A stretch of 64,000 nucleotides of DNA, from assembly GCA_947178105.1 (NCBI GenBank), contig CAMWXD010000008.1, forward strand, positions 1 to 64,000. Direction: 5' to 3'. This document shows, in pieces, positions 1-64,000 of the stretch. Below the pieces are notes generated by a model. That model saw only the letters and a list, made by a program, of their open reading frames with translations, was not told where the DNA came from and searched no databases. Position 1 is the stretch's first letter. Each line of letters begins with the position of its first letter. The position numbers and the translations under genes are program-made. Source of the stretch: an uncultured Eubacterium sp. GTDB lineage: Bacteria > Bacillota > Clostridia > Lachnospirales > Lachnospiraceae.

Positions 1-148
1 AGCCTAACGGCTACATACCAATTTCCGACAATACACAGTTAAATTTACAGTCTCAAAAATTTTAGCACAATTAACATATACTCGACGCCTCAAAGATATG
101 CTCTGCTTCAAGCATTTTCTTCTTTTAATTCCGCAGCAAACCAAACAT

Positions 149-736
149 TTATATCTGCGCCCTACAGACTAACCCGCCTTTACTATCACTTTTATTTTTT
201 GAGGCTCCGCTCTCGGTTTTTGCCATCACCACTGCCATTCCCTGTTTTTTCGCGGCAATAATCCCCTTGCTGTTCACTTTTACAATTTTAGGATTGCTGC
301 TTATCCATGTGATAGTATCTGTGGCATCAAGCGGCGTCATTACAGCCGTAACTTTCTTTTTCTGTCCTTTCTTCAACGTCAGGCTGGAAACGTTTTCCGC
401 AATCTCCATTATTTTTCTGTTTAGTTCAGGATACTTCTCATTTTTTAAGAATACCCCATGTGCAGACTGGAACGGAGACCATGCCTGTATCGTAATCCCA
501 TGAAGCCGGCAGTAATCAAGAACATCCCCGTCACGGTTCAATGCTTGTTCCGCTGGTGTATTCACATTCATTCCATTGGCGACCACAGAAGCATTCATAA
601 TGCCAAGCTGTAACTGGTTCACTTCTATCGGCTGATGAACACACTTCTCTTTCCCGTCAAGTTCCTTCATCCTCATGCATCCCACAATGATTTTGGGGAC
701 ATAGTTTCCCATATTTGCCAAACTGATTGTTTTCAT
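149..736 (-). pseudogene. Chimeric ORF: aldo/keto reductase with internal deletion, fused in frame to a bacterial Ig-like (Big_2) segment
   Basis: N-term MKTISLANMGNYVPKIIVGCMRM and IEVNQLQLGIMN...GMNVNTPAEQALNRDGDVLDYCRLHGITIQAWSPFQ...GVFLKNEKYPELNRKIMEIAE are AKR-like. The middle of the barrel is missing. The tail VSSLTLKKGQKKKVTAVMTPLDATDTITWISSNPKIVKVNSKGIIAAKK is Big_2-like. Confidence 0.7.
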
Positions 737-1649
737 TTTTCCGCCTCCCCTCGTCCTATTTCCCTAACTGCTTTTCTTATTTTTAATACCATGGAAGGCG
801 CTACTGATAACTCATCCACTCCCATTTTCACAAACTGCTCTGTCAATTCCAGATCAGCTCCTAATTCACCGCAGATTCCTACCCATTTCCCGCATTTGTG
901 GGCATTCTCCACTACCATTTGAATCATCCGTAAGATGGCTTTTTGATGTGCATTGTAGAATTCATCCAGCTTCGCATTCTGACGATCAACCACCATCGTA
1001 TACTGTGTAAGGTCATTTGTTCCAATACTGAAAAAATCCACCAATTCTGCCAACTCATCGCTTATCATAACAGCCACAGGTGTTTCAATCATAATTCCCT
1101 GTTCTGGGATCTTATATGGAATCTGAAAAGCATCTACCACAGCCTTCATCCCTGTATGCAGTTCTTCCAGATTCAGGGGAACACCTATCAAAGCTGGTAT
1201 ATTCATCATGCGGGCAAGAATTGCCGTATGGAAATTGCAGAACCATGGATTGTTACAAAAGCAAGAATCTTTTCCTTATCCATCTGGACAGTTTCACTGG
1301 GGCTTAAATCATCTGCTATAATGATAGACGGTTCCATAGAATTCAGGTCAATATCCTCCTGCCCATTTAAAATTCTGACTACACGATTTGAAATATCCTT
1401 TACATCTGCCGCCCTTGCTTTCATGTAATCATCTTCCATGCCGGCAAACATTTCTGAAAAATTGTCCCCAGTCATGCCTACTGCATACTCAGCGTTTACT
1501 TTTTCCCCACCGATTATATTATGGATAGCTTCCGTATAATCTTCATCCTCCAACATCATCTGATGCACTTCAAAAATAGCGGCGCTGTCTTCTCTCACCT
1601 CTTTTACTGCTTTTTCTGTTTGGCACATTGGGCAGGGACTGGGTCTCAA
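733..1649 (-). pseudogene. ptsI: PTS enzyme I (ptsI) remnant, frameshifted and internally deleted
   Basis: Two overlapping ORFs. 1206..1649 carries AAIFEVHQMMLEDEDY...NAEYAVGMTGDNFSEMF...PSIIIADDLSPSETVQMDKEKILAFVTIHGS; 733..1209 carries MMNIPALIGVPLNLEEL...IPEQGIMIETPVAVMISDELAELVDFFSIGTNDLTQYT...GICGELGAD. A frameshift at the HGS(N)SHTAILA motif separates them. Confidence 0.8.
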
Positions 1650-1719
1650 CCTTGCAATCAGAAAATGTAACGCCTGTAATGATCAGTCCTGTCCCGCCCT
1701 GTTTCCTGCGTGTATAAGC

Positions 1720-1756
1720 GGGGCATACGGAAATTCCTTTTATTTCCGTATGCCCC
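1720..1756. terminator. Intrinsic terminator-like hairpin between the ptsI remnant and the DUF917 gene
   Basis: GGGGCATACGGAAAT-TCCTTTT-ATTTCCGTATGCCCC, a perfect 15-bp stem. Confidence 0.7.
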
Positions 1757-1782
1757 GTAATTGTTTTTCACAAAAAAGCGGC

Positions 1783-2922
1783 CTACCAAAACTTCACTTC
1801 CGGCTTGATACTCCGGTAGCCGGCGCTTGCCATCACTTCATCCCAGCAGCTATAGCACTCCGGCAAATCATACCAGCGTGCATCCGCTTTTGTCTCCGTC
1901 AAGGCAACCCTCTGCCCCACATAAGTCTCGCTGTTCGATACAGGAACCGCCATCTTCTCGCTGCTTAGATCCAGCATCGATATAATGCTTGGAACCGTAA
2001 CGATCGTCCTGTCCCCCGCTTCTGCATCAAGAGCTTGTACATACAGGTTTTCATTCTGGAAAACGACTTTATATACTTCGCCGCTGTCTGCGCGCACCGT
2101 CGTCACCCCGGTATCAAATCCGCCCGCTGAGGTAATGCTGATATCCGTAATCGTGCCTGCTTCTACAATCGGCAAAAACGGCGTCCCCTTCGATGCAAAA
2201 TAATCTTTAAGCTTACCAACCGCAGCGTCCGCCCTGCTGCTTGTCAAAATGTCCCCGACCTCGATCGCCAGCGTCATCTGTCCAATCGCCGATGCCTGCA
2301 AATGCTGCTGTTTATTCATCATCCAGACCGCAATACCGATGCCCTGGTCAAATGCCTGGCACATATATCTTGCGATCTTTTCACAGGCGCTGCAATCCAT
2401 CGGGTCTTCTGTACGAGCCACCATCGTATCTCCTGCTTCGCTGGCAAGGATGACCGGGCTGGTCGGAATGCCGTGTACCGGCAGCAGGCCAGTATTCAGC
2501 TCAGGGACAGCCCGCCCGTTTCCGTCTGTATCGATAATCGGCAGCCCGCATTTCCAAGCCGCATACAATGGAAGTAGCGTATTGCCGCCGCCCATCTCCC
2601 CGGAATAGACATACTTTAACTCCTTGCCGATAAACCTGGCTTCCTCCATCATGCCCTTCACAGCATTGACAGACTCTTTTTGAAACGTCTTTCCCTTTGT
2701 CGCTACAGGCGAGCCAAGCGCAGCAACCATTGTAGAAACTACGTTCGGATCCTCCTCCATCTGTGCAATATCGATCATCTTGATGGAAGCGTCCGGGTCT
2801 TCCTCATACATCGCCTGAATCAAAGCCAGCCCTTCCTCACTGGCTCCGCCTCCGCCTCCGCCGTAAAAGCTGGAACCGTAAACGATATTTGTTAATTCCG
2901 TACGTTTTAATTCTCTTGCCAT
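1783..2922 (-). CDS. DUF917 family protein
   Basis: 379 aa; N-term MARELKRTELTNIVYGSSFYGGGGGGASEEG and GNGRAVPELNT, characteristic of the DUF917 family. Confidence 0.85.
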   Translation of the reverse strand: MARELKRTELTNIVYGSSFYGGGGGGASEEGLALIQAMYEEDPDASIKMIDIAQMEEDPNVVSTMVAALGSPVATKGKTFQKESVNAVKGMMEEARFIGKELKYVYSGEMGGGNTLLPLYAAWKCGLPIIDTDGNGRAVPELNTGLLPVHGIPTSPVILASEAGDTMVARTEDPMDCSACEKIARYMCQAFDQGIGIAVWMMNKQQHLQASAIGQMTLAIEVGDILTSSRADAAVGKLKDYFASKGTPFLPIVEAGTITDISITSAGGFDTGVTTVRADSGEVYKVVFQNENLYVQALDAEAGDRTIVTVPSIISMLDLSSEKMAVPVSNSETYVGQRVALTETKADARWYDLPECYSCWDEVMASAGYRSIKPEVKFW

Positions 2923-3000
2923 TTTCTCACCTCTTATACTTTCTATGCAAAATTGTCTTTTCTAAAAAACATACTCTACTGCTAAAATAAGCCTGAAACT

Positions 3001-4293
3001 TTACCGTACTTCTCCGGCAAACGGATTGTATTTCGGATTTTTTACAACGGTACATAAGATCCAATAGACAACGATCGTTACTGCAATACCAACCAGCTCA
3101 GGAATAAAAAACTTGTCAAAATATGTAACCAGCGCCCCGCAGATCCACGCCGTAATACCCAGCCAATTCACGCCCGGAAACGGTTCCCAGCCTTCACTCC
3201 TGCCGCGTCCCAAAATCCAGTAATCTGCAATCAATACGGCGCAGATCGGCGTAATCAGGTAACTGAGCGCAGACAAAAAATCTACAAAATAGTAAACGAT
3301 GCCGCCTAAGGAAAGCAGGATGCCGATCACCCCGCAGGCTGCGGTAACAACCGCCCTTTTGTCATCCTTCATTTTAAAAATATTGACGACTGCAATACCA
3401 GCAGAATATGCATTTCCCACATTGGTTGTCCAAGTAGCCAGGATCAACACCAGCATACCAGCTACAGGCAGGCCCACATTTGCAAACATTGCGGTAATAT
3501 CCGAATCCCCGGAACAGATTGACAGGACAGCCCCGCACGCCAGCGCGCCGACACCTGCCGGAATCACGCCGAACAGGCAGGATAACGCTGCGCTTTTCCC
3601 ATCTTTGCTGTAACGGTTGTAATCGCCGCATGTAGCAGCGCCGGAAATAAAGCCGCCGACAGAAATCGTAATTCCTACGATCATGCCGCCCTCACCAGAA
3701 GGCTGATAAGCCGACAAAAGCGCAGCGCCGCCGTCGCCCAGCGCAATCGAAACACCATAAACAAGGAAAACAAACAGAAGCGGCACACTGATGACATTCA
3801 GGACATTTGTCAGCCCGATGCCGTAAAACGCGGTAATTAACATCAGGGTACCCCACAGGATACATGCAAGCCACTCAGGAAAAGCAACTCCAAAGCCGGT
3901 CTGCACCAATGTACAAAAAGATGACGCACACACAATCGTCTGATAAGCATACCAGCCGATCATAGAGACTGCAACAATCAAAGAAAGGGTAAGCTGTGAA
4001 CCCCGGTCGCCCAGCGCCCTGGATACTGCAACGGTCGTCGGCCTGCCCGTCTCGGCAGACTGTGCCGCAATCAGCATCATCAGCGCAACAACAATCCCAT
4101 AACCAATAAACATCGCCAGGATAGAGCTTTGAAAGTCCAGCCCGGCTGAAACCATAGAGCCGATCATCAGCGCCGGCACACAGATTACGTTTCCCGCCCA
4201 GATAAAGGCGATCGAGGGCCAGCTCTTCTTCTCACTGTCCGGAACCTGCTCTAACGTAATCGTTTCCACATGACTTTTTTTCGATTCAGCCAT
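3001..4293 (-). CDS. codB: Cytosine permease-like transporter (NCS1 family, CodB-like)
   Basis: Polytopic protein; SWPSIAFIWAGNVICVPALMIGSMV...GYGIVVALMMLIAAQSAETGRPTTVAVSRALGDRGSQ...SVGGFISGAATCGDYNRYSKD. Likely start is the internal Met MAESKKSHVETITLEQVP. Confidence 0.85.
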   Translation of the reverse strand: MAESKKSHVETITLEQVPDSEKKSWPSIAFIWAGNVICVPALMIGSMVSAGLDFQSSILAMFIGYGIVVALMMLIAAQSAETGRPTTVAVSRALGDRGSQLTLSLIVAVSMIGWYAYQTIVCASSFCTLVQTGFGVAFPEWLACILWGTLMLITAFYGIGLTNVLNVISVPLLFVFLVYGVSIALGDGGAALLSAYQPSGEGGMIVGITISVGGFISGAATCGDYNRYSKDGKSAALSCLFGVIPAGVGALACGAVLSICSGDSDITAMFANVGLPVAGMLVLILATWTTNVGNAYSAGIAVVNIFKMKDDKRAVVTAACGVIGILLSLGGIVYYFVDFLSALSYLITPICAVLIADYWILGRGRSEGWEPFPGVNWLGITAWICGALVTYFDKFFIPELVGIAVTIVVYWILCTVVKNPKYNPFAGEVR

Positions 4294-4430
4294 TTTTTCC
4301 TCCTTTTTGCCGTACCTGTCGTTGTCATTGGAACGATTTTTCAAAAAACAGGCCGATTTTTCTGTGTATATTTTATTTTGCGATATATAGAGAGTATTAC
4401 AAATGATGCGGATTGTCAAGAGGCGGAACA

Positions 4431-5465
4431 CTATTTATATCGTACCCCTGCCGTAAACTTCTCATAATACTGTTCCGCCTTTTCCTCTGCAAGCCCAAAA
4501 AGCTTTTGCAGTTTTTGGATGCTCCTCTCCCGTGGAACCTGTTCCTCAAGATGATCCAAAACAAGCGCCTGCATACTTTCTTCTCTGCCTTTCTCTCTGC
4601 CTTCCTCTCTGCCTTCCTCTCTGCCTTCCTCTAAAATACTTTGTCCTAATCCACTCATGTTTGACACCTCCTGCCATAGCTCTTCATTTTGGGAAAAATC
4701 AATATACTCTGAGATTGTCTGTATAAAATCCTCTCGATGCGGATACATGATTGCATTTAAAAAACGCATGAAATTGTATCCCTCATCTCCTTCTTTTCCG
4801 CTATACTCCTTTTGTCCTAATCGCACAACTACAAGCGTCAACAAATCATAATTTTCCCGATCTGGCATACATTGCCCCAAATTATGGGTATTCCTGAATT
4901 CATAAAATGACATACTGTAACGTTCCTTTTCTGGCACGTCATCTCTACAGATCCAGATACTATAGCATTTTTCCAGCCTGCCATAATCTGTTGTATCTGT
5001 CACCAATGTCAGTTGTGAACTAATTCTTCTTGCAAGATAATAGATCCCCCTTTTCTCAACCGGATACCCTGGACGGTAGGTTTTTTGAGGCTCCAAGTCT
5101 ATATGAAGGCTTACGACTACATGATTTTTGGATAGTCTTGGATTTTTTGCTTTGAATAAAAGGTCAAAATAGGACACCTTTTCATTGAGCTGCTTAAACT
5201 CTGCATGTTCGCCCTGAACCTGTGTATTTGTCCTGCCTTGGGATACTTCTTTTTCCTGATCTATAGAACTGCTTTCTATAAAATCCATAATTTCCTTCCG
5301 GCTGTATCCGCGATATTCCTCTATGGTTTCCTGCAAAATAACTGCCAATACCTCTTTGGCACGAAATACCATCTTACACTCTGCATCCAGCCCTTCCATA
5401 TCTGCTGTGATCTGCATGGCGCTAAGCGCTTCCATACTTCCCTGTATCTGATCTATCCCCTTCAC
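4431..5465 (-). CDS. Rpn/PD-(D/E)XK nuclease-transposase-like protein with EGREEGREEGREKGREE tail
   Basis: 344 aa; FDLLFKAKNPRLSKNHVVVSLHIDLEPQKTYRPGYPVEKRGIYYLARRISSQ...YSIWICRDDVP, plus the acidic/basic repeat tail typical of this family. Confidence 0.65.
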   Translation of the reverse strand: MKGIDQIQGSMEALSAMQITADMEGLDAECKMVFRAKEVLAVILQETIEEYRGYSRKEIMDFIESSSIDQEKEVSQGRTNTQVQGEHAEFKQLNEKVSYFDLLFKAKNPRLSKNHVVVSLHIDLEPQKTYRPGYPVEKRGIYYLARRISSQLTLVTDTTDYGRLEKCYSIWICRDDVPEKERYSMSFYEFRNTHNLGQCMPDRENYDLLTLVVVRLGQKEYSGKEGDEGYNFMRFLNAIMYPHREDFIQTISEYIDFSQNEELWQEVSNMSGLGQSILEEGREEGREEGREKGREESMQALVLDHLEEQVPRERSIQKLQKLFGLAEEKAEQYYEKFTAGVRYK

Positions 5466-5673
5466 TTCCTATATTTTCCTTTCCTAAACGTACCATATCT
5501 TTTTCTTCGCATCCCTTACTGCTGTCTGCATGATCTCTGCATTGTTTTTTCTATTTATGGATTATTTTATTACAGTAAAATCCAATTTGCAAGAAAATCT
5601 TAGGAACTATCATCGAACTTATTATCGTGTACACAGAAGCTTCTGAAAAAGCCTTATAAAAATTCTGCTCATA

Positions 5674-5711
5674 ATAAAAGAAAGGATGCCAAATGGAATC
5701 CTCTCTTTTAT
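5674..5711. terminator. Hairpin, terminator-like
   Basis: ATAAAAGAAAGGAT...ATCCTCTCTTTTAT, 13 of 14 pairs. Confidence 0.45.
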
Positions 5712-5745
5712 TACGAGCTCTGCATATGTTACTCCTCTTTGCCAG

Positions 5746-5909
5746 CTAGTGCTCCATCCGCTAGAAATTAGAGTCCTGCACAGTCTGATTCGCGCCATTG
5801 CGTCGTTAAAATTTCTAGCCAATGGTCCACATTGCCGTCGAAATTTTGCCTAGCACTGGTACGAATCAGCCAGCACAGAACTCTAATTTCTGACCGGATG
5901 GAGCACTAG
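5746..5909. repeat. ~165-bp imperfect palindromic element (foldback/MITE-like or large RNA hairpin)
   Basis: Outer 15-bp perfect arms CTAGTGCTCCATCCG (5746-5760) and CGGATGGAGCACTAG (5895-5909). Inner arms AGAAATTAGAG / CTCTAATTTCT, CTGATTCG / CGAATCAG, AAAATTTC / GAAATTTT. Confidence 0.85.
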
Positions 5910-7183
5910 GCTACTGTCATCATCCCTTTTGTATGCAGTTTTTTCCGTTTTCCATACTTATCGATATAGTTGATATAATACGGATACAACCGGATCTCCA
6001 AAATCTCTCCCTGTTCCCTGCCTTCTGCGTGGGTATCCTGCGCACATTCCATATCTTTTAAGTCTTCTTCCTGGCAGACCTCTCCGACCTTTAACCCGTC
6101 GCGGCAGTAAAAGCCGATCGCTTCTAAATACTCGTTTAACGCCTCCAGCAGCTTTGCCTCATACTCAGCTTTGCCTGCGCGCATCCTGCGGTACAGCGCT
6201 TCCACCATCCTGACAATCAGGTCTTCCTGCACGACTCGCACAAATGCCTGCAATACATCCTCCAGCTCAGACCTTGGCGTAAACTGCCTTGCCGTACTGC
6301 GGATATCCCTCTGGTATTGGAAATACATCTTTTTGTATGGGTCATAATCTGGCACACTCTCAAAAAAGCGGTCTAAGACTGCCATATTTGCAAACCGTGT
6401 CACCATCACCTGGATATTGCCGGCTGTAATCGTATATTTCTCTTTATTTTCCGTAATGACAAACGGGTTCTCCGTTTCATCCTTTTGCAGCATCGTTTCC
6501 AGAGAACGGTCTTTGACCCGTACCAACAAGTCGTTAATCTTATCGTTTGCCTGCGCCAGCTTTTTAGACAGGTGAAAGACTTTGCGCTTTTCGTCCTGAA
6601 AGCTTTTCTCTGCCGTATCGTATGCCTGTTTTGTCTCGTCCAGTTCCTTTTGGGCTGCTGTCAGCCTGTTTTCGTATTCCGTATTTTTCTTTTCCAGCAT
6701 ATCGATGCGTGCCAGCAGCTCATGGACATTCGGCGCATCCGGGTCGGGCGCATTGATTTCCTCCAGATACGTGTGCACATCGCGGATTCTTGCCGCAAGC
6801 ATCTGGCTGCTCTTTTTCAGCTCTTCCTTCTGCTTTTCAAACTCTTCGCCGATTAGTGCCTTGATCTCCTGCCCGCGTGCCGCAGAATCGGTTTCCAACT
6901 GGCTGGCCTGCGATACGATCGTTTCACACTGCGAAAAAACAGCACTGCACTGCTCGGATACCTTTTCAACCGCTTCCTTATTTTCTTTCAGCTCCTGATA
7001 GGAATCGCTCATATTATTATCCAATACTTCCTGCGTATCCAAAGCCTGCTGTACTTTTACAAGGATATCCCGGATGCTTTTTTCATTTTTTTCCGACCGT
7101 CTATTATAATGGTCTACCAGCAGCCGCAGCAGCCCGTTGCACTCATCTGATAATACGTATTTCAGGTTTTTCCAAAATCCCAT
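5906..7183 (-). CDS. Coiled-coil protein of unknown function (possibly GrpE-like in part)
   Basis: 425-aa ORF with long heptad-rich region; its stop codon lies inside the palindromic element. Confidence 0.6.
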   Translation of the reverse strand: MGFWKNLKYVLSDECNGLLRLLVDHYNRRSEKNEKSIRDILVKVQQALDTQEVLDNNMSDSYQELKENKEAVEKVSEQCSAVFSQCETIVSQASQLETDSAARGQEIKALIGEEFEKQKEELKKSSQMLAARIRDVHTYLEEINAPDPDAPNVHELLARIDMLEKKNTEYENRLTAAQKELDETKQAYDTAEKSFQDEKRKVFHLSKKLAQANDKINDLLVRVKDRSLETMLQKDETENPFVITENKEKYTITAGNIQVMVTRFANMAVLDRFFESVPDYDPYKKMYFQYQRDIRSTARQFTPRSELEDVLQAFVRVVQEDLIVRMVEALYRRMRAGKAEYEAKLLEALNEYLEAIGFYCRDGLKVGEVCQEEDLKDMECAQDTHAEGREQGEILEIRLYPYYINYIDKYGKRKKLHTKGMMTVA

Positions 7184-7310
7184 CGTATCTTCCTCGCTTT
7201 CTTATCCGCTCGTGTTCGACTTAAGCTGAGTTTATTATATCGGACAATCCATTCAAAATCAACAGGTTTCAAATATTTTTAGTGGTTTTACTGAAGATAA
7301 ATAGAAAAGG

Positions 7311-7345
7311 CGGAAAGCCTTTCCATCGAAAGTCTTTCCGCCTCT
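7311..7345 (-). terminator. Intrinsic terminator
   Basis: GGCGGAAAG...CTTTCCGCC stem followed on the minus strand by TTTTCTATTT. Confidence 0.7.
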
Positions 7346-7366
7346 GCCAACAGGCCCTTTTGCAGC

Positions 7367-7534
7367 CTATCGGATCTCTAAATCCTCTGTGATGACCCCA
7401 AAAGATTCCAGTTTTGCTTTCGTAATCCGAAGCTGGTACTCCAGCTCTTCATTTTCGCTTTTTTCTGCTTTTTTAATCCTCTGCAAGTCCGTATATTTAT
7501 CAATCAGGTTATTTATCATTTCTTCCTTGGACAT
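7367..7534 (-). CDS. Small (~55 aa) charged coiled-coil protein
   Basis: Manual translation MSKEEMINNLIDKYTDLQRIKKAEKSENEELEYQLRITKAKLESFGVITEDLEIR*; precedes a terminator hairpin. Confidence 0.55.
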   Translation of the reverse strand: MSKEEMINNLIDKYTDLQRIKKAEKSENEELEYQLRITKAKLESFGVITEDLEIR

Positions 7535-7609
7535 GTGCATCCCCCTTTCTTTTCTCTGACATGTACGGCTTAAACGTATTATATCAGACAGGAGCAGTAC
7601 ATGTAAAGC

Positions 7610-9805
7610 TTAAACCATCAGAAAATGGAACTGGATCGGCTGGTAATCCCCGGCGCCTACCGGCAGCGGAATGCCTGCCTTCATCAGCGCCGCGCCTGTG
7701 TACACGTTTCCAGTCGCCTCATCCTTATAATGCGCCTGCGCGTTAAGCCCTTCCAGATAAATCAGGTGAATATGCGGGTTCGGCTCGTTGCGTAGCTGTA
7801 CCCCGTTGACGATCGTTTCTTTTTGATCCTTGGATACAAACTGCCAGAGCACATAATCCTCGTTTTTAAACGGATTGGACAGCCGGTAATAATCCCCCGT
7901 CTGCACAAGGTGTTCCATCTTTTTATATTCCTGGATCTGCGCTTTTGCCGTCTCTTTTTCTTCCTTGGACAGATGCTCCAAATCCAGCTCATAGCCAAAC
8001 GTGCCGGCGCTGGCTACGACTGCCCTTGTCTCAAACGGCGTCGTGCGCCCGGTCTGATGGTTTGGACATACGCTGACATGCGCTCCCATCGCGCTGACCG
8101 GATAGCCAAACGAAGTACCGTACTGGATCTTTAAGCGGTCGATCGCATCGGTATTGTCGCTGCACCAGATCTGCGGCGAATAATACAGCATCCCGGCGTC
8201 AAACCTTCCGCCGCCGCCTGCACAGTTTTCAAACAGCAAGTCTGGATATCTCGTAACAAGCCGCTCCATCATCTCATAGACGCCCAGCATATAGCGATGG
8301 AACACTTCGCCCTGCCGTTCGCTCGGAAGCGCAGAAGAATAGACGTTCGCCACGCTCCGGTTCATATCCCATTTGACATAATCTACCCCGCAGCTATCCA
8401 GCACCCGGAAGATCTGCTCCATCACATAGTCGCGTACTTCTTTCCTTGTAATATCCAGGTTGAGCTGATGGCGGCTCCTTGTCATATTCCTTTGCGGAAT
8501 GCGCAAAATCCAGTCTGGATGGTTCCGGTACAGGTCGCTGTCCTCAGACACCATCTCCGGCTCGATCCACAGCCCAAACTTCATGCCAAGCCCCTTAATG
8601 CGCTTGACGAGCTGCGGCAGCCCGCCTTTGATCTTGGATTCGTTTACTACCCAGTCGCCCAGCCCGGAATAGTCGGTATCCCGCTTTCCAAACCAGCCAT
8701 CGTCCAAGACAAACATATCCAGCCCGATTTCTTTTGCATTTTTCGCGATGTTATACAATTTTTCTTCGTTAAAGTCAAAATAAGTCGCTTCCCAGTTATT
8801 GACAAGGATCGGCCTTGGCGCCGTCACATATTTGCTGCGGATCAGGTTGGAGCGGTAAGCGTCATGGTAAATATGCGACAGCCCAGACAGCCCCTTCGCC
8901 GAATACGCCATAATGACTTCCGGCGTCTCAAACACATCCCCGGTTTTTAAGCGGTAAGAAAAATGATACGGATGGATCCCGATGACAAGCCTTGTCTGCT
9001 CCATCTGGTCGACTTCGATCTCACAGCGGAAATTGCCGCTGTAAGCAAGCGCAAACCCATAGCAGTCCCCGTGTTTTTCACTCGTTGACTTATCGCAGAG
9101 GATCACAAACGGATTGTGCTGGTGGCTGGACATCCCGCGCTTGCTCTCCACAGACTGCACACCATGATACAGCGGCAGCCGTTCGGTCAAACGCTCCATC
9201 GAATGCCTGCCGTAAAAATGGATCAGGTCCATATGCTTATTCGGGTAATCCATCTCCATCGACATTGCGCGCTGGATCGTAACCATCTTATCCCCCTGGT
9301 TTTCAATCCGCACCGCGCGCGTAATCACATCCAAATTATAAAATACCCCGTATAACAGGTGTACCTTCAAGCTTGTGATCCGGTCATATAATACGATCTC
9401 CAAGGTCTCCGCTTCCTCTTTGCCGCCAAACATGCAAGGCAGCCCTGTCAGGGAATATTTCCCTTCCATCATACGGTAAGATTCATAGCGCAGATGGATC
9501 GCATCGCTCCCATCCTCATGGGTCACTTCCATCGCATTGATCCGGTAATCCCCGTTTCCATATCCAGAATATTCCTGCGGCAGTACATCCAAAGAAAACG
9601 TACGGTCATCTCCGGCTTCATACGGATTGCCGGAAAATCCACGGTCCAGACTGATAATGCGGTGCGAAGCATCGCTGTCCCCAATATCTGATCCATAATA
9701 TAAATGTGCGAGTGTGTCGTAATCCCTCACCTGCATTTGATATACGCTGTTCTTCGTATGAAGCTTAAACACTTTTGTCTTTTCATTGTAAGTAATATGT
9801 TTCAT
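7610..9805 (-). CDS. Alpha-galactosidase, GH36 family
   Basis: LVNNWEATYFDFNEEKLYNIAKNAKEIGLDMFVLDDGWFGKRDTDYSGLGDWVVNESKI...GLWIEPEMVSEDSDLYRNHPDW...YVKWDMNRSV...LFENCAGGGGRFDAGMLYYSPQIWCSDNTDAIDRLKIQYGTS, classical GH36 motifs. Confidence 0.95.
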   Translation of the reverse strand: MKHITYNEKTKVFKLHTKNSVYQMQVRDYDTLAHLYYGSDIGDSDASHRIISLDRGFSGNPYEAGDDRTFSLDVLPQEYSGYGNGDYRINAMEVTHEDGSDAIHLRYESYRMMEGKYSLTGLPCMFGGKEEAETLEIVLYDRITSLKVHLLYGVFYNLDVITRAVRIENQGDKMVTIQRAMSMEMDYPNKHMDLIHFYGRHSMERLTERLPLYHGVQSVESKRGMSSHQHNPFVILCDKSTSEKHGDCYGFALAYSGNFRCEIEVDQMEQTRLVIGIHPYHFSYRLKTGDVFETPEVIMAYSAKGLSGLSHIYHDAYRSNLIRSKYVTAPRPILVNNWEATYFDFNEEKLYNIAKNAKEIGLDMFVLDDGWFGKRDTDYSGLGDWVVNESKIKGGLPQLVKRIKGLGMKFGLWIEPEMVSEDSDLYRNHPDWILRIPQRNMTRSRHQLNLDITRKEVRDYVMEQIFRVLDSCGVDYVKWDMNRSVANVYSSALPSERQGEVFHRYMLGVYEMMERLVTRYPDLLFENCAGGGGRFDAGMLYYSPQIWCSDNTDAIDRLKIQYGTSFGYPVSAMGAHVSVCPNHQTGRTTPFETRAVVASAGTFGYELDLEHLSKEEKETAKAQIQEYKKMEHLVQTGDYYRLSNPFKNEDYVLWQFVSKDQKETIVNGVQLRNEPNPHIHLIYLEGLNAQAHYKDEATGNVYTGAALMKAGIPLPVGAGDYQPIQFHFLMV

Positions 9806-9864
9806 ATGGTCACCTCTCACATATTTTATTTTCTCAGAATAATGATTTGACGGCAGCAGTAAGA

Positions 9865-10539
9865 TTATGCCTGCTCCTCAATAATGTTGCCGTATTCGTC
9901 CACTTTCGGCAAATATGGCTCAAATTCCCTCAAAAGAAGGGTGTCTGTCACAAGACATACAAGTGAAAACCCGCATGTCACCCAGACGAATGCATAAAGC
10001 GGAAGCATCTGGACATCCATAAAAGTCAAAAACATTGGAAAAATACTGAAAAATAAAACGACAATCAAATAGAGCGGTTTGCGGAACGCAAAAAACAGGC
10101 TGTCTTTCATGATTTCCTTTAAGCTTGCCTTAAAAGCTGCCATAGTCGGGAACATATATAACCCAATGACTACCGCTGCCCCGGCGATTGCTGCAAGGCC
10201 AATCTGAAACATCTGAAATACCCCGCCAAACTGTCCGCACCAGAACCATTCCAGACGGATCATAACGGCAAGCGCAAGCAAAACCAGCCATGTCAAAACC
10301 GCCTGCTTAAAATTCGTCTTAAGCCCTTCCCAAAATGTGGAAAACGGGTTGATATCCAAATCCCCGCGCAGCATCTTCATAATGGTAAAATGCAGCGCTG
10401 CAAACGCAGGCCCTGCCGTTACGACTGGAACCGTGCAAAGCACAAACAGGATATTCGCCGCAACGATCACCCAGATCCTTGCCATAATTCTCCCAAACGT
10501 ACTGTCATTTGATAAAAAACCACCCAGCAAACTACTCAT
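9865..10539 (-). CDS. YesL/DUF624 family membrane protein
   Basis: Multi-TM; location within a sugar ABC operon; N-term LGGFLSNDSTFGRIMARIWVIVAANILFVLCTVPVVTAGPAFAALHFTIMKMLRGD is typical of YesL. Confidence 0.8.
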   Translation of the reverse strand: MSSLLGGFLSNDSTFGRIMARIWVIVAANILFVLCTVPVVTAGPAFAALHFTIMKMLRGDLDINPFSTFWEGLKTNFKQAVLTWLVLLALAVMIRLEWFWCGQFGGVFQMFQIGLAAIAGAAVVIGLYMFPTMAAFKASLKEIMKDSLFFAFRKPLYLIVVLFFSIFPMFLTFMDVQMLPLYAFVWVTCGFSLVCLVTDTLLLREFEPYLPKVDEYGNIIEEQA

Positions 10540-11263
10540 ATGACCCCTCCCAGTTCAATACATACTCCAAAAACAGTTCTATTTTATCTAAATGCGGCGC
10601 AAGGGACGACACCCCCAGCGCACAGCTTTCTCCGTATAAATGAAACTCCGTCACCAGGCACGTATCACTCAGGTCAATACCGACTGGGATCGGCTCCGTG
10701 CTGTATTCCTCATCCTTTGGCAGCGCATAGACGAGCCTGTCCGCATATTTTTCCGCCAGGGAACCGGCAATTTCCTGATTGGACAGATCCATCAGCCTCC
10801 CTTTTTCTCCAAGCGCCTGCAAATCCTCTGTCTCCATCGTCACAATATCCATCGTTTTTGAATCTACATATGCCACAAATGCATTATAGTATTGATTATA
10901 ACTGTCCTTCGCAGGATCAAAAAAACAGTTGTTGTTAAAGATTACATTTTTTTCCTTTACATCCAGGTGTGCATATTCCACAAATCCGTCCCAAAACCGG
11001 GAATGCTCCCCCACATCCGCATACGTATTCGCAAACACACCATAAAACCAATTTTCCCTCGGTGTATACAAAAAATGGACGGCAAGGTAACTGAGCAAAG
11101 CCACAGCACAGACGACGCCAATGATCCACAGCTTGTAATACTGCCAAATATACTCCATTTTTTTGCGAAAATCAAGTCCTGCTGTCTTCTTTTTTTCTTC
11201 CGCCAGAAATGTTTTGAAATATTCTTTCCCATACTTTTTCATATATACTTTTTGCGCACCCAT
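10532..11263 (-). CDS. Membrane-anchored extracellular protein of unknown function in the sugar ABC operon
   Basis: One TM segment (LWIIGVVCAVALLSYLAVHFL) then an extracellular domain; overlaps the YesL gene start. Confidence 0.65.
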   Translation of the reverse strand: MGAQKVYMKKYGKEYFKTFLAEEKKKTAGLDFRKKMEYIWQYYKLWIIGVVCAVALLSYLAVHFLYTPRENWFYGVFANTYADVGEHSRFWDGFVEYAHLDVKEKNVIFNNNCFFDPAKDSYNQYYNAFVAYVDSKTMDIVTMETEDLQALGEKGRLMDLSNQEIAGSLAEKYADRLVYALPKDEEYSTEPIPVGIDLSDTCLVTEFHLYGESCALGVSSLAPHLDKIELFLEYVLNWEGSYE

Positions 11264-11416
11264 TTTTCAACACCTCTGCTCCGATTTTCTGATTTGTCCA
11301 TAAATGGCCGGATGCCAACACCTGTCAACACCCGGCCTGTTTGCCGCAAGTTTATACGCTGCCGCTGCACGCTTCACATGCCCTGGCGACAGACGGAACT
11401 GTTTTCCCGATGCGCT

Positions 11417-12259
11417 TTACAGCTTTCCACCGGAGGTTGCAATACCTTCCACAAACTGCTTCTGGAAGATGACATAAATAATAATCATCGGTACAACTGC
11501 AAGCACTGCTGCTGCCATCATAGCCGGATAATCACTTGTAAACTGTCCCTGCATCTTTGCAAGCGCTGCGGAAAGTGTCGTTGTCTCAGCTTTTGTACAG
11601 ACAATCATTGGCCACATCAGGTCTTTGAATGCAAATACTGCGGTAAAGATACCAAGCGATACCATAGAAGAACGCGTTAACGGCATCATGATCTTTAAAA
11701 ACCGCTGTCCAATATTACATCCATCCAAAGAAGCGGCTTCCTCCAAGTCTTTCGGCAGCCCTTCATATCCCGTCTTTAACAGATACGTACCAAACGCGGT
11801 TACAAGTCCAGGAAATACAAGGCCGAATGTAGTATTCATCATCCCCATCTTGGAGATCATCAAATACTGCGGAATAATAAAGATCTGTCCAGGTACCATC
11901 ATCTGAATCAGTACAAGCGAGAACATAATCTTCTTTCCTGGGAAATTCAGCCGCCCAAATGCATAGCCAGCCATCGTTGCCGTCAGGCAGGCGCATAATA
12001 CACGGAAGAAAATCATCAGCAGTGTATTTTTATACAGGATGACAAAGTTGTAGTTTTTCCATACCGTTCCAAAGTTTTCCCAGTGCCAGCCGCTCTGCGG
12101 GAATATATAAAATGGATTGACAGAAATCGCTTCCTGGTTCGTCTTCAATGCCGTGAGGACCATCCATGCAAACGGTACGATCATAATGATCGAAAAGATG
12201 ATCAGAATCGCATGAATGAGAATGGATGTCAGCCTCTGTTTCATTTCATAGCTTTCCAT
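11417..12259 (-). CDS. Carbohydrate ABC transporter permease (MalG type)
   Basis: EAASLDGCNIGQRFLKIMMPLTRSS, the EAA-loop motif of binding-protein-dependent permeases. Confidence 0.92.
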   Translation of the reverse strand: MESYEMKQRLTSILIHAILIIFSIIMIVPFAWMVLTALKTNQEAISVNPFYIFPQSGWHWENFGTVWKNYNFVILYKNTLLMIFFRVLCACLTATMAGYAFGRLNFPGKKIMFSLVLIQMMVPGQIFIIPQYLMISKMGMMNTTFGLVFPGLVTAFGTYLLKTGYEGLPKDLEEAASLDGCNIGQRFLKIMMPLTRSSMVSLGIFTAVFAFKDLMWPMIVCTKAETTTLSAALAKMQGQFTSDYPAMMAAAVLAVVPMIIIYVIFQKQFVEGIATSGGKL

Positions 12260-12273
12260 ATTCTTTCCTCCCT

Positions 12274-13170
12274 TTAGTTATGATATACAAGTTTCTTTTC
12301 CATCTTCTGCAGGATTACCGTAAGAACCATGATAAATACAAGCAGAATTACTACGATTGCAGCGCCCACGCCTTTATTCCCGTTAGTGAACGAATATTGA
12401 TAAAATACATATACGATGGACTGTGTCTTATTTAACGCCTGGTTCGTCTTATCCATAACCATGAACATCAAATCGAAGATCGTCAGCGCACCGATAATAC
12501 GTGTCTGTACGATAAAAAATGTAGTTGGTGAAAGAAGAGGCATCGTAATGCTGAAAAACTGGCGGATGCCGCTGGCGCCGTCGATCCTTGCTGCTTCGTA
12601 ATAATCTCCCGGTATTTCCTGGAGCCCTCCAAGGAACAGTACCATATTATAACCGATGATCGACCATACACCGATAATACCAATGCAGATCCATGCAATA
12701 TTCGGATTGGAGATCCATGCAATATTTGTATGGAATACATTATTCAAAAGGCCAAACTGCTGGTTGTACAGCCATTTCCATACCATCGCTACTGCTGCCG
12801 GCGCACAGACCATTGGCAAGAAGAAGATCGTACGGTAAACAGAACGGCCTTTCATTTTCCGATTTAAAAATACGGCAAGTACGATCGATATGACAACGGA
12901 AAACGGTACTTCGATAATCGCATATTTGATCGTGTTCCAAAGTGACTGCCACAATTCCGCTTTTCCTGTGCCAAACAGCATATCCTGATAATTCTTAAGC
13001 CCGATAAATACATTTCCAAGCCCAAAATCGCCGGTTTTGAAGAACGACTGGTAGATCGTATCAAAAATCGGATAAAAATTCAAAATCAGCAGCCCCAGCA
13101 TCGTAGGAATAATAAATGCCCAGCCCCAGGCTGCTTCCCTTTTCTCGGCCAATGTCATTTTTTGCTTCAT
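12274..13170 (-). CDS. Carbohydrate ABC transporter permease (MalF type)
   Basis: YEAARIDGASGIRQFFSITMPLLSPTTFF; start assigned to MKQKMTLAEKREAAWGWAF. Confidence 0.92.
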   Translation of the reverse strand: MKQKMTLAEKREAAWGWAFIIPTMLGLLILNFYPIFDTIYQSFFKTGDFGLGNVFIGLKNYQDMLFGTGKAELWQSLWNTIKYAIIEVPFSVVISIVLAVFLNRKMKGRSVYRTIFFLPMVCAPAAVAMVWKWLYNQQFGLLNNVFHTNIAWISNPNIAWICIGIIGVWSIIGYNMVLFLGGLQEIPGDYYEAARIDGASGIRQFFSITMPLLSPTTFFIVQTRIIGALTIFDLMFMVMDKTNQALNKTQSIVYVFYQYSFTNGNKGVGAAIVVILLVFIMVLTVILQKMEKKLVYHN

Positions 13171-13252
13171 TGTCACCCTCCTTATCTCAATCTGCATCCA
13201 GCAACCCGGCACTGCCGGACTGCTGGATGATATGGTGAACATCTATACATTA

Positions 13253-14647
13253 CTATTCGTTTGCAATCGCGTTTTCAATAATTGTCTGCGCATTGTCACA
13301 TGCTGTGGACATCAGAGCCGGATCTTCCGGATTCTGCCATGGCTCTAAGAAGCCGCCTGCCTGCTGGAGCGCATCTTCCCATACGGTTGTGTTACGTGTA
13401 TACGGACGGAAGAACAATGTGCCTTCTTCTTCGATCTTCGTAAATGCAGAAAGGTCTGTGCCTTCAAATGCGTTTACAAATGCATCCGAAGCGCCGATAT
13501 AACCAGCCATCGTTACACCCAGCTCAGACTGCTTTTTCTGTCCTTCTTCAGAACAGAAGTAAGAGATCAGGGAATATGCAGCGTCTGGATTTGAGCAGTT
13601 TGCGGATGCTGCCCATCCAAGGCCGTTGTATGCAGATTTTCTTTCGCCTTCGTCACACTGGCCGTTTCCGTTCACATCTGCATATGGAAGCAGCGCCCAT
13701 TTATAATCTGCTGAATTTTCTGCTGAATAATATGTATTAACCATCCAGGAACCCTGTGTAATCATGCCGAGCAGGTTTGATGTAAACAGAGAATCCGTAC
13801 CGGACTCAGCAACCACGCTCTGCGGAGCAGAAACAGTCAGGATCTTACGTACCATTTCCATGCCTTCTTTTCCTGCATCCGAACCGATGGTCGTGCCTTT
13901 ATGGTCGTCTGTAATAATCTGTGCGCCGTAATCTTCCACAATGTTATACCATCCGTCCTGATTGTTGGAAACATTGACGCCATATCCGTAAACGCCTTCA
14001 GCCTTGCCTGCTTCGGTGATCTTAGAAGCTGCCTCATATACATCTTCCCATGTCCAGTCATCGGTCGGAGTGTCTACGTTATATTTTTTAAACAACGCTT
14101 CATTATAAAGAAGAGCGATCGTATCATGATCCTTCGGGATCGCATACTGGGAACCGTTCGAATTATACAGATTTACAATTCCTTCGTAGTAGTTCGCCAT
14201 ATCGATCTTGTCATCTTTTGCAATGTAGTCATCCAGATTTAACAACAGGTTGTTTTCCATATACATCTGCGCTGTATTGGAATGCATCCAGAATACGTCC
14301 GGCATCTCGCCGCCCTGTGCGCCAGAGCTTAACAACGTCCAATAGCTGTCCCATGTAACCACGTTGATATTGACCTTGACTCCGGACTGTTCGCTCCATT
14401 CGTCCGCGATCGCCTGTAAACCGTCAAGCTGATAGTTATCCCAGATATTGACCTGAAGCTCCCCCCCTCCTGATGAGGAACCGCCTTCAGAGCTTCCGCC
14501 TTCATTGCTGTCGCCCTGTTCCGTACTGCCGCCGTTTCCGCTGTCATTGCTGCTTCCGCCATTGTCGCTGCCGCCGCAGGCTGTCACCATTCCAGCCACC
14601 ATCGTTGCTGCAAGTCCAAGTGCAATGAGCCGTTTTTTGTTTTTCAT
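13253..14647 (-). CDS. Extracellular sugar-binding lipoprotein
   Basis: Lipobox LAATMVAGMVTACGG; ser/gly linker; LQVNIWDNYQLDGLQAIADEWSEQSGVKVNINVVTWDSYWTLLSSGAQGGEMPDVFWMH. Confidence 0.93.
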   Translation of the reverse strand: MKNKKRLIALGLAATMVAGMVTACGGSDNGGSSNDSGNGGSTEQGDSNEGGSSEGGSSSGGGELQVNIWDNYQLDGLQAIADEWSEQSGVKVNINVVTWDSYWTLLSSGAQGGEMPDVFWMHSNTAQMYMENNLLLNLDDYIAKDDKIDMANYYEGIVNLYNSNGSQYAIPKDHDTIALLYNEALFKKYNVDTPTDDWTWEDVYEAASKITEAGKAEGVYGYGVNVSNNQDGWYNIVEDYGAQIITDDHKGTTIGSDAGKEGMEMVRKILTVSAPQSVVAESGTDSLFTSNLLGMITQGSWMVNTYYSAENSADYKWALLPYADVNGNGQCDEGERKSAYNGLGWAASANCSNPDAAYSLISYFCSEEGQKKQSELGVTMAGYIGASDAFVNAFEGTDLSAFTKIEEEGTLFFRPYTRNTTVWEDALQQAGGFLEPWQNPEDPALMSTACDNAQTIIENAIANE

Positions 14648-15032
14648 ACTTATTTCCTCCTTTTATGATTTAAGTACTTTTTTGCTCGATGATATTGTAC
14701 TTTATTGTGCAAATTTCATAAATGGAATAATCTCGTCTTTTTATGTTAATTTCGTTATAGAAAAATCATAGATTATATGTTATAATGAAAAAAGGCTGAA
14801 TCGTTCCGCAAAAATCATACAGATATTTATTATATTTTACTCCAGACGACAAAAAAATACGCAGTACTTTAGGCAAAACAACCAAGCAACAACGTGTTCT
14901 ACAGATTACTTAGAGTCATATTTTTTTACGATCTACAGTTCCTATCTTTTTTACATGTTTTTATTTATTTTATATTTTAAACTAAATGCGATACACTCAG
15001 AAAATCATTATAAAATAAAGGAGAAAACGACT

Positions 15033-15965
15033 ATGCGCAATGTAAAATATACTGATAGTGTTACGTTCCGTTGTCTGGAACACTTAAGAGAGACTTCTTT
15101 AGATATCAGCCTGATTCATGCCGGAAAGGAACATTGTGAGCCATCCCATATCTGTTCCGGGCCGCGGGACGAATATATTCTGCATTTTGTTTTTTCAGGC
15201 AAAGGCTTTTATTCGCTGAAAAACGGCAATATTTTCACCTTATCCGCAGGACAGATGTTTCTAATCCGCCCAGGGGAACCGATTACCTACGGCTCTGACG
15301 CCATCGACCCATGGCATTACGCGTGGATCGGCTTTAACGGGATCCGGGCGGACACGATTATCCGTCAGTGCGGTTTTTCTGCGAATAAGTGGGTGCTTCC
15401 GTCACCTGTCCAGCCAGAGATCGTTATGGACTGCATCAACAATATTTTAGACTGCAAGTCTCTTACGTTTGTAAATGACCTGCGCCGGGAAGCATGGATG
15501 CTTATGCTTTTTTCCAGGCTTGCGGACAACCATGAAAAGCTCAGCCATAAGCGGGTATCAGACAACAACAATTATGGTACAAAAGCTTATGTGGAGCTTG
15601 CAATCGAGCATATCAAATATTATTATAAGGACGGGATCAACGTATCTGATATTGCCGGGCATCTTGGCATCAGCCGGGCATACTTAAACTGCGCCTTTCA
15701 AAAGGAGCTTGGCATGTCGATACAAAAATTCCTGATCGATTTCCGTATGCATAAGGCAGCAAACCTCCTCGTCAGCACGCCAGACGCGATCAAAGAGATC
15801 TCAAACGCCATCGGGTATGAAGACCAGTTGAATTTTTCCAAAGCTTTTAAAAAGAAATTTGGCATGAGCCCGAGAAACTATCGGCTGCATAAAGCGGATG
15901 CCATCCTTTACAACGAAAAGCAGCTCACAGACCATCAGGAGGACTTTGTCGTTTCGCTAAAATGA
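15033..15965 (+). CDS. AraC family transcriptional regulator
   Basis: Cupin-like N-terminus and C-terminal HTH: INVSDIAGHLGISRAYLNCAFQKELGMSIQKFLIDFRMHKAANLL...IGYEDQLNFSKAFKKKFGMSPRNYR. Confidence 0.92.
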   Translation: MRNVKYTDSVTFRCLEHLRETSLDISLIHAGKEHCEPSHICSGPRDEYILHFVFSGKGFYSLKNGNIFTLSAGQMFLIRPGEPITYGSDAIDPWHYAWIGFNGIRADTIIRQCGFSANKWVLPSPVQPEIVMDCINNILDCKSLTFVNDLRREAWMLMLFSRLADNHEKLSHKRVSDNNNYGTKAYVELAIEHIKYYYKDGINVSDIAGHLGISRAYLNCAFQKELGMSIQKFLIDFRMHKAANLLVSTPDAIKEISNAIGYEDQLNFSKAFKKKFGMSPRNYRLHKADAILYNEKQLTDHQEDFVVSLK

Positions 15966-15993
15966 TATCGATTTCAAAAAGGACGCTTGGATC

Positions 15994-16869
15994 ATGGAAA
16001 ATTCATATGTATTGTATGTATCAGACCACAAATTTAAAGACCTGTACTTATGCCTGTGCGGCTATTCCAAATGTGAACCGCTGCACAGCTTCGGCCCTGC
16101 TGTACGCCCCAATTATATCCTGCACTATATACTGGAAGGAAAAGGCTGCTACCACGCCGGCGACATCCAGTATGCCCTGCAGGCGGGGCAGGGATTTTTA
16201 ATCGAGCCTCATGTACAGACCTATTATCAGGCTGACGAAAAAGAACCATGGACTTATCTGTGGATCGGCTTTAACGGCGACAACGCCAAAGAATATCTGC
16301 GTTCCATCGGCTTAAGCAGCGGCCACCTCACCTATCGGTGCAGCCACAGCAGCGAGCTAAAGCAAATCGTGATCGATATGTTAAAAAACAACACTTCAAA
16401 CCCTGCTGACCAGTTTTGTATGCAAAGCCTTTTATACTCATTTTTTGCTGTACTTGCCAGGGACATTTCAGCCTTCCCGAACTCCCGTTCCGACGGGGAC
16501 AACCTGTATATCCGCAGGGCGCTTGAATATATACATAACAACTACGCCAACACGATCCATGTCGCTGATATTGCCAGCTATGTCTGCATCGACCGCAGCT
16601 ACCTGTATACCCTTTTCCGCAGAAACCTTGGCGTATCGCCGCAGGACTACCTTGCCAACTGCCGTATAAGCTGCGCCGCAGAGCTTTTGACTGTCAGCGA
16701 GCTGCCAATCAGCGGCGTTGCCCTCTCCTGCGGCTACCAGGACCCGCTTGTATTTTCCAAAGCTTTTAAACAAAAAAAGGGTATTACACCCTCACAGTAC
16801 CGCAGAAAACACCGGGATGATGCAAAAGACCAGATGATGCGGCGCAAAGGGGAGCTGGAAGGGTTATAG
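15994..16869 (+). CDS. AraC family transcriptional regulator
   Basis: IHVADIASYVCIDRSYLYTLFRRNLGVSPQDYLANCRISCAAELL...CGYQDPLVFSKAFKQKKGITPSQYR. Confidence 0.92.
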   Translation: MENSYVLYVSDHKFKDLYLCLCGYSKCEPLHSFGPAVRPNYILHYILEGKGCYHAGDIQYALQAGQGFLIEPHVQTYYQADEKEPWTYLWIGFNGDNAKEYLRSIGLSSGHLTYRCSHSSELKQIVIDMLKNNTSNPADQFCMQSLLYSFFAVLARDISAFPNSRSDGDNLYIRRALEYIHNNYANTIHVADIASYVCIDRSYLYTLFRRNLGVSPQDYLANCRISCAAELLTVSELPISGVALSCGYQDPLVFSKAFKQKKGITPSQYRRKHRDDAKDQMMRRKGELEGL

Positions 16870-16942
16870 AAAAAGTAAGAATGAAGGCTATCTGTCCATA
16901 CAGAGTAAATCCTTTGCGTTCATCAAACATCGCAGCAAAATT

Positions 16943-16981
16943 AAGGGCTTCCGCTGACAATTCACATCAGCGGAAACCCTT
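16943..16981. terminator. Intrinsic terminator-like hairpin
   Basis: AAGGGCTTCCGCTGA...TCAGCGGAAACCCTT. Confidence 0.65.
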
Positions 16982-17103
16982 ATAAATATGCTATTTGTTG
17001 CCTACTCAGGAAAATTTCTCGCTTACGAGCGCTTCCTACAGCTATTTTACCAACTTTCAATATCAAAGAGCTTTATTAATTAATTCCTTTTGGAACTCTT
17101 CCA

Positions 17104-17433
17104 CTAAAGCCATGACTGATATGTATGCATCTGGATATTCCTTTTAAAATCTGCAATACAATCAGCAAGCTCCCCATTATTCACAACAGTCTGCTTGTGA
17201 GTACGGATGTAAGAAGTTGTTTTAAATGATAAAGTAGGATAATTTTTACTTTGCAATTTAAAGTCATAATGCATATCCAGATGTCCTTTCTGAGTGACCC
17301 GTGAAACAGGAAGCACTACAAAATCTTTCTGGTCAGCTTTTCCTATAATTAGCACTGAACGCTTTTTAAATGACATTCTGTGCTTCACATTATCATAATA
17401 TTTGAAAATAGCCCAATACATCTTTCCTATCAT
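17104..17433 (-). CDS. PemK/MazF-like toxin (candidate)
   Basis: FKKRSVLIIGKADQKDFVVLPVSRV...SYIRTHKQTVVNNGELADCIADFKRN pattern; 4-nt overlap with the upstream Panacea gene. Confidence 0.6.
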   Translation of the reverse strand: MIGKMYWAIFKYYDNVKHRMSFKKRSVLIIGKADQKDFVVLPVSRVTQKGHLDMHYDFKLQSKNYPTLSFKTTSYIRTHKQTVVNNGELADCIADFKRNIQMHTYQSWL

Positions 17434-17924
17434 TGGACCACCTCTGCGTCCTCAAATTCATCATAATACATATCATATACTGCATCATATGGTCTGACCT
17501 TTTCTGCATCCGTCCTGATGTCATCAATTAAAATCAATGCATTCCCGTTTTCCTCTTCTGCAAGCGCCTTGCGTGAATTTTTCCAGGAAAGCTCATTATG
17601 GGAAAGCTGGCTCAATTTCCATGAGGCCAAGGCTCCATACTGGAGTATTACATTTTTTGTAATATATGCCCCTTCTGCAGAAAGAGGCTTTTTATCTTCA
17701 TAATGCATACCATCATCCGCATAATGCGCGCGCACTTCTTTCGACACAGGCCCATATTTCCAGCCTTCAAAATTTTCCGCAAATAATGGCTCATTTGTAA
17801 TTGCAAGGCTTTCCCGCTGCGTAAAATAAAGCAGTTTATGCAGCTTCATTTCATCGATGTTTTCTCCCGACTGCCGCTTGTATTCATCATAAATATATTG
17901 AGCAACATCAAGAATTTTTTCCAT
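17430..17924 (-). CDS. Panacea (DUF4065/SocA-like) antitoxin domain protein
   Basis: MEKILDVAQYIYDEYKRQSGENIDEMKLHKLLYFTQRESLAITNEPLFAENFEGWKYGPVSKEVRAHY...LSQLSHNELSWKNSRKAL. Confidence 0.8.
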   Translation of the reverse strand: MEKILDVAQYIYDEYKRQSGENIDEMKLHKLLYFTQRESLAITNEPLFAENFEGWKYGPVSKEVRAHYADDGMHYEDKKPLSAEGAYITKNVILQYGALASWKLSQLSHNELSWKNSRKALAEEENGNALILIDDIRTDAEKVRPYDAVYDMYYDEFEDAEVVQ

Positions 17925-17962
17925 GAACACCACCTTACCTTTCTTTTATTGTTTATTTATGG

Positions 17963-18277
17963 CTATAAACTCCCATAATATTCTCTCATTTTGTTTTTCG
18001 TAATAACCGTCCTGCGCCTTGTCCATGCAGGCAAATCACCTCTGACATCTTTCCATGGTACTTCACTATGCGACAGCCCCCTCAGATCATACGGCTTCAT
18101 ATTTCCATAGTCGTGAAGCACAATATTTACAGAATCTTTTTCATCCTCTGTTAAAGCATCGGGATATCCTCTGGCAAAATCATCCATACAGACATAAAAC
18201 TTCCCTTGGTGCATATGAAACAGTTCCGGGCACACAGGACCGTTTGCCCGCTTCTGAAGTTTCCAAACCGTTGCCAT
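17963..18277 (-). pseudogene. N-terminally truncated Panacea-domain protein
   Basis: MATVWKLQKRANGPVCPELFHMHQGKFYV...LTEDEKDSVNIVLHDYGNMKPYDLRGLSHSEVPWKDVRGDLPAWTRRRTVITKNKMREYYGSL covers only the C-terminal two-thirds of the domain; the KLLYFxQ part is absent. Confidence 0.6.
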
Positions 18278-18703
18278 GCTTTTCCCTCCTTGTAACATCC
18301 AGCACCTCAGATCGTGTATATATATTTCTCCACATCTGCAAACATACATTGTTAATCATAATATATGCTATCCATTTGCTCCTGTCAATGTTCCTGCTTG
18401 ATGTTTTTATAAAATACATCTTCCACTGTCCACATTCTATACATCAAACTTCTATATATAGCGATTTGACTTCTACTTGCAGACCAGGAAACCCCATATG
18501 ATAACAAGGATTTATTTAACAGGTTATACACCCATCCTCCGTTTTTTCAACTCTGTATCTGCCCTGCCCGTATTTGCAATCTCGTTTTGTTTCCACAAAC
18601 AGGACAGCGTATCCATTCTGTTATTATTTTAATATAGCTTTGGGATTGATTTAGGGAATTACCACAAAAGAAAGAATATATTTGTCTATTACTTGTTGAT
18701 GCT

Positions 18704-18790
18704 ATGAAACTGCCAAGCGGCTATGGAAGTGTGACTAAATTATCTGGAAATAGACGTAAGCCTTATCAGGCGCGAGTAACTTTATCAAAA
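18704..18790 (+). pseudogene. N-terminal fragment of a tyrosine integrase (phage/ICE type)
   Basis: Manual translation MKLPSGYGSVTKLSGNRRKPYQARVT, typical integrase N-terminus; rest of gene absent. Confidence 0.6.
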
Positions 18791-18799
18791 AAAGCGACA

Positions 18800-19245
18800 A
18801 CCAGAGGGCATATTTCGTTTTTCTTTTATCTGATGCAACCCTATTAATTACAGACTTAAAATCTTCATTTTTTCTACATACTTCTAGGAAATCAATTCCC
18901 TTCGATCCCAATAATCTAATTGTACAATTCCGTATTTCTTGTGCAGATAAGATTTCACCACCTGTATTCAATCGTTTAAACATATTGTATTTTAGAGAAA
19001 TCTCACTCTCTTTCTTAATGACTTCCATACGAACAAAACTTCTTTTTATTTTTATCTGCAAAGCTTTTGGCAAATTATCAAATGTTAGTCCATTTAAATC
19101 CTTGACTATATCGCATCCTTGCAATTCTAAAAAATCATCATCGGTTTCACCTAACCGTTCCCCCTAAAATGCAAATAACTTGATATTCTTTGCAATCCAT
19201 CAATTAACTCATAAACTCCATCATCTGTCTCTATAACAAAAATCG
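18800..19245 (-). pseudogene. DUF262 domain protein fragment (GmrSD/ParB-like), frameshifted
   Basis: PVPPIFVIETDDGVYELIDGLQRISSYLHF then, in another frame, LQGCDIVKDLNGLTFDNLPKALQIKIKRSFVRMEVIKKESEISLKYNMFKRLNTGGEILSAQEIRNCTIR. Confidence 0.7.
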
Positions 19246-19408
19246 GTGGAACAGGCATTTCTAAGATTAATGACTCTACACCCGGCCCCGGCCCAGCAAA
19301 AATTTCGGAGTGTGGCCACACCCGAATTGCTTGCCGTTTGTGCGGGTACTGAAAATGGATGTTCTGATTTGTCGTATGTTCTGCACCTATCTAATTTTTT
19401 GAAATCAG

Positions 19409-19458
19409 TTGACATTCTAACAGTTGTTAGGTACAATAAACCTAACGACTGTTAGAAT
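19409..19458 (+). promoter_or_regulatory. TetR-family promoter/operator
   Basis: TTGACA (19409-19414), 17 bp, TACAAT (19432-19437); embedded in the palindrome ATTCTAACAGTTGTTAGG-N9-CCTAACGACTGTTAGAAT (17 of 18 pairs). Confidence 0.85.
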
Positions 19459-19465
19459 TGGAGGT

Positions 19466-20086
19466 ATGACAATGCAGGGCACAAAGGAAAATATTTTAAT
19501 GGTTTCTTTAGAGCTTTTTTCACAAAGAGGATTTTCAGCAGTTTCTATCAGAGATATTTGTAAAAAAGTAAATATCAAGGAGAGCTCAATATATTACCAC
19601 TTTCAGGATAAACGGGCAATTTTACAGGAATTGCTACAACGTTTTCAAAATACGGCGACCACCATGATGAGCCAGTTAGAATCTATGCTAAAAGATACGA
19701 GTGGTTCGCACAATATAGGCTCCCACGATATAATAGGCAATTACTTCTTTGAACAATACTTGATGGATGATTTTTGCAATAAGGTGATTCGCCTGCTCCT
19801 TATTGAGCAGTTCAACAATGAGGAGGCTCAAAAAATTTACGACCACTGGATTTTTGCCAAACCTCTTGCGTTTCAGAGCAGGGTGTTTTCTGTGTTAATG
19901 GAAATGAAGATTATTAAACACGCAGACAGCTACTATTTGGCCGAAAAATACTATGCACCAATCTTTCTGTTTGCCCAGCGGTGGCTATTCTGTGGCCCAC
20001 TGACCGATGAACATAAGCAGTCCTTTCGGGCAAACATATATCAGCATATGCAAAGATTTTTTGAAGAAATTGCGGAGGAAAACTAA
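19466..20086 (+). CDS. TetR/AcrR family transcriptional regulator
   Basis: TKENILMVSLELFSQRGFSAVSIRDICKKVNIKESSIYYHFQDKRAILQELLQRF. Confidence 0.92.
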   Translation: MTMQGTKENILMVSLELFSQRGFSAVSIRDICKKVNIKESSIYYHFQDKRAILQELLQRFQNTATTMMSQLESMLKDTSGSHNIGSHDIIGNYFFEQYLMDDFCNKVIRLLLIEQFNNEEAQKIYDHWIFAKPLAFQSRVFSVLMEMKIIKHADSYYLAEKYYAPIFLFAQRWLFCGPLTDEHKQSFRANIYQHMQRFFEEIAEEN

Positions 20087-20087
20087 A

Positions 20088-20837
20088 ATGGGAAACATCA
20101 TTATTGTTGGCGCAAATCAAGGTATCGGATATTATATGGTAGAAAGATTATTGGAATTAGGCAATTCCGTAACAGTATTGGACATTCAGATAGACATGAT
20201 TGAAAAATTACAGAAGAACTATCCCAAAACTGTTTTGCCCATTCTTGCGGATGCAAAAGTTTTTGGGAGCATAGAAAACGGCGTAAAACAGGCGATGGAG
20301 CGTTTTGGGAATATTGATATCGCTATTCATAACGCTTGCCTTTGCGTATTTGAAAACGAACAGAATATTGGTTTCGACATTTACCAAGATGTGCTGGATG
20401 TCAACTATTTCGGAGCGTTGCGGCTGGTAAAATCCGTTCTTCCATATATGCGTAAGGCAGGTAAGGGACGTATGATTTTTACAAGTTCTGGTGTTGGTGT
20501 AACTGGTTTTGAGAATATTTCTCCTTATGCGGCCTCGAAAGGAGCAATAGAATCATTGGCTAAATGTCTGCAAATAGAAAATGAAGAGTATGGTATCACT
20601 TTCCATTTGTTCCACCCACCATTGACAAATACAAAATCAGCGTCAGGAATTTCTGTTCCAACAGAATTCAAGGCAGAAGCAAAAAAAGTTGGATATGGGC
20701 TGGCTAATCGTATCTGGATAAAAAAGTTTGTGATTTGTCACTCTGCAATTCAAACAGCACAAATGAAATTTTCTTACCGGCATCCTTTATTCATTGGAAA
20801 AATGATGACTAAGGCAACAAAAAAGTCATTGAAGTAG
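20088..20837 (+). CDS. SDR family NAD(P)-dependent oxidoreductase
   Basis: GNIIIVGANQGIGYYMVERLLELGNSVTVLDIQ...YAASKGAIESLAKCLQIE (YxxxK). Confidence 0.9.
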   Translation: MGNIIIVGANQGIGYYMVERLLELGNSVTVLDIQIDMIEKLQKNYPKTVLPILADAKVFGSIENGVKQAMERFGNIDIAIHNACLCVFENEQNIGFDIYQDVLDVNYFGALRLVKSVLPYMRKAGKGRMIFTSSGVGVTGFENISPYAASKGAIESLAKCLQIENEEYGITFHLFHPPLTNTKSASGISVPTEFKAEAKKVGYGLANRIWIKKFVICHSAIQTAQMKFSYRHPLFIGKMMTKATKKSLK

Positions 20838-20986
20838 AAAAAAGTGAGGATTTGCAGTGAAAAGATATAGAATGGCAGCATTACTAATTCTTGTACATGA
20901 ATAAATTTTTATTTTGGTAAAAGATTATGAGAAATATTAAAACTGAATGGATATTATGTCTTGTCTTGTAATATGTAGGGATAAAG

Positions 20987-21073
20987 GAACTTACCCCCGT
21001 AATCGTTAATGAATTTATCAAGAAAATCATAGTCCATGCGCTGGAAAAGTTGGACAGGAAACGGTACAGAAAG
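20987..21073 (+). pseudogene. C-terminal fragment of a large serine recombinase
   Basis: Manual translation ELTPVIVNEFIKKIIVHALEKLDRKRYRK resembles the C-terminal region of Tn4451/TnpX-type recombinases. Confidence 0.5.
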
Positions 21074-21233
21074 TACGTCGCCGAAATGTCAAGGCGCATA
21101 GGAACTCGAAAAGACGGTACAGCCTTTACAATCGGGGCTATACCGCCTAATCTGAAATTACTTCCCTCTAACCGTAAACATTTGAGATTGCGGTATTTTC
21201 AAGCCTTCCGGCATATTCATTTACAAAGTATAT

Positions 21234-22244
21234 TTAGAACTTCCCAGCATTCGCAGCTTCTTCAACAGAAACAGCTACAGCTACCGTAGCGCCAACCATC
21301 GGGTTGTTGCCCATACCGATTAAGCCCATCATTTCCACATGGGCTGGAACGGATGAAGAACCAGCAAACTGTGCATCAGAATGCATACGTCCCATCGTGT
21401 CGGTCATACCGTAAGAAGCCGGGCCTGCTGCCATATTGTCTGGATGCAGCGTACGCCCTGTGCCGCCGCCGGATGCTACGGAGAAGTACTGTTTGCCCTG
21501 CTCGTTGCATTCTTTTTTGTATGTACCTGCTACCGGGTGCTGGAAGCGTGTCGGATTGGTAGAGTTTCCTGTGATGGATACGCCTACGTTTTCATGATGC
21601 ATGATCGCAACGCCTTCCTGTACATCGTCAGCGCCGTAGCATTTTACAGAAGCACGAAGCCCTTCTGAATACGGTTTTTCGTAAACAACGTTCAGTTTTG
21701 CTTCTTTGTAGTCATACTGTGTCTCAACGAATGTAAAGCCGTTGATGCGGGAAATGATCTGTGCAGCGTCTTTCCCAAGGCCGTTTAAGATAACGCGAAG
21801 CGGCTGCTTGCGCACCTTGTTTGCTTTTTCTGCAATACCGATTGCGCCTTCTGCTGCTGCAAAGGATTCGTGGCCTGCTAAAAAGCAGAAACATTCTGTC
21901 TCTTCTTCCAGTAACATCTTGCCTAAGTTGCCGTGTCCAAGGCCTACTTTTCTGTGGTCTGCTACAGAACCCGGGATACAAAATGCCTGTAAGCCTTCGC
22001 CGATAGCGGCAGCGGCATCCGCAGCTTTTCTGCATCCTTTTTTAATTGCAATCGCAGCGCCTACTGTATATGCCCAGCAAGCGTTTTCAAAACAAATCGG
22101 CTGGATCTTTTTTACCTGCTCGTATACGTCAAGCCCAGCATCCTTTGTGATTTTCTCAGCTTCTTCGATAGAGCTGATGCCGTAGTTGTTTAATACGGCG
22201 TTAATCTGGTCAATTCTTCTTTCATATGATTCAAATAATGCCAT
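21234..22244 (-). CDS. GGGtGRT protein
   Basis: FSVASGGGTGRTLHPDNMAAGPASYGMTDTMGRMHSDAQFAGSSSVPAHVEMMGLIGMGNNPMVGATVAVAV. Confidence 0.9.
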   Translation of the reverse strand: MALFESYERRIDQINAVLNNYGISSIEEAEKITKDAGLDVYEQVKKIQPICFENACWAYTVGAAIAIKKGCRKAADAAAAIGEGLQAFCIPGSVADHRKVGLGHGNLGKMLLEEETECFCFLAGHESFAAAEGAIGIAEKANKVRKQPLRVILNGLGKDAAQIISRINGFTFVETQYDYKEAKLNVVYEKPYSEGLRASVKCYGADDVQEGVAIMHHENVGVSITGNSTNPTRFQHPVAGTYKKECNEQGKQYFSVASGGGTGRTLHPDNMAAGPASYGMTDTMGRMHSDAQFAGSSSVPAHVEMMGLIGMGNNPMVGATVAVAVSVEEAANAGKF

Positions 22245-22264
22245 GATTCTTCGTTCTCCCTTCC

Positions 22265-22957
22265 TTACTCTACTCTCGGATCAATAATCTTCGCAGCATC
22301 CGCTACACGCCCGTACTGTCCTTTCGCCTTTTCCCAGGCTGTGTTAGGATCATCGCCTTTTTTAATAAAGTCAGTCATTTTGCCAAGAGAAACGAACTGA
22401 TACCCAATTACTTCATCGTTGTCATCCAAAGCAATGCCGGTTACATAGCCTTCTGCCATCTCCAGATAACGAACACCTTTTTCTTTTGTTGCGTACATCG
22501 TACCAACCTGAGAACGAAGTCCCTTACCAAGATCTTCCAGGCCAGCTCCTACAGCAAGGCCGTCGTCAGAAAATGCACTCTGTGTACGTCCATATACGAT
22601 CTGTAAGAACAATTCTCTCATTGCTGTGTTGATTGCATCACAGACAAGGTCTGTATTCAACGCTTCCAGAATCGTCTTTCCCTGTAAGATTTCTGCTGCC
22701 ATAGCCGCGGAATGGGTCATGCCGGAACATCCGATTGTCTCTACAAGAGCTTCCTCGATGATGCCGTTCTTTACATTCAGGGACAGCTTGCAGGCACCCT
22801 GCTGCGGTGCGCACCAGCCTACACCGTGTGTAAATCCGGAAATATCTTCAATTTTTTTAGAATGTACCCATTTCCCTTCTTCCGGGATTGGAGCCGGCTC
22901 GTGCTTTGCACCTTTAGCAACCGGACACATGTTTTGAACTTCCTGTGTGTAAATCAT
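22265..22957 (-). CDS. Iron-sulfur cluster assembly scaffold-like protein (NifU-N-like)
   Basis: GAKHEPAPIPEEGKWVHSKKIEDISGFTHGVGWCAPQQGACKLSLNVKNGIIEEALVETIGCSGMTHSAAMAAEIL. Confidence 0.8.
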   Translation of the reverse strand: MIYTQEVQNMCPVAKGAKHEPAPIPEEGKWVHSKKIEDISGFTHGVGWCAPQQGACKLSLNVKNGIIEEALVETIGCSGMTHSAAMAAEILQGKTILEALNTDLVCDAINTAMRELFLQIVYGRTQSAFSDDGLAVGAGLEDLGKGLRSQVGTMYATKEKGVRYLEMAEGYVTGIALDDNDEVIGYQFVSLGKMTDFIKKGDDPNTAWEKAKGQYGRVADAAKIIDPRVE

Positions 22958-23241
22958 TTTAAGACTCCTTTCAATTAGATAAATGATGCCAGCGTCTAAG
23001 ACGCGCTGGATGGGTAACATGTTGGACTTATATTGTTCAACATACTGCATATATTTTCGCATATTTTGTCAAATTAGTCTAGTCCTTTTCCACAAAAAAG
23101 TGTCACTCATGTAACAGTTCAGTCTGCAATGTCATTTAGTTAAGAAATTTTTAAATATAATGGTTAGATTTGAAAATAGGGTCTAACTATTTTTTATTAT
23201 TTTTTATAAAATAGGACTTGACAAATCAGGTAAAATGTGAA

Positions 23242-23279
23242 GCCGGTTTCGCTGATTGAACTGCATCAGCGAAACCGGC
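23242..23279. terminator. Perfect 15-bp-stem hairpin
   Basis: GCCGGTTTCGCTGAT-TGAACTGC-ATCAGCGAAACCGGC. Confidence 0.6.
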
Positions 23280-23286
23280 CCCTTGT

Positions 23287-23769
23287 AGTTAGAAAACATT
23301 TTTAAATACGAGATTTCCGATTTCTTTGGCTTGGACGCCGCCATGCCGACTGCATCTGCTCTCAGCAGCGTGCAAAGCTCAAGCCGGAAGCACTGGAGGA
23401 GGTATTCCGCCGGTTCAATGTCCCGGCAGAACCGCCACAGCCCGGTGACACCTGCGGCCTGATTGCTACAGACGGGTCCACCTTTACATTTTTCAGTAGG
23501 CCGCGTTTTGCGTCTGATGATTACTTTGTATCCGAAGGCCATTCTGCAAAAGGTTTTTACAGCATGCATCTGAATGCCTTTTTTAACCTTAAGACAAATT
23601 TTTATACGGATGCTGTAATACAGCCCGTCCACAGGAAAAACGAATTCCGGGCTTTCTGTGACATGGTGGGCCGTTATGAAACCAGGCCGGAAAGAAAGGC
23701 CATTTTTATAGGGGCCGTGGATACTGTTCCTATAATAATATGGCCCATGTCATAAAAAAAGGACAGTAT
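23287..23769 (+). pseudogene. IS4-family-like transposase, 5' half (frameshifted)
   Basis: Translation with frameshifts: KYEISDFFGLDAAMPTASALS/QRAKLKPEALEEVFRRFN...GLIATDGSTFTFFSRPRFASDDYFVSEGHSAKGFYSMHLNAFFNLKTNFYTDAVIQPVHRKNEFRAFCDMVGRYETRPERKAIFIG, then a 1-nt deletion at the GDRGY motif. Confidence 0.8.
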
Positions 23770-23836
23770 CGCCATGCACCCCGCTGCATGTCGCGGGCCA
23801 ACAGATAAGTTTATACTGGACAGACAAAAAAGGTTC

Positions 23837-23965
23837 TTGCAATCAAAACTAAGATGTGCTATATTATAAATATAAAAGGAGTAACCGCCCACAAAGTGGT
23901 TTACCTCCAGATAAGTGTAAAGCCTGCCTGTCCTCGGCAAAGTACAAGGTAGGCTTATTTATTTT
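23837..23965 (+). ncRNA. Putative antisense RNA of type I TA-like locus 1
   Basis: Promoter TTGCAA-N17-TATATT (23837-23865); intrinsic terminator AGCCTGCCT...AGGTAGGCT + T-rich tract (23921-23965); overlaps the toxin 3' end on the opposite strand. Confidence 0.6.
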
Positions 23966-24054
23966 CGCTTGTTCGTCCTATCAATATAGGCAAGCAGTGC
24001 AATCAGGAAATTACCGCCCAAAAATAACAGGCTTAAAACTTCGTATGTATCCAT
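23959..24054 (-). CDS. Small hydrophobic holin-like toxin (type I TA candidate), 31 aa
   Basis: Manual translation MDTYEVLSLLFLGGNFLIALLAYIDRTNKRK*; RBS GGGAGGTGG upstream; one predicted TM helix. Confidence 0.75.
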   Translation of the reverse strand: MDTYEVLSLLFLGGNFLIALLAYIDRTNKRK

Positions 24055-24604
24055 CTGCACCACCTCCCTTCTTTTTTTCAAGTTAGGGAGGCTACCACCT
24101 TGTAACACGATTACTCTTCTGAAATTCTAACACATCTTTTAACGCTCCACAACAATATTTTTCATTACATACAGAAAATATCGGACAAAAAATGACTGCA
24201 AAACTTTTTCAGCTTTACCGCCTGTTATATCATACGGCAGACTACGTCCGCAACCTAACTAAAAAATCAAAACCACTCTTTCTTGATAATGTAGTATAAT
24301 AACTACTGAAAATAATCGGTGACTACCAGCCCTCAAAGCGTTCTCACCAGTTTAAATATAAAGGAGTGGTTTTGACATGGATATTTTAAAACATTTTGAC
24401 GGAAAAATAACAGATTGACTGGGATGATGTATAGCAGTATCTTGAAGGATATGTCGGGGACTATTACGAAATCGCTGAAAATGGCAGGAAATATCTGTAT
24501 GATATTCTGGCAGTAAAAAAAGAAACGAGCAAAGTTATTTTGGTAATGGAGGGAAATTTTAATCGCTGTTTTCTTAATTCTGTTATAATCTTACTATCAG
24601 AATT

Positions 24605-24877
24605 TTGAAAGGAGCTTTCTGGATGGGCGGCAATTACAGCAAAAGTATTTATAACCAGTTGATGGATGTCATGGGCAGATTAGAAGCCATGAAATCTGAA
24701 TGCAAAAATAACCGGAAAGAAGTTACAGCCCTTAACCAAGAAGTGAAAAGGCTGCAGAAAGAAAACTCCCGGTTAAAAGAAGAACTTTCCACCGTAAAAG
24801 CGGAAAACGCTGCCCTGCATAAAGAGAGCGCCACTCTCCGGAAAGTACATCTGCAAGTTTCCATTCACCACAAATGA
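24605..24877 (+). pseudogene. IS66-family transposase N-terminal fragment
   Basis: MGGNYSKSIYNQLMDVMGRLEAMKSE...coiled coil, truncated before the conserved DSSNSSxPPS region. Confidence 0.6.
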
Positions 24878-24885
24878 GCCAGCCG

Positions 24886-24973
24886 CATATGTTGTATTTT
24901 TGCAGATGTGCATTTCCGCTAAAATGCTGCATTTGCCGGAAATGTTTACATCTACAGTTCACAACATATCACA
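24886..24973. repeat. Imperfect palindrome next to the IS66 fragment
   Basis: ATATGTTGTATTTTTGCAGATGTGCATTTCC versus GGAAATGTTTACATCTACAGTTCACAACATAT. Confidence 0.5.
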
Positions 24974-25154
24974 TCATCGAAAAACGGCAGATATGTAAAA
25001 CATACCTGCCGTTTTATGCTGCAGTCCCACAGCCGCTTCTTTCCCCTGCTTTGCCATCTTCCATCGCAGTCGTCAGGTAATCTGTTATACCAGCGGACAT
25101 ACGTGCCAAACCATTTCAGACCGTTTTGCGATGGGATATTGCTTTCAGGAGCGT

Positions 25155-28100
25155 TTATTTACTTTTCTTCGTATACTGGATATAAATTATCTGTTCTATG
25201 CCCTGATAAGTTGCTGTCAGTTCATAATTCCAGGCGCTATCCCCGGAAGTTACAGGCGCTATAGAAACCTGCCTGTTTGATATATAAACCTCATCGTTCT
25301 CAATCTTAAACCACAACGAGAAACCCTCGCCACTTTGAAGCTCCTCGTTGGATCCTTCGAGATTATAAATCTTCTTGTTATCTTCCTTTGTTACTCCCAT
25401 GAGACTTATATCGTTTCCTTCTTCAAAAGCGCTCTTTAAAATAAATTCCGGGATTCCCTGGAAATACTTCACGCGATATTCCTTTGTGGCCTCACCTGAC
25501 GTAACTTTAAACGTACCGACATAATCCGAAGCATTCTCATCTGGCGTATACGCCGTACTCGTAATCCCTTCCGTTTCAAATCTGAGCGCTGCACCTGTTG
25601 TTAATTCTGGCTGCGTGCCATAAACGTAAATGTAATTCGTGCTTCCATGCTGTACATGACAGTAATTAATCGTATTACCCTCATCTGTTACCCCATCCGG
25701 TTCCAGTAATGACTCATATGTTATATAGTACTCTTTTGTAGTACCATTATACGTTGCTGTCAGTATACCCACATATTGCGAATCTGCTTCTTCCGCCTGT
25801 TTATATTCGTACGTTGTTCCGAGATCATCAAAGGTAAATACAGGATTTGTCAGGCTAAGCGCCTTTCCTTTGATGGCCAAAACATTTATTGTCTGACCAC
25901 CCTCCGTGCGGGTTTCAGACTCCCAGCTGATTTTTGAATTACCTTCTGCCGTGATATCAGACACACGTAAATCCGATTCATATTGCTCGTATACGATATA
26001 ATAGGTTTCCTGAACCCTGGTATCGCTATTTGTTACTATTATCTTTTTCTGATACTTACCTGCTGCTTCTGCCTGATCAATATCTTTCAATTCGTAAGTC
26101 GTGTTTTTGCTCCAGAACCGGAATGTTAAATCCTCCGGCAATTCCTTCTCGTCCCCAAACAGACAAAGCTCCGAATATCCATCACCTGTATGCCGGTACA
26201 TATCATAATTCTTCTTACCGGTAAAGTCGACAGATAAAATATATGTACTATACATTAATTCTCCAAAATACTGTTCCAGGGGTCCAAAACACGCCAAAAC
26301 TTCACTGAAATCTGTGGATGACTGGTAAATCTTTTTTGCATCGTCGAGCTTTGCATTCACTTCTGCTGCAGCTTCTTTCCCAAAATAAGCCTCTGCGTTT
26401 CCATCATATTTATCAATCAGATCTTTCAGGGATTTTTTTATCGCCCAGGCCTCACCGATATTTTGGTACTTGACGTCCATACACGCATATATCTTATTAA
26501 CTGGCGTAAGTGTATCAGAAGCAGCATCATAAGCGCATACATCCCATAAGTTTTCAGGTACATCCCATGAGTTTCCACTTGCAGCCGGCACATTATAAGT
26601 CGTAAGCAGCCGACTTCCACGATAAACATCTACTTTCGCCTGGGATGTGGCAAGTTTTGGAAAACCATAAGCACTTCCAGAAAAATCATGTACATAAAAA
26701 TGGTATACCCCGTCCGTTTTCTTATAAATGGTTGTTGTTTCCGGTCCTACCCACTTCGTTTCATCAACGTCCAGCTCCGCATACTTTATTTCGCCCTCAG
26801 AATAGGATCTATCTCTAAAATAAGTATGGAAAAAGTCGTCCCCTGACGCCGCAGGTCCAACCAGGTGGGAATCAAGATCCTCGGCAACATCGACATCCTC
26901 CTGGCCCCAACGCAGTACAAACCGCATCTGGTCGTCTGCGACTTCATATGTGATCGTCATATCCTGCCGGATGGTCACACCCGCCAGAATCACCACATTA
27001 AAGGTAACATTGATATAATTCTCCACGCCTTCTTCACTTGGCCTTTCATCAACGACCTTTATCGTGTAGACGCCTGCTGGCAGATTTTCAAAACGGTATT
27101 TGCCGTTTTCACTGTCTGCGCCTGTTTCTGTTACCGCCATCGCCTTGCCTGCTACTGTACCTGCCCCTTTGCGCAAATACAGTTTCATGGTTTCACTAAC
27201 AGGCTCTTTATCAAATGCATTCTTGATGTAGCCCTCTACAGCTCCTGTACCATCAGACTGCTCAACCATCGTAATCGTATCAATTACTTTCAACTCCGCG
27301 TCCAGCACAATGGTATAGAAATAAGTCTGTAAACCATCCGCTTTCACAACGATCACATAATTGCCGTAAGGAATCTCATCGACTGTATATTTGCCATCCT
27401 CTAATGTTTTTTCCTCATAACATTTCTCATTCTCTTGTGCCGCCCGGACAGCCACCTCAAGGTCAGATTCCAAAACCCCGCGCTCATACGGAATGACACA
27501 TACTTCTGCCCCTGCCACTGGCTCCCTGTTGGTTTTCCCGTCAGCGTCAGCCGTTATCTGCTTTACATCGCCTGTAATGGAACCGACGTTTGCTGCTGGC
27601 AGATTTTCAAATCCTTTATCGCCCGGTTTCGGCATTGTAACCAGAACATCCTCATTCCTTCCGGTCTGCCTGTTGGTAACCTGCAGATAACCCACAACCG
27701 CAGCTACAATCGTTGGCATTACATCTGCGTTGGAGACTGCTATGGTACTTTTTAGTTCCGCCCCGCCATGAAGCTGTAACACAATGACTGCTTCTGCTTC
27801 CACAGCCAGAGGAATATTTGTATTTACAGTTGCATTTTCCCCTTGTGCATCCACCTTCAGCGGAATGAGCTCCTCGCTTGCTCCACTAATATTCACCTCT
27901 GCCTCTGCGGATAAAGTAAGCTCGCCGATGGTTCCGTCGTTGTCAATGTCCACCTCTCCGGCTCCCTCGTTTACCTGGATGTCTGCTTTGGCCCCTTTTT
28001 CTATCTGGACATGCGCTTTTTTGGCAACTACATTAATGAAATTGCCTATGGCTTTTTCAATCCACGTATCCGATTTAATGGCTCTAATCTCGATTTCTTC

Positions 28101-28883
28101 ATAAACGGCCGCATTCGCAATCGTTGCGCCTGGCGCATCCACTACGAGTTTTGTCTTACTATAATCTCTTTCTGGTATGGTCACCTCCACATCTTCGTCC
28201 GTTTTAAAAACAACTTCTGACGGCTGTTTGCGAAGCGCCTCCAGCAGCTTTTCAGTAGTATTGACTTCTACTTTCTGGCCATTTGAAGTACCTGACGAGT
28301 TAGTCGTCCCGCCTCCCGCTGAACCTCCTGAGGAGCCCGACGTACCGGACGTGCCTGGCACACTTGGTGTACCCGGAGCGGTTGGCGTACCCGGATTGGT
28401 TGGCGTACCCGGAGCGGTTGGCGTGACTGGCTCACTCGGCGTGACTGGCTCACTCGGCGTGACTGGGTCTGTGGTATCCGTTGGATTTGTTGCTGTTTTC
28501 TTTTTAGACACCTTAATTTTTACCCAGGTTTTCTTACGGGTACCATTCTTACCGACAACCCTGACAATGATCTTGGCTGTCCCGACTTTTTTAGCTGTCA
28601 GTTTTCCGTTTTTCGATACGGATACGATCTTGCTGTTTTTTGACCGGTAAGTAACCTTCTTCTAAGATGACGCTGGTTTTACAGCAACCTTTAGCTTTTT
28701 GGTTTTGCCCTTTGTCATCCTGAAGGTCTTTTTTGTGACATTCTTCGCGCCAATCCTGAGTGTTATGCTCTTGACTGGTTTTGTTGCGGCACTCGCTGCT
28801 CCATCCGGGATATACAAAGATGTAACCAGCATGGCCATTGCCAACAAAATGACCCATGCCTTTTGCATTGAGAATCTCTTCAT
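25155..28883 (-). pseudogene. Large secreted/cell-surface protein (signal peptide, Big_2-like domain, Pro/Thr/Gly linker, carboxypeptidase-regulatory-like repeats) interrupted by an in-frame TAG
   Basis: ORFs 28662..28946 and 25155..28511 are in the same frame; a single TAG at 28662-28664 splits the Ig-like domain: KKLKVAVKPASS*KKVTYRSKNSKIVSVSKNGKLTAKKVGTAKIIVRVVGKNG. Confidence 0.8.
28362..28470 (-). repeat. Tandem repeats encoding the P-T/S-x-P-V/G-T-P linker
   Basis: Repeats of ~18 nt (GGCGTGACTGGCTCACTC and GGCGTACCCGGAGCGGTT), encoding PSEPVTPSEPVTPTAPGTPTNPGTPTAPGTP. Confidence 0.75.
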
Positions 28884-29172
28884 TTTCACTCCTCCTGATA
28901 TCATCATGTTGTAGTCAGTCAGGACTACCTGGTTAACAAGTTCCACTATCTGATATGATTTTTCTCACCTCTCCCTGTCATTTCATTTGACTTTCATTTG
29001 ACTTTCATTTATCATAAGGAACCTGGAAGAAATTACTTTTACTTTTTCTTTCCGGTAATTTCTGTTTACATCATATCAGAAATACAGGTGTGAAGTAAAG
29101 TATCCTGGTACATACAGCACTTTTTGCGGTATAGACTGTTCTTATAAATCCCGGATCACTTAAATGTGCGGT

Positions 29173-29645
29173 CGGAAAGAAAGGCCATTTTTATAGGGGA
29201 CCGTGGATACTGTTCCTATAATAATATGGCCCATGTCATAAAAAAAGGACAGTATTTCCTGTTCCGGACAAAAGATATACATTCCAAGGGACTGGCAGCC
29301 GGATTTGACTATCCGCAGGAGGAATCTTTTGATGTCACGGTAAATGTTACGCTGGTGCGCAGCCAGGAAATCTGGGCAAAACTGACAGCCTATAATATAA
29401 CGGAAGCGCTCACCGGCTGTGCGGTTATCCAGAAAAAGCAGACAAAACACGCATATAAAGTGAATTTCAGCAGGGCAGCCCATATCTGCAGGAAGTTCCT
29501 GTACCCGGTGCAGAATGAAAAGCCCATGGATGTGCCGGCGCTGCTGGGCAGGGAGCTGATCCCCATCCGGAATGAGAGACAGTACGCACGGTTAAAAACA
29601 GCCCATTTTAGAAAGCCGAAATATTTTATATACCGCGCAGCCTAA
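29173..29645 (+). pseudogene. IS4-family-like transposase, 3' half
   Basis: ERKAIFIGDRGYCSYNNMAHVIKKGQYFLFRTKDIHSKGLAAGFD...PIRNERQYARLKTAHFRKPKYFIYRAA; first ~83 nt repeat the end of the 5' half at 23688-23769. Confidence 0.8.
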
Positions 29646-29828
29646 GGCAAATATAAACTACATATTTAAGCACAGTCAGATTTTAGCCTGCCTGTTTGCC
29701 ATGTTATAAAATAAAATACATAAGACAGATTTAAAGGATAAAGTATTATTTTCGTACTTCATCTATCATATACTTCTGTTTGCAGGAAAAGTGATTGTCT
29801 ATCAATCTCTTAACTAAATGACATTGGT

Positions 29829-30836
29829 TCAGTCTGCGGCTCCTCTGTTACGGAATCTGCAATAAAATTCCTGAACCGGATAGCCCTCATGCATCTTAAG
29901 GCTGCCCGGCACAAACCCAAGCGCGGTGTAAAATTTCCTTGCCGCCTCCCCTTTTGGATCATCCTCGCGGAAAGTCTCGACCGTAATCTCCTGCCCTGGG
30001 GCAAGGCGTGTCCTCATAAGCTCCAGCATCTTTGATGCAATCCGCTTTCTGCGGTACTCTGGATGTACGGCAAGGCAGCAAATCTTTCCTTCTTCTTTTG
30101 CAAACAGCAGCACGCCGACGATCATCCTGGCATCCGCCGCATAGATGGCGCTGCTGTCCTTGATATGGGAAATAACCGTATCACAATAGTCCTGCATGGC
30201 TGCGTCGGTATCCATACCGGGAAACGAGCATTTGACGACCTCGGCAAAATGCAGCCAGGACTCCAGATGCGCCAGCCCGGCAAAGCCTGTTTGGATCCTG
30301 TGTATCCGCTCTCCCTGGCTGTCATAGCTGTCCCGGATCTCAAACAGCCTGTCCAAAAACCAGTAAGGGATCATAATGCCCTGCGCCTGCATTTTTATAA
30401 CCTCTTCCTTGCCTGCCCAGCGCACTCTTTGTACCTCCTCCTGCTGCAAACGCAGCTTTTTCAGGTCACAATCCTGCTCTATAATATAAAAATCATCAAA
30501 TCCTTCGGAAAAATTCATCGTCAAAAACGGGCGTTCTTTGGAAAAGTCCAGCTTTAGCCCCAGTTCTTCCCATGTCTCCCGCTCTGCTGCCTGGGCGCTG
30601 CTCTCACCCGCTACGGCAGAACCGCCAACGGATACGTCCCACATATTCGGCCATCCTTTTTTAAACGGCTGGCGCTGCTGGACAAGCAGCTCGTTTTTAC
30701 TGTTAAAAATACATACATGGACAGCAAGGCGGTAACTGCCCTCTGGCACAGGGTCTCCGCGGCGGTGCAGCTTTCCCGTCTTTTCCCTGTCCTTTGTATA
30801 TAAATCCCATTGTTCCGCTTGATTGTCCTTCCTCAT
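29829..30836 (-). CDS. NUDIX hydrolase-GNAT acetyltransferase fusion
   Basis: Nudix box GGSAVAGESSAQAAERETWEELG; C-terminal GNAT CCLAVHPEYRRKRIASKMLELM...ARKFYTALGF. Confidence 0.88.
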   Translation of the reverse strand: MRKDNQAEQWDLYTKDREKTGKLHRRGDPVPEGSYRLAVHVCIFNSKNELLVQQRQPFKKGWPNMWDVSVGGSAVAGESSAQAAERETWEELGLKLDFSKERPFLTMNFSEGFDDFYIIEQDCDLKKLRLQQEEVQRVRWAGKEEVIKMQAQGIMIPYWFLDRLFEIRDSYDSQGERIHRIQTGFAGLAHLESWLHFAEVVKCSFPGMDTDAAMQDYCDTVISHIKDSSAIYAADARMIVGVLLFAKEEGKICCLAVHPEYRRKRIASKMLELMRTRLAPGQEITVETFREDDPKGEAARKFYTALGFVPGSLKMHEGYPVQEFYCRFRNRGAAD

Positions 30837-31498
30837 TTTTTTGCCGCAATTTCATTTTTATTTTTATAGATCGAATCCGGCGCAACGACGCCTCGTACCA
30901 TAGACAGCGGATAAATATTCGTATGGCGCCCGATTACGGTGCCTGGATTTAAGACCGAATTGCAGCCGACCTCCACATAATCGCCGAGCATGGCGCCGAA
31001 CTTTTTCAGCCCGGTTTCTATCACCTCGCTGCCGTTTTTTACGGCGACAAGCGTCTTGTCTGATTTGACATTGGATGTAATGGAGCCGGCGCCCATATGG
31101 GATTTGTAGCCCAGAATGGAATCTCCGACATAATTGTAATGCGGTACCTGGACACTGTTAAAAATAACAACGTTTTTCAGCTCCGTAGAGTTGCCGACTA
31201 CTGCGCCTTTTCCGACAATCGCGCTGCCGCGGATAAATGCACAGTGGCGCACCTCCGCCTCCTCGTCAATAATAAGCGGCCCGTTTAAGCAGGCTGTCGG
31301 TGCAACCTTTGCAGACTTTGCAACCCAGACCGTCTCGCCGCGCTTTTCATATTTTGCGCTGTCCAGGGTGTTTCCGAGATTTACTATAAAGTCCGAGATT
31401 TTACCCAATACTTCCCACGGATAGTCTGCGCCCGCAAACAGTTCTGCGGCGATCGTCTGATTTAAATCATACAAATTTTGAATCAAGCACTGTTCCAT
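30833..31498 (-). CDS. Left-handed beta-helix (hexapeptide) sugar nucleotidyl-/acyltransferase-like protein
   Basis: ACLNGPLIIDEEAEVRHCAFIRGSAIVGKGAVVGNSTELKNVVIFNSVQVPHYNYVGDSILGYKSHMGAGSITSNVK...GCNSVLNPGTVIGRHTNIYPLSMVRGVV. Confidence 0.8.
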   Translation of the reverse strand: MEQCLIQNLYDLNQTIAAELFAGADYPWEVLGKISDFIVNLGNTLDSAKYEKRGETVWVAKSAKVAPTACLNGPLIIDEEAEVRHCAFIRGSAIVGKGAVVGNSTELKNVVIFNSVQVPHYNYVGDSILGYKSHMGAGSITSNVKSDKTLVAVKNGSEVIETGLKKFGAMLGDYVEVGCNSVLNPGTVIGRHTNIYPLSMVRGVVAPDSIYKNKNEIAAKK

Positions 31499-31550
31499 TT
31501 CGATTTCCTTTCTATACATGCCTATTCTATATATGTCTATTCACTGCATA

Positions 31551-31650
31551 TCTTTTCATTACATTGTATATCTTTTCATTACATGCCTTTTCATTACATG
31601 TCTTTTCATTACATGCCTTTTCATTACATGTCTTTTCATTACATGCCTTT
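31551..31650. repeat. 15-bp minisatellite (TTTTCATTACATGYC), alternating C/T
   Basis: About five consecutive 15-bp units at 31573-31648 plus degenerate flanking units. Confidence 0.85.
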
Positions 31651-31674
31651 TTATTATTATGTCTTTTCGCTTTG

Positions 31675-33708
31675 TCACTTTTTGTAATATGCCCCAGCCT
31701 GTTCAAAAAGGCTGTGCAGCATATCCTGGTTACGCAGGTTCATCACCCCGCTCGTGCGGCTTTTAATAAAGTGCTCTAGTTTTTGCATATATTCCTGCGT
31801 GGTTATCGTGCCCTGTGCCACATACGTGAGCCCTTTCTCCCAGCTTGCGGTCAGCTCCGGGTTCAGCAGGGATTTAATCGAAGCATTTACGACATCAAAG
31901 ATCATCTCGCCCAGCAGGGTCGGCGTGATTGCCTGTGTTTTTTTATTCAGGGACAGATATTGATTCCTTATGAGCTTTGACAGGATCTCCGCCCTCGTCG
32001 CGCTTGTGCCGATGCCGCTTCCCTTGATCGTTGCGCGCAGCTCCTCGTCCTCAATCAACTGTCCCGCATTTTCCATCGCAAGGATCATCGAACCGGAATT
32101 ATACCGCTTGGGCGGGGATGTCTCGCCTTCTTTGATCCAGAGCCTGTCTGCCTGGAACACCATGCCTTTTTTCAGTGACGCCACAGCCTCCAGCAAGGAA
32201 ATGTCATATTCCGCCCCTTCTGATTCTGTCTCTTTGACGTTGCCTTCTTTTTCTGGCATTTCTTTTTCACCGGCGCTTTTCTTTTTGAAAAACGAATACT
32301 CCATTACCTGCAAATAGCCCTGTTCCTTTAACACCTTAAAGCCGGCAAAAAATTTCTCTTCCCGGATCTGGAACACGATATTGTATTTTATATAGATTGC
32401 CGGCGGATAAAAGATCGCAAGAAAACGGCGCACGATCGTCTCATATACTTTGACTGACGTGGCGCTCAGCGATTTTAATGCACCGATGCCCTGCCCGGTC
32501 GGAATGATCGCGTAGTGGTCGGTGATCTGTTTGTCGTTTGTATAGCGGGTCTTTCCGATCTTTTGAAAGCGATCGCCCTGCAGGATCGCTTCTGCAAACG
32601 CCTGGACTCCCGGAATGCTGCGCAGGCCGTTAATATTTTTACGGATCTCCTTTGCTGCTGCCGTAGAAAGCACACGGGCGTCCGTACGCGGATACGTCAC
32701 CAGTTTTTTTTCATACAGCTCCTGGACGATGCCAAGCGTCTGGTCAGGGCTGATCTTGAAAAATTTGGAACATGTATTTTGCAGCTCTGCCAGATTAAAC
32801 AGCAGAGGTGGCTGCTTTGTTTCTTTTTTCTTTTCTACAGAACAGACTGCTGCGGTAACGGGCGTATGCTCCTGCAAATGTGCCAGCAGGCGCTGCGCTT
32901 CTTCTTTTTCTTTAAAGCCATTTTCCTTGTACAGTTTTGGAGACTGGAAATAAGCGGAGCCTTCGACTGCCCTCCACTCGCACTCGATGTCATGCTCTTT
33001 GACATGGATTTTAGCCAGGATCCGGTAAAATGGGGTTTTGACAAAGCTGCGGATTTCCCGTTCCCTGCGCACCACCATGCCAAGGACGCACGTCATCACA
33101 CGCCCAACCGATATAACGGCATACTTTTCATGCAGGTAAGAAGCAACGGCGTCCCCATATTTTAATGTCAGAAGCCTGGAAAAGTTAATTCCCATCAGAT
33201 AATCTTCCTTTGCCCGCAGATACGCGCTGGATGCCAAATTGTCATATTCCGCAAGATCCTTTGCCTCCCGGATGCCGCGCAAAATCTCCTCTTCCGTCTG
33301 GGAATCGATCCACACACGCCTGCGCTGCTTGCCTTTTACCCCTGCAAGCTGTTCCACCAGCCGGTAAATATATTCCCCTTCCCGCCCGGAGTCGGTGCAG
33401 ACATAGATCCGTTCAATATCCTTGCGGTTTAGCAAAGACGCAACGACCTTAAACTGCTTTGCCGCACTTGGAATGACCTCGTATTTGAATTCCTGCGGCA
33501 GAAACGGGAGCGTCGCAAGGCTCCATTTCTTATATTTCGGATCATACGCCTCAGGATAGCTCATCGTGACCAGGTGCCCGACACACCAGGTCACGACCGC
33601 CCCCGGCCCCTCCTGGTATCCGTCGTGCCTTTTCATATCCATGTGCAGTGCTTTCGCAAATTCCTGCGCAACGGAAGGCTTTTCAGCGATGTATAATGCT
33701 TTTGCCAT
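31675..33708 (-). CDS. topB: DNA topoisomerase III (type IA)
   Basis: MAKALYIAEKPSVAQEFAKAL...CTDSGREGEYIYRLV...SVGRVMTCVLGMVVRRE...LVTYPRTDARVL...GIGTSATRAEIL. Confidence 0.93.
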   Translation of the reverse strand: MAKALYIAEKPSVAQEFAKALHMDMKRHDGYQEGPGAVVTWCVGHLVTMSYPEAYDPKYKKWSLATLPFLPQEFKYEVIPSAAKQFKVVASLLNRKDIERIYVCTDSGREGEYIYRLVEQLAGVKGKQRRRVWIDSQTEEEILRGIREAKDLAEYDNLASSAYLRAKEDYLMGINFSRLLTLKYGDAVASYLHEKYAVISVGRVMTCVLGMVVRREREIRSFVKTPFYRILAKIHVKEHDIECEWRAVEGSAYFQSPKLYKENGFKEKEEAQRLLAHLQEHTPVTAAVCSVEKKKETKQPPLLFNLAELQNTCSKFFKISPDQTLGIVQELYEKKLVTYPRTDARVLSTAAAKEIRKNINGLRSIPGVQAFAEAILQGDRFQKIGKTRYTNDKQITDHYAIIPTGQGIGALKSLSATSVKVYETIVRRFLAIFYPPAIYIKYNIVFQIREEKFFAGFKVLKEQGYLQVMEYSFFKKKSAGEKEMPEKEGNVKETESEGAEYDISLLEAVASLKKGMVFQADRLWIKEGETSPPKRYNSGSMILAMENAGQLIEDEELRATIKGSGIGTSATRAEILSKLIRNQYLSLNKKTQAITPTLLGEMIFDVVNASIKSLLNPELTASWEKGLTYVAQGTITTQEYMQKLEHFIKSRTSGVMNLRNQDMLHSLFEQAGAYYKK

Positions 33709-33773
33709 AATCCCTCCCTCCAGACAAACAATGGCGCAAACCAAAGAATGAGATCACCGGAAATCACTGGTAT

Positions 33774-33812
33774 TCCATCCAGACAGAAATTAGAATCCCT
33801 GACAGGCTGCCC
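33774..33812. repeat. Diverged half-copy of the 5746-5909 palindromic element
   Basis: CCATCCAGACAGAAATTAGAATCCCTGACAGGCTG versus CCATCCGGTCAGAAATTAGAGTTCTGTGCTGGCTG (reverse complement of the right arm). Confidence 0.45.
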
Positions 33813-33884
33813 TGTGTTCCTGCAATCTCATTTTTATCTTCCGGCTTTTGCCGTGTACGTGCGCAGAGCATGATTCCTGCGTCT

Positions 33885-35246
33885 TTATAGCTGCGTCATA
33901 TCCACTAAAGTCAGCCGCTTATCTTCCTTTGCCTTTTCCAGCAGCTCCTGGTCAAAGCTTTTTGCAGAAAACAAATAATAGTGGTCTGATTTCAGCTTTG
34001 CTTTTTTCATCGTATCAAATAATTTTTCACACATCTGATATGTAAGCTGCGGTTCTGACCAGTTGCACAGCCCGATCAGGTTATTCCTGGCGCTGTCCTG
34101 CGCGATAATATCGATATTTCCGGTCTTGCCGACCCAGGTTCCTGCCTTATGAATGCGAATCGGCAGCTTTTCCACCATATTCAAAAGCTCCAGATATTCC
34201 ATACATACCTGTACAAAATACCGGTTCATATAATCGTCCAGCCCGTCTTTGATATAGGTGTCATAAAATACTTCCGCAGGCATCATATACAGGTCAGACA
34301 GATGCGGGTAAATAAAACGGAACCAGAAATTCACATAATTGCTGCGGATCTGGTAAATCCCTTTCTGCGCGTTTTCCCATCCTCCGGTTTCAAAAGAATT
34401 GACTTTTTCAACCACTTCAAACGCCGCCAGATTTTTCATATAGACACTGATCTTTGCCCTGGAAAACCCTGTCTTGTTATACAAGTCGTTCAATTTGCGG
34501 TGTCCCGCCGCAATCGCCGCCAGGATCGTATCGTAAATTGCAAGCTCGCGCAGCTCACTGCCGATAAAACGCTCGGCTTCTGCAAATAAATACCCGTTCG
34601 GTGATAAAATATGCTTGCATACATTGCTGCGGATGTCTTTTTTCGAATTCCAGCGGTTCATATAGGACGATACGCCGCCCAAAATGCCGTAAGCTTTTAC
34701 GCATTCGCTGACCGCATACTCTGGATAGGAACGCACGACATCCAAAAACTTTAAGTCATCCAGCTTGATCCTTTCGTCGACCCGTTTTGCATTGTCTTTT
34801 AACTGCTCATCCAGCTCCTGCTCCATCCATGCTACCGAAGAGCTTGCCAAAAGAACCATCACCGGGCCAGGATACAGCTTTTTCGTCTTAAGCTTTATGA
34901 CCGCCTTTAAAAATTCCTCGTCGCGCTTTGCAATATACTGGAATTCATCAATAATAACAACCAGCTTGCTGGCATTGCCGCTGCGGATCCGGTTAAAAAA
35001 TTCGGAATACGTATATTTGGTAAGGCTCAGATCATACTGCTTTTCAATCTCGTGTCCAAACTGCAAACACTGCTCCTGCACCGATGCCTTGCGCGCACGA
35101 TAGTAAAAAAATTTTTTCCCTTTGCAGAAAATCCGGATCAGTGCCTCTTTATCGCAGCCCTCACGCCCATATAACAGAACTAGCTGATTTCCGTTTTTTT
35201 CATATAGCTGCTCCATTTTTTTTAATTCCGTATGTCGTATTACCAT
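33885..35246 (-). CDS. AAA-type ATPase/DUF234-like ATP-binding protein with degenerate P-loop
   Basis: LVLLYGREGCDKEALIRIF (P-loop position), LVVIIDEFQYIAKRDEEFLKAV (Walker B), C-terminal DUF234-like nuclease-like region. Confidence 0.75.
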   Translation of the reverse strand: MVIRHTELKKMEQLYEKNGNQLVLLYGREGCDKEALIRIFCKGKKFFYYRARKASVQEQCLQFGHEIEKQYDLSLTKYTYSEFFNRIRSGNASKLVVIIDEFQYIAKRDEEFLKAVIKLKTKKLYPGPVMVLLASSSVAWMEQELDEQLKDNAKRVDERIKLDDLKFLDVVRSYPEYAVSECVKAYGILGGVSSYMNRWNSKKDIRSNVCKHILSPNGYLFAEAERFIGSELRELAIYDTILAAIAAGHRKLNDLYNKTGFSRAKISVYMKNLAAFEVVEKVNSFETGGWENAQKGIYQIRSNYVNFWFRFIYPHLSDLYMMPAEVFYDTYIKDGLDDYMNRYFVQVCMEYLELLNMVEKLPIRIHKAGTWVGKTGNIDIIAQDSARNNLIGLCNWSEPQLTYQMCEKLFDTMKKAKLKSDHYYLFSAKSFDQELLEKAKEDKRLTLVDMTQL

Positions 35247-35353
35247 TGCTTTCTCCTATTGCGTACGTACTGAGCTTCACTGATAAATTGTATCGAAATC
35301 ATATCACATTTTAACTTTCTTTTCAAGAGGGTAGAAGAAAATGGTGTGTGACG

Positions 35354-36442
35354 CTATTTTTTTGTAATATATCCCTGTGCTTTTAACAGCTCCGCGCATA
35401 ATACGGCGCCGCCTGCTGCACCGCGGACGGTATTGTGGGACAGCCCTACGAATTTCCAGTCATAGACCGTATCCGTGCGCAGGCGCCCGACGCTGATGCC
35501 CATACCGTGTTCAAAATCCACATCCATCGTAATCTGCGGACGGCTGTCGTCCTCCAGGTACTGGATAAACTGCTTCGGCGCAGACGGGAGCGCAAGCTGC
35601 TGCGGCAGCCCGCTGTAAGCTAACAGCTTTTCGATCAGCGCTTCTTTTTCTATCGATTTCTTTTTAAACTTTACAAATACAGATGCCGTATGGCCGTTTA
35701 AAACCGGGACGCGAATGCACTGGCTCGTAATGACCGGCTCTTTTGCCGGCTCAATCACGCCGTTTTTCAGCTCTCCCCAGATACGCAGCGGCTCTTTTTC
35801 AGACTTTTCCTCTTCTCCGCTGATAAACGGGATAATGTTGCCCTCCATCTGCGGCCAGTCCGCAAAAGTCTTGCCTGCACCAGAAATCGCCTGATACGTA
35901 GAAACAACCGCTTCATACGGCTCAAATTCCATCCATGCCGACAGTACCGGCGCATAGGACTGGATCGAGCAGTTTGGCTTTACCGCCACAAAACCGCGCG
36001 CAGTGCCAAGCCGTTTTCTCTGATAAGGGATCAGCTCCATATGCTGCGGGTTGATCTCCGGCACCATCATCGGCACATCCGGCGTCCAGCGGTGGGCGCT
36101 GTTGTTGCTTACGACCGGCGTCTCTGTCCTGGCATAAGCTTCTTCGATCTTTTTGATCTCATCCTTGGACATATCTACCGCAGAAAATACGAAATCTACC
36201 TCAGACGCCGTATCTTCAATTTCATTTACATTTTTTACAACGATATTTTTAACAGCCGCAGGCATCGGCGTATCCATCTTCCACCGTCCGCTCACTGCTT
36301 CTTCATATGTTTGCCCTGCGCTTCTTGGGCTTGCCGCGATCAATGTCACTTCAAACCACGGATGGTTTTCCAGCAGGGAAACGAATCGCTGCCCTACCAT
36401 GCCTGTTCCGCCAAGAATACCGACTTTTAATTTTTCACTCAT
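35354..36442 (-). CDS. asd: Aspartate-semialdehyde dehydrogenase
   Basis: KVGILGGTGMVGQRFVSLLENHPWFEV...VVSNNSAHRWTPDVPMMVPEINP...VAVKPNCSIQSY...RVPVLNGHTASVFV. Confidence 0.93.
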   Translation of the reverse strand: MSEKLKVGILGGTGMVGQRFVSLLENHPWFEVTLIAASPRSAGQTYEEAVSGRWKMDTPMPAAVKNIVVKNVNEIEDTASEVDFVFSAVDMSKDEIKKIEEAYARTETPVVSNNSAHRWTPDVPMMVPEINPQHMELIPYQRKRLGTARGFVAVKPNCSIQSYAPVLSAWMEFEPYEAVVSTYQAISGAGKTFADWPQMEGNIIPFISGEEEKSEKEPLRIWGELKNGVIEPAKEPVITSQCIRVPVLNGHTASVFVKFKKKSIEKEALIEKLLAYSGLPQQLALPSAPKQFIQYLEDDSRPQITMDVDFEHGMGISVGRLRTDTVYDWKFVGLSHNTVRGAAGGAVLCAELLKAQGYITKK

Positions 36443-36534
36443 GACCTCTCCTCCAATTCCGTCCCACAGTTTCTTGCAGGACAGTTTGATTTTATAATAT
36501 TAATACAGGAATCCGAAAAACGCAAGTGCAAAGT

Positions 36535-37953
36535 TTAACTTAACAGCGCCTCCTCCCAGTCCGCCTGCGGGAATACCGATTTCGCAAGATACTCCTCTTC
36601 CATCCGAATCACCTGCTCCATCGCCGCCTTCCCAGGCGCGCCGACTGTCAGGCGCTTGTTTACGCACGTCTCCATCGAAACCGCTTCATACACATCTTCT
36701 TCAAATACCGGGCTTGCCGCCTTTAACTCGTCCAGCGTCAGCTCATCAATCGAACAGTTTTTTTCGATGCAGTATAAGACGAGCCTGCCGATAATCCCAT
36801 GCGCATCCCGAAACGCCACGCCATGATTGACGAGATAATCCGCCGCGTCTGTCGCATTGGTAAATCCAAGCGCCGCGCTTTTTCGCATCTGCTCTTTGCG
36901 AAAACGCATCGTGGCAAGCATACCGTTAAACAGCGCCAGGCATCCCTTTGCCGTGTCCGCCGCGTCAAACGTCAGCTCCTTGTCTTCCTGCATATCCTTA
37001 TTGTAAGCAAGCGGGATGCCCTTCATCGTCGTAAGCAAAGAAACGAGCGCCCCGTATACCCGCCCTGCCTTACCGCGCACCAGCTCTGCAATATCTGGAT
37101 TTTTTTTCTGCGGCATAATGCTGCTGCCTGTGCTGTAGCCGTCATCGATCTCAACAAACTGGTACTCATTCGAATTCCAGATAATCACCTCCTCGCTGAA
37201 ACGGCTCAGATGCATCATCACCGTAGCAAGCGCAGACAGGTATTCAATGACATAATCCCGGTCAGACACGCCGTCCATACTGTTGAGCGACGGCGCATAA
37301 AAGCCAAGCGCCTGCGCCGTATAAGCACGGTCTAAAGGATACGTCGTGCCTGCCAGCGCACCGCTGCCGAGCGGGCAGTAATTCATGCGTTCATAAATAT
37401 CGCGCATCCTTTGCCGGTCACGCTTAAACATCTCAAAATAGGCGCCCATATGATGCGCCAAGGTAACCGGCTGCGCCTTTTGCAGATGTGTAAAGCCCGG
37501 CATAATCGTGTCCGTATGCGCCTTCATAATCGTTAAAATCGTCTCTAACAGCTCCTTTAAAAGCGCATCTGTCTGCGCAACCTCCATACGGATATACATG
37601 CGCATATCCAGCGCCACCTGGTCATTACGGCTGCGTCCGGTATGCAGCTTTTTGCCGGTATCGCCGAGCCGCCGGATCAGCTCCGCTTCCACAAAGCTGT
37701 GGATATCCTCATACTGCTCCGTGATCAAAAGCGTACCCGCTTCCACCTCCGACAATATTTTTTTCAGCTCCTCGGCAAGCGCTTTTGACTCCTCCGGCGT
37801 AACAATCCCCTGCCTGCCGAGCATCCTCACATGCGCGATGCTGCCCTCTATATCCTGTTTATAAAATTTCCTGTCAAAGGAAATGGATGCATTAAACTGG
37901 TATACCAGCTTGTCCGTCTCTTTTGTGAAGCGCCCGCCCCATAATTGTGCCAT
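36535..37953 (-). CDS. argH: Argininosuccinate lyase
   Basis: MAQLWGGRFTKETDKLVYQFNASISFDRK...TGRSRNDQVALDMRMYIR...GFTHLQKAQPVTLAHH...GSSIMPQKKNPDIAELVRGKAGRV. Confidence 0.97.
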   Translation of the reverse strand: MAQLWGGRFTKETDKLVYQFNASISFDRKFYKQDIEGSIAHVRMLGRQGIVTPEESKALAEELKKILSEVEAGTLLITEQYEDIHSFVEAELIRRLGDTGKKLHTGRSRNDQVALDMRMYIRMEVAQTDALLKELLETILTIMKAHTDTIMPGFTHLQKAQPVTLAHHMGAYFEMFKRDRQRMRDIYERMNYCPLGSGALAGTTYPLDRAYTAQALGFYAPSLNSMDGVSDRDYVIEYLSALATVMMHLSRFSEEVIIWNSNEYQFVEIDDGYSTGSSIMPQKKNPDIAELVRGKAGRVYGALVSLLTTMKGIPLAYNKDMQEDKELTFDAADTAKGCLALFNGMLATMRFRKEQMRKSAALGFTNATDAADYLVNHGVAFRDAHGIIGRLVLYCIEKNCSIDELTLDELKAASPVFEEDVYEAVSMETCVNKRLTVGAPGKAAMEQVIRMEEEYLAKSVFPQADWEEALLS

Positions 37954-38008
37954 AAAAAGCCCTCTCTTTCCTGTCTCAATCCGGTTTTCTCCTGATTTGC
38001 GAACTGTT

Positions 38009-38635
38009 TTATTGCTTTTCGCCTTTGTTTTTGAAAGAAAAAATACAGCCGCAGTAATCCTGCCTGTACATGCCATATTCTTTGGAAAGCTGCGTTGACC
38101 GCAGGTATCCGTTTTTCTTTTTAAAATCCGAATACAAATAGTCCACGCCGTATTCCCGCGCCAGCCTTCCTCCGATTTCATTCAGCCTGTATGCGTCCTT
38201 CATCGGGCTGATCGACAAGGTCGTCGTAAAATAATCAGCTCCCAGACGCTTCGCATATTCCGCCGCCTCCCGCAGGCGCAGCTCATAACATGCCGTACAC
38301 CGCGCGCCGCCCTCCGGCTGGCGCTCCATGCCTTTTACCGTGTCATAAAAACGCGCCGTGTCATAACTGCCTTCTATAAAAGACGCCGGATGCTTCATCG
38401 GCAGCCGCCGGATCAACTGCTGCTGTTCCTTCACCCGGTAGGCATATTCCTCCTGCGGGTAAATATTCGGATTATAATAAAATACCGTAATCTGAAAATA
38501 CTGCGATAAGTACTCCAGCACATAACTGCTGCACGGCGCGCAGCAGCTATGCAGCAGCAGCGCCGGGACTTCGCCGCGGCTGCTGTGGTATGTTATTTTT
38601 TCTTCCAGCTCCTTTTGGTAATTGCGCCTGTTCAT
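38009..38635 (-). CDS. queH: Epoxyqueuosine reductase QueH
   Basis: LLLHSCCAPCSSYVLEYLSQ...ITVFYYNPNIYPQEEYAYR...RCTACYELRLREAAEYAKRLGADYFTTTLSISPMKDA. Confidence 0.92.
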   Translation of the reverse strand: MNRRNYQKELEEKITYHSSRGEVPALLLHSCCAPCSSYVLEYLSQYFQITVFYYNPNIYPQEEYAYRVKEQQQLIRRLPMKHPASFIEGSYDTARFYDTVKGMERQPEGGARCTACYELRLREAAEYAKRLGADYFTTTLSISPMKDAYRLNEIGGRLAREYGVDYLYSDFKKKNGYLRSTQLSKEYGMYRQDYCGCIFSFKNKGEKQ

Positions 38636-38776
38636 AACCGCCCAGGATCCTTTCATATTGTTTGCAGCCTTTTGCTGCGCCTGAATCAGATTCATGTTTC
38701 ATCTTAACATGCGGCGGCATGTTTTTCAAGAGACGGATCGTTTTTTCGTTTTTTATCCACAAACCTTTGACAGCCG

Positions 38777-39574
38777 TCACGCTTTTTTCAGGTAATATGC
38801 CTCTATCATGCCAAGCAGCAGGTACAGCCCCATTGCAATGACGCATAAAATCAAAATTGATAGGATGACCCAGTCCATCTTAAAAACCTGGCTCCCATAA
38901 ATAATCAGATACCCAAGCCCTTTCCTGGCGGCAATAAATTCCCCGATAATCACCCCGACCAGGCACAGCCCGATATTTACCTTCATAATGCTAAACAGGT
39001 TTGGAATATTAGAGGGCAGGATCACTTTATACAGAGCGTCTTTGTTTGTGCCGTTTAATGTATAGATCAGCTTGATTTTTTCCGGATCGACCTCCATAAA
39101 TCCGGTATACAGGCTCATTATGGATGCAAATACAGCCACAGACATGCCGGTCAGGATAATCGTCCGGTAATTTGCGCCAAGCCATACGATTAAAAGCGGC
39201 GCCAGCGCAGATTTCGGCAGGCTGTTTAACATGACCATATACGGCTCCAGTATCCTGGAAAACGTGCGGCTTTTCCAAAGCAGGATGGCAAAAATAAGGC
39301 TTGCCGCAATCACCAGAAAAAAGCTTGCCAGCGTTTCGGATAACGTAATGCCGATATGCATGGCAAGCCCTTCTTCAAACAGCATCGTCTGAAAACACCG
39401 CACCAGCTTGGAAGGGCTGCTGAAAATAAAGGAATTGATGATCTCATAACGGGCGCACGCCTCCCATGCGGCAAGAAACAAAATGCCCAAAAGCACGCGC
39501 CAGAACCTTACTTTATGGTCGGTGCGCCTGACGGATTTAAGATATAGTTCCTGCGCAGTAAGTGCTTTCTTCAT
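38777..39574 (-). CDS. ABC transporter permease (NitT/TauT/SsuC type)
   Basis: FRKVLLG-like N-term, LNSLPKSALAPLLIVWLGANYRTIILTGMSVAVFASIMSLYTGFMEVDPEKIKLIYTLNGTNKDALYKVILPSNIPNLF. Confidence 0.9.
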   Translation of the reverse strand: MKKALTAQELYLKSVRRTDHKVRFWRVLLGILFLAAWEACARYEIINSFIFSSPSKLVRCFQTMLFEEGLAMHIGITLSETLASFFLVIAASLIFAILLWKSRTFSRILEPYMVMLNSLPKSALAPLLIVWLGANYRTIILTGMSVAVFASIMSLYTGFMEVDPEKIKLIYTLNGTNKDALYKVILPSNIPNLFSIMKVNIGLCLVGVIIGEFIAARKGLGYLIIYGSQVFKMDWVILSILILCVIAMGLYLLLGMIEAYYLKKA

Positions 39575-40334
39575 CTTCGTTCATCTCCTTCCATATCATA
39601 TTAAAATAATCTTTAAACGCATCGGTTCCGCGCCGTTGCAGCGCCGTCATGTCCTTCGGAAAGGATGTGGCGATCATACGTTTGACCTCGCCGGGACGCG
39701 GGCTTAACACAAGGATACGGTCTGCCAGGCTGACTGCTTCGGAAAGGTCATGCGTGACAAGCACTGCGCTTTTTTGTTCACCCCGGATAATCGACCCGAT
39801 ATCGTTTGCGGTATTCAGCCTTGTCTGGTAATCGAGCGCAGAGAAAGGCTCATCCAAAAGCAGCAGCGTTGGGCTTAACACAAGCGTACGGATCAGCGCC
39901 GCACGCTGGCGCATTCCGCCGGACAGCTCTGACGGCTTTTTTTTGCGAAAGTCGTACAGCCCATATTTTTGCAGCAAATGCGCAGCGTATTCTTTTGTCT
40001 GCGGCGTCAGTTTTTTCTGGATTTCCAGGCCAAGGTAGATATTCTTTTCAATGCTGCGCCAGTGAAACAAATGGTCTTTTTGCAGCATATAGCCGATGGA
40101 ACGGACAGCCTCTTTCGTCAGCACAGCTCCCTGGTAAAGGATTTTCCCCTGCTCCGGCTCGGCAAGATGGCAGGTCAGATTTAACAATGTAGATTTTCCA
40201 CAGCCGCTCGGCCCAACGACCGCAAGAAATTCACCGGTTTCCAAGGCAAAGCTGATATCCGATAACGCAAGCGTCTCCCCGCCAACCGAATGGTAGGAAT
40301 ACGATACATGTTGAAATTCCAGCAGATGGCTCAT
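39537..40334 (-). CDS. ABC transporter ATP-binding protein (NitT/TauT/SsuB type)
   Basis: AVVGPSGCGKSTLLNLTC...LSGGMRQRAALIRTLVLSPTLLLLDEPFSALD. Confidence 0.95.
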   Translation of the reverse strand: MSHLLEFQHVSYSYHSVGGETLALSDISFALETGEFLAVVGPSGCGKSTLLNLTCHLAEPEQGKILYQGAVLTKEAVRSIGYMLQKDHLFHWRSIEKNIYLGLEIQKKLTPQTKEYAAHLLQKYGLYDFRKKKPSELSGGMRQRAALIRTLVLSPTLLLLDEPFSALDYQTRLNTANDIGSIIRGEQKSAVLVTHDLSEAVSLADRILVLSPRPGEVKRMIATSFPKDMTALQRRGTDAFKDYFNMIWKEMNEDEESTYCAGTIS

Positions 40335-40480
40335 AAAGCTCCCTCCCTAAATAATATGTAACAGCCGTTTTTATAGAAGATATCAGGTAGCGGCGCCTTT
40401 CGATTTTAAGGATTTTGAGGAAAGCGTTTTAACATATTATATGGGAAAGACAGAGGTGGGTTACAGGAAATTAAAAAACA

Positions 40481-40523
40481 GGCACATGCCCTGCGCAAAC
40501 CCGGTTGCAGACATGTGCCCGTT
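40481..40523 (-). terminator. Intrinsic terminator for the trpB-like gene
   Basis: GGCACATG...CATGTGCC stem, followed on the minus strand by TGTTTTTTAATTT. Confidence 0.75.
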
Positions 40524-40567
40524 ATTTTTTATTACTGTTCTTCCAATCGTTATGCTCTTTTCGATGC

Positions 40568-41938
40568 TTATTCTGCCTTTGGAAGCTTTGCGATCGACGC
40601 GGCAAGCTCTTCATCCGTCGGGATATAATCGCTCATGTTGCCGTCGTTGAACTTCTGGTAGGCGTACATATCAAAATAGCCGGTACCGGTCAGACCGAAT
40701 ACGATGTTCTTTTCTTCGCCGGTTTCTTTACACTTGACGGCTTCGTCTATTGCTACCTTGATCGCATGGCTGCTTTCCGGCGCCGGGAGAATGCCTTCTA
40801 CCCTTGCAAATGTCTGTGCTGCCTGGAATACTTCGGTCTGTTCCACGCTTCTTGCTTCCAACAACCCCTGTGCGTACAATTCGGACACGGTAGAACTCAT
40901 GCCGTGGTAGCGAAGCCCGCCTGCATGGTTTGCCGACGGGATAAAGCCGCTGCCTAGCGTATACATCTTTGCGAGCGGGCAGACTTTTCCAGTATCGCAA
41001 AAATCATAAGCATATGCCCCTCTTGTCAAGCTCGGGCAGGAAGCCGGCTCGACCGCAATCATCTGATAGCTTGCTTCCCCTCTTAAGATTTCTCCGGCAA
41101 ACGGCGAGATCAGCCCGCCCAGGTTGGAACCGCCTCCTGCACAGCCGATAATTGTATGTGCCTGGATCCCGTATTTATCCAGCGCTGCTTTTGTCTCCAT
41201 GCCGATGATCGACTGGTGCAGCAGAACCTGGGCAAGCACAGAACCGAGGACATAACGGTAGCCTTCCTGGGTGGTAGCCGCTTCGACTGCCTCTGAAATA
41301 GCACAGCCAAGGCTGCCTGTAGTCCCTGGGAACTCCTCGTTGATTTTGCGCCCGATCTGCGTATCCATTGATGGAGACGGGGTTACTTTTGCGCCGTAAG
41401 TACGCATGACTTCGCGCCGGAACGGCTTTTGCTCATAAGAACATTTCACCATATACACCTGGCAGTCCAGGTCAAGGTACGCACATGCCATCGAAAGCGC
41501 CGTTCCCCACTGGCCTGCGCCTGTCTCTGTCGTTACCCCCTTTAAACCCTGCTTTTTTGCGTAATAAGCCTGCGCAATCGCAGAATTCAGCTTATGGCTT
41601 CCTGACGTATTGTTTCCTTCAAATTTGTAGTAAATATGCGCCGGCGTCCCCAGCTTTTCCTCCAGACAGTATGCCCTGACCAAAGGCGACGGACGGTACA
41701 TCTTGTAAAAATCCCGGATTTCTTTTGGGATATCAAAATAAGGCGTTGCATCGTCCAGCTCCTGCCTTGCCAGTTCCTCGCAGAAGATGCCGGAAAGCTC
41801 TTCCAATGTCACTGGCTGCAAAGTGGCAGGATTTAACAGCGGCGCCGGCTTTTTCTCCATATCGGCGCGCACATTATACCATTGTTTTGGCATTTCCTGC
41901 TCTTCCAGATAGATCTTATAAGGTATTGTTTTGTCCAT
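40568..41938 (-). CDS. trpB2: TrpB-like pyridoxal-phosphate-dependent enzyme (TrpB2 type)
   Basis: RPSPLVRAYCLEEKLGTPAHIYYKFEGNNTSGSHKLNSAIAQAYYAKKQGLKGVTTETGAGQWGTALS...IIGCAGGGSNLGGLI...HAGGLRYHGMSS. Confidence 0.92.
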   Translation of the reverse strand: MDKTIPYKIYLEEQEMPKQWYNVRADMEKKPAPLLNPATLQPVTLEELSGIFCEELARQELDDATPYFDIPKEIRDFYKMYRPSPLVRAYCLEEKLGTPAHIYYKFEGNNTSGSHKLNSAIAQAYYAKKQGLKGVTTETGAGQWGTALSMACAYLDLDCQVYMVKCSYEQKPFRREVMRTYGAKVTPSPSMDTQIGRKINEEFPGTTGSLGCAISEAVEAATTQEGYRYVLGSVLAQVLLHQSIIGMETKAALDKYGIQAHTIIGCAGGGSNLGGLISPFAGEILRGEASYQMIAVEPASCPSLTRGAYAYDFCDTGKVCPLAKMYTLGSGFIPSANHAGGLRYHGMSSTVSELYAQGLLEARSVEQTEVFQAAQTFARVEGILPAPESSHAIKVAIDEAVKCKETGEEKNIVFGLTGTGYFDMYAYQKFNDGNMSDYIPTDEELAASIAKLPKAE

Positions 41939-42098
41939 GCTGTTTTTCCTTCTTTCCTTCTTGCGAAACGTGCCTGCGCATTTGCTCCTGCGGCTTTCCA
42001 ACACGTTCCGGCTTTCTGAAATCTTGTTCTATTATAGCGGATTGCATGGACGATGTAAAGCCTTATTCTTTCAACGGCAGAAACACCCGTCAGCATTA

Positions 42099-43133
42099 TT
42101 ACAAGTCCAGCTCCACCGCATCGCCGGCCTGCTTCCAGCCGCTTTCCCCGCCTGTTTCTGAAAGCTCGCTGATATACACTGTGATTGTAAGCTTTTTCGC
42201 ATCCTTGGCTACCCAATTCCTCTTTGGCTCGCCGTCTTCGATCAGATAGCCGTTTTCAAAAACACCTTTGCCATTGACAAACTCTGCCATCGGAAACCGT
42301 ATCGTTGTCCCCATATCATCTGCTGCGCGCAGTTCGATCTCGTTTTTCAGCCCCTGTTTTTGCGTGTAAAACGTCACCCGGTGCGCCAGCTCATTCAAGG
42401 CAAGCTCATCCAGTGTAAGCTGATTACCGTCCGGCAGTTGATAGGATACCCCGATCTGTATTGTCTTTGTTTCCGCAAAAAGCTCGGAGCCATATGCTTC
42501 AAACTGTATTTTCCAGTTTCCTTTTGCTTTGTGCTCCCTGTCTTCAAATTCCAGCTCGTACTTGTTTTTACCAGACAGGTCGACGTCCGGTATCCGGTAG
42601 GACACCTGGCAGCCATATATTTTCTGCTCTGGATCCAGACAGCCCCCGCTGCTGCCCGCGCTGACTGCCGCCTGCTTTCCATTGACAGACAGCTTGCCGG
42701 TAATGGAACAGTACTGCCCGATCTTCTCCCCGTTTTCACGCTGGACGGTATAGCTGATCAAAAGCTCCTCTTCTGCTACGATTGCATCCTCTAACGTAAT
42801 CCTATATCCCGCATCGCTCACCGACCTATGCACGGCTTCCCTGTAACGCGACATGTCTTTTCCAAGCGCCGCGCTGATGCTGTAACGGATCTGCTCGATC
42901 GCTGCCTGTGCCTCTTTATGAAAAACGGCTGTCGCTGCTGCCATGACTGCGAGACAAGCTGCCGCAGCAACGGCGCGCCTTCCCTTTTCCCTGTGCTTTT
43001 TCCTTCGGATCGCAGCAAACGCGTCCTGCTTATAGTTTCTTGTAATGGATGCATCGATCCTTGTCTCTTCCTCTGTATCAGCTTCCGCCGATGAATCGAT
43101 CTCATTTGCCAATTCATACCATTCCTGTTTCAT
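42099..43133 (-). CDS. DUF4179 domain protein (probable anti-sigma factor)
   Basis: Short N-terminal cytoplasmic segment, one TM (AVAAAACLAVMAAATAVF), extracellular DUF4179-like domain; directly downstream of an ECF sigma gene. Confidence 0.8.
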   Translation of the reverse strand: MKQEWYELANEIDSSAEADTEEETRIDASITRNYKQDAFAAIRRKKHREKGRRAVAAAACLAVMAAATAVFHKEAQAAIEQIRYSISAALGKDMSRYREAVHRSVSDAGYRITLEDAIVAEEELLISYTVQRENGEKIGQYCSITGKLSVNGKQAAVSAGSSGGCLDPEQKIYGCQVSYRIPDVDLSGKNKYELEFEDREHKAKGNWKIQFEAYGSELFAETKTIQIGVSYQLPDGNQLTLDELALNELAHRVTFYTQKQGLKNEIELRAADDMGTTIRFPMAEFVNGKGVFENGYLIEDGEPKRNWVAKDAKKLTITVYISELSETGGESGWKQAGDAVELDL

Positions 43134-43136
43134 CGT

Positions 43137-43688
43137 TTACATCCCCCTTCCTTTTTCCGCCAGCAGACGCATTTTCTTTTTTCCGCGGTTCAGCCGCACA
43201 TACAGGTTGCCCCTCGTCATCCCCATTTCCCTGCTGACCTGCCTGGGATCCTCTTCCTCAACGTAGATCCTGAAAAACAATTCCTGGTCTTTTTGATCCA
43301 GGCAGGATAAGAGCCGCCTTGTCTCTTCCGTCAGCTCCTTTTCCACAAGCTCCAGTATCCCGGCATCCTCTTGTACCAGCTCCAAAGCGTCCAGGCTGAC
43401 TGTCTGAAGTTTCCTGCCAGCCCTGCGCAGCCGGTCGATGGATTCCAGCCGAGCGATTCCAGCCGCCCAATTTTTAAAGCTGCCCTTTGCCTCGTCAAAG
43501 CTGCCGATATGATTCCAGATTCCAAGAAAAATATCGTTCATACACTCGTCAACCTGATCCGGCAGGGCAGTCAGGCGCCTTGCCACAATCGCCCTTAAAT
43601 AACCGCCATATGTATCAATCACATAAAGAATTCCCTCTTCCTTTCGCTTTCGCAAAAGCGTAATAAAATTTGTCTCGTTTGCTTTCAT
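43137..43688 (-). CDS. RNA polymerase sigma factor, ECF-like
   Basis: DQVDECMNDIFLGIWNHIGSFDEAKGSFKNWAAGIARLESIDRLRR...SCLDQKDQELFFRIYVEEEDPRQVSREMGMTRGNLYVRLNRGKKKMR. Confidence 0.92.
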   Translation of the reverse strand: MKANETNFITLLRKRKEEGILYVIDTYGGYLRAIVARRLTALPDQVDECMNDIFLGIWNHIGSFDEAKGSFKNWAAGIARLESIDRLRRAGRKLQTVSLDALELVQEDAGILELVEKELTEETRRLLSCLDQKDQELFFRIYVEEEDPRQVSREMGMTRGNLYVRLNRGKKKMRLLAEKGRGM

Positions 43689-43813
43689 TTTTATGCTCCC
43701 CAAAAATCTGCCTTTGCCGTATGTTTCCTTACACTTATCTATCCGTACTAGAAAATGGAAATCTTACAGTTTTCAAAAAATCAAAATAAAAATCTTACAG
43801 GATCAATAAAAAA

Positions 43814-43846
43814 CTGCCGGAAAATGAAACATTCATTTTCCGGCAG
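43814..43846. terminator. Intrinsic terminator
   Basis: CTGCCGGAAAATGAA-ACA-TTCATTTTCCGGCAG, perfect 15-bp stem; minus strand followed by TTTTTTATTG. Confidence 0.85.
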
Positions 43847-43877
43847 CCAAAATTGCAAACCCTATCATAAAAAGCGA

Positions 43878-44282
43878 TTATCCATCCACCTCCAGCAGCT
43901 TGACCGCCACCAGCAGCAAAAAATAATAGGCTGCCGCCAGCACCAGAAACAAAATCTGCTTTAAGAAAACCCCCATCACAACCTGCAGAGCCATAATCGC
44001 GACATGCACCCAAAACGGCGAATTATTCAGCGCTGCCGCAATTACCGCCTCAATCACGACTACAAACCCTACGGTAATCAGCGAAATATGAAACACATAC
44101 GTCCCTAAAAGGATCAGTGCCAGCCCGCCGGCAATCATGCCCGCCAACGACATACGCACCGCCCTCTGCTTCTGCGCCCTGGCTTTTTTGAAAGCCGCCC
44201 GTTCCTTCCTTCCTTCGCCTGTCTGTTCCGTATCCAGGTCAACAAGCCCAATTTCTTCTTCCTTACGCTTTAAACCACTCAT
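43878..44282 (-). CDS. Small integral membrane protein
   Basis: 134 aa; charged N-term then hydrophobic helices MSLAGMIAGGLALILLGTYVFHISLITVGFVVVIEAVIAAAL. Confidence 0.6.
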   Translation of the reverse strand: MSGLKRKEEEIGLVDLDTEQTGEGRKERAAFKKARAQKQRAVRMSLAGMIAGGLALILLGTYVFHISLITVGFVVVIEAVIAAALNNSPFWVHVAIMALQVVMGVFLKQILFLVLAAAYYFLLLVAVKLLEVDG

Positions 44283-44464
44283 CTTTTCCCATCCTGCTCT
44301 TTATCATCTCAGAGAAACCGTATCCCTGCTTTTGTTTTTCCAGATTTTTTCCATTATTCCCAGTTTTCCGGCGATTTCTGCGTCTCCGCCAGCCAGTGGT
44401 AGTTTTAGTATATTACTGGGGCATTCGGATGTCAATAAAAACTGTGCACTTCCTTACTTTGCTG

Positions 44465-44516
44465 TTGACAAATCTGTCTAATCGTGTTAGACTTTATTTG
44501 TCTAATACAATTAGAC
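44465..44516 (+). promoter_or_regulatory. BlaI/MecI-type promoter with two operator dyads
   Basis: TTGACA (44465-44470), N17, TAGACT; dyads GTCTAATCGTGTTAGAC (44476-44492) and GTCTAATACAATTAGAC (44500-44516). Confidence 0.85.
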
Positions 44517-44577
44517 AGCAAAAAATCCATCAGGCACACTTACAACGAACAAACGATTGACACAATGGAGGTTTCTT

Positions 44578-44952
44578 ATGGAAGCATACAAGCTGGGAGA
44601 AATGGAACAACGATTTGCAGACATGATCTGGGAGCGCGCGCCCATCCGTTCCGGGGAGCTGGCAAAGCTGTGCCTGGAGGCTTTTGGCTGGAAACGGACA
44701 ACGACTTATACGATGTTAAAAAGGCTGTGTGAAAGAAAGCTGTTTATCAATGAAAAAGGGCTGGTATCCGTCCTGATGGCAAAAGAAGAATTCCAGGCGG
44801 CACAGGGCGAACAGTTTGTAAACGAAACATTTGGCGGCTCCCTGCCCCAATTTCTTGCCGCCTTTTCCAGGCGCAAAAAATTGAGCTTAACTGAAATACA
44901 AGAGCTGAAAAAACTAATCGACGACTATGAGGAGGATGAGGACAATGCCTGA
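44578..44952 (+). CDS. BlaI/MecI/CopY family transcriptional repressor
   Basis: EQRFADMIWERAPIRSGELAKLCLEAFGWKRTTTYTMLKRLCERKLF. Confidence 0.92.
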   Translation: MEAYKLGEMEQRFADMIWERAPIRSGELAKLCLEAFGWKRTTTYTMLKRLCERKLFINEKGLVSVLMAKEEFQAAQGEQFVNETFGGSLPQFLAAFSRRKKLSLTEIQELKKLIDDYEEDEDNA

Positions 44953-47257
44953 ACAAATGTTTATCCGCACATTGAATATGAGCCTGACCGGAAGCGCCGT
45001 AATCCTGGCGGTTCTCCTGCTTAGGCTCCTTCTGAAAAAAGCACCCCGGATCTTTTCTTACTGCCTGTGGGGCGCGGTATTATTCCGCCTGCTCTGCCCG
45101 GTATCCTTTACCGCTGCCTTCTCTCCTTTTTCCATACTGAACGCACCTGCTGCTTCTGACGGAAGGCTTCAATATATCCCGCAGGACATACTGCGTATGC
45201 AGCCTGACAGACAGGCGTTTTTCACAGACGCCCCGTCCGGCAAGACGGCAGGAAACAGTACGGCAAAAGACAGCAGCCTGCAGCGTAACGGCAAGACAGC
45301 AAAGAACTCCATCGCAAATGCAAAAACCAGTACAGCCAGCCGCCTGCTGCGCATTCTGCAATCGCAAAAAACCGCAAAAGCCGCTGCCTTTGTCTGGATA
45401 TGCGGAACGGCTGTACTGCTGCTTTACAACCTTATAAATTCCATTAAGCTAAAACAGCGTTTAAAAGGAGCTGTCTGGCAAAAAGAGAATATTTATCTGA
45501 CACAGCATATACCCACTCCGTTTGTCATCGGCATTTTCCTGCCGAAGATCTATTTGCCGGCGCAGCTTCGCCCTGATGAGACAGCATATGTCCTGCTCCA
45601 CGAACAAATCCATATCAAACGCAAAGACCATATCACAAGGCTGCTAAGCTGCCTGGCGCTGTGCGTGCACTGGTTTAACCCGCTCGTATGGGCAGCCTTT
45701 TTCTTAAGCGGGCGGGATATGGAGATGTCCTGCGACGAAGCAGTCCTCCGCAGGATGGGCAGCACCGTAAAGAAAAAATATTCCAGCTCCCTGCTGTCCA
45801 TAGCAGCAGGAGCAAATGCAGCAGGCTTAAACGGCGGGCTGTTAACCTTCGGCAAAGGCGATACCAAAAGCCGTATCAAGCACATCCTGCATTACAAAAA
45901 GCCAGCGTCCATCCTTATGAAAAGCGCTGCGCTTGTGTGCGTTGCCGCCGTGATAATCCTGCTGGCAAATCCTGATACTGGTGCAAAAAATACGCCTTCC
46001 GCCGCCCCTGCACAAATCCAGGCAGCACAAAACGATGTGGTTCTTACCAACGCAAGCCAGAAAGATTCTGCCAGCCTGGCTCTTTCCAACGCAAGCCAGA
46101 AAGATCCAGAAAGCCAGGCTCTTTCCGACACGAGCCTAAAAGGCATAAACAGCGCCTCCTTTACCGAGATTTATGTCAGAAGCATCAATCAAAAGAAGCG
46201 GCTGATAAGCTCCTATCTAGCGCCTCCTGATTCGCCGCTGGCGGACGGCAAGAAGCTTGCTTTTGCACAAAACTGCCGTTTTTTTATCAACCACAGTATG
46301 GACGGCGAGGATTACCGGGAAACATCGTTCCCGCTCTTTGCGTCCCTGATAAAACTCGGCGGAAAATACCTGAACAAAGCCTGCTTTGTGCAAATCAAAG
46401 CGAAAAAAGTAGCGCAGATCTATTTGGAAAGCGCCTGGGAGCATTATGGCATCTCACCGATGCGTTATACGCCTGTTTCTGACCTGTACGATACGCTGCT
46501 GCAATCCGAGGGAGAAGATGCGTTTCACAAAAACTATTCCCTCGCCTCTTCCCAGACAATGGATATCGCAGAATGTGAAGGGGATGAGACTATTGAAGTC
46601 TATACAGAAAACGGAAAAAATGCCGGCAGCGGCATCGTACTGTTTCAATCGAGTGACGGAAAACTCCTTTTTTCACAGGATGCAAATACTTCCAGGGCCG
46701 GATGGGCTAACATCTACTTAGGCAGCATGGACAACCAGCCATTTATCCTGAACGTATCCATCGAAGACCGCTGGAATTTTGGCGCATTTTCCTATCAGGT
46801 ATTCCGCCTGGATCAAGAAGGAACGCCGATATTGTCCGCAGGCTCCCAGTTTGAGTTCCACCTGGCTGAAGGCAGCAGCCTTGTTTATGACGATGATATG
46901 TTTGGCAGATGGATCAAGCCGCTGAAAACTTACCTGGAGCAAAGCCGCCTGGTTTTAAGCTCCCAGGACGGGGTACTTCGTACAGAACAGATCTCAGAGG
47001 CTGACAAATACAATTATGAGGCGCTGAACCTAGAGGAACGCGCCATCGAAATCAGTACCAACGAAAACAGCCTGGTACGCTTTGGCAACTGCTGGTATGG
47101 CAAACAGTCCTTGAAAAAAGAAACTGTGGATTGGCTCCTATGGTACAACAGCCTTTCTGACACAGGCAGGCTTGCCGTCAGCTTCACTCCCCCTGAGCTT
47201 GTCGAAGCCAAAGACCTTGTCGAGGCAGCGACACAGGATGCAGACGTCGGACAATAA
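44945..47257 (+). CDS. BlaR1-family M56 metallopeptidase/sensor
   Basis: FVIGIFLPKIYLPAQL...YVLLHEQIHIKRKDHITRLLSCLALCVHWFNPLVWAAFFLSGRDMEMSCDEAVLRRMG (HExxH). Confidence 0.93.
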   Translation: MPEQMFIRTLNMSLTGSAVILAVLLLRLLLKKAPRIFSYCLWGAVLFRLLCPVSFTAAFSPFSILNAPAASDGRLQYIPQDILRMQPDRQAFFTDAPSGKTAGNSTAKDSSLQRNGKTAKNSIANAKTSTASRLLRILQSQKTAKAAAFVWICGTAVLLLYNLINSIKLKQRLKGAVWQKENIYLTQHIPTPFVIGIFLPKIYLPAQLRPDETAYVLLHEQIHIKRKDHITRLLSCLALCVHWFNPLVWAAFFLSGRDMEMSCDEAVLRRMGSTVKKKYSSSLLSIAAGANAAGLNGGLLTFGKGDTKSRIKHILHYKKPASILMKSAALVCVAAVIILLANPDTGAKNTPSAAPAQIQAAQNDVVLTNASQKDSASLALSNASQKDPESQALSDTSLKGINSASFTEIYVRSINQKKRLISSYLAPPDSPLADGKKLAFAQNCRFFINHSMDGEDYRETSFPLFASLIKLGGKYLNKACFVQIKAKKVAQIYLESAWEHYGISPMRYTPVSDLYDTLLQSEGEDAFHKNYSLASSQTMDIAECEGDETIEVYTENGKNAGSGIVLFQSSDGKLLFSQDANTSRAGWANIYLGSMDNQPFILNVSIEDRWNFGAFSYQVFRLDQEGTPILSAGSQFEFHLAEGSSLVYDDDMFGRWIKPLKTYLEQSRLVLSSQDGVLRTEQISEADKYNYEALNLEERAIEISTNENSLVRFGNCWYGKQSLKKETVDWLLWYNSLSDTGRLAVSFTPPELVEAKDLVEAATQDADVGQ

Positions 47258-47358
47258 CATATTAGGAAAAATTTTTTAAAAAAAGGGCTTGTATTCTTCC
47301 TCCATTTGTGTTAAAGTAATTAAGTCGCAGGCAGGAAAGTCTGTAATAGTTTTATAGC

Positions 47359-47431
<73 letters not shown>

Positions 47432-47486
47432 TCTTTTTATGAATCCGCATTGCGGGTTCATTTATTTTACGGCAAAGGAGATTGAT

Positions 47487-47924
47487 ATGAAACCTGCAAT
47501 TTTGGCAAAAACTCTGGAAGAAATGCTCCAGGAAACAAAAAAAGGCCACTTAAACTGGCTGGTTGAGCTGCAATCTACGGACGGGCTTTCAGATTCTTTA
47601 AAACATACGATTACCGAAAATGACAAAGAATGGATCGTAGACGAATGCTTTATTTCTTTTAACTGCAAATTCCGCGGAAAAGATTACCTGATGATTACAT
47701 ATGAGCATATTAAACGCTGCGGCGACCAGGTGCGTTCGGACAACCTGATTTTTATGCCGCCGTTAAATGTGCGCTATTTTGATGTCGGCATCCTTTCCCC
47801 TTATATCGTAGATGCGGATGCTGTATTATTAGACCGCTTCCATCAGTTATGGCTGCTTGTGATGGACAGTTATAAGAAAAAGGACGGGCATGTATCGCTG
47901 AAAATTTTTGACCCGTATGATTAA
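47487..47924 (+). CDS. Conserved hypothetical protein
   Basis: 145-aa ORF with upstream AAAGGAG, good codon content. Confidence 0.65.
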   Translation: MKPAILAKTLEEMLQETKKGHLNWLVELQSTDGLSDSLKHTITENDKEWIVDECFISFNCKFRGKDYLMITYEHIKRCGDQVRSDNLIFMPPLNVRYFDVGILSPYIVDADAVLLDRFHQLWLLVMDSYKKKDGHVSLKIFDPYD

Positions 47925-48024
47925 AGATCATATTGTAAGATAGCCAAAAATATGCTATAATCGCAAAAGAGCAATCGTGTTACAGGGTGCGTTGGCCTAT
48001 TCTAAAGAGAATGGGGGTGATGCT

Positions 48025-48120
48025 ATGAGAAATCCAAATGGCTTTGATTTTAAAGATTTGATGACGTTTGGTTTATTCATTTTAGCATTGCTTACATTCG
48101 TGTTTACGTTTTGTAAGTAG
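48025..48120 (+). CDS. Small hydrophobic holin-like toxin (type I TA candidate), 31 aa
   Basis: Manual translation MRNPNGFDFKDLMTFGLFILALLTFVFTFCK*; RBS GGGGGTGAT; one TM helix. Confidence 0.8.
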   Translation: MRNPNGFDFKDLMTFGLFILALLTFVFTFCK

Positions 48121-48131
48121 GCTATACATAG

Positions 48132-48280
48132 CAAAAACCACCCTGCTGCTTTGACCAGTTGAAGGGTGGCATTGCTATCTTTTAACCAATACGGTCAACC
48201 CCTTGTACCTCATGGGCATACTATGGGCGGTTGCTCTTTTCGTATGCCAATAATATAGCATATCTTTTATTTGATTGCAA
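48132..48280 (-). ncRNA. Putative antisense RNA of type I TA-like locus 2
   Basis: Minus-strand promoter TTGCAA (48275-48280)-N17-TATATT (48252-48257); terminator CCACCCT...AGGGTGG (48138-48169) followed by TTTTT on the minus strand. Confidence 0.6.
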
Positions 48281-48434
48281 GAGCTTTTTTACTGCTTTAT
48301 TTGGTGTACATGCATCTAACAAAACACAATATCAAAATAACAGCGAAAGTCGCATGGAACAGTGATAAAAACCATGCGCTTTTTTTCGTCCAAAAGAAAA
48401 GCTGCTGTTATTTTGCAGTTTTTCAAAAATCCTC

Positions 48435-48491
48435 TTGACATTTCTCAGTTTTTCTTCCATAATAGTCTCAATTTGTTTATCATTAGTAAAC
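48435..48491 (+). promoter_or_regulatory. Promoter with candidate XRE-cupin operator
   Basis: TTGACA (48435-48440)-N17-CATAAT (48458-48463); near-palindrome GTTTATCATTAGTAAAC (48475-48491) downstream. Confidence 0.6.
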
Positions 48492-48529
48492 ACAGAATTC
48501 ATTATTATATTTACAACAGGAGGTAGCGC

Positions 48530-49066
48530 ATGGATATCGGACACCGCATGAAAGAGCTACGCATCCAATATGGGCTGACACAGCAGGAACTGGCTGACCG
48601 CTCCGAGTTATCCAAGGGCTTTATTTCACAACTGGAACGCGGGCTGACCACCCCCTCGATCGGGACACTGTTAGATATTATCCAGTGCCTGGGCACGACT
48701 CCGGCAGAATTTTTTACTGACGACGAACCGGAACAGATCGTCTTTTCACCGGAGGATTATTTTGAAAAAAACTATAAAAAACGGAGCTGCCTTGTCGAAT
48801 GGCTGATCCCGAACGCACAGAAAAATACGATGGAGCCGGTACTGTTAACGCTTGCCCCCGGCGGCAAATCCGAAACGCTGCCTCCCAAGGAAAGCGAAGA
48901 ATTCGGATATGTACTAAGCGGCAGTATCCGTCTGCATTACGGCACGCGCAGCTATATTGTCCGCGCAGGGGAATCTTTTTATTTTACTGCTGGCAAAAAA
49001 CACTATATTGAAGCCTACAAAGAGGAGGCAAAGCTGATCTGGGTCAGCAATCCTCCCTGCTTTTAG
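48530..49066 (+). CDS. XRE family regulator with cupin domain (PuuR-like)
   Basis: [49 protein letters not shown] + cupin [42 protein letters not shown]. Confidence 0.92.
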
Positions 49067-49113
49067 AGCCTGTATCATACAAACCTTTCCCATCCATTTT
49101 CGGAGGTTATCTT

Positions 49114-50187
49114 ATGGAAAAAGTACTTATTGAACTGTCGCATATTACAAAATCTTACGATGGAACCATTATATTGGATGATCTGGAGCTTACGATCCAC
49201 GAAAATGAATTTGTCACGCTGCTTGGCCCGTCCGGCTGCGGCAAGACGACGACACTGCGGCTGATTGGCGGCTTTGAGACCCCGGATCAGGGCAGGATTA
49301 TTTTTGACGGCGAGGATATCACGATGCTTCCGCCAAACGAACGCAAGCTGAACACCGTTTTCCAGAAATACGCGCTGTTTGGCCATATGTCCATTGCAGA
49401 AAATATTGCTTTCGGGCTGAAAATCAGCAAAAAAAGCAAATCCTATATTGAAGATAAGATCAAATATGCGCTCCGCCTGGTCAACCTGGACGGATATGAA
49501 AAGCGCAGCGTCGACTCCTTAAGCGGCGGACAGCAGCAGCGGATTGCGATTGCGCGCGCCATCGTCAATGAGCCAAAGGTGCTTTTACTGGATGAGCCGC
49601 TTGGCGCCCTGGATTTAAAAATGCGGCAGGATATGCAGTACGAGCTGATCCGGTTGAAAAATGAGCTTGGCATTACGTTTATCTATGTCACGCATGACCA
49701 GGAGGAAGCGCTTACGATGTCGGATACGATCGTCGTCATGAACCAGGGCTATATCCAGCAGATCGGTACGCCGGAGGATATTTATAACGAACCGGTCAAC
49801 GCGTTTGTCGCTGATTTTATCGGCGAAAGCAATATTATCGACGGCCTGATGGTGCGGGATAAGCTGGTGCGCGTCTTAGGCGCAGACTTAGAATGCGTGG
49901 ATACCGGATTTGGCAGCAACCGCCCGGTCGACGTCGTGATCCGTCCGGAAGATCTGATCATAACGGTGCCTTCAGACGGATTTTACGAAGGTGAGATTAC
50001 TTCTGTCATATTTAAGGGCGTGCATTATGAGATCGAGGTAGCGGCAAACGGCTATGAATGGCTGATCCATACGACGGAATACCACGAGCCGGGCAAACGT
50101 GTCGGGCTGCGCGTAATCCCTTTTAATATCCAGATTATGAACAAACCGGAATCAAGCGATGAAAGGATGGTGGAGACGGATGCGTAG
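49114..50187 (+). CDS. potA: Spermidine/putrescine ABC transporter ATP-binding protein
   Basis: [67 protein letters not shown]...[32 protein letters not shown]. Confidence 0.95.
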
Positions 50188-51004
50188 GTTTTCCAAACAA
50201 CTGCTTGCAGGCCCGTACCTTGTCTGGATGGCAGGATTTATCCTGCTGCCGCTGCTGTTAGTCGTCTATTATGCATTTACGAACTCCGCAGGCAGTTTTA
50301 CCATGGCAAATGTGATCTCGATTTTCCATAAAGTCCATATGAAATCCCTGTGGCTTTCCATCAAGATCGCCTTGCAGTGTACCGTAATCTGCCTGCTGCT
50401 CGCCTATCCGCTGGCAATGATTTTAAGCAGGCTGCATTTAAAACACCAGAATTTTATCGTATTTATATTTATCCTGCCGATGTGGATGAATTTTTTGCTG
50501 CGTATCCTTGCCTGGCAGTTATTGTTATCCAACAACGGGATTATCAATGCCATACTGGATTATTTTCATCTGCCGAATATCAGCATTTTAAATACGCCGA
50601 CAGCAGTCGTATTTGGCATGGTCTATGATTTCCTGCCTTATATGATCCTGCCGATTTATAACGCGATGTCCCGAATCCGCAAGGATATTATCGAAGCGGC
50701 GCAGGATCTTGGAGCAAAAAACTACGTGATTTTTTGCCGGATCATCTTCCCGCTGACGCTTTCTGGCGTTATGAGCGGCATTATTATGGTATTTGTCCCT
50801 GCGCTGACCTCCTTTGCCATTTCAAACCTCTTAGGAGGCGGCAAGGTGCTGCTGATCGGCAACATTATTGAAGCCGACTTTATGCAGTTTTTCAACTGGA
50901 ACCTGGGTGCCGGATTGTCGCTCGTACTGATGGTCTTTGTAATCGCAAGCATGGCAATCATGAATAAGCATTCCGAGGATGCCGGCGGGACTGCGGTCTG
51001 GTAA
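50180..51004 (+). CDS. potB: Spermidine/putrescine ABC transporter permease
   Basis: [60 protein letters not shown]. Confidence 0.93.
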
Positions 51005-51035
51005 ATCAAACAGTTACAAGAGGAGGAATTGCCTT

Positions 51036-51824
51036 ATGCTGAAAAAAAGCCTGGAACGGGCTTATCTGGCGCTGATCTTTTTATTTTTATACCTGCCGAT
51101 CGCAGTGTTAATCATCCTGTCCTTCAACGACTCCAAGTCAAGAGTATTTTGGGGCGGCTTTACACTGAAATGGTACCGCGAGCTGTTTGAAAGCAGCATG
51201 ATCCTGGACGCCTTTGGCACGACGATACTCGTCACGCTGCTTTCTTCTGTGATCGCTACGCTGCTTGGCACAATGGCGGCAATCGGCATCCATGCAATGA
51301 AAAAAAACAGCCGCGCGCTGATGCTTGGCGCGACCAACATCCCTTTATTAAATGCCGATATCGTGACCGGCATTTCCATGATGCTTGTTTTTGTGCGCTT
51401 TACCAGCCTTGGGCTGCATACTGTGCTGATCGCCCATATTACCTTTGACATCCCTTATGTCATTTTAAACGTGCTGCCAAAGCTGAACCAGACGAGCCGC
51501 TCTACCTACGAAGCCGCGCTTGACCTGGGCGCCAAGCCAGTATACGCATTTTTTAAGATTATATGGCCGCAGATCAGCCCCGGCGTGCTTTCCGGCTTTT
51601 TAATGTCTGTAACGATGTCCCTGGACGATTTCAGCATTACGTATTTTACAAAAGGCGCCGGCGTCAACACGCTCTCGACCATGATCTATACAGAGCTGCG
51701 CAAAGGGATCCTGCCGCAGATGTACGCGCTTTCCACGATCTTGTTTTTGATCGCTTTTGCACTTCTGCTTTTGATGAACCTGCGTTCCAGCCGCACTGCA
51801 AAACAGGCGGAGCAGCGCTACTGA
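51036..51824 (+). CDS. potC: Spermidine/putrescine ABC transporter permease
   Basis: FLYLPIAVLIILSFNDSKSRVFWGGFTLKWYRELFES...EAALDLGAKPVYAFFKIIWPQISPGVLSGFLMSVTMSLDDFSITYF. Confidence 0.93.
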   Translation: MLKKSLERAYLALIFLFLYLPIAVLIILSFNDSKSRVFWGGFTLKWYRELFESSMILDAFGTTILVTLLSSVIATLLGTMAAIGIHAMKKNSRALMLGATNIPLLNADIVTGISMMLVFVRFTSLGLHTVLIAHITFDIPYVILNVLPKLNQTSRSTYEAALDLGAKPVYAFFKIIWPQISPGVLSGFLMSVTMSLDDFSITYFTKGAGVNTLSTMIYTELRKGILPQMYALSTILFLIAFALLLLMNLRSSRTAKQAEQRY

Positions 51825-51878
51825 CGCATATTCCAATACGCACTTAGCACTAAAAGAAACGACAAGGAGGCTTCTGCC

Positions 51879-52925
51879 ATGAAAAGATGGATATTCGCAT
51901 TTGCAGCCTGCTTTATGCTCCTGCTCGGCGGCTGCGGCTCCAAAAATGACCCGCATACGGTGACGGTCTTAAACTATGGCAAATATTTTGAACCGTCGCT
52001 GATAGACCAGTTTGAAAAAGAGACCGGCATTACAGTCAAATACGAAGAATACGAAAGCCCGGAGGAAATGTATGCAAAATACAAGGCAGGATCGATCCGC
52101 TATGACGTCGCCTGCACTTCGGATTATATTATCCAAAAGCTGATCCAGGAAGGCGAGGCCTTAGACATCGATTTTGACAATCTCCCGGAGTTTGCAAATA
52201 TCGACAAAACTTATCTGGAATACTGCAAAAACTTTGACCCGCAAAACCGTTATACGCTTCCTTATTTTTTCGGAACCGTCGGGATCCTGTATAATAAAAC
52301 GATGGTAGACCCTGCAAAAACCGACACCTGGAACATCCTCTGGGATAAAGCGTACTCCGGGCAGATTATTATGGAAAACAGCGTGCGCGATACGTACATG
52401 GTAGCCTTAAAGCTGCTTGGCGCTTCCTGCAATACAACAGACCGGGACACGCTTGACCGTTCGCTTGACCTGCTGCTGGAGCAAAAACCGCTTGTCTATT
52501 CGTATTTGAGCGACGAAACTGCCGACTGGATGGCTGCCGGCAATGCAGCGCTTGCAGAAGTATATTCCGGCGAGGCTGCCTATGCGCAGACACTGAATGA
52601 AGACCTGGCGTTCAGCGTACCAAAGGAAGGCTCCAATATGTGGGTAGACGCCTGGTTTATCCCAAAGACCTGCCAGAACAAAGAGAATGCGGAACTATTT
52701 TTAAACTATGTATGCCGCGCAGACGTCGCTATGGAAAACTTTGACTACGTCTATTATGCAACGCCGAACAAAGCGGTTTTCGACCAGCTCGACGAGGAAA
52801 CCCAGCAGGACGAAACGATTTTTCCAAGTAAGGAAACACTGGACAACTGTGAATTTTTTCAGCCGCTTGACGAGATCACAACCAATTATTATACGGAACT
52901 GTGGGAAGCGTTAAAGGCATATTAA
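51879..52925 (+). CDS. potD: Spermidine/putrescine-binding lipoprotein
   Basis: Lipobox MLLLGGCGS; VTVLNYGKYFEPSLIDQFEKETGITVKYEEYESPEEMYAKYKAGSIRYDVACTSDYIIQKLI. Confidence 0.93.
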   Translation: MKRWIFAFAACFMLLLGGCGSKNDPHTVTVLNYGKYFEPSLIDQFEKETGITVKYEEYESPEEMYAKYKAGSIRYDVACTSDYIIQKLIQEGEALDIDFDNLPEFANIDKTYLEYCKNFDPQNRYTLPYFFGTVGILYNKTMVDPAKTDTWNILWDKAYSGQIIMENSVRDTYMVALKLLGASCNTTDRDTLDRSLDLLLEQKPLVYSYLSDETADWMAAGNAALAEVYSGEAAYAQTLNEDLAFSVPKEGSNMWVDAWFIPKTCQNKENAELFLNYVCRADVAMENFDYVYYATPNKAVFDQLDEETQQDETIFPSKETLDNCEFFQPLDEITTNYYTELWEALKAY

Positions 52926-52969
52926 ATTTTTCTAAACTACTTGCATTTTCTTATAAAACATGATACAGT

Positions 52970-53009
52970 AAATCCACGCAATGTCATTGAGTTATTTCTG
53001 CGTGGATTT
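52970..53009 (+). terminator. Intrinsic terminator of potABCD
   Basis: AAATCCACGCA...TGCGTGGATTTTCTT. Confidence 0.8.
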
Positions 53010-53135
53010 TCTTATTTCAGCAAATTTTGTATCTATCATTGATTCAGCCAGATCCCCATACTTCCCACAGGCACGATGCCCGTACACAGGCAATACAGGC
53101 AGGCATCTGCACCTTTACTTATATGGAGGAATCAT

Positions 53136-54062
53136 ATGAACTACGAAGAATTTAAAACAGCCGTCTTAAACCAGATGCAGCAGCTCCTTGAGCCAGGCAC
53201 GACGCTGAGCCTGAAAACCATCTGCAAAAACAATGGCTTAAAGCTGGACGGTCTGGTCATTTCCAGCACCAACAGCAACGTCTCGCCTACGATCTTTTTA
53301 AATCAATATTTTGACAAGCAAAACGCTTTCCCCGACATTCAGGCGGTCTGCCGGGATATCCAGCGCACGTATATCCAAAACCGCTCTGCGGAATACATCG
53401 ATGCAGATTTTTTCACCGACTACCAATCCATCCGCAGCCGGATCGCCTACCGGCTAATCAGCTATGAAAAAAATAAGGAACTGCTTGAAACAGTCCCTTA
53501 TGTCCAATATCTTGACCTTGCGGTCGTATTTTACTGCCTGCTGAATTTTTCCAGCACCGGCAATGCTACGATCCTGATTCATAACAGCCATTTAAAGCTA
53601 TGGCATCTGACACCAAGCCAATTATATCAGCAGGCATGTCAGACAACGCCGCATCTGCTTCCTTATGATTTCCGAAACATTGCTTCCCTCCTCGGCGAAT
53701 ACAGCGCCGGCACACCGGCACACGAGGGCATGTCAGACATCCCCTCCTTCTGCCCGATGTACGTATTAACAAATGCGCAAAAGCTCTACGGCGCAAGCTG
53801 TATCCTCTATCCCGGCCTTTTGGAAGCTGTCTCGGAAAAACTGGGCTATGACCTGTTTATCCTTCCGAGCAGCATTCATGAAGTCATCCTGCTGCCTGCT
53901 GAAAACCGCAGCAGCCACAAGGAGCTTGCCGCCATGGTATCCCAGATCAACGAAGCAGAGCTTGCCGCCGATGAAGTGCTGAGCAGCCAGGTCTACTACT
54001 ATTCCAAAACCGCGCAGGCGCTTTGTATCTGCGGCGATAACGGCTTTCACAGCATATCGTAA
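53136..54062 (+). CDS. DUF5688-like protein
   Basis: MNYEEFKTAVLNQMQQLLEPGTTLSLKTICKNNGLKLDGLVISSTNSNVSPTIFLNQYFD. Confidence 0.75.
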   Translation: MNYEEFKTAVLNQMQQLLEPGTTLSLKTICKNNGLKLDGLVISSTNSNVSPTIFLNQYFDKQNAFPDIQAVCRDIQRTYIQNRSAEYIDADFFTDYQSIRSRIAYRLISYEKNKELLETVPYVQYLDLAVVFYCLLNFSSTGNATILIHNSHLKLWHLTPSQLYQQACQTTPHLLPYDFRNIASLLGEYSAGTPAHEGMSDIPSFCPMYVLTNAQKLYGASCILYPGLLEAVSEKLGYDLFILPSSIHEVILLPAENRSSHKELAAMVSQINEAELAADEVLSSQVYYYSKTAQALCICGDNGFHSIS

Positions 54063-55486
54063 ATCTTTTCATACTCCTTAGCAGAGCTGTTCCAGGAAAA
54101 ATCCTGCTCCATCCCTCTTTGTGCCACCGCGTCCCAGTCCGCCCGATGATTATAATAAATATCCATCGCATAATAAAGCGCCGACAGCATTTCCTTTGCA
54201 TGGAAGTTGCGGAAGCTAAACCCGGTGCCTGTCTGGTCATAACGGTTATAAGCTTCTACCGTATCCTTTAACCCGCCTGTTTCGCGTACAATCGGCACTG
54301 TGCCGTAGCGCATACTGATCAGCTGGCTCAGCCCGCATGGCTCAAACAGGGACGGCATTAAAAATGCGTCGCACGAAGCATAGATCCGATGCGCCAGCTC
54401 TTCGGAATAGCAAATATTTGCTGACAGCTTTTCTTCGTATTTCCATGCATAATGGCGGAACATATTTTCAAAATCCGTCTGCCCCGTTCCAAGTACGACA
54501 ATCTGGATGCGCGCATCGGTTAACAGCTCGTCCAGCACCGACGCAACCAAGTCCATGCCCTTTTGGTTTGTCATGCGGGTAACAATGCCAAGCAGCATCG
54601 TCCCTTCGTCCTCCTCAAACCCAAGAAGCTGCTGGAGCATCTTTTTATTCGCCCGTTTGCCCGTCACCCAGTCCCCGACACCGAAGTTCTGCCAGATCAT
54701 AGGATCTGTCTGCGGGTCAAATACTTCATAATCAAGCCCGTTTAAAATACCGTACAGGTCTTTTTTTCTCGCGCACATCAGGCCGTCCAGCCCTTCCCCG
54801 CCGCTTTGAGTCGTGATCTCATATGCGTAAGTCTTACTTACTGTCGTCACAAGGTCTGCGTATACGACACCGCCTTTTAAGTAATTGGCTTCGCCATAAG
54901 ACTCCAGCTTATCTGCGGTAAACAAATGCTCGGAAAGCCCTGTAATATCCTTGACTGCCTGTATCATCCAGCGCCCCTGGAACTGTAAATTGTGAATCGT
55001 AAAAATCGTATGGATGCCCCTGTAAAACTCCTCCTTCTGGTATTCATTTTTCAGATATACCGGTATCAGCCCCGTCTGCCAGTCATGGCAGTGCAGAATA
55101 TCCGGCTTGAAACCGATCGCTGGCAGCGCCTCCAATACCGCTTTGGAAAAATAAGCAAATTTTTCTACATCCTCATAGATATTGTTATACGGCTTTGCCC
55201 CTGCAAAATAATACTCGTTATCGATAAAATAATAAGTAATCCCCTCCACTTTTGTCTCAAGTACGCCTACATATTGGCTCCTCCAGCTTAACCTGACATA
55301 AAAACGGGAATGAAAACGAAGCTGTGCTTTCATCTCCTCATCCATGCAGACATATTTCGGCAGGATAATACGCACGTCGTATTTTGTCTTGTCAAAATAC
55401 TGCGGCAGCGATCCCGCTACATCTGCAAGCCCTCCCGTCTTAATAAAAGGCACTGCCTCAGATGTTACAAATAATACTTTTTTCAT
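54047..55486 (-). CDS. glgA: Glycogen synthase
   Basis: KKVLFVTSEAVPFIKTGGLADVAGSLPQYF...LHCHDWQTGLIPVYLK...SLFEPCGLSQLISMRYGTVPIVRETGGLKDTV. Confidence 0.96.
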   Translation of the reverse strand: MKKVLFVTSEAVPFIKTGGLADVAGSLPQYFDKTKYDVRIILPKYVCMDEEMKAQLRFHSRFYVRLSWRSQYVGVLETKVEGITYYFIDNEYYFAGAKPYNNIYEDVEKFAYFSKAVLEALPAIGFKPDILHCHDWQTGLIPVYLKNEYQKEEFYRGIHTIFTIHNLQFQGRWMIQAVKDITGLSEHLFTADKLESYGEANYLKGGVVYADLVTTVSKTYAYEITTQSGGEGLDGLMCARKKDLYGILNGLDYEVFDPQTDPMIWQNFGVGDWVTGKRANKKMLQQLLGFEEDEGTMLLGIVTRMTNQKGMDLVASVLDELLTDARIQIVVLGTGQTDFENMFRHYAWKYEEKLSANICYSEELAHRIYASCDAFLMPSLFEPCGLSQLISMRYGTVPIVRETGGLKDTVEAYNRYDQTGTGFSFRNFHAKEMLSALYYAMDIYYNHRADWDAVAQRGMEQDFSWNSSAKEYEKIYDML

Positions 55487-55559
55487 GAAAATTCCTCCGA
55501 AATGTATAATGTCATGTAAAAGACTGGCATACTTTTTTTGCCGTTACAGACATTATACT

Positions 55560-56357
55560 CTATTTCGAACGGTATTCCAACCTAATTTTATCAGCAATCA
55601 GTGCAATAAATTCCGAATTTGTCGGTTTTCCTTTGCCATTGTTGATCGTATAGCCAAATAATTCGTCAATCGTATCCATCTTGCCTCTCGACCATGCCAC
55701 TTCGATCGCATGTCTGATTGCGCGTTCGACTCTGCTTGGCGTCGTCTGAAACTGCTTGGCAATCGTTGGATATAAGATTTTCGTGATCGAATTGAGCATT
55801 TCAATATCGTTGACAGACATCATAATCGCCACACGCAAATACTGATATCCTTTGATATGCGCCGGCACCCCGATCTCATGAATGATATTTGTCACATCTG
55901 CCTCCAGATCTCTTTCCGCCGGTTCCTGGAATTTTTCATATGCATTGACTTTCCTTGGTTCATTTACTTGTTTTCTGCTGCGGTCTCGTATCAGTTTAAT
56001 CTGGTTTATGACCATTTCATTATCAAATGGTTTCATAATGTAATAATCTGCTCCCAAACTAAACGCATCTTCTGTAATCTTCTCCTGTCCAATCGCACTG
56101 ATCATTATAAATGCCGGATGTTTCTTAATCGAACGATCATTGTTGATCTTTGTAAGCACCCCAAGACCATCCAAGTTTGGCATCACAATGTCCAACAACA
56201 CAATATCTGGTTCCTTTGTACGTATCATTTCGCAAGCTTCAACGCCGTCTTTTGCAATTCCAACGACATTCAGCTCTTTATCGCTCTTCACAATATCACG
56301 TAAAAGCTGTACCATTTTTTCGTTATCATCTGCGATTGCTACATTTAATTGAGCCAT
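55560..56357 (-). CDS. spo0A: Sporulation transcription factor Spo0A
   Basis: Receiver domain [18 protein letters not shown]...[18 protein letters not shown]; Spo0A C-terminal domain [65 protein letters not shown]. Confidence 0.97.
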
Positions 56358-56778
56358 TGGCCTTACCCTCCTAATATCGTCAGTAACTTTGTGAAAACTA
56401 CAGAATCAGAGAAAAAGGCAGATTTCTCCTGTTCTCCTATCATAAAGAAACAGATTCGATGAAAAATGTCGAACGATGTCGATAACTCTGTTATTTTCAC
56501 AAAATTTCCAGTATTTTACACTTTCATTATGGCTCAAATTATTATCCTATGTATATAGTACGAAAAAGTTCTGTGTATACATTTTAAGCAATTCTATAGA
56601 CAAAATAGTCCCTTTTTTGGAGTGCCTGCACTAGCGAAGATACAGATTTTCTATTGCATTTTTATTGCATTTCTATTGCATTTCTATGCACGCCGCGCTA
56701 TAATCGGAAGGAATGAACAAACGCTGCACGATGAAAAACACTATTAAAATAGGAAAAAAAGGGAAAAGGAATACGATT

Positions 56779-57891
56779 ATGTCAGGTTCAACATTTGGAA
56801 ATATATGGAAGATAACTACTTGGGGAGAATCCCATGGCACCGGGGTCGGTGTCGTACTTGACGGCTGCCCGGCAGGGCTGCCATTATGTGAAGAAGATAT
56901 TCAAATCTATTTAGACCGCCGCAAACCTGGACAGTCTAAGTACAGCACCCCGCGAAAAGAGTCGGATGCTGTAGAAATCCAGTCCGGTATTTTTGAAGGC
57001 AGGACGACCGGCACGCCGATTTCGATGGCGGTGTACAACCGCAACCAACGCTCTGCGGACTACCGCGAGATCGCTTCTTACTACCGTCCGGGACATGCAG
57101 ACTATACGTTTGACCAAAAATACGGATTTCGCGACTACCGCGGCGGCGGGCGTTCTTCCGCCCGCGAAACAATCGGGCGTGTCGCTGCCGGCGCTGTGGC
57201 TGCAAAGCTGCTCGGAATGCTGGGCATCCATTTTCTGACTTACGTCAAAAGCATCGGCCCGGTCGCAATCGCCCCTGAACGCTTTGACGCCTGCCAGATC
57301 AGCCAAAATCCGCTTTCCATGCCGGATGCTGTGGCTGCCGAAAAAGCGCAGGAATACCTGGAGCAGTGCATGAAGGCACAAAACTCTTCCGGGGGCATTG
57401 TAGAATGCATCATTACAGGTGTTCCCGCTGGAATCGGGGAACCAGTATTCTGCAAGCTGGACAGCGAGCTTGCAAGGGCTGTTTTTTCCATCGGCGCTGT
57501 CAAAGGCTTTGAAATCGGCGACGGTTTTGCGGCGGCACAAGCGGACGGGCTTACAAACAACGACGCCTTTTACTATGATACAGACGGCGCGATACACAAA
57601 AAGACCAACCATGCCGGCGGTATTTTGGGCGGGATCAGCGACGGCTCTGACATTATTTTCCGCGCCGCCTTTAAGCCGACCCCATCGATCAGCGCCACCC
57701 AGCATACGGTCAATCAGGACGGCGAAAATATATGCGTCAATGTCAAAGGCCGCCACGACCCGGTCATCGTTCCGCGCGCGGCAGTCGTCGTCGAGTCTAT
57801 GGCAGCGCTTGTATTGGCTGACCTGATGCTGGCAAATATGGGTGCGCGGGTGGATCAGGTCTTGGAGCGTTATCAAAAGCATAACTCCTGA
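56779..57891 (+). CDS. aroC: Chorismate synthase
   Basis: GSTFGNIWKITTWGESHGTGVGVVLDGCPAGLPL...RKPGQSKYSTPRKESDAVEIQSGIFEGRTTGTPI...RPGHADYTFDQKYGFRDYRGGGRSSARETIGRVAAGA. Confidence 0.97.
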   Translation: MSGSTFGNIWKITTWGESHGTGVGVVLDGCPAGLPLCEEDIQIYLDRRKPGQSKYSTPRKESDAVEIQSGIFEGRTTGTPISMAVYNRNQRSADYREIASYYRPGHADYTFDQKYGFRDYRGGGRSSARETIGRVAAGAVAAKLLGMLGIHFLTYVKSIGPVAIAPERFDACQISQNPLSMPDAVAAEKAQEYLEQCMKAQNSSGGIVECIITGVPAGIGEPVFCKLDSELARAVFSIGAVKGFEIGDGFAAAQADGLTNNDAFYYDTDGAIHKKTNHAGGILGGISDGSDIIFRAAFKPTPSISATQHTVNQDGENICVNVKGRHDPVIVPRAAVVVESMAALVLADLMLANMGARVDQVLERYQKHNS

Positions 57892-57920
57892 CAGCAATAC
57901 CCGATCCGACAGACAGGCAA

Positions 57921-57947
57921 AAGGGGCTGTCCGAAAAGCAGCCCCTT
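57921..57947. terminator. Bidirectional terminator between aroC and the methyltransferase gene
   Basis: AAGGGGCTG-TCCGAAAAG-CAGCCCCTT. Confidence 0.75.
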
Positions 57948-59576
57948 CTACCCTCTTTTAAGCCTGCGCCTCTGCATTTTTTTCCAGATCTCCCTCGCAG
58001 CCGTACAATCCTGCGCTTCCATGCCCAGCCCGTCTACGAGTATTTTCTGGTCTACCAGATCCAGCGCCAACTCAATGCTTTCGTTTTTCCGTATGATCTG
58101 ATCTACCTGCCCTAACACCTCCCGCACCGTATCGGTCGGAATGCTGTCCAGCACCGGCAGCACAATGTTGCCCACTTCCCCCGGAAGGATCTCCAGTACC
58201 CCGCCGCCGTAGCTGCGCCCGCAGATCTCTGTAAACGCAAAGGAAATGCTGTTGTAATAAGACAGCACAATCCGTTCCGGCTCAATGCCGTCATAAAACT
58301 GGATACGGTGCATCGTATCCGTCGAGACAGCGCCGCAGCAGTTCAGCACAAACTTCGGGTACAGGTTGTTTCTGCGCAGAAAGAACGCATCCGGCACCCA
58401 GATCGACGGCACACGGTACCACCTTTCCCTGATGCGGCATTTATAGCCGGCATGCTGCCCGCTTTTTTCCCCTTTTTTAATGTAAGATTTATGCTTTTTC
58501 GGATAATCCTCCATCGGCACATCTGGAAAATCAATTAAATATGCCGCTTTTCCGCTGTCTGCATTTTTCTGCCAGTCCTCTTTGCAAAAATAAACGCTGT
58601 TTGCGTGGGAGCTTCTTCCGATCAGGGGACGCACGACCGATTCCATGCCGTACTCCTCGACCGCTTTTTTCGTAACCGAAAAATATTTGTTGTTTCCTGT
58701 CGTAATCCCAATATTAATCCTCGCGATATCCGACATTTTCTGAAACCTGCGGTCACTGCGCAGCCTTGCAATCAGCCTGTTTTCTTTTTCATCCACAAAA
58801 TATTTTGTCCACTTTTCATTCACGTGGCTCAGCTTTTGAAACGCATACGTATGCAGGTCAAGCGTATCCAGGCTGTCCAGGTTGTTCAGCTCTATAATCC
58901 GAATCCCCGATTTTTCACCGCCCTTTTCCCCGATAAAAACGACGACCTCCTGCTCAATATCAGGAAAGATCAGTTCCTCAAAGGTAAGCAGCGTAATCCT
59001 TGTAAGCTGCTCTGCCAAAAACAGCCTCAGCTCCTGGGCATACGCCACTTGCAGGATTTCCGCCGGGATGACAAACGCAAGCTTTCCGTTTTCATTCAGC
59101 AAATGGACGCACGCCACAAGAAACCCGACCCACGTATTAATCAGCTTATTTGCCTTCATCCCATGGGAAGTCAGAATCTGCGACATCATGGCACGCTGTG
59201 CCTCCTCCAGATACTGATAACGAATATACGGCGGGTTTCCTACGATCAGGTCATAGCGCGCATCATCCTTATGCGCCTGATAATACTGAAAAAAATCCAT
59301 CGTAAGCAGCCGGACATTTTCCTGCTGCCCGACCCGCTCCAGCGTCCTTTGCACCTCATCCGCTTCGATATCGATTGCCGTAAGCATTCCATCCGCTTTC
59401 AGCAGCCCTTTTTCCAGCACGGTATCCACAAATACGCCGCTGCCGCAGCTTGGCTCCAGGATCGTCTGGATCGAAACGTCTTTCTGAAAAAATTCCGCCA
59501 TTTTACAGGCAGCTTTTTTCGGAGTATAATAAGCGCCTCGTAATTTCTGCTTTGTACTGTCTTGCTTTAAAATCAT
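57948..59576 (-). CDS. Eco57I-like N6-adenine DNA methyltransferase
   Basis: TILEPSCGSGVFVDTVLEKG (motif I), DLIVGNPPYIRYQYL (motif IV NPPY); TaqI-like C-terminal region. Confidence 0.9.
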   Translation of the reverse strand: MILKQDSTKQKLRGAYYTPKKAACKMAEFFQKDVSIQTILEPSCGSGVFVDTVLEKGLLKADGMLTAIDIEADEVQRTLERVGQQENVRLLTMDFFQYYQAHKDDARYDLIVGNPPYIRYQYLEEAQRAMMSQILTSHGMKANKLINTWVGFLVACVHLLNENGKLAFVIPAEILQVAYAQELRLFLAEQLTRITLLTFEELIFPDIEQEVVVFIGEKGGEKSGIRIIELNNLDSLDTLDLHTYAFQKLSHVNEKWTKYFVDEKENRLIARLRSDRRFQKMSDIARINIGITTGNNKYFSVTKKAVEEYGMESVVRPLIGRSSHANSVYFCKEDWQKNADSGKAAYLIDFPDVPMEDYPKKHKSYIKKGEKSGQHAGYKCRIRERWYRVPSIWVPDAFFLRRNNLYPKFVLNCCGAVSTDTMHRIQFYDGIEPERIVLSYYNSISFAFTEICGRSYGGGVLEILPGEVGNIVLPVLDSIPTDTVREVLGQVDQIIRKNESIELALDLVDQKILVDGLGMEAQDCTAAREIWKKMQRRRLKRG

Positions 59577-59580
59577 AATT

Positions 59581-62500
59581 TCACCAAAACTGAAGCTGAT
59601 AGATGCCGGCAACGCGTTTCTCTATCCGCCTGATCAACTGTTCCTTTTCCTGTTCTATGACTTCTTTGTCTGCAATGCTAATGCCTGGCTTTAATTCCTC
59701 GTTCAGCTCATAGATCCTTTTCGTATACGAGACAACCGCATTGTACGCGGCAGCCTGTTCTGGCTGCTCAAAGTCCAGCTCTAAAAACGGGGTCTGCTTT
59801 AGCAAATATGTGCCCCGCGCCGTAAACCCGCCCTCAAAATCACTTCCCATCGTACGCAGCAGCTTTTCCGTATAAGGATGCGCAAGCCACGCCTGAATAT
59901 ACGCCAGGTCATATTTGCATCCTGCCGGTGCCGCGACTGCACAATACCCTGCCGTACCGCCGGAAGCAATCAGCATATCCTGCGCATCAAACGCATACAT
60001 CGGCTGTTTGCTCAGCACGCGCACAATCAGCTTCGGCGTGTCTACAAACGCGGTCAGCGCCTGCGTCCTGCCATACTGATACCAGTTTTCCTTCGTCGCA
60101 TTTTTAATATCCCGCCCTACGCCGTTGTTCAGGCACTTCGGAACGAGCAGCTCATAGCAGTCCGTCAGATACCGCATCGTTCCTGGATATTCCTGCTTCA
60201 TTGTCGACAGGCAAATCAGCTCCCCGTCTTTTGTATAGGGAAAAATAATACGCTTATCCGTATGCAGCGGCGAATATGTCTGCATCCCTTTTTCATCGGC
60301 TTTTGTCGGTTTAAAATACGGCTTTAAAATACTCTTTTCAATCTCGTAGCGTGCGCCGAACCTGGAAATGGTTACATGCGTGCGCGTTTCATCCAAAACC
60401 TCGCTCTGTGCAAACCAGTAAACCGGCTTCGGGCGCTCTGCGCTCGTCTGGATCCCATTAAAAATATCCGCCACGTCCCCCAACGGCACCGCATATGCCT
60501 CCATCCGCCGGATCATTTTCATAAACGCAATATCGGTAGACAGCCGCCATGGGTCGCCTCCCAGCTCCGCGTTTTGCATATCGATATTCGGCTGCTTGTC
60601 TCCCGTCCACAGCTTGGCAAGGGACGTTACGTTTGTATATTTCATCTTCGTGCTGATTTCATTTTTACATACGATAATCGCACTGTAAATCGTCTTGTCC
60701 GGAAACAACTGCAAATCCCCAAAATCATCCAGCTTCCTGATCTTAGGCGCCAGCAGCAGCCGCAGCTTTAGCCCCGCGTCAATTTTGTAAAATTTATTCG
60801 GCACAATATAACATAGCGTCCCGTCCTCCCTGAGCAACTGCATCGCCTGCTCGATAAACAGAAAATATTTGTCAAACTGCTTGTATGCCGTCTTGTACTT
60901 CTCTTTATAAAGTGCAAACTCCGTCCCCGTTTCCAGCGTATGCATGTCTTCTGTGCGCACATACGGCGGGTTTCCCAAAATCACGTCAAATCCCGCGTTT
61001 TTTCGCATTTTCGCACTGTAGCCCGCGTCCGCCCGCCCGCCTGCGCCGTATCCTATGTCTGTTTCCATTTCCACGCCTGCGCTGTCCTGCCAGAATACTT
61101 CCCATGCAAACGGGCGGACTTTTTTCAGCAGCTTTAGCGTGCAGTCCTCGTCTTTTAAGTCATCCCTCGCAACGAGCGCATTGCCGTTGCGGATCGTTGC
61201 GCTTAAGTCGGGCAGGAGCGGATTCCATTCATAGATCGATGCCGTTGTCTCGTCCTCCATCAGCTTGATCAGCAGCGAAAACCTGCTGACCCACACTGCA
61301 TGGATGTCCAGGTCAACCCCATAAATACAGTTCGTCAAAATTGCCCGCTTATCCGCCAGCGGCAGCTTTTTCCTGCCGTTTTCCATCTCCAGCAGTACCT
61401 CCGGCTGATGCGCCAAATACCATTCCACACAATAATCGACCAGGTATTGATAAGCTTCCTCCAAAAAAACACCCGAACCGCAGGCAATGTCAGCGACCCG
61501 CAGGGCACAGATCTCTTTTGGCGTCTTTCCGATACAATACGGCTCCAGCGCCTCTTTTACCATATACTTCACAATCTCTGTCGGCGTAGAGACGACAGAG
61601 CGGTATTTGTATGCGCCCTTTGCCGAAAGCACGACTCTCCCGTTTTCCAGAATCAGGCATTCGGTCAAAAACGCTTCGTAAATCTTTCCTAAAATGCCCG
61701 GCTCTATCATATGAAACAAATACGGCGCCTGCGGATAATACAGGGATAAGATCATCGAAAAAATAATCTCCGGGTCTAAGTCGGAGACGATCGTATCTCC
61801 GGCAAAAATTTTAGAATCATACCGCTTATCCGCTTCTTTAAATACTTTTAAAAGCATCGATTGCAGCTCCTGTTTATCCGCTGCCGTCTCCTTTAGGCTC
61901 TTATACAGCGGAAGGTTACGGTCTTCGCAAATACGCAGAAAGATCATCTGGTTCATAAATTCCTGCACGACATCGTTCAGCAAGTCCATATCCCGGTATT
62001 TTGCCGATTTTTGATACAAATCCCTGCCGATCATAAGCCGCCATGCGTTCATCTGCTCCAAAAAGACCTCGTCGATCTGTGCGGCATAGCGGCTGCTGCT
62101 TTGAAACTCTCCGTTTACAAAAGTATCAAAAGCGCCTGTATACACGCTTTCTCTGGACAGCAGCGCATAGATCTGGGCATACTTTTCCACATACTCCGTA
62201 TAATGGTAACACCGATACAGCGACACCATTGGCGTATCCCCTTCCTTTGGCCTGTTCGTCGTATCGTAAATCATCAGATATTCAAAATTGGTCAGTACCG
62301 AAAGCTTATGCCCTGCATTCCAGCCATAGCTGCGCGCCTGCCTTGCCGGAGCAGCCTCCAGGCGGATCTCAACCGCAGGCTTTTTCGCCTCTACAAACAG
62401 TTTGGATACCCCGCTTAATGTCAGCGTGTAGTCCGGCCGTTCCTTCTGGCTGGAAAACTTTTCTACGACGACTTCCTTATACTGCGGCGCAGCTCCCTGC

Positions 62501-62649
62501 TTATTATGTACATCCCAGCCAAAACATTCCAGCAGCGGGCTGATAAACTCATCCCGGCAATCCTGCTCATTGTATTCTTTTGCATTTTTATAGGTGCCCG
62601 CGTTCCGCTCGAACTGACGAACCAGCCTTTGCAAGTCTTGTATATACAT
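59581..62649 (-). CDS. Type IIG-like restriction-modification protein (PD-(D/E)XK-like N-terminus, Eco57I-like methyltransferase, TaqI-like specificity region)
   Basis: RPDYTLTLSGVSKLFVEAKKP (nuclease motif), VADIACGSGVFLEEAYQYL, FDVILGNPPYVRTEDM; 1022 aa. Confidence 0.88.
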   Translation of the reverse strand: MYIQDLQRLVRQFERNAGTYKNAKEYNEQDCRDEFISPLLECFGWDVHNKQGAAPQYKEVVVEKFSSQKERPDYTLTLSGVSKLFVEAKKPAVEIRLEAAPARQARSYGWNAGHKLSVLTNFEYLMIYDTTNRPKEGDTPMVSLYRCYHYTEYVEKYAQIYALLSRESVYTGAFDTFVNGEFQSSSRYAAQIDEVFLEQMNAWRLMIGRDLYQKSAKYRDMDLLNDVVQEFMNQMIFLRICEDRNLPLYKSLKETAADKQELQSMLLKVFKEADKRYDSKIFAGDTIVSDLDPEIIFSMILSLYYPQAPYLFHMIEPGILGKIYEAFLTECLILENGRVVLSAKGAYKYRSVVSTPTEIVKYMVKEALEPYCIGKTPKEICALRVADIACGSGVFLEEAYQYLVDYCVEWYLAHQPEVLLEMENGRKKLPLADKRAILTNCIYGVDLDIHAVWVSRFSLLIKLMEDETTASIYEWNPLLPDLSATIRNGNALVARDDLKDEDCTLKLLKKVRPFAWEVFWQDSAGVEMETDIGYGAGGRADAGYSAKMRKNAGFDVILGNPPYVRTEDMHTLETGTEFALYKEKYKTAYKQFDKYFLFIEQAMQLLREDGTLCYIVPNKFYKIDAGLKLRLLLAPKIRKLDDFGDLQLFPDKTIYSAIIVCKNEISTKMKYTNVTSLAKLWTGDKQPNIDMQNAELGGDPWRLSTDIAFMKMIRRMEAYAVPLGDVADIFNGIQTSAERPKPVYWFAQSEVLDETRTHVTISRFGARYEIEKSILKPYFKPTKADEKGMQTYSPLHTDKRIIFPYTKDGELICLSTMKQEYPGTMRYLTDCYELLVPKCLNNGVGRDIKNATKENWYQYGRTQALTAFVDTPKLIVRVLSKQPMYAFDAQDMLIASGGTAGYCAVAAPAGCKYDLAYIQAWLAHPYTEKLLRTMGSDFEGGFTARGTYLLKQTPFLELDFEQPEQAAAYNAVVSYTKRIYELNEELKPGISIADKEVIEQEKEQLIRRIEKRVAGIYQLQFW

Positions 62650-62689
62650 CGCAATCCCTCATACAACCACCATAAAAGGTAAAACGGCT

Positions 62690-62722
62690 ATCTCCTACGT
62701 CCAATAGGGGATAGCCTAAATA
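62690..62722. terminator. Terminator-like hairpin
   Basis: GGCTATCTCCTA...TAGGGGATAGCC, 11 of 12 pairs. Confidence 0.6.
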
Positions 62723-62747
62723 AATGAAAATATAATACGCAGCTCTT

Positions 62748-63815
62748 TTACGCTTTTCCGCTCAGCTTATGAATATATACGCAGTTCGGTGTCTCCACTT
62801 CCACCGGCTTCCCATGCATCAGGAAATATTTCCCATCGTAATTCATAGAAAAAATGCCGATGGAATTGTTGTCATGATTTAAGCACATAAAATGCTTTCC
62901 GTCTGGAAATACTGCGATTGCTTTTGGGAATTCCCCACCGATCCGGTTGTTGCATACAAGCGACAGCATCCCGGTCTCTTTATCTACTGCAAAGACAAGC
63001 ACCGAGTTGATGCCTGCGTCCGTACAGAACAAATAGTTGCCGTCCGGCGAAAATTCCATCGTCGTCGCACTGCATATTTCATCCTCAGAAGGGTCTTCGG
63101 TAGAAATCGTCTGGAGCTTTTCGAACTCCGGGTTGCCGCTGTTTGAAACATAGTAGCGGTATACATTCACTACGTTGGAAAGCTCGCACAATACATAGGC
63201 AAACTTGCCGTCCTTGCTAAAGCGCATTGCACGCGGCGCAGAATCCAGCGGGCACCTTAAAATGTCGTGATGGATAAGCTGTCCTCCTTCATAATCCAGC
63301 CTGTAGATCTTTACATGGTCAAGGCCTCCGTCTACCGCACACAAAAACTTCTGATCCGGCGTTACCTTGACGCAGTGCACATGCGGCCTGGAATTGCGCT
63401 CTGCAATGCAGCGCCCCATCCCCTTGTGAAACACGCCGTCGGCAATGCCCGCGATGGAACCGTCTTTATTTAAGCGCATCATCGATACCCTTGCATCATG
63501 GTAGCCTGCCACAAACAAATATTTGTCTTCCCGGTCCAGCTCCAGATAGCAGCCCCTCATGCCGCCGATCCATTCTTTGTTGATCTTTTCCAGATCTCCG
63601 TCTTCCAAAATATGGAATGCCTCTACCCCTTCATCTGCAATCGAATATAAAATATTTCCGCTGTGTGAAATAATTACATCAGATGAATTGCTGATCGGCA
63701 CCATCTTGCGTTCCTCGATCTGTCCATTTTCCACATCCACATCATAAATGTGGATGCCCAGGCTGTTTTCATGTGTGTAAGTACCTACATATGCTACATA
63801 TTTATCCTTTCCCAT
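62748..63815 (-). CDS. Lactonase family beta-propeller protein (6-phosphogluconolactonase-like)
   Basis: YVGTYTHENSLGIHIYDVDVENGQIEERKMVPISNSSDVIISHSGNILYSIADEG...HVHCVKVTPDQKFLCAVDGGLDHVKIYRLD. Confidence 0.9.
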   Translation of the reverse strand: MGKDKYVAYVGTYTHENSLGIHIYDVDVENGQIEERKMVPISNSSDVIISHSGNILYSIADEGVEAFHILEDGDLEKINKEWIGGMRGCYLELDREDKYLFVAGYHDARVSMMRLNKDGSIAGIADGVFHKGMGRCIAERNSRPHVHCVKVTPDQKFLCAVDGGLDHVKIYRLDYEGGQLIHHDILRCPLDSAPRAMRFSKDGKFAYVLCELSNVVNVYRYYVSNSGNPEFEKLQTISTEDPSEDEICSATTMEFSPDGNYLFCTDAGINSVLVFAVDKETGMLSLVCNNRIGGEFPKAIAVFPDGKHFMCLNHDNNSIGIFSMNYDGKYFLMHGKPVEVETPNCVYIHKLSGKA

Positions 63816-63817
63816 TG

Positions 63818-64000
63818 TCAGTCCTCCTCTTTTCTGCGCAAAATATCATACGGCTCTATGCCGCCGCCCGGTTCTTTTTCGTATTCCAGTTTCAAATACA
63901 GCGCCTGCTTTGGATGCGGCGCAGATTCCATCGGCGTCCCTTCCTCATCCAAAATCTCCAGAACCTTTACCTGTACATTCCGCCCGTCCGGCTTGATCGC
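63818..64000 (-). CDS. U32 family peptidase, C-terminal end (truncated by window edge)
   Basis: Manual translation ...AIKPDGRNVQVKVLEILDEEGTPMESAPHPKQALYLKLEYEKEPGGGIEPYDILRRKEED*. Confidence 0.6.
   Translation of the reverse strand, partial: AIKPDGRNVQVKVLEILDEEGTPMESAPHPKQALYLKLEYEKEPGGGIEPYDILRRKEED

Follow-up and report, generated by a model that had tools for sequence, protein, structure and literature searches.

The locus lies near the start of a 64,000-nucleotide stretch (the window; contig CAMWXD010000008.1, assembly GCA_947178105.1) from an uncultured Eubacterium sp. of the Lachnospiraceae, where a minus-strand gene for a coiled-coil protein ends against a 164-base palindrome (5746-5909) that is imperfect at its apex. 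As the first-pass annotation of the letters alone had it, this is an imperfect palindrome of about 165 bp, in which the outer 15 bp pair at 15/15 positions (CTAGTGCTCCATCCG...CGGATGGAGCACTAG) and are followed inward by the paired blocks AGAAATTAGAG, CTGATTCG and AAAATTTC. RNA folding, which had been proposed as a check, gives -82.8 kcal/mol for 5746-5909 against -42.7 +/- 4.0 for 200 dinucleotide shuffles (z = -10.1; 0/200 shuffles reach its energy), with the two strands differing in folding strength. Two further claims, namely that the right arm holds the TAG stop of the coiled-coil gene and that the palindrome is too long for a simple terminator, also hold up: the stop belongs to the minus-strand ORF at 5906-7183, and the stem of ~80 bp runs on into CTAG and gene sequence with no T run after the hairpin, so that we reject the reading as an intrinsic terminator. 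A smaller hairpin at 5667-5719, downstream on the gene's strand, is terminator-like for the coiled-coil gene, and the palindrome is located between it and the stop codon; this smaller hairpin also gives weak chance matches to miRNAs. The features of the locus are:

5746..5909, no strand assigned: whole imperfect palindrome, from CTAG to CTAG (from the sequence and the fold z of -10.1)
5749..5906, no strand assigned: mobile unit of 158 bp, with GTGCTCC at its start and GGAGCAC at its end (boundaries set by alignment of 64 full-length copies, whose flanks are unconserved beyond the TA)
5747..5748, no strand assigned: left TA, target-site duplication, part of CTAG (copies with TTAG/ATAG...CTAG favor a 2-bp TA over a 4-bp CTAG)
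5907..5908, no strand assigned: right TA, target-site duplication, part of CTAG (as for the left TA; orthologous empty site with a single YTAG)
5749..5773, plus strand: left terminal inverted repeat and subterminal arm (family conservation, with a mean column identity of 0.915 over family columns 1-30)
5882..5906, minus strand: right terminal inverted repeat and subterminal arm (complementary to the left end)
5783..5874, minus strand: apical core, the minus strand being the folding strand (covariance models R1 and R2, below)
5906..7183, minus strand: host coiled-coil gene, its TAG stop at 5906-5908 on the insertion target (ORF; orthologs in genomes G003 and G005 have the same end codons without the element)

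The ends of the mobile unit were defined with 64 full-length copies extracted together with their flanks, in which CTAG stands at 51 left and 52 right ends and the flanks are otherwise unconserved. Unbroken CTAG targets leave a 2-bp and a 4-bp duplication indistinguishable; copies with mixed ends, such as TTAG...CTAG (L009, L103, L116 and L145) or ATAG...CTAG, fit a duplication of TA better than one of CTAG, with the element proper starting with G and ending with C. Duplication of the TA in a C-TA-G target by such an element thus recreates CTAG at both junctions. Both the target-site duplication (TA within CTAG) and the empty sites expected of a miniature inverted-repeat transposable element (MITE) are found: a repeat in genome G002 has a single CTAG at one locus (L258) and CTAG-element-CTAG at two others (L072, L082), and empty orthologs are seen at L323 and L324. 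At the window locus itself, the coiled-coil ortholog of G003 reads ...GTA GCT TAG CTCCTG (that is, GTAGCTTAG followed by CTCC), and the window reads ...GTA GCC TAG, element, CTAG CTGGC (that is, GTAGCCTAG[element]CTAGCTGG). The ortholog in G005 also lacks the element, the insertion being specific to the window genome among orthologs, and the TAG stop is older than the insertion. The element entered a CTAG formed by the amber stop of the coiled-coil gene, whose stop codon is preserved because both new junctions are again CTAG; the recreated CTAGs could in turn serve as new targets for further elements. The terminal TAG doubles as a neighbor's stop in five further copies, and the window insertion illustrates a route by which elements that target CTAG can enter at an amber stop and leave the protein unchanged.

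The MITE interpretation, which the first-pass annotation had offered along with the caveat that a single copy without homologs would speak against a mobile family, is supported by multiple copies in the genome and genus, TA at both ends, empty sites, and non-coding, intergenic copies. The window's own genome (a 4.95-Mb draft) carries full-length copies on contigs C8 and C19 that are 96% identical, an internally deleted copy on C9 that retains only the outer arms, and a fourth, diverged copy on C29 (L021, L339) that was detected via the core. The C9 remnant (L009, 5665-5738) is 75 bp long with its junction at a short CACAG repeat, as expected for slippage in a palindrome; one-ended remnants with the terminal repeat alone also occur in genome G004 (L253-L256). 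BLAST recovered the element in 11/13 genomes of the genus, which is that of Eubacterium plexicaudatum, and in none of 48 genomes of other genera, with full-length relatives also present in named Lachnospiraceae assemblies; a family-wide scan found the exact 15-mer end in 9/397 genomes. No match to the window element itself was obtained in BLAST searches of plasmids and phages, and exact 16-mer matches in unrelated phyla and viral contigs were dismissed as chance or coding matches. The window element thus has the multiple dispersed copies and the terminal inverted repeats of a MITE (15/15 outer bp, with ends conserved over copies), contains no listed ORF, and at 158 bp falls within the MITE size range of 50-500 bp. 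Family copies are intergenic, with the exception of one ambiguous short overlapping ORF (L092). Their orientation relative to genes shows no preference (13 convergent, 11 divergent, and 8 and 8 co-directional), nor is there any bias relative to local GC skew.

Approximately a third of these copies (family A), as estimated by reading, abut the end of a second family, B (AGCGTGTTTGAAAA), across a common CTAG, and further copies adjoin families C, D and E; the pattern counter used in the neighbor analysis undercounts family B. Family B (L120, L074, L069, L104; ends AGCGTGTTTGAAAAATGCTTTCC) comprises palindromic, CTAG-bounded MITEs of similar size with IS427-type ends, which lack the common core and often lie end to end with family A. 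Positions 100-1100 of L258 (G002:C235) hold a transposase gene flanked on the left by a family C end plus a core fragment and on the right by an IS427-type end, an arrangement in which two elements form a chimera about a single CTAG.

We infer that the window element would be moved in trans by the DDE transposase of an insertion sequence that targets TA/CTAG. Autonomous insertion sequences with matching ends were found for the sister families B and C, whose ends have 20-30 bp in common with DDE insertion sequences: IS5/IS427-type elements of E. plexicaudatum (L259, L260) have GAGTGTGTCTTAAAA ends and lie at CTAG, and an IS630-type element (L270) carries family C ends. Neither TIR scans nor searches of the genus with the DUF4096, DDE_3 and DDE_Tnp_1 domains (PF13340, PF13358, PF01609) yielded an insertion sequence with the GTGCTCCATCCGG ends of family A. 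The absence of a partner is weak evidence, as many of the genomes are metagenome assemblies, which lose repeated insertion sequences. By analogy to the sister families, the mobilizing insertion sequence is most likely of the IS630 type. The E. plexicaudatum ASF492 genome (G004:C1) is unusually rich in insertion sequences, with at least 119 DDE_Tnp_1 matches.

The hairpin shows a clear record of compensatory evolution. Across 53 aligned copies, 17/50 pairs have pairing-preserving changes on both sides, with 107 double-change cells as opposed to 28 in shuffles (0/500 shuffles as high). The consensus folds better as the reverse complement, the window minus strand, than as the other strand (-77.8 versus -48.1 kcal/mol). 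We then placed substitutions on a tree by a single parsimony reconstruction of 166 columns, using geometric pairs chosen to avoid bias from the better-folding strand. Internal branches carry 40 changes from one Watson-Crick pair to another, 23 to G-U, 7 to A-C (p=0.005) and 20 to other mismatches, and on terminal branches the corresponding numbers are 8, 65, 60 and 46. In this one reconstruction, landed copies decay with neither strand constrained and ancestral lines kept their pairing, and the wobble pattern favors folding of the window minus strand only.

Elements of the same size and with the same ends in other genera, whose interiors have diverged, revealed a motif, GC(A/T)AGGC...AACG, within an apical core of ~50 nt (CAAGGC...AACGC on the window minus strand). 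The census relied on covariance models, since a regular expression misses most copies. Model R1 recovers the core in 32/295 genomes of the order (20/130 genera) and 24/399 genomes of the phylum (19/268 genera), and several genomes hold at least 10 copies; these counts are floors, only 10-14 candidates per genome having been scored. The window copy, itself in the R1 training set, scores 74.5 bits (E 2.8e-20). Model R2, built from 36 cores without the window family or Streptomyces, nevertheless places the window family within the core group (L077, 45.8 bits, 1.7e-11; L008, 30.9 bits, 8e-7) and scores Streptomyces cores at 40-60 bits. The window copy itself obtains 26.7 bits (E 3.9e-7) in a 2-kb search with filters off, but a 64-kb search under default filters does not pick it up; it is therefore a member that has decayed somewhat. 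Searches with natural elements from Clostridia hit plasmids of Streptomyces across the core (E 2e-6 and 1e-7), and a consensus finds 12 such plasmids. No core was found in E. coli genomes and phages.

Core-bearing elements are mostly hairpins of ~145-170 bp with very different ends, such as AGGAACTGTAAATAA, AGGAAACGATGATTAAT, GAGCCTGTTTACT, TATAGTCAATCAACTTG, TTAGGGATGACGAAATAA, CTAGTACTCTGTAACA and CTAGTGTAGCTGTTTT; those in Streptomyces end in CTAGGGGGTGTCGTTTGGATC or CTAGGGCCTGTCCGGCGGATC, which we take to resemble the ends of Streptomyces IS5-type elements. Mean core identity is 77% among 19 elements and 76% between Streptomyces and Bacillota, and their outer arms, at 41-48%, are no more alike than shuffled arms (46%). 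Two genomes, G064 and G662, carry inverted core doublets ~22 bp apart (L371, L372, L345, L381-L384), and these doublet elements are composite, with ends like TTGTACACTGAGGGTA. In genome G854 (L425, 1501-1643), a core has ~50 extra nucleotides between GATTGA and GACAACGC, possibly an inserted hairpin. Rfam gave no relevant match at the gathering score for the window or for 18 loci with relatives, and motif and keyword searches of the open-access literature, with subscription papers mostly outside their scope, turned up no earlier description of the element or its core. Thus, the element is a MITE in which the new part is the core common to different phyla, and it apparently belongs to a large, undescribed group of such elements.

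The core behaves as a structure that is maintained on one strand. In alignment A4, 17/19 core pairs change on both sides (155 cells versus 53 after shuffling), and pairing holds in 90% of cells, as against at most 54% when the alignment is slid; every core stem covaries and the loop letters are fixed. Folding is stronger for the core strand than for its complement in 42/43 cases as RNA and 43/43 as DNA. The segment GGAGGAAGGAG / GACTGACGAC pairs, in most families, at every third base only, by G-C or A-U, and these positions covary; by eye, the letters between them, 5'-GA-3' opposite 3'-AG-5', form tandem sheared G.A steps. The window's family has an ordinary helix in the same segment (AAAATTTC/GAAATTTT). 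As the tandem G.A steps exist on one strand only, the complement having T.C mismatches, they are an independent pointer to a single-strand fold, be it of RNA or of single-stranded DNA. The earlier alternative of a structured RNA is accordingly supported by the covariation and the one-strand bias, both of which single-stranded DNA would also explain. Given the random orientation relative to genes and to local GC skew, neither readthrough transcription nor the replication strand can discriminate between the two, and the polarity of transcription or replication lends no support to a core function. The hairpin itself seems to be under selection, because the folded core is common to elements with unrelated ends, from gut Clostridia to Streptomyces. 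We propose that selection would keep the one-strand, rod-like hairpin with its apical core in spreading lineages, and that landed copies would then decay.

Could this instead be an ordinary MITE, with a functionless palindrome and core that became common through recent horizontal spread of a few elements and end swapping, the arms being repaired by template switching? Quasi-palindrome correction is an established mutational process, and families with different ends do abut at common CTAGs, making recombination between them possible. However, repair should also affect landed copies, and the compensated changes number 40 on internal as opposed to 8 on terminal branches; neither the one-strand wobble nor the one-strand tandem G.A steps are predicted by repair. 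Likewise, the core holds at 76-77% identity where the outer arms are at the shuffled expectation, and it covaries in every stem around fixed loop letters. We regard this account as unlikely, without dismissing it.

The one-strand fold could also mean that a Y1/RAYT or IS200/IS605-type transposase recognizes one strand and moves a REP-like hairpin in single-stranded form, in which case the CTAG ends would be cleavage tags and not a duplication: folding on one strand is characteristic of transposition via single-stranded DNA, and the head-to-head core doublets of some genomes recall REP pairs. The long terminal inverted repeats, the 20-30 bp ends that sister families have in common with DDE insertion sequences and the lack of bias relative to local GC skew all go against this, rendering it quite improbable. 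We give even less credence to a 3'-UTR structure recruited by the host for the coiled-coil gene, as an mRNA stabilizer, RNase III site or terminator. A position between the stop codon and the terminator-like hairpin of the gene's strand (5667-5719) would suit such a role, and known MITEs can act in this manner (PMC10969869, PMC2229807), but the insertion is specific to the window genome among orthologs, copies have no preferred orientation relative to genes, and no T run follows the hairpin.

We therefore consider it highly probable that the palindrome is a 158-bp, TA-flanked MITE, mobilized in trans by a TA/CTAG-targeting insertion sequence, which sits in the CTAG of an amber stop and carries a core selected for folding on one strand. 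Since the ends vary between insertion-sequence types, a host factor is the probable partner of the core, and we infer that the strand-specific core, as a functional RNA or single-stranded DNA, probably aids propagation via such a factor. More tentatively, and with a little less than even confidence, we posit a cross-phylum superfamily of mobile hairpins, in which a heritable core of ~50 nt (CAAGGC, tandem sheared G.A steps, a covarying apical stem and AACGC) repeatedly gains the ends of various DDE insertion sequences (IS630, IS5/IS427 and others) and, regardless of the transposase, spreads with the aid of a host factor that Bacillota and Actinomycetota both possess and to which it binds as an RNA or single-stranded DNA ligand. 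The usual view of MITEs is that they are debris, with meaningless filler between two ends that bind transposase; in these elements the filler is the most conserved part, common to unrelated ends and phyla, and selected only in spreading lineages. If this is true, a structured nucleic acid is part of the propagation of bacterial MITEs and its host partner should exist. The core model can also be used to annotate intergenic hairpins of this abundant class.

Among described systems, the nearest is RUP of Streptococcus pneumoniae, a MITE moved by IS630-Spn1 at TA, which is likewise a non-coding, palindromic, intergenic repeat (~100 bp) with a TA target, and whose ends are IS630-like (PMC2229807); among the families here, such a match was found for family C but not for family A. 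The window element differs in its length of 158 bp, in that its own partner insertion sequence was not found, and in having a core common to families with other ends, although the core scans did not extend to RUP. ERIC/IRU and Correia/NEMIS are also intergenic, palindromic MITEs of ~100-160 bp with TA ends, whose transcripts form long hairpins (PMC2229807, PMC10969869), and MITE hairpins that act on mRNA are known (PMC10969869); yet no E. coli genome searched has a core match, and the cited literature describes no cross-phylum core with unrelated ends for them. The REP/BIME elements of RAYT transposases parallel the window element in one-strand hairpin recognition and inverted doublets. However, REP is a tetranucleotide-tagged palindrome of 20-40 bp with a Y1 transposase, from which the window element differs in size and ends, having much longer arms, DDE-type terminal inverted repeats and TA/CTAG flanks. 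Finally, its ends and target fit the MITEs of IS630 and IS5/IS427-type insertion sequences at CTAG/TA targets, but its interior is a conserved structured core rather than deleted transposase sequence.
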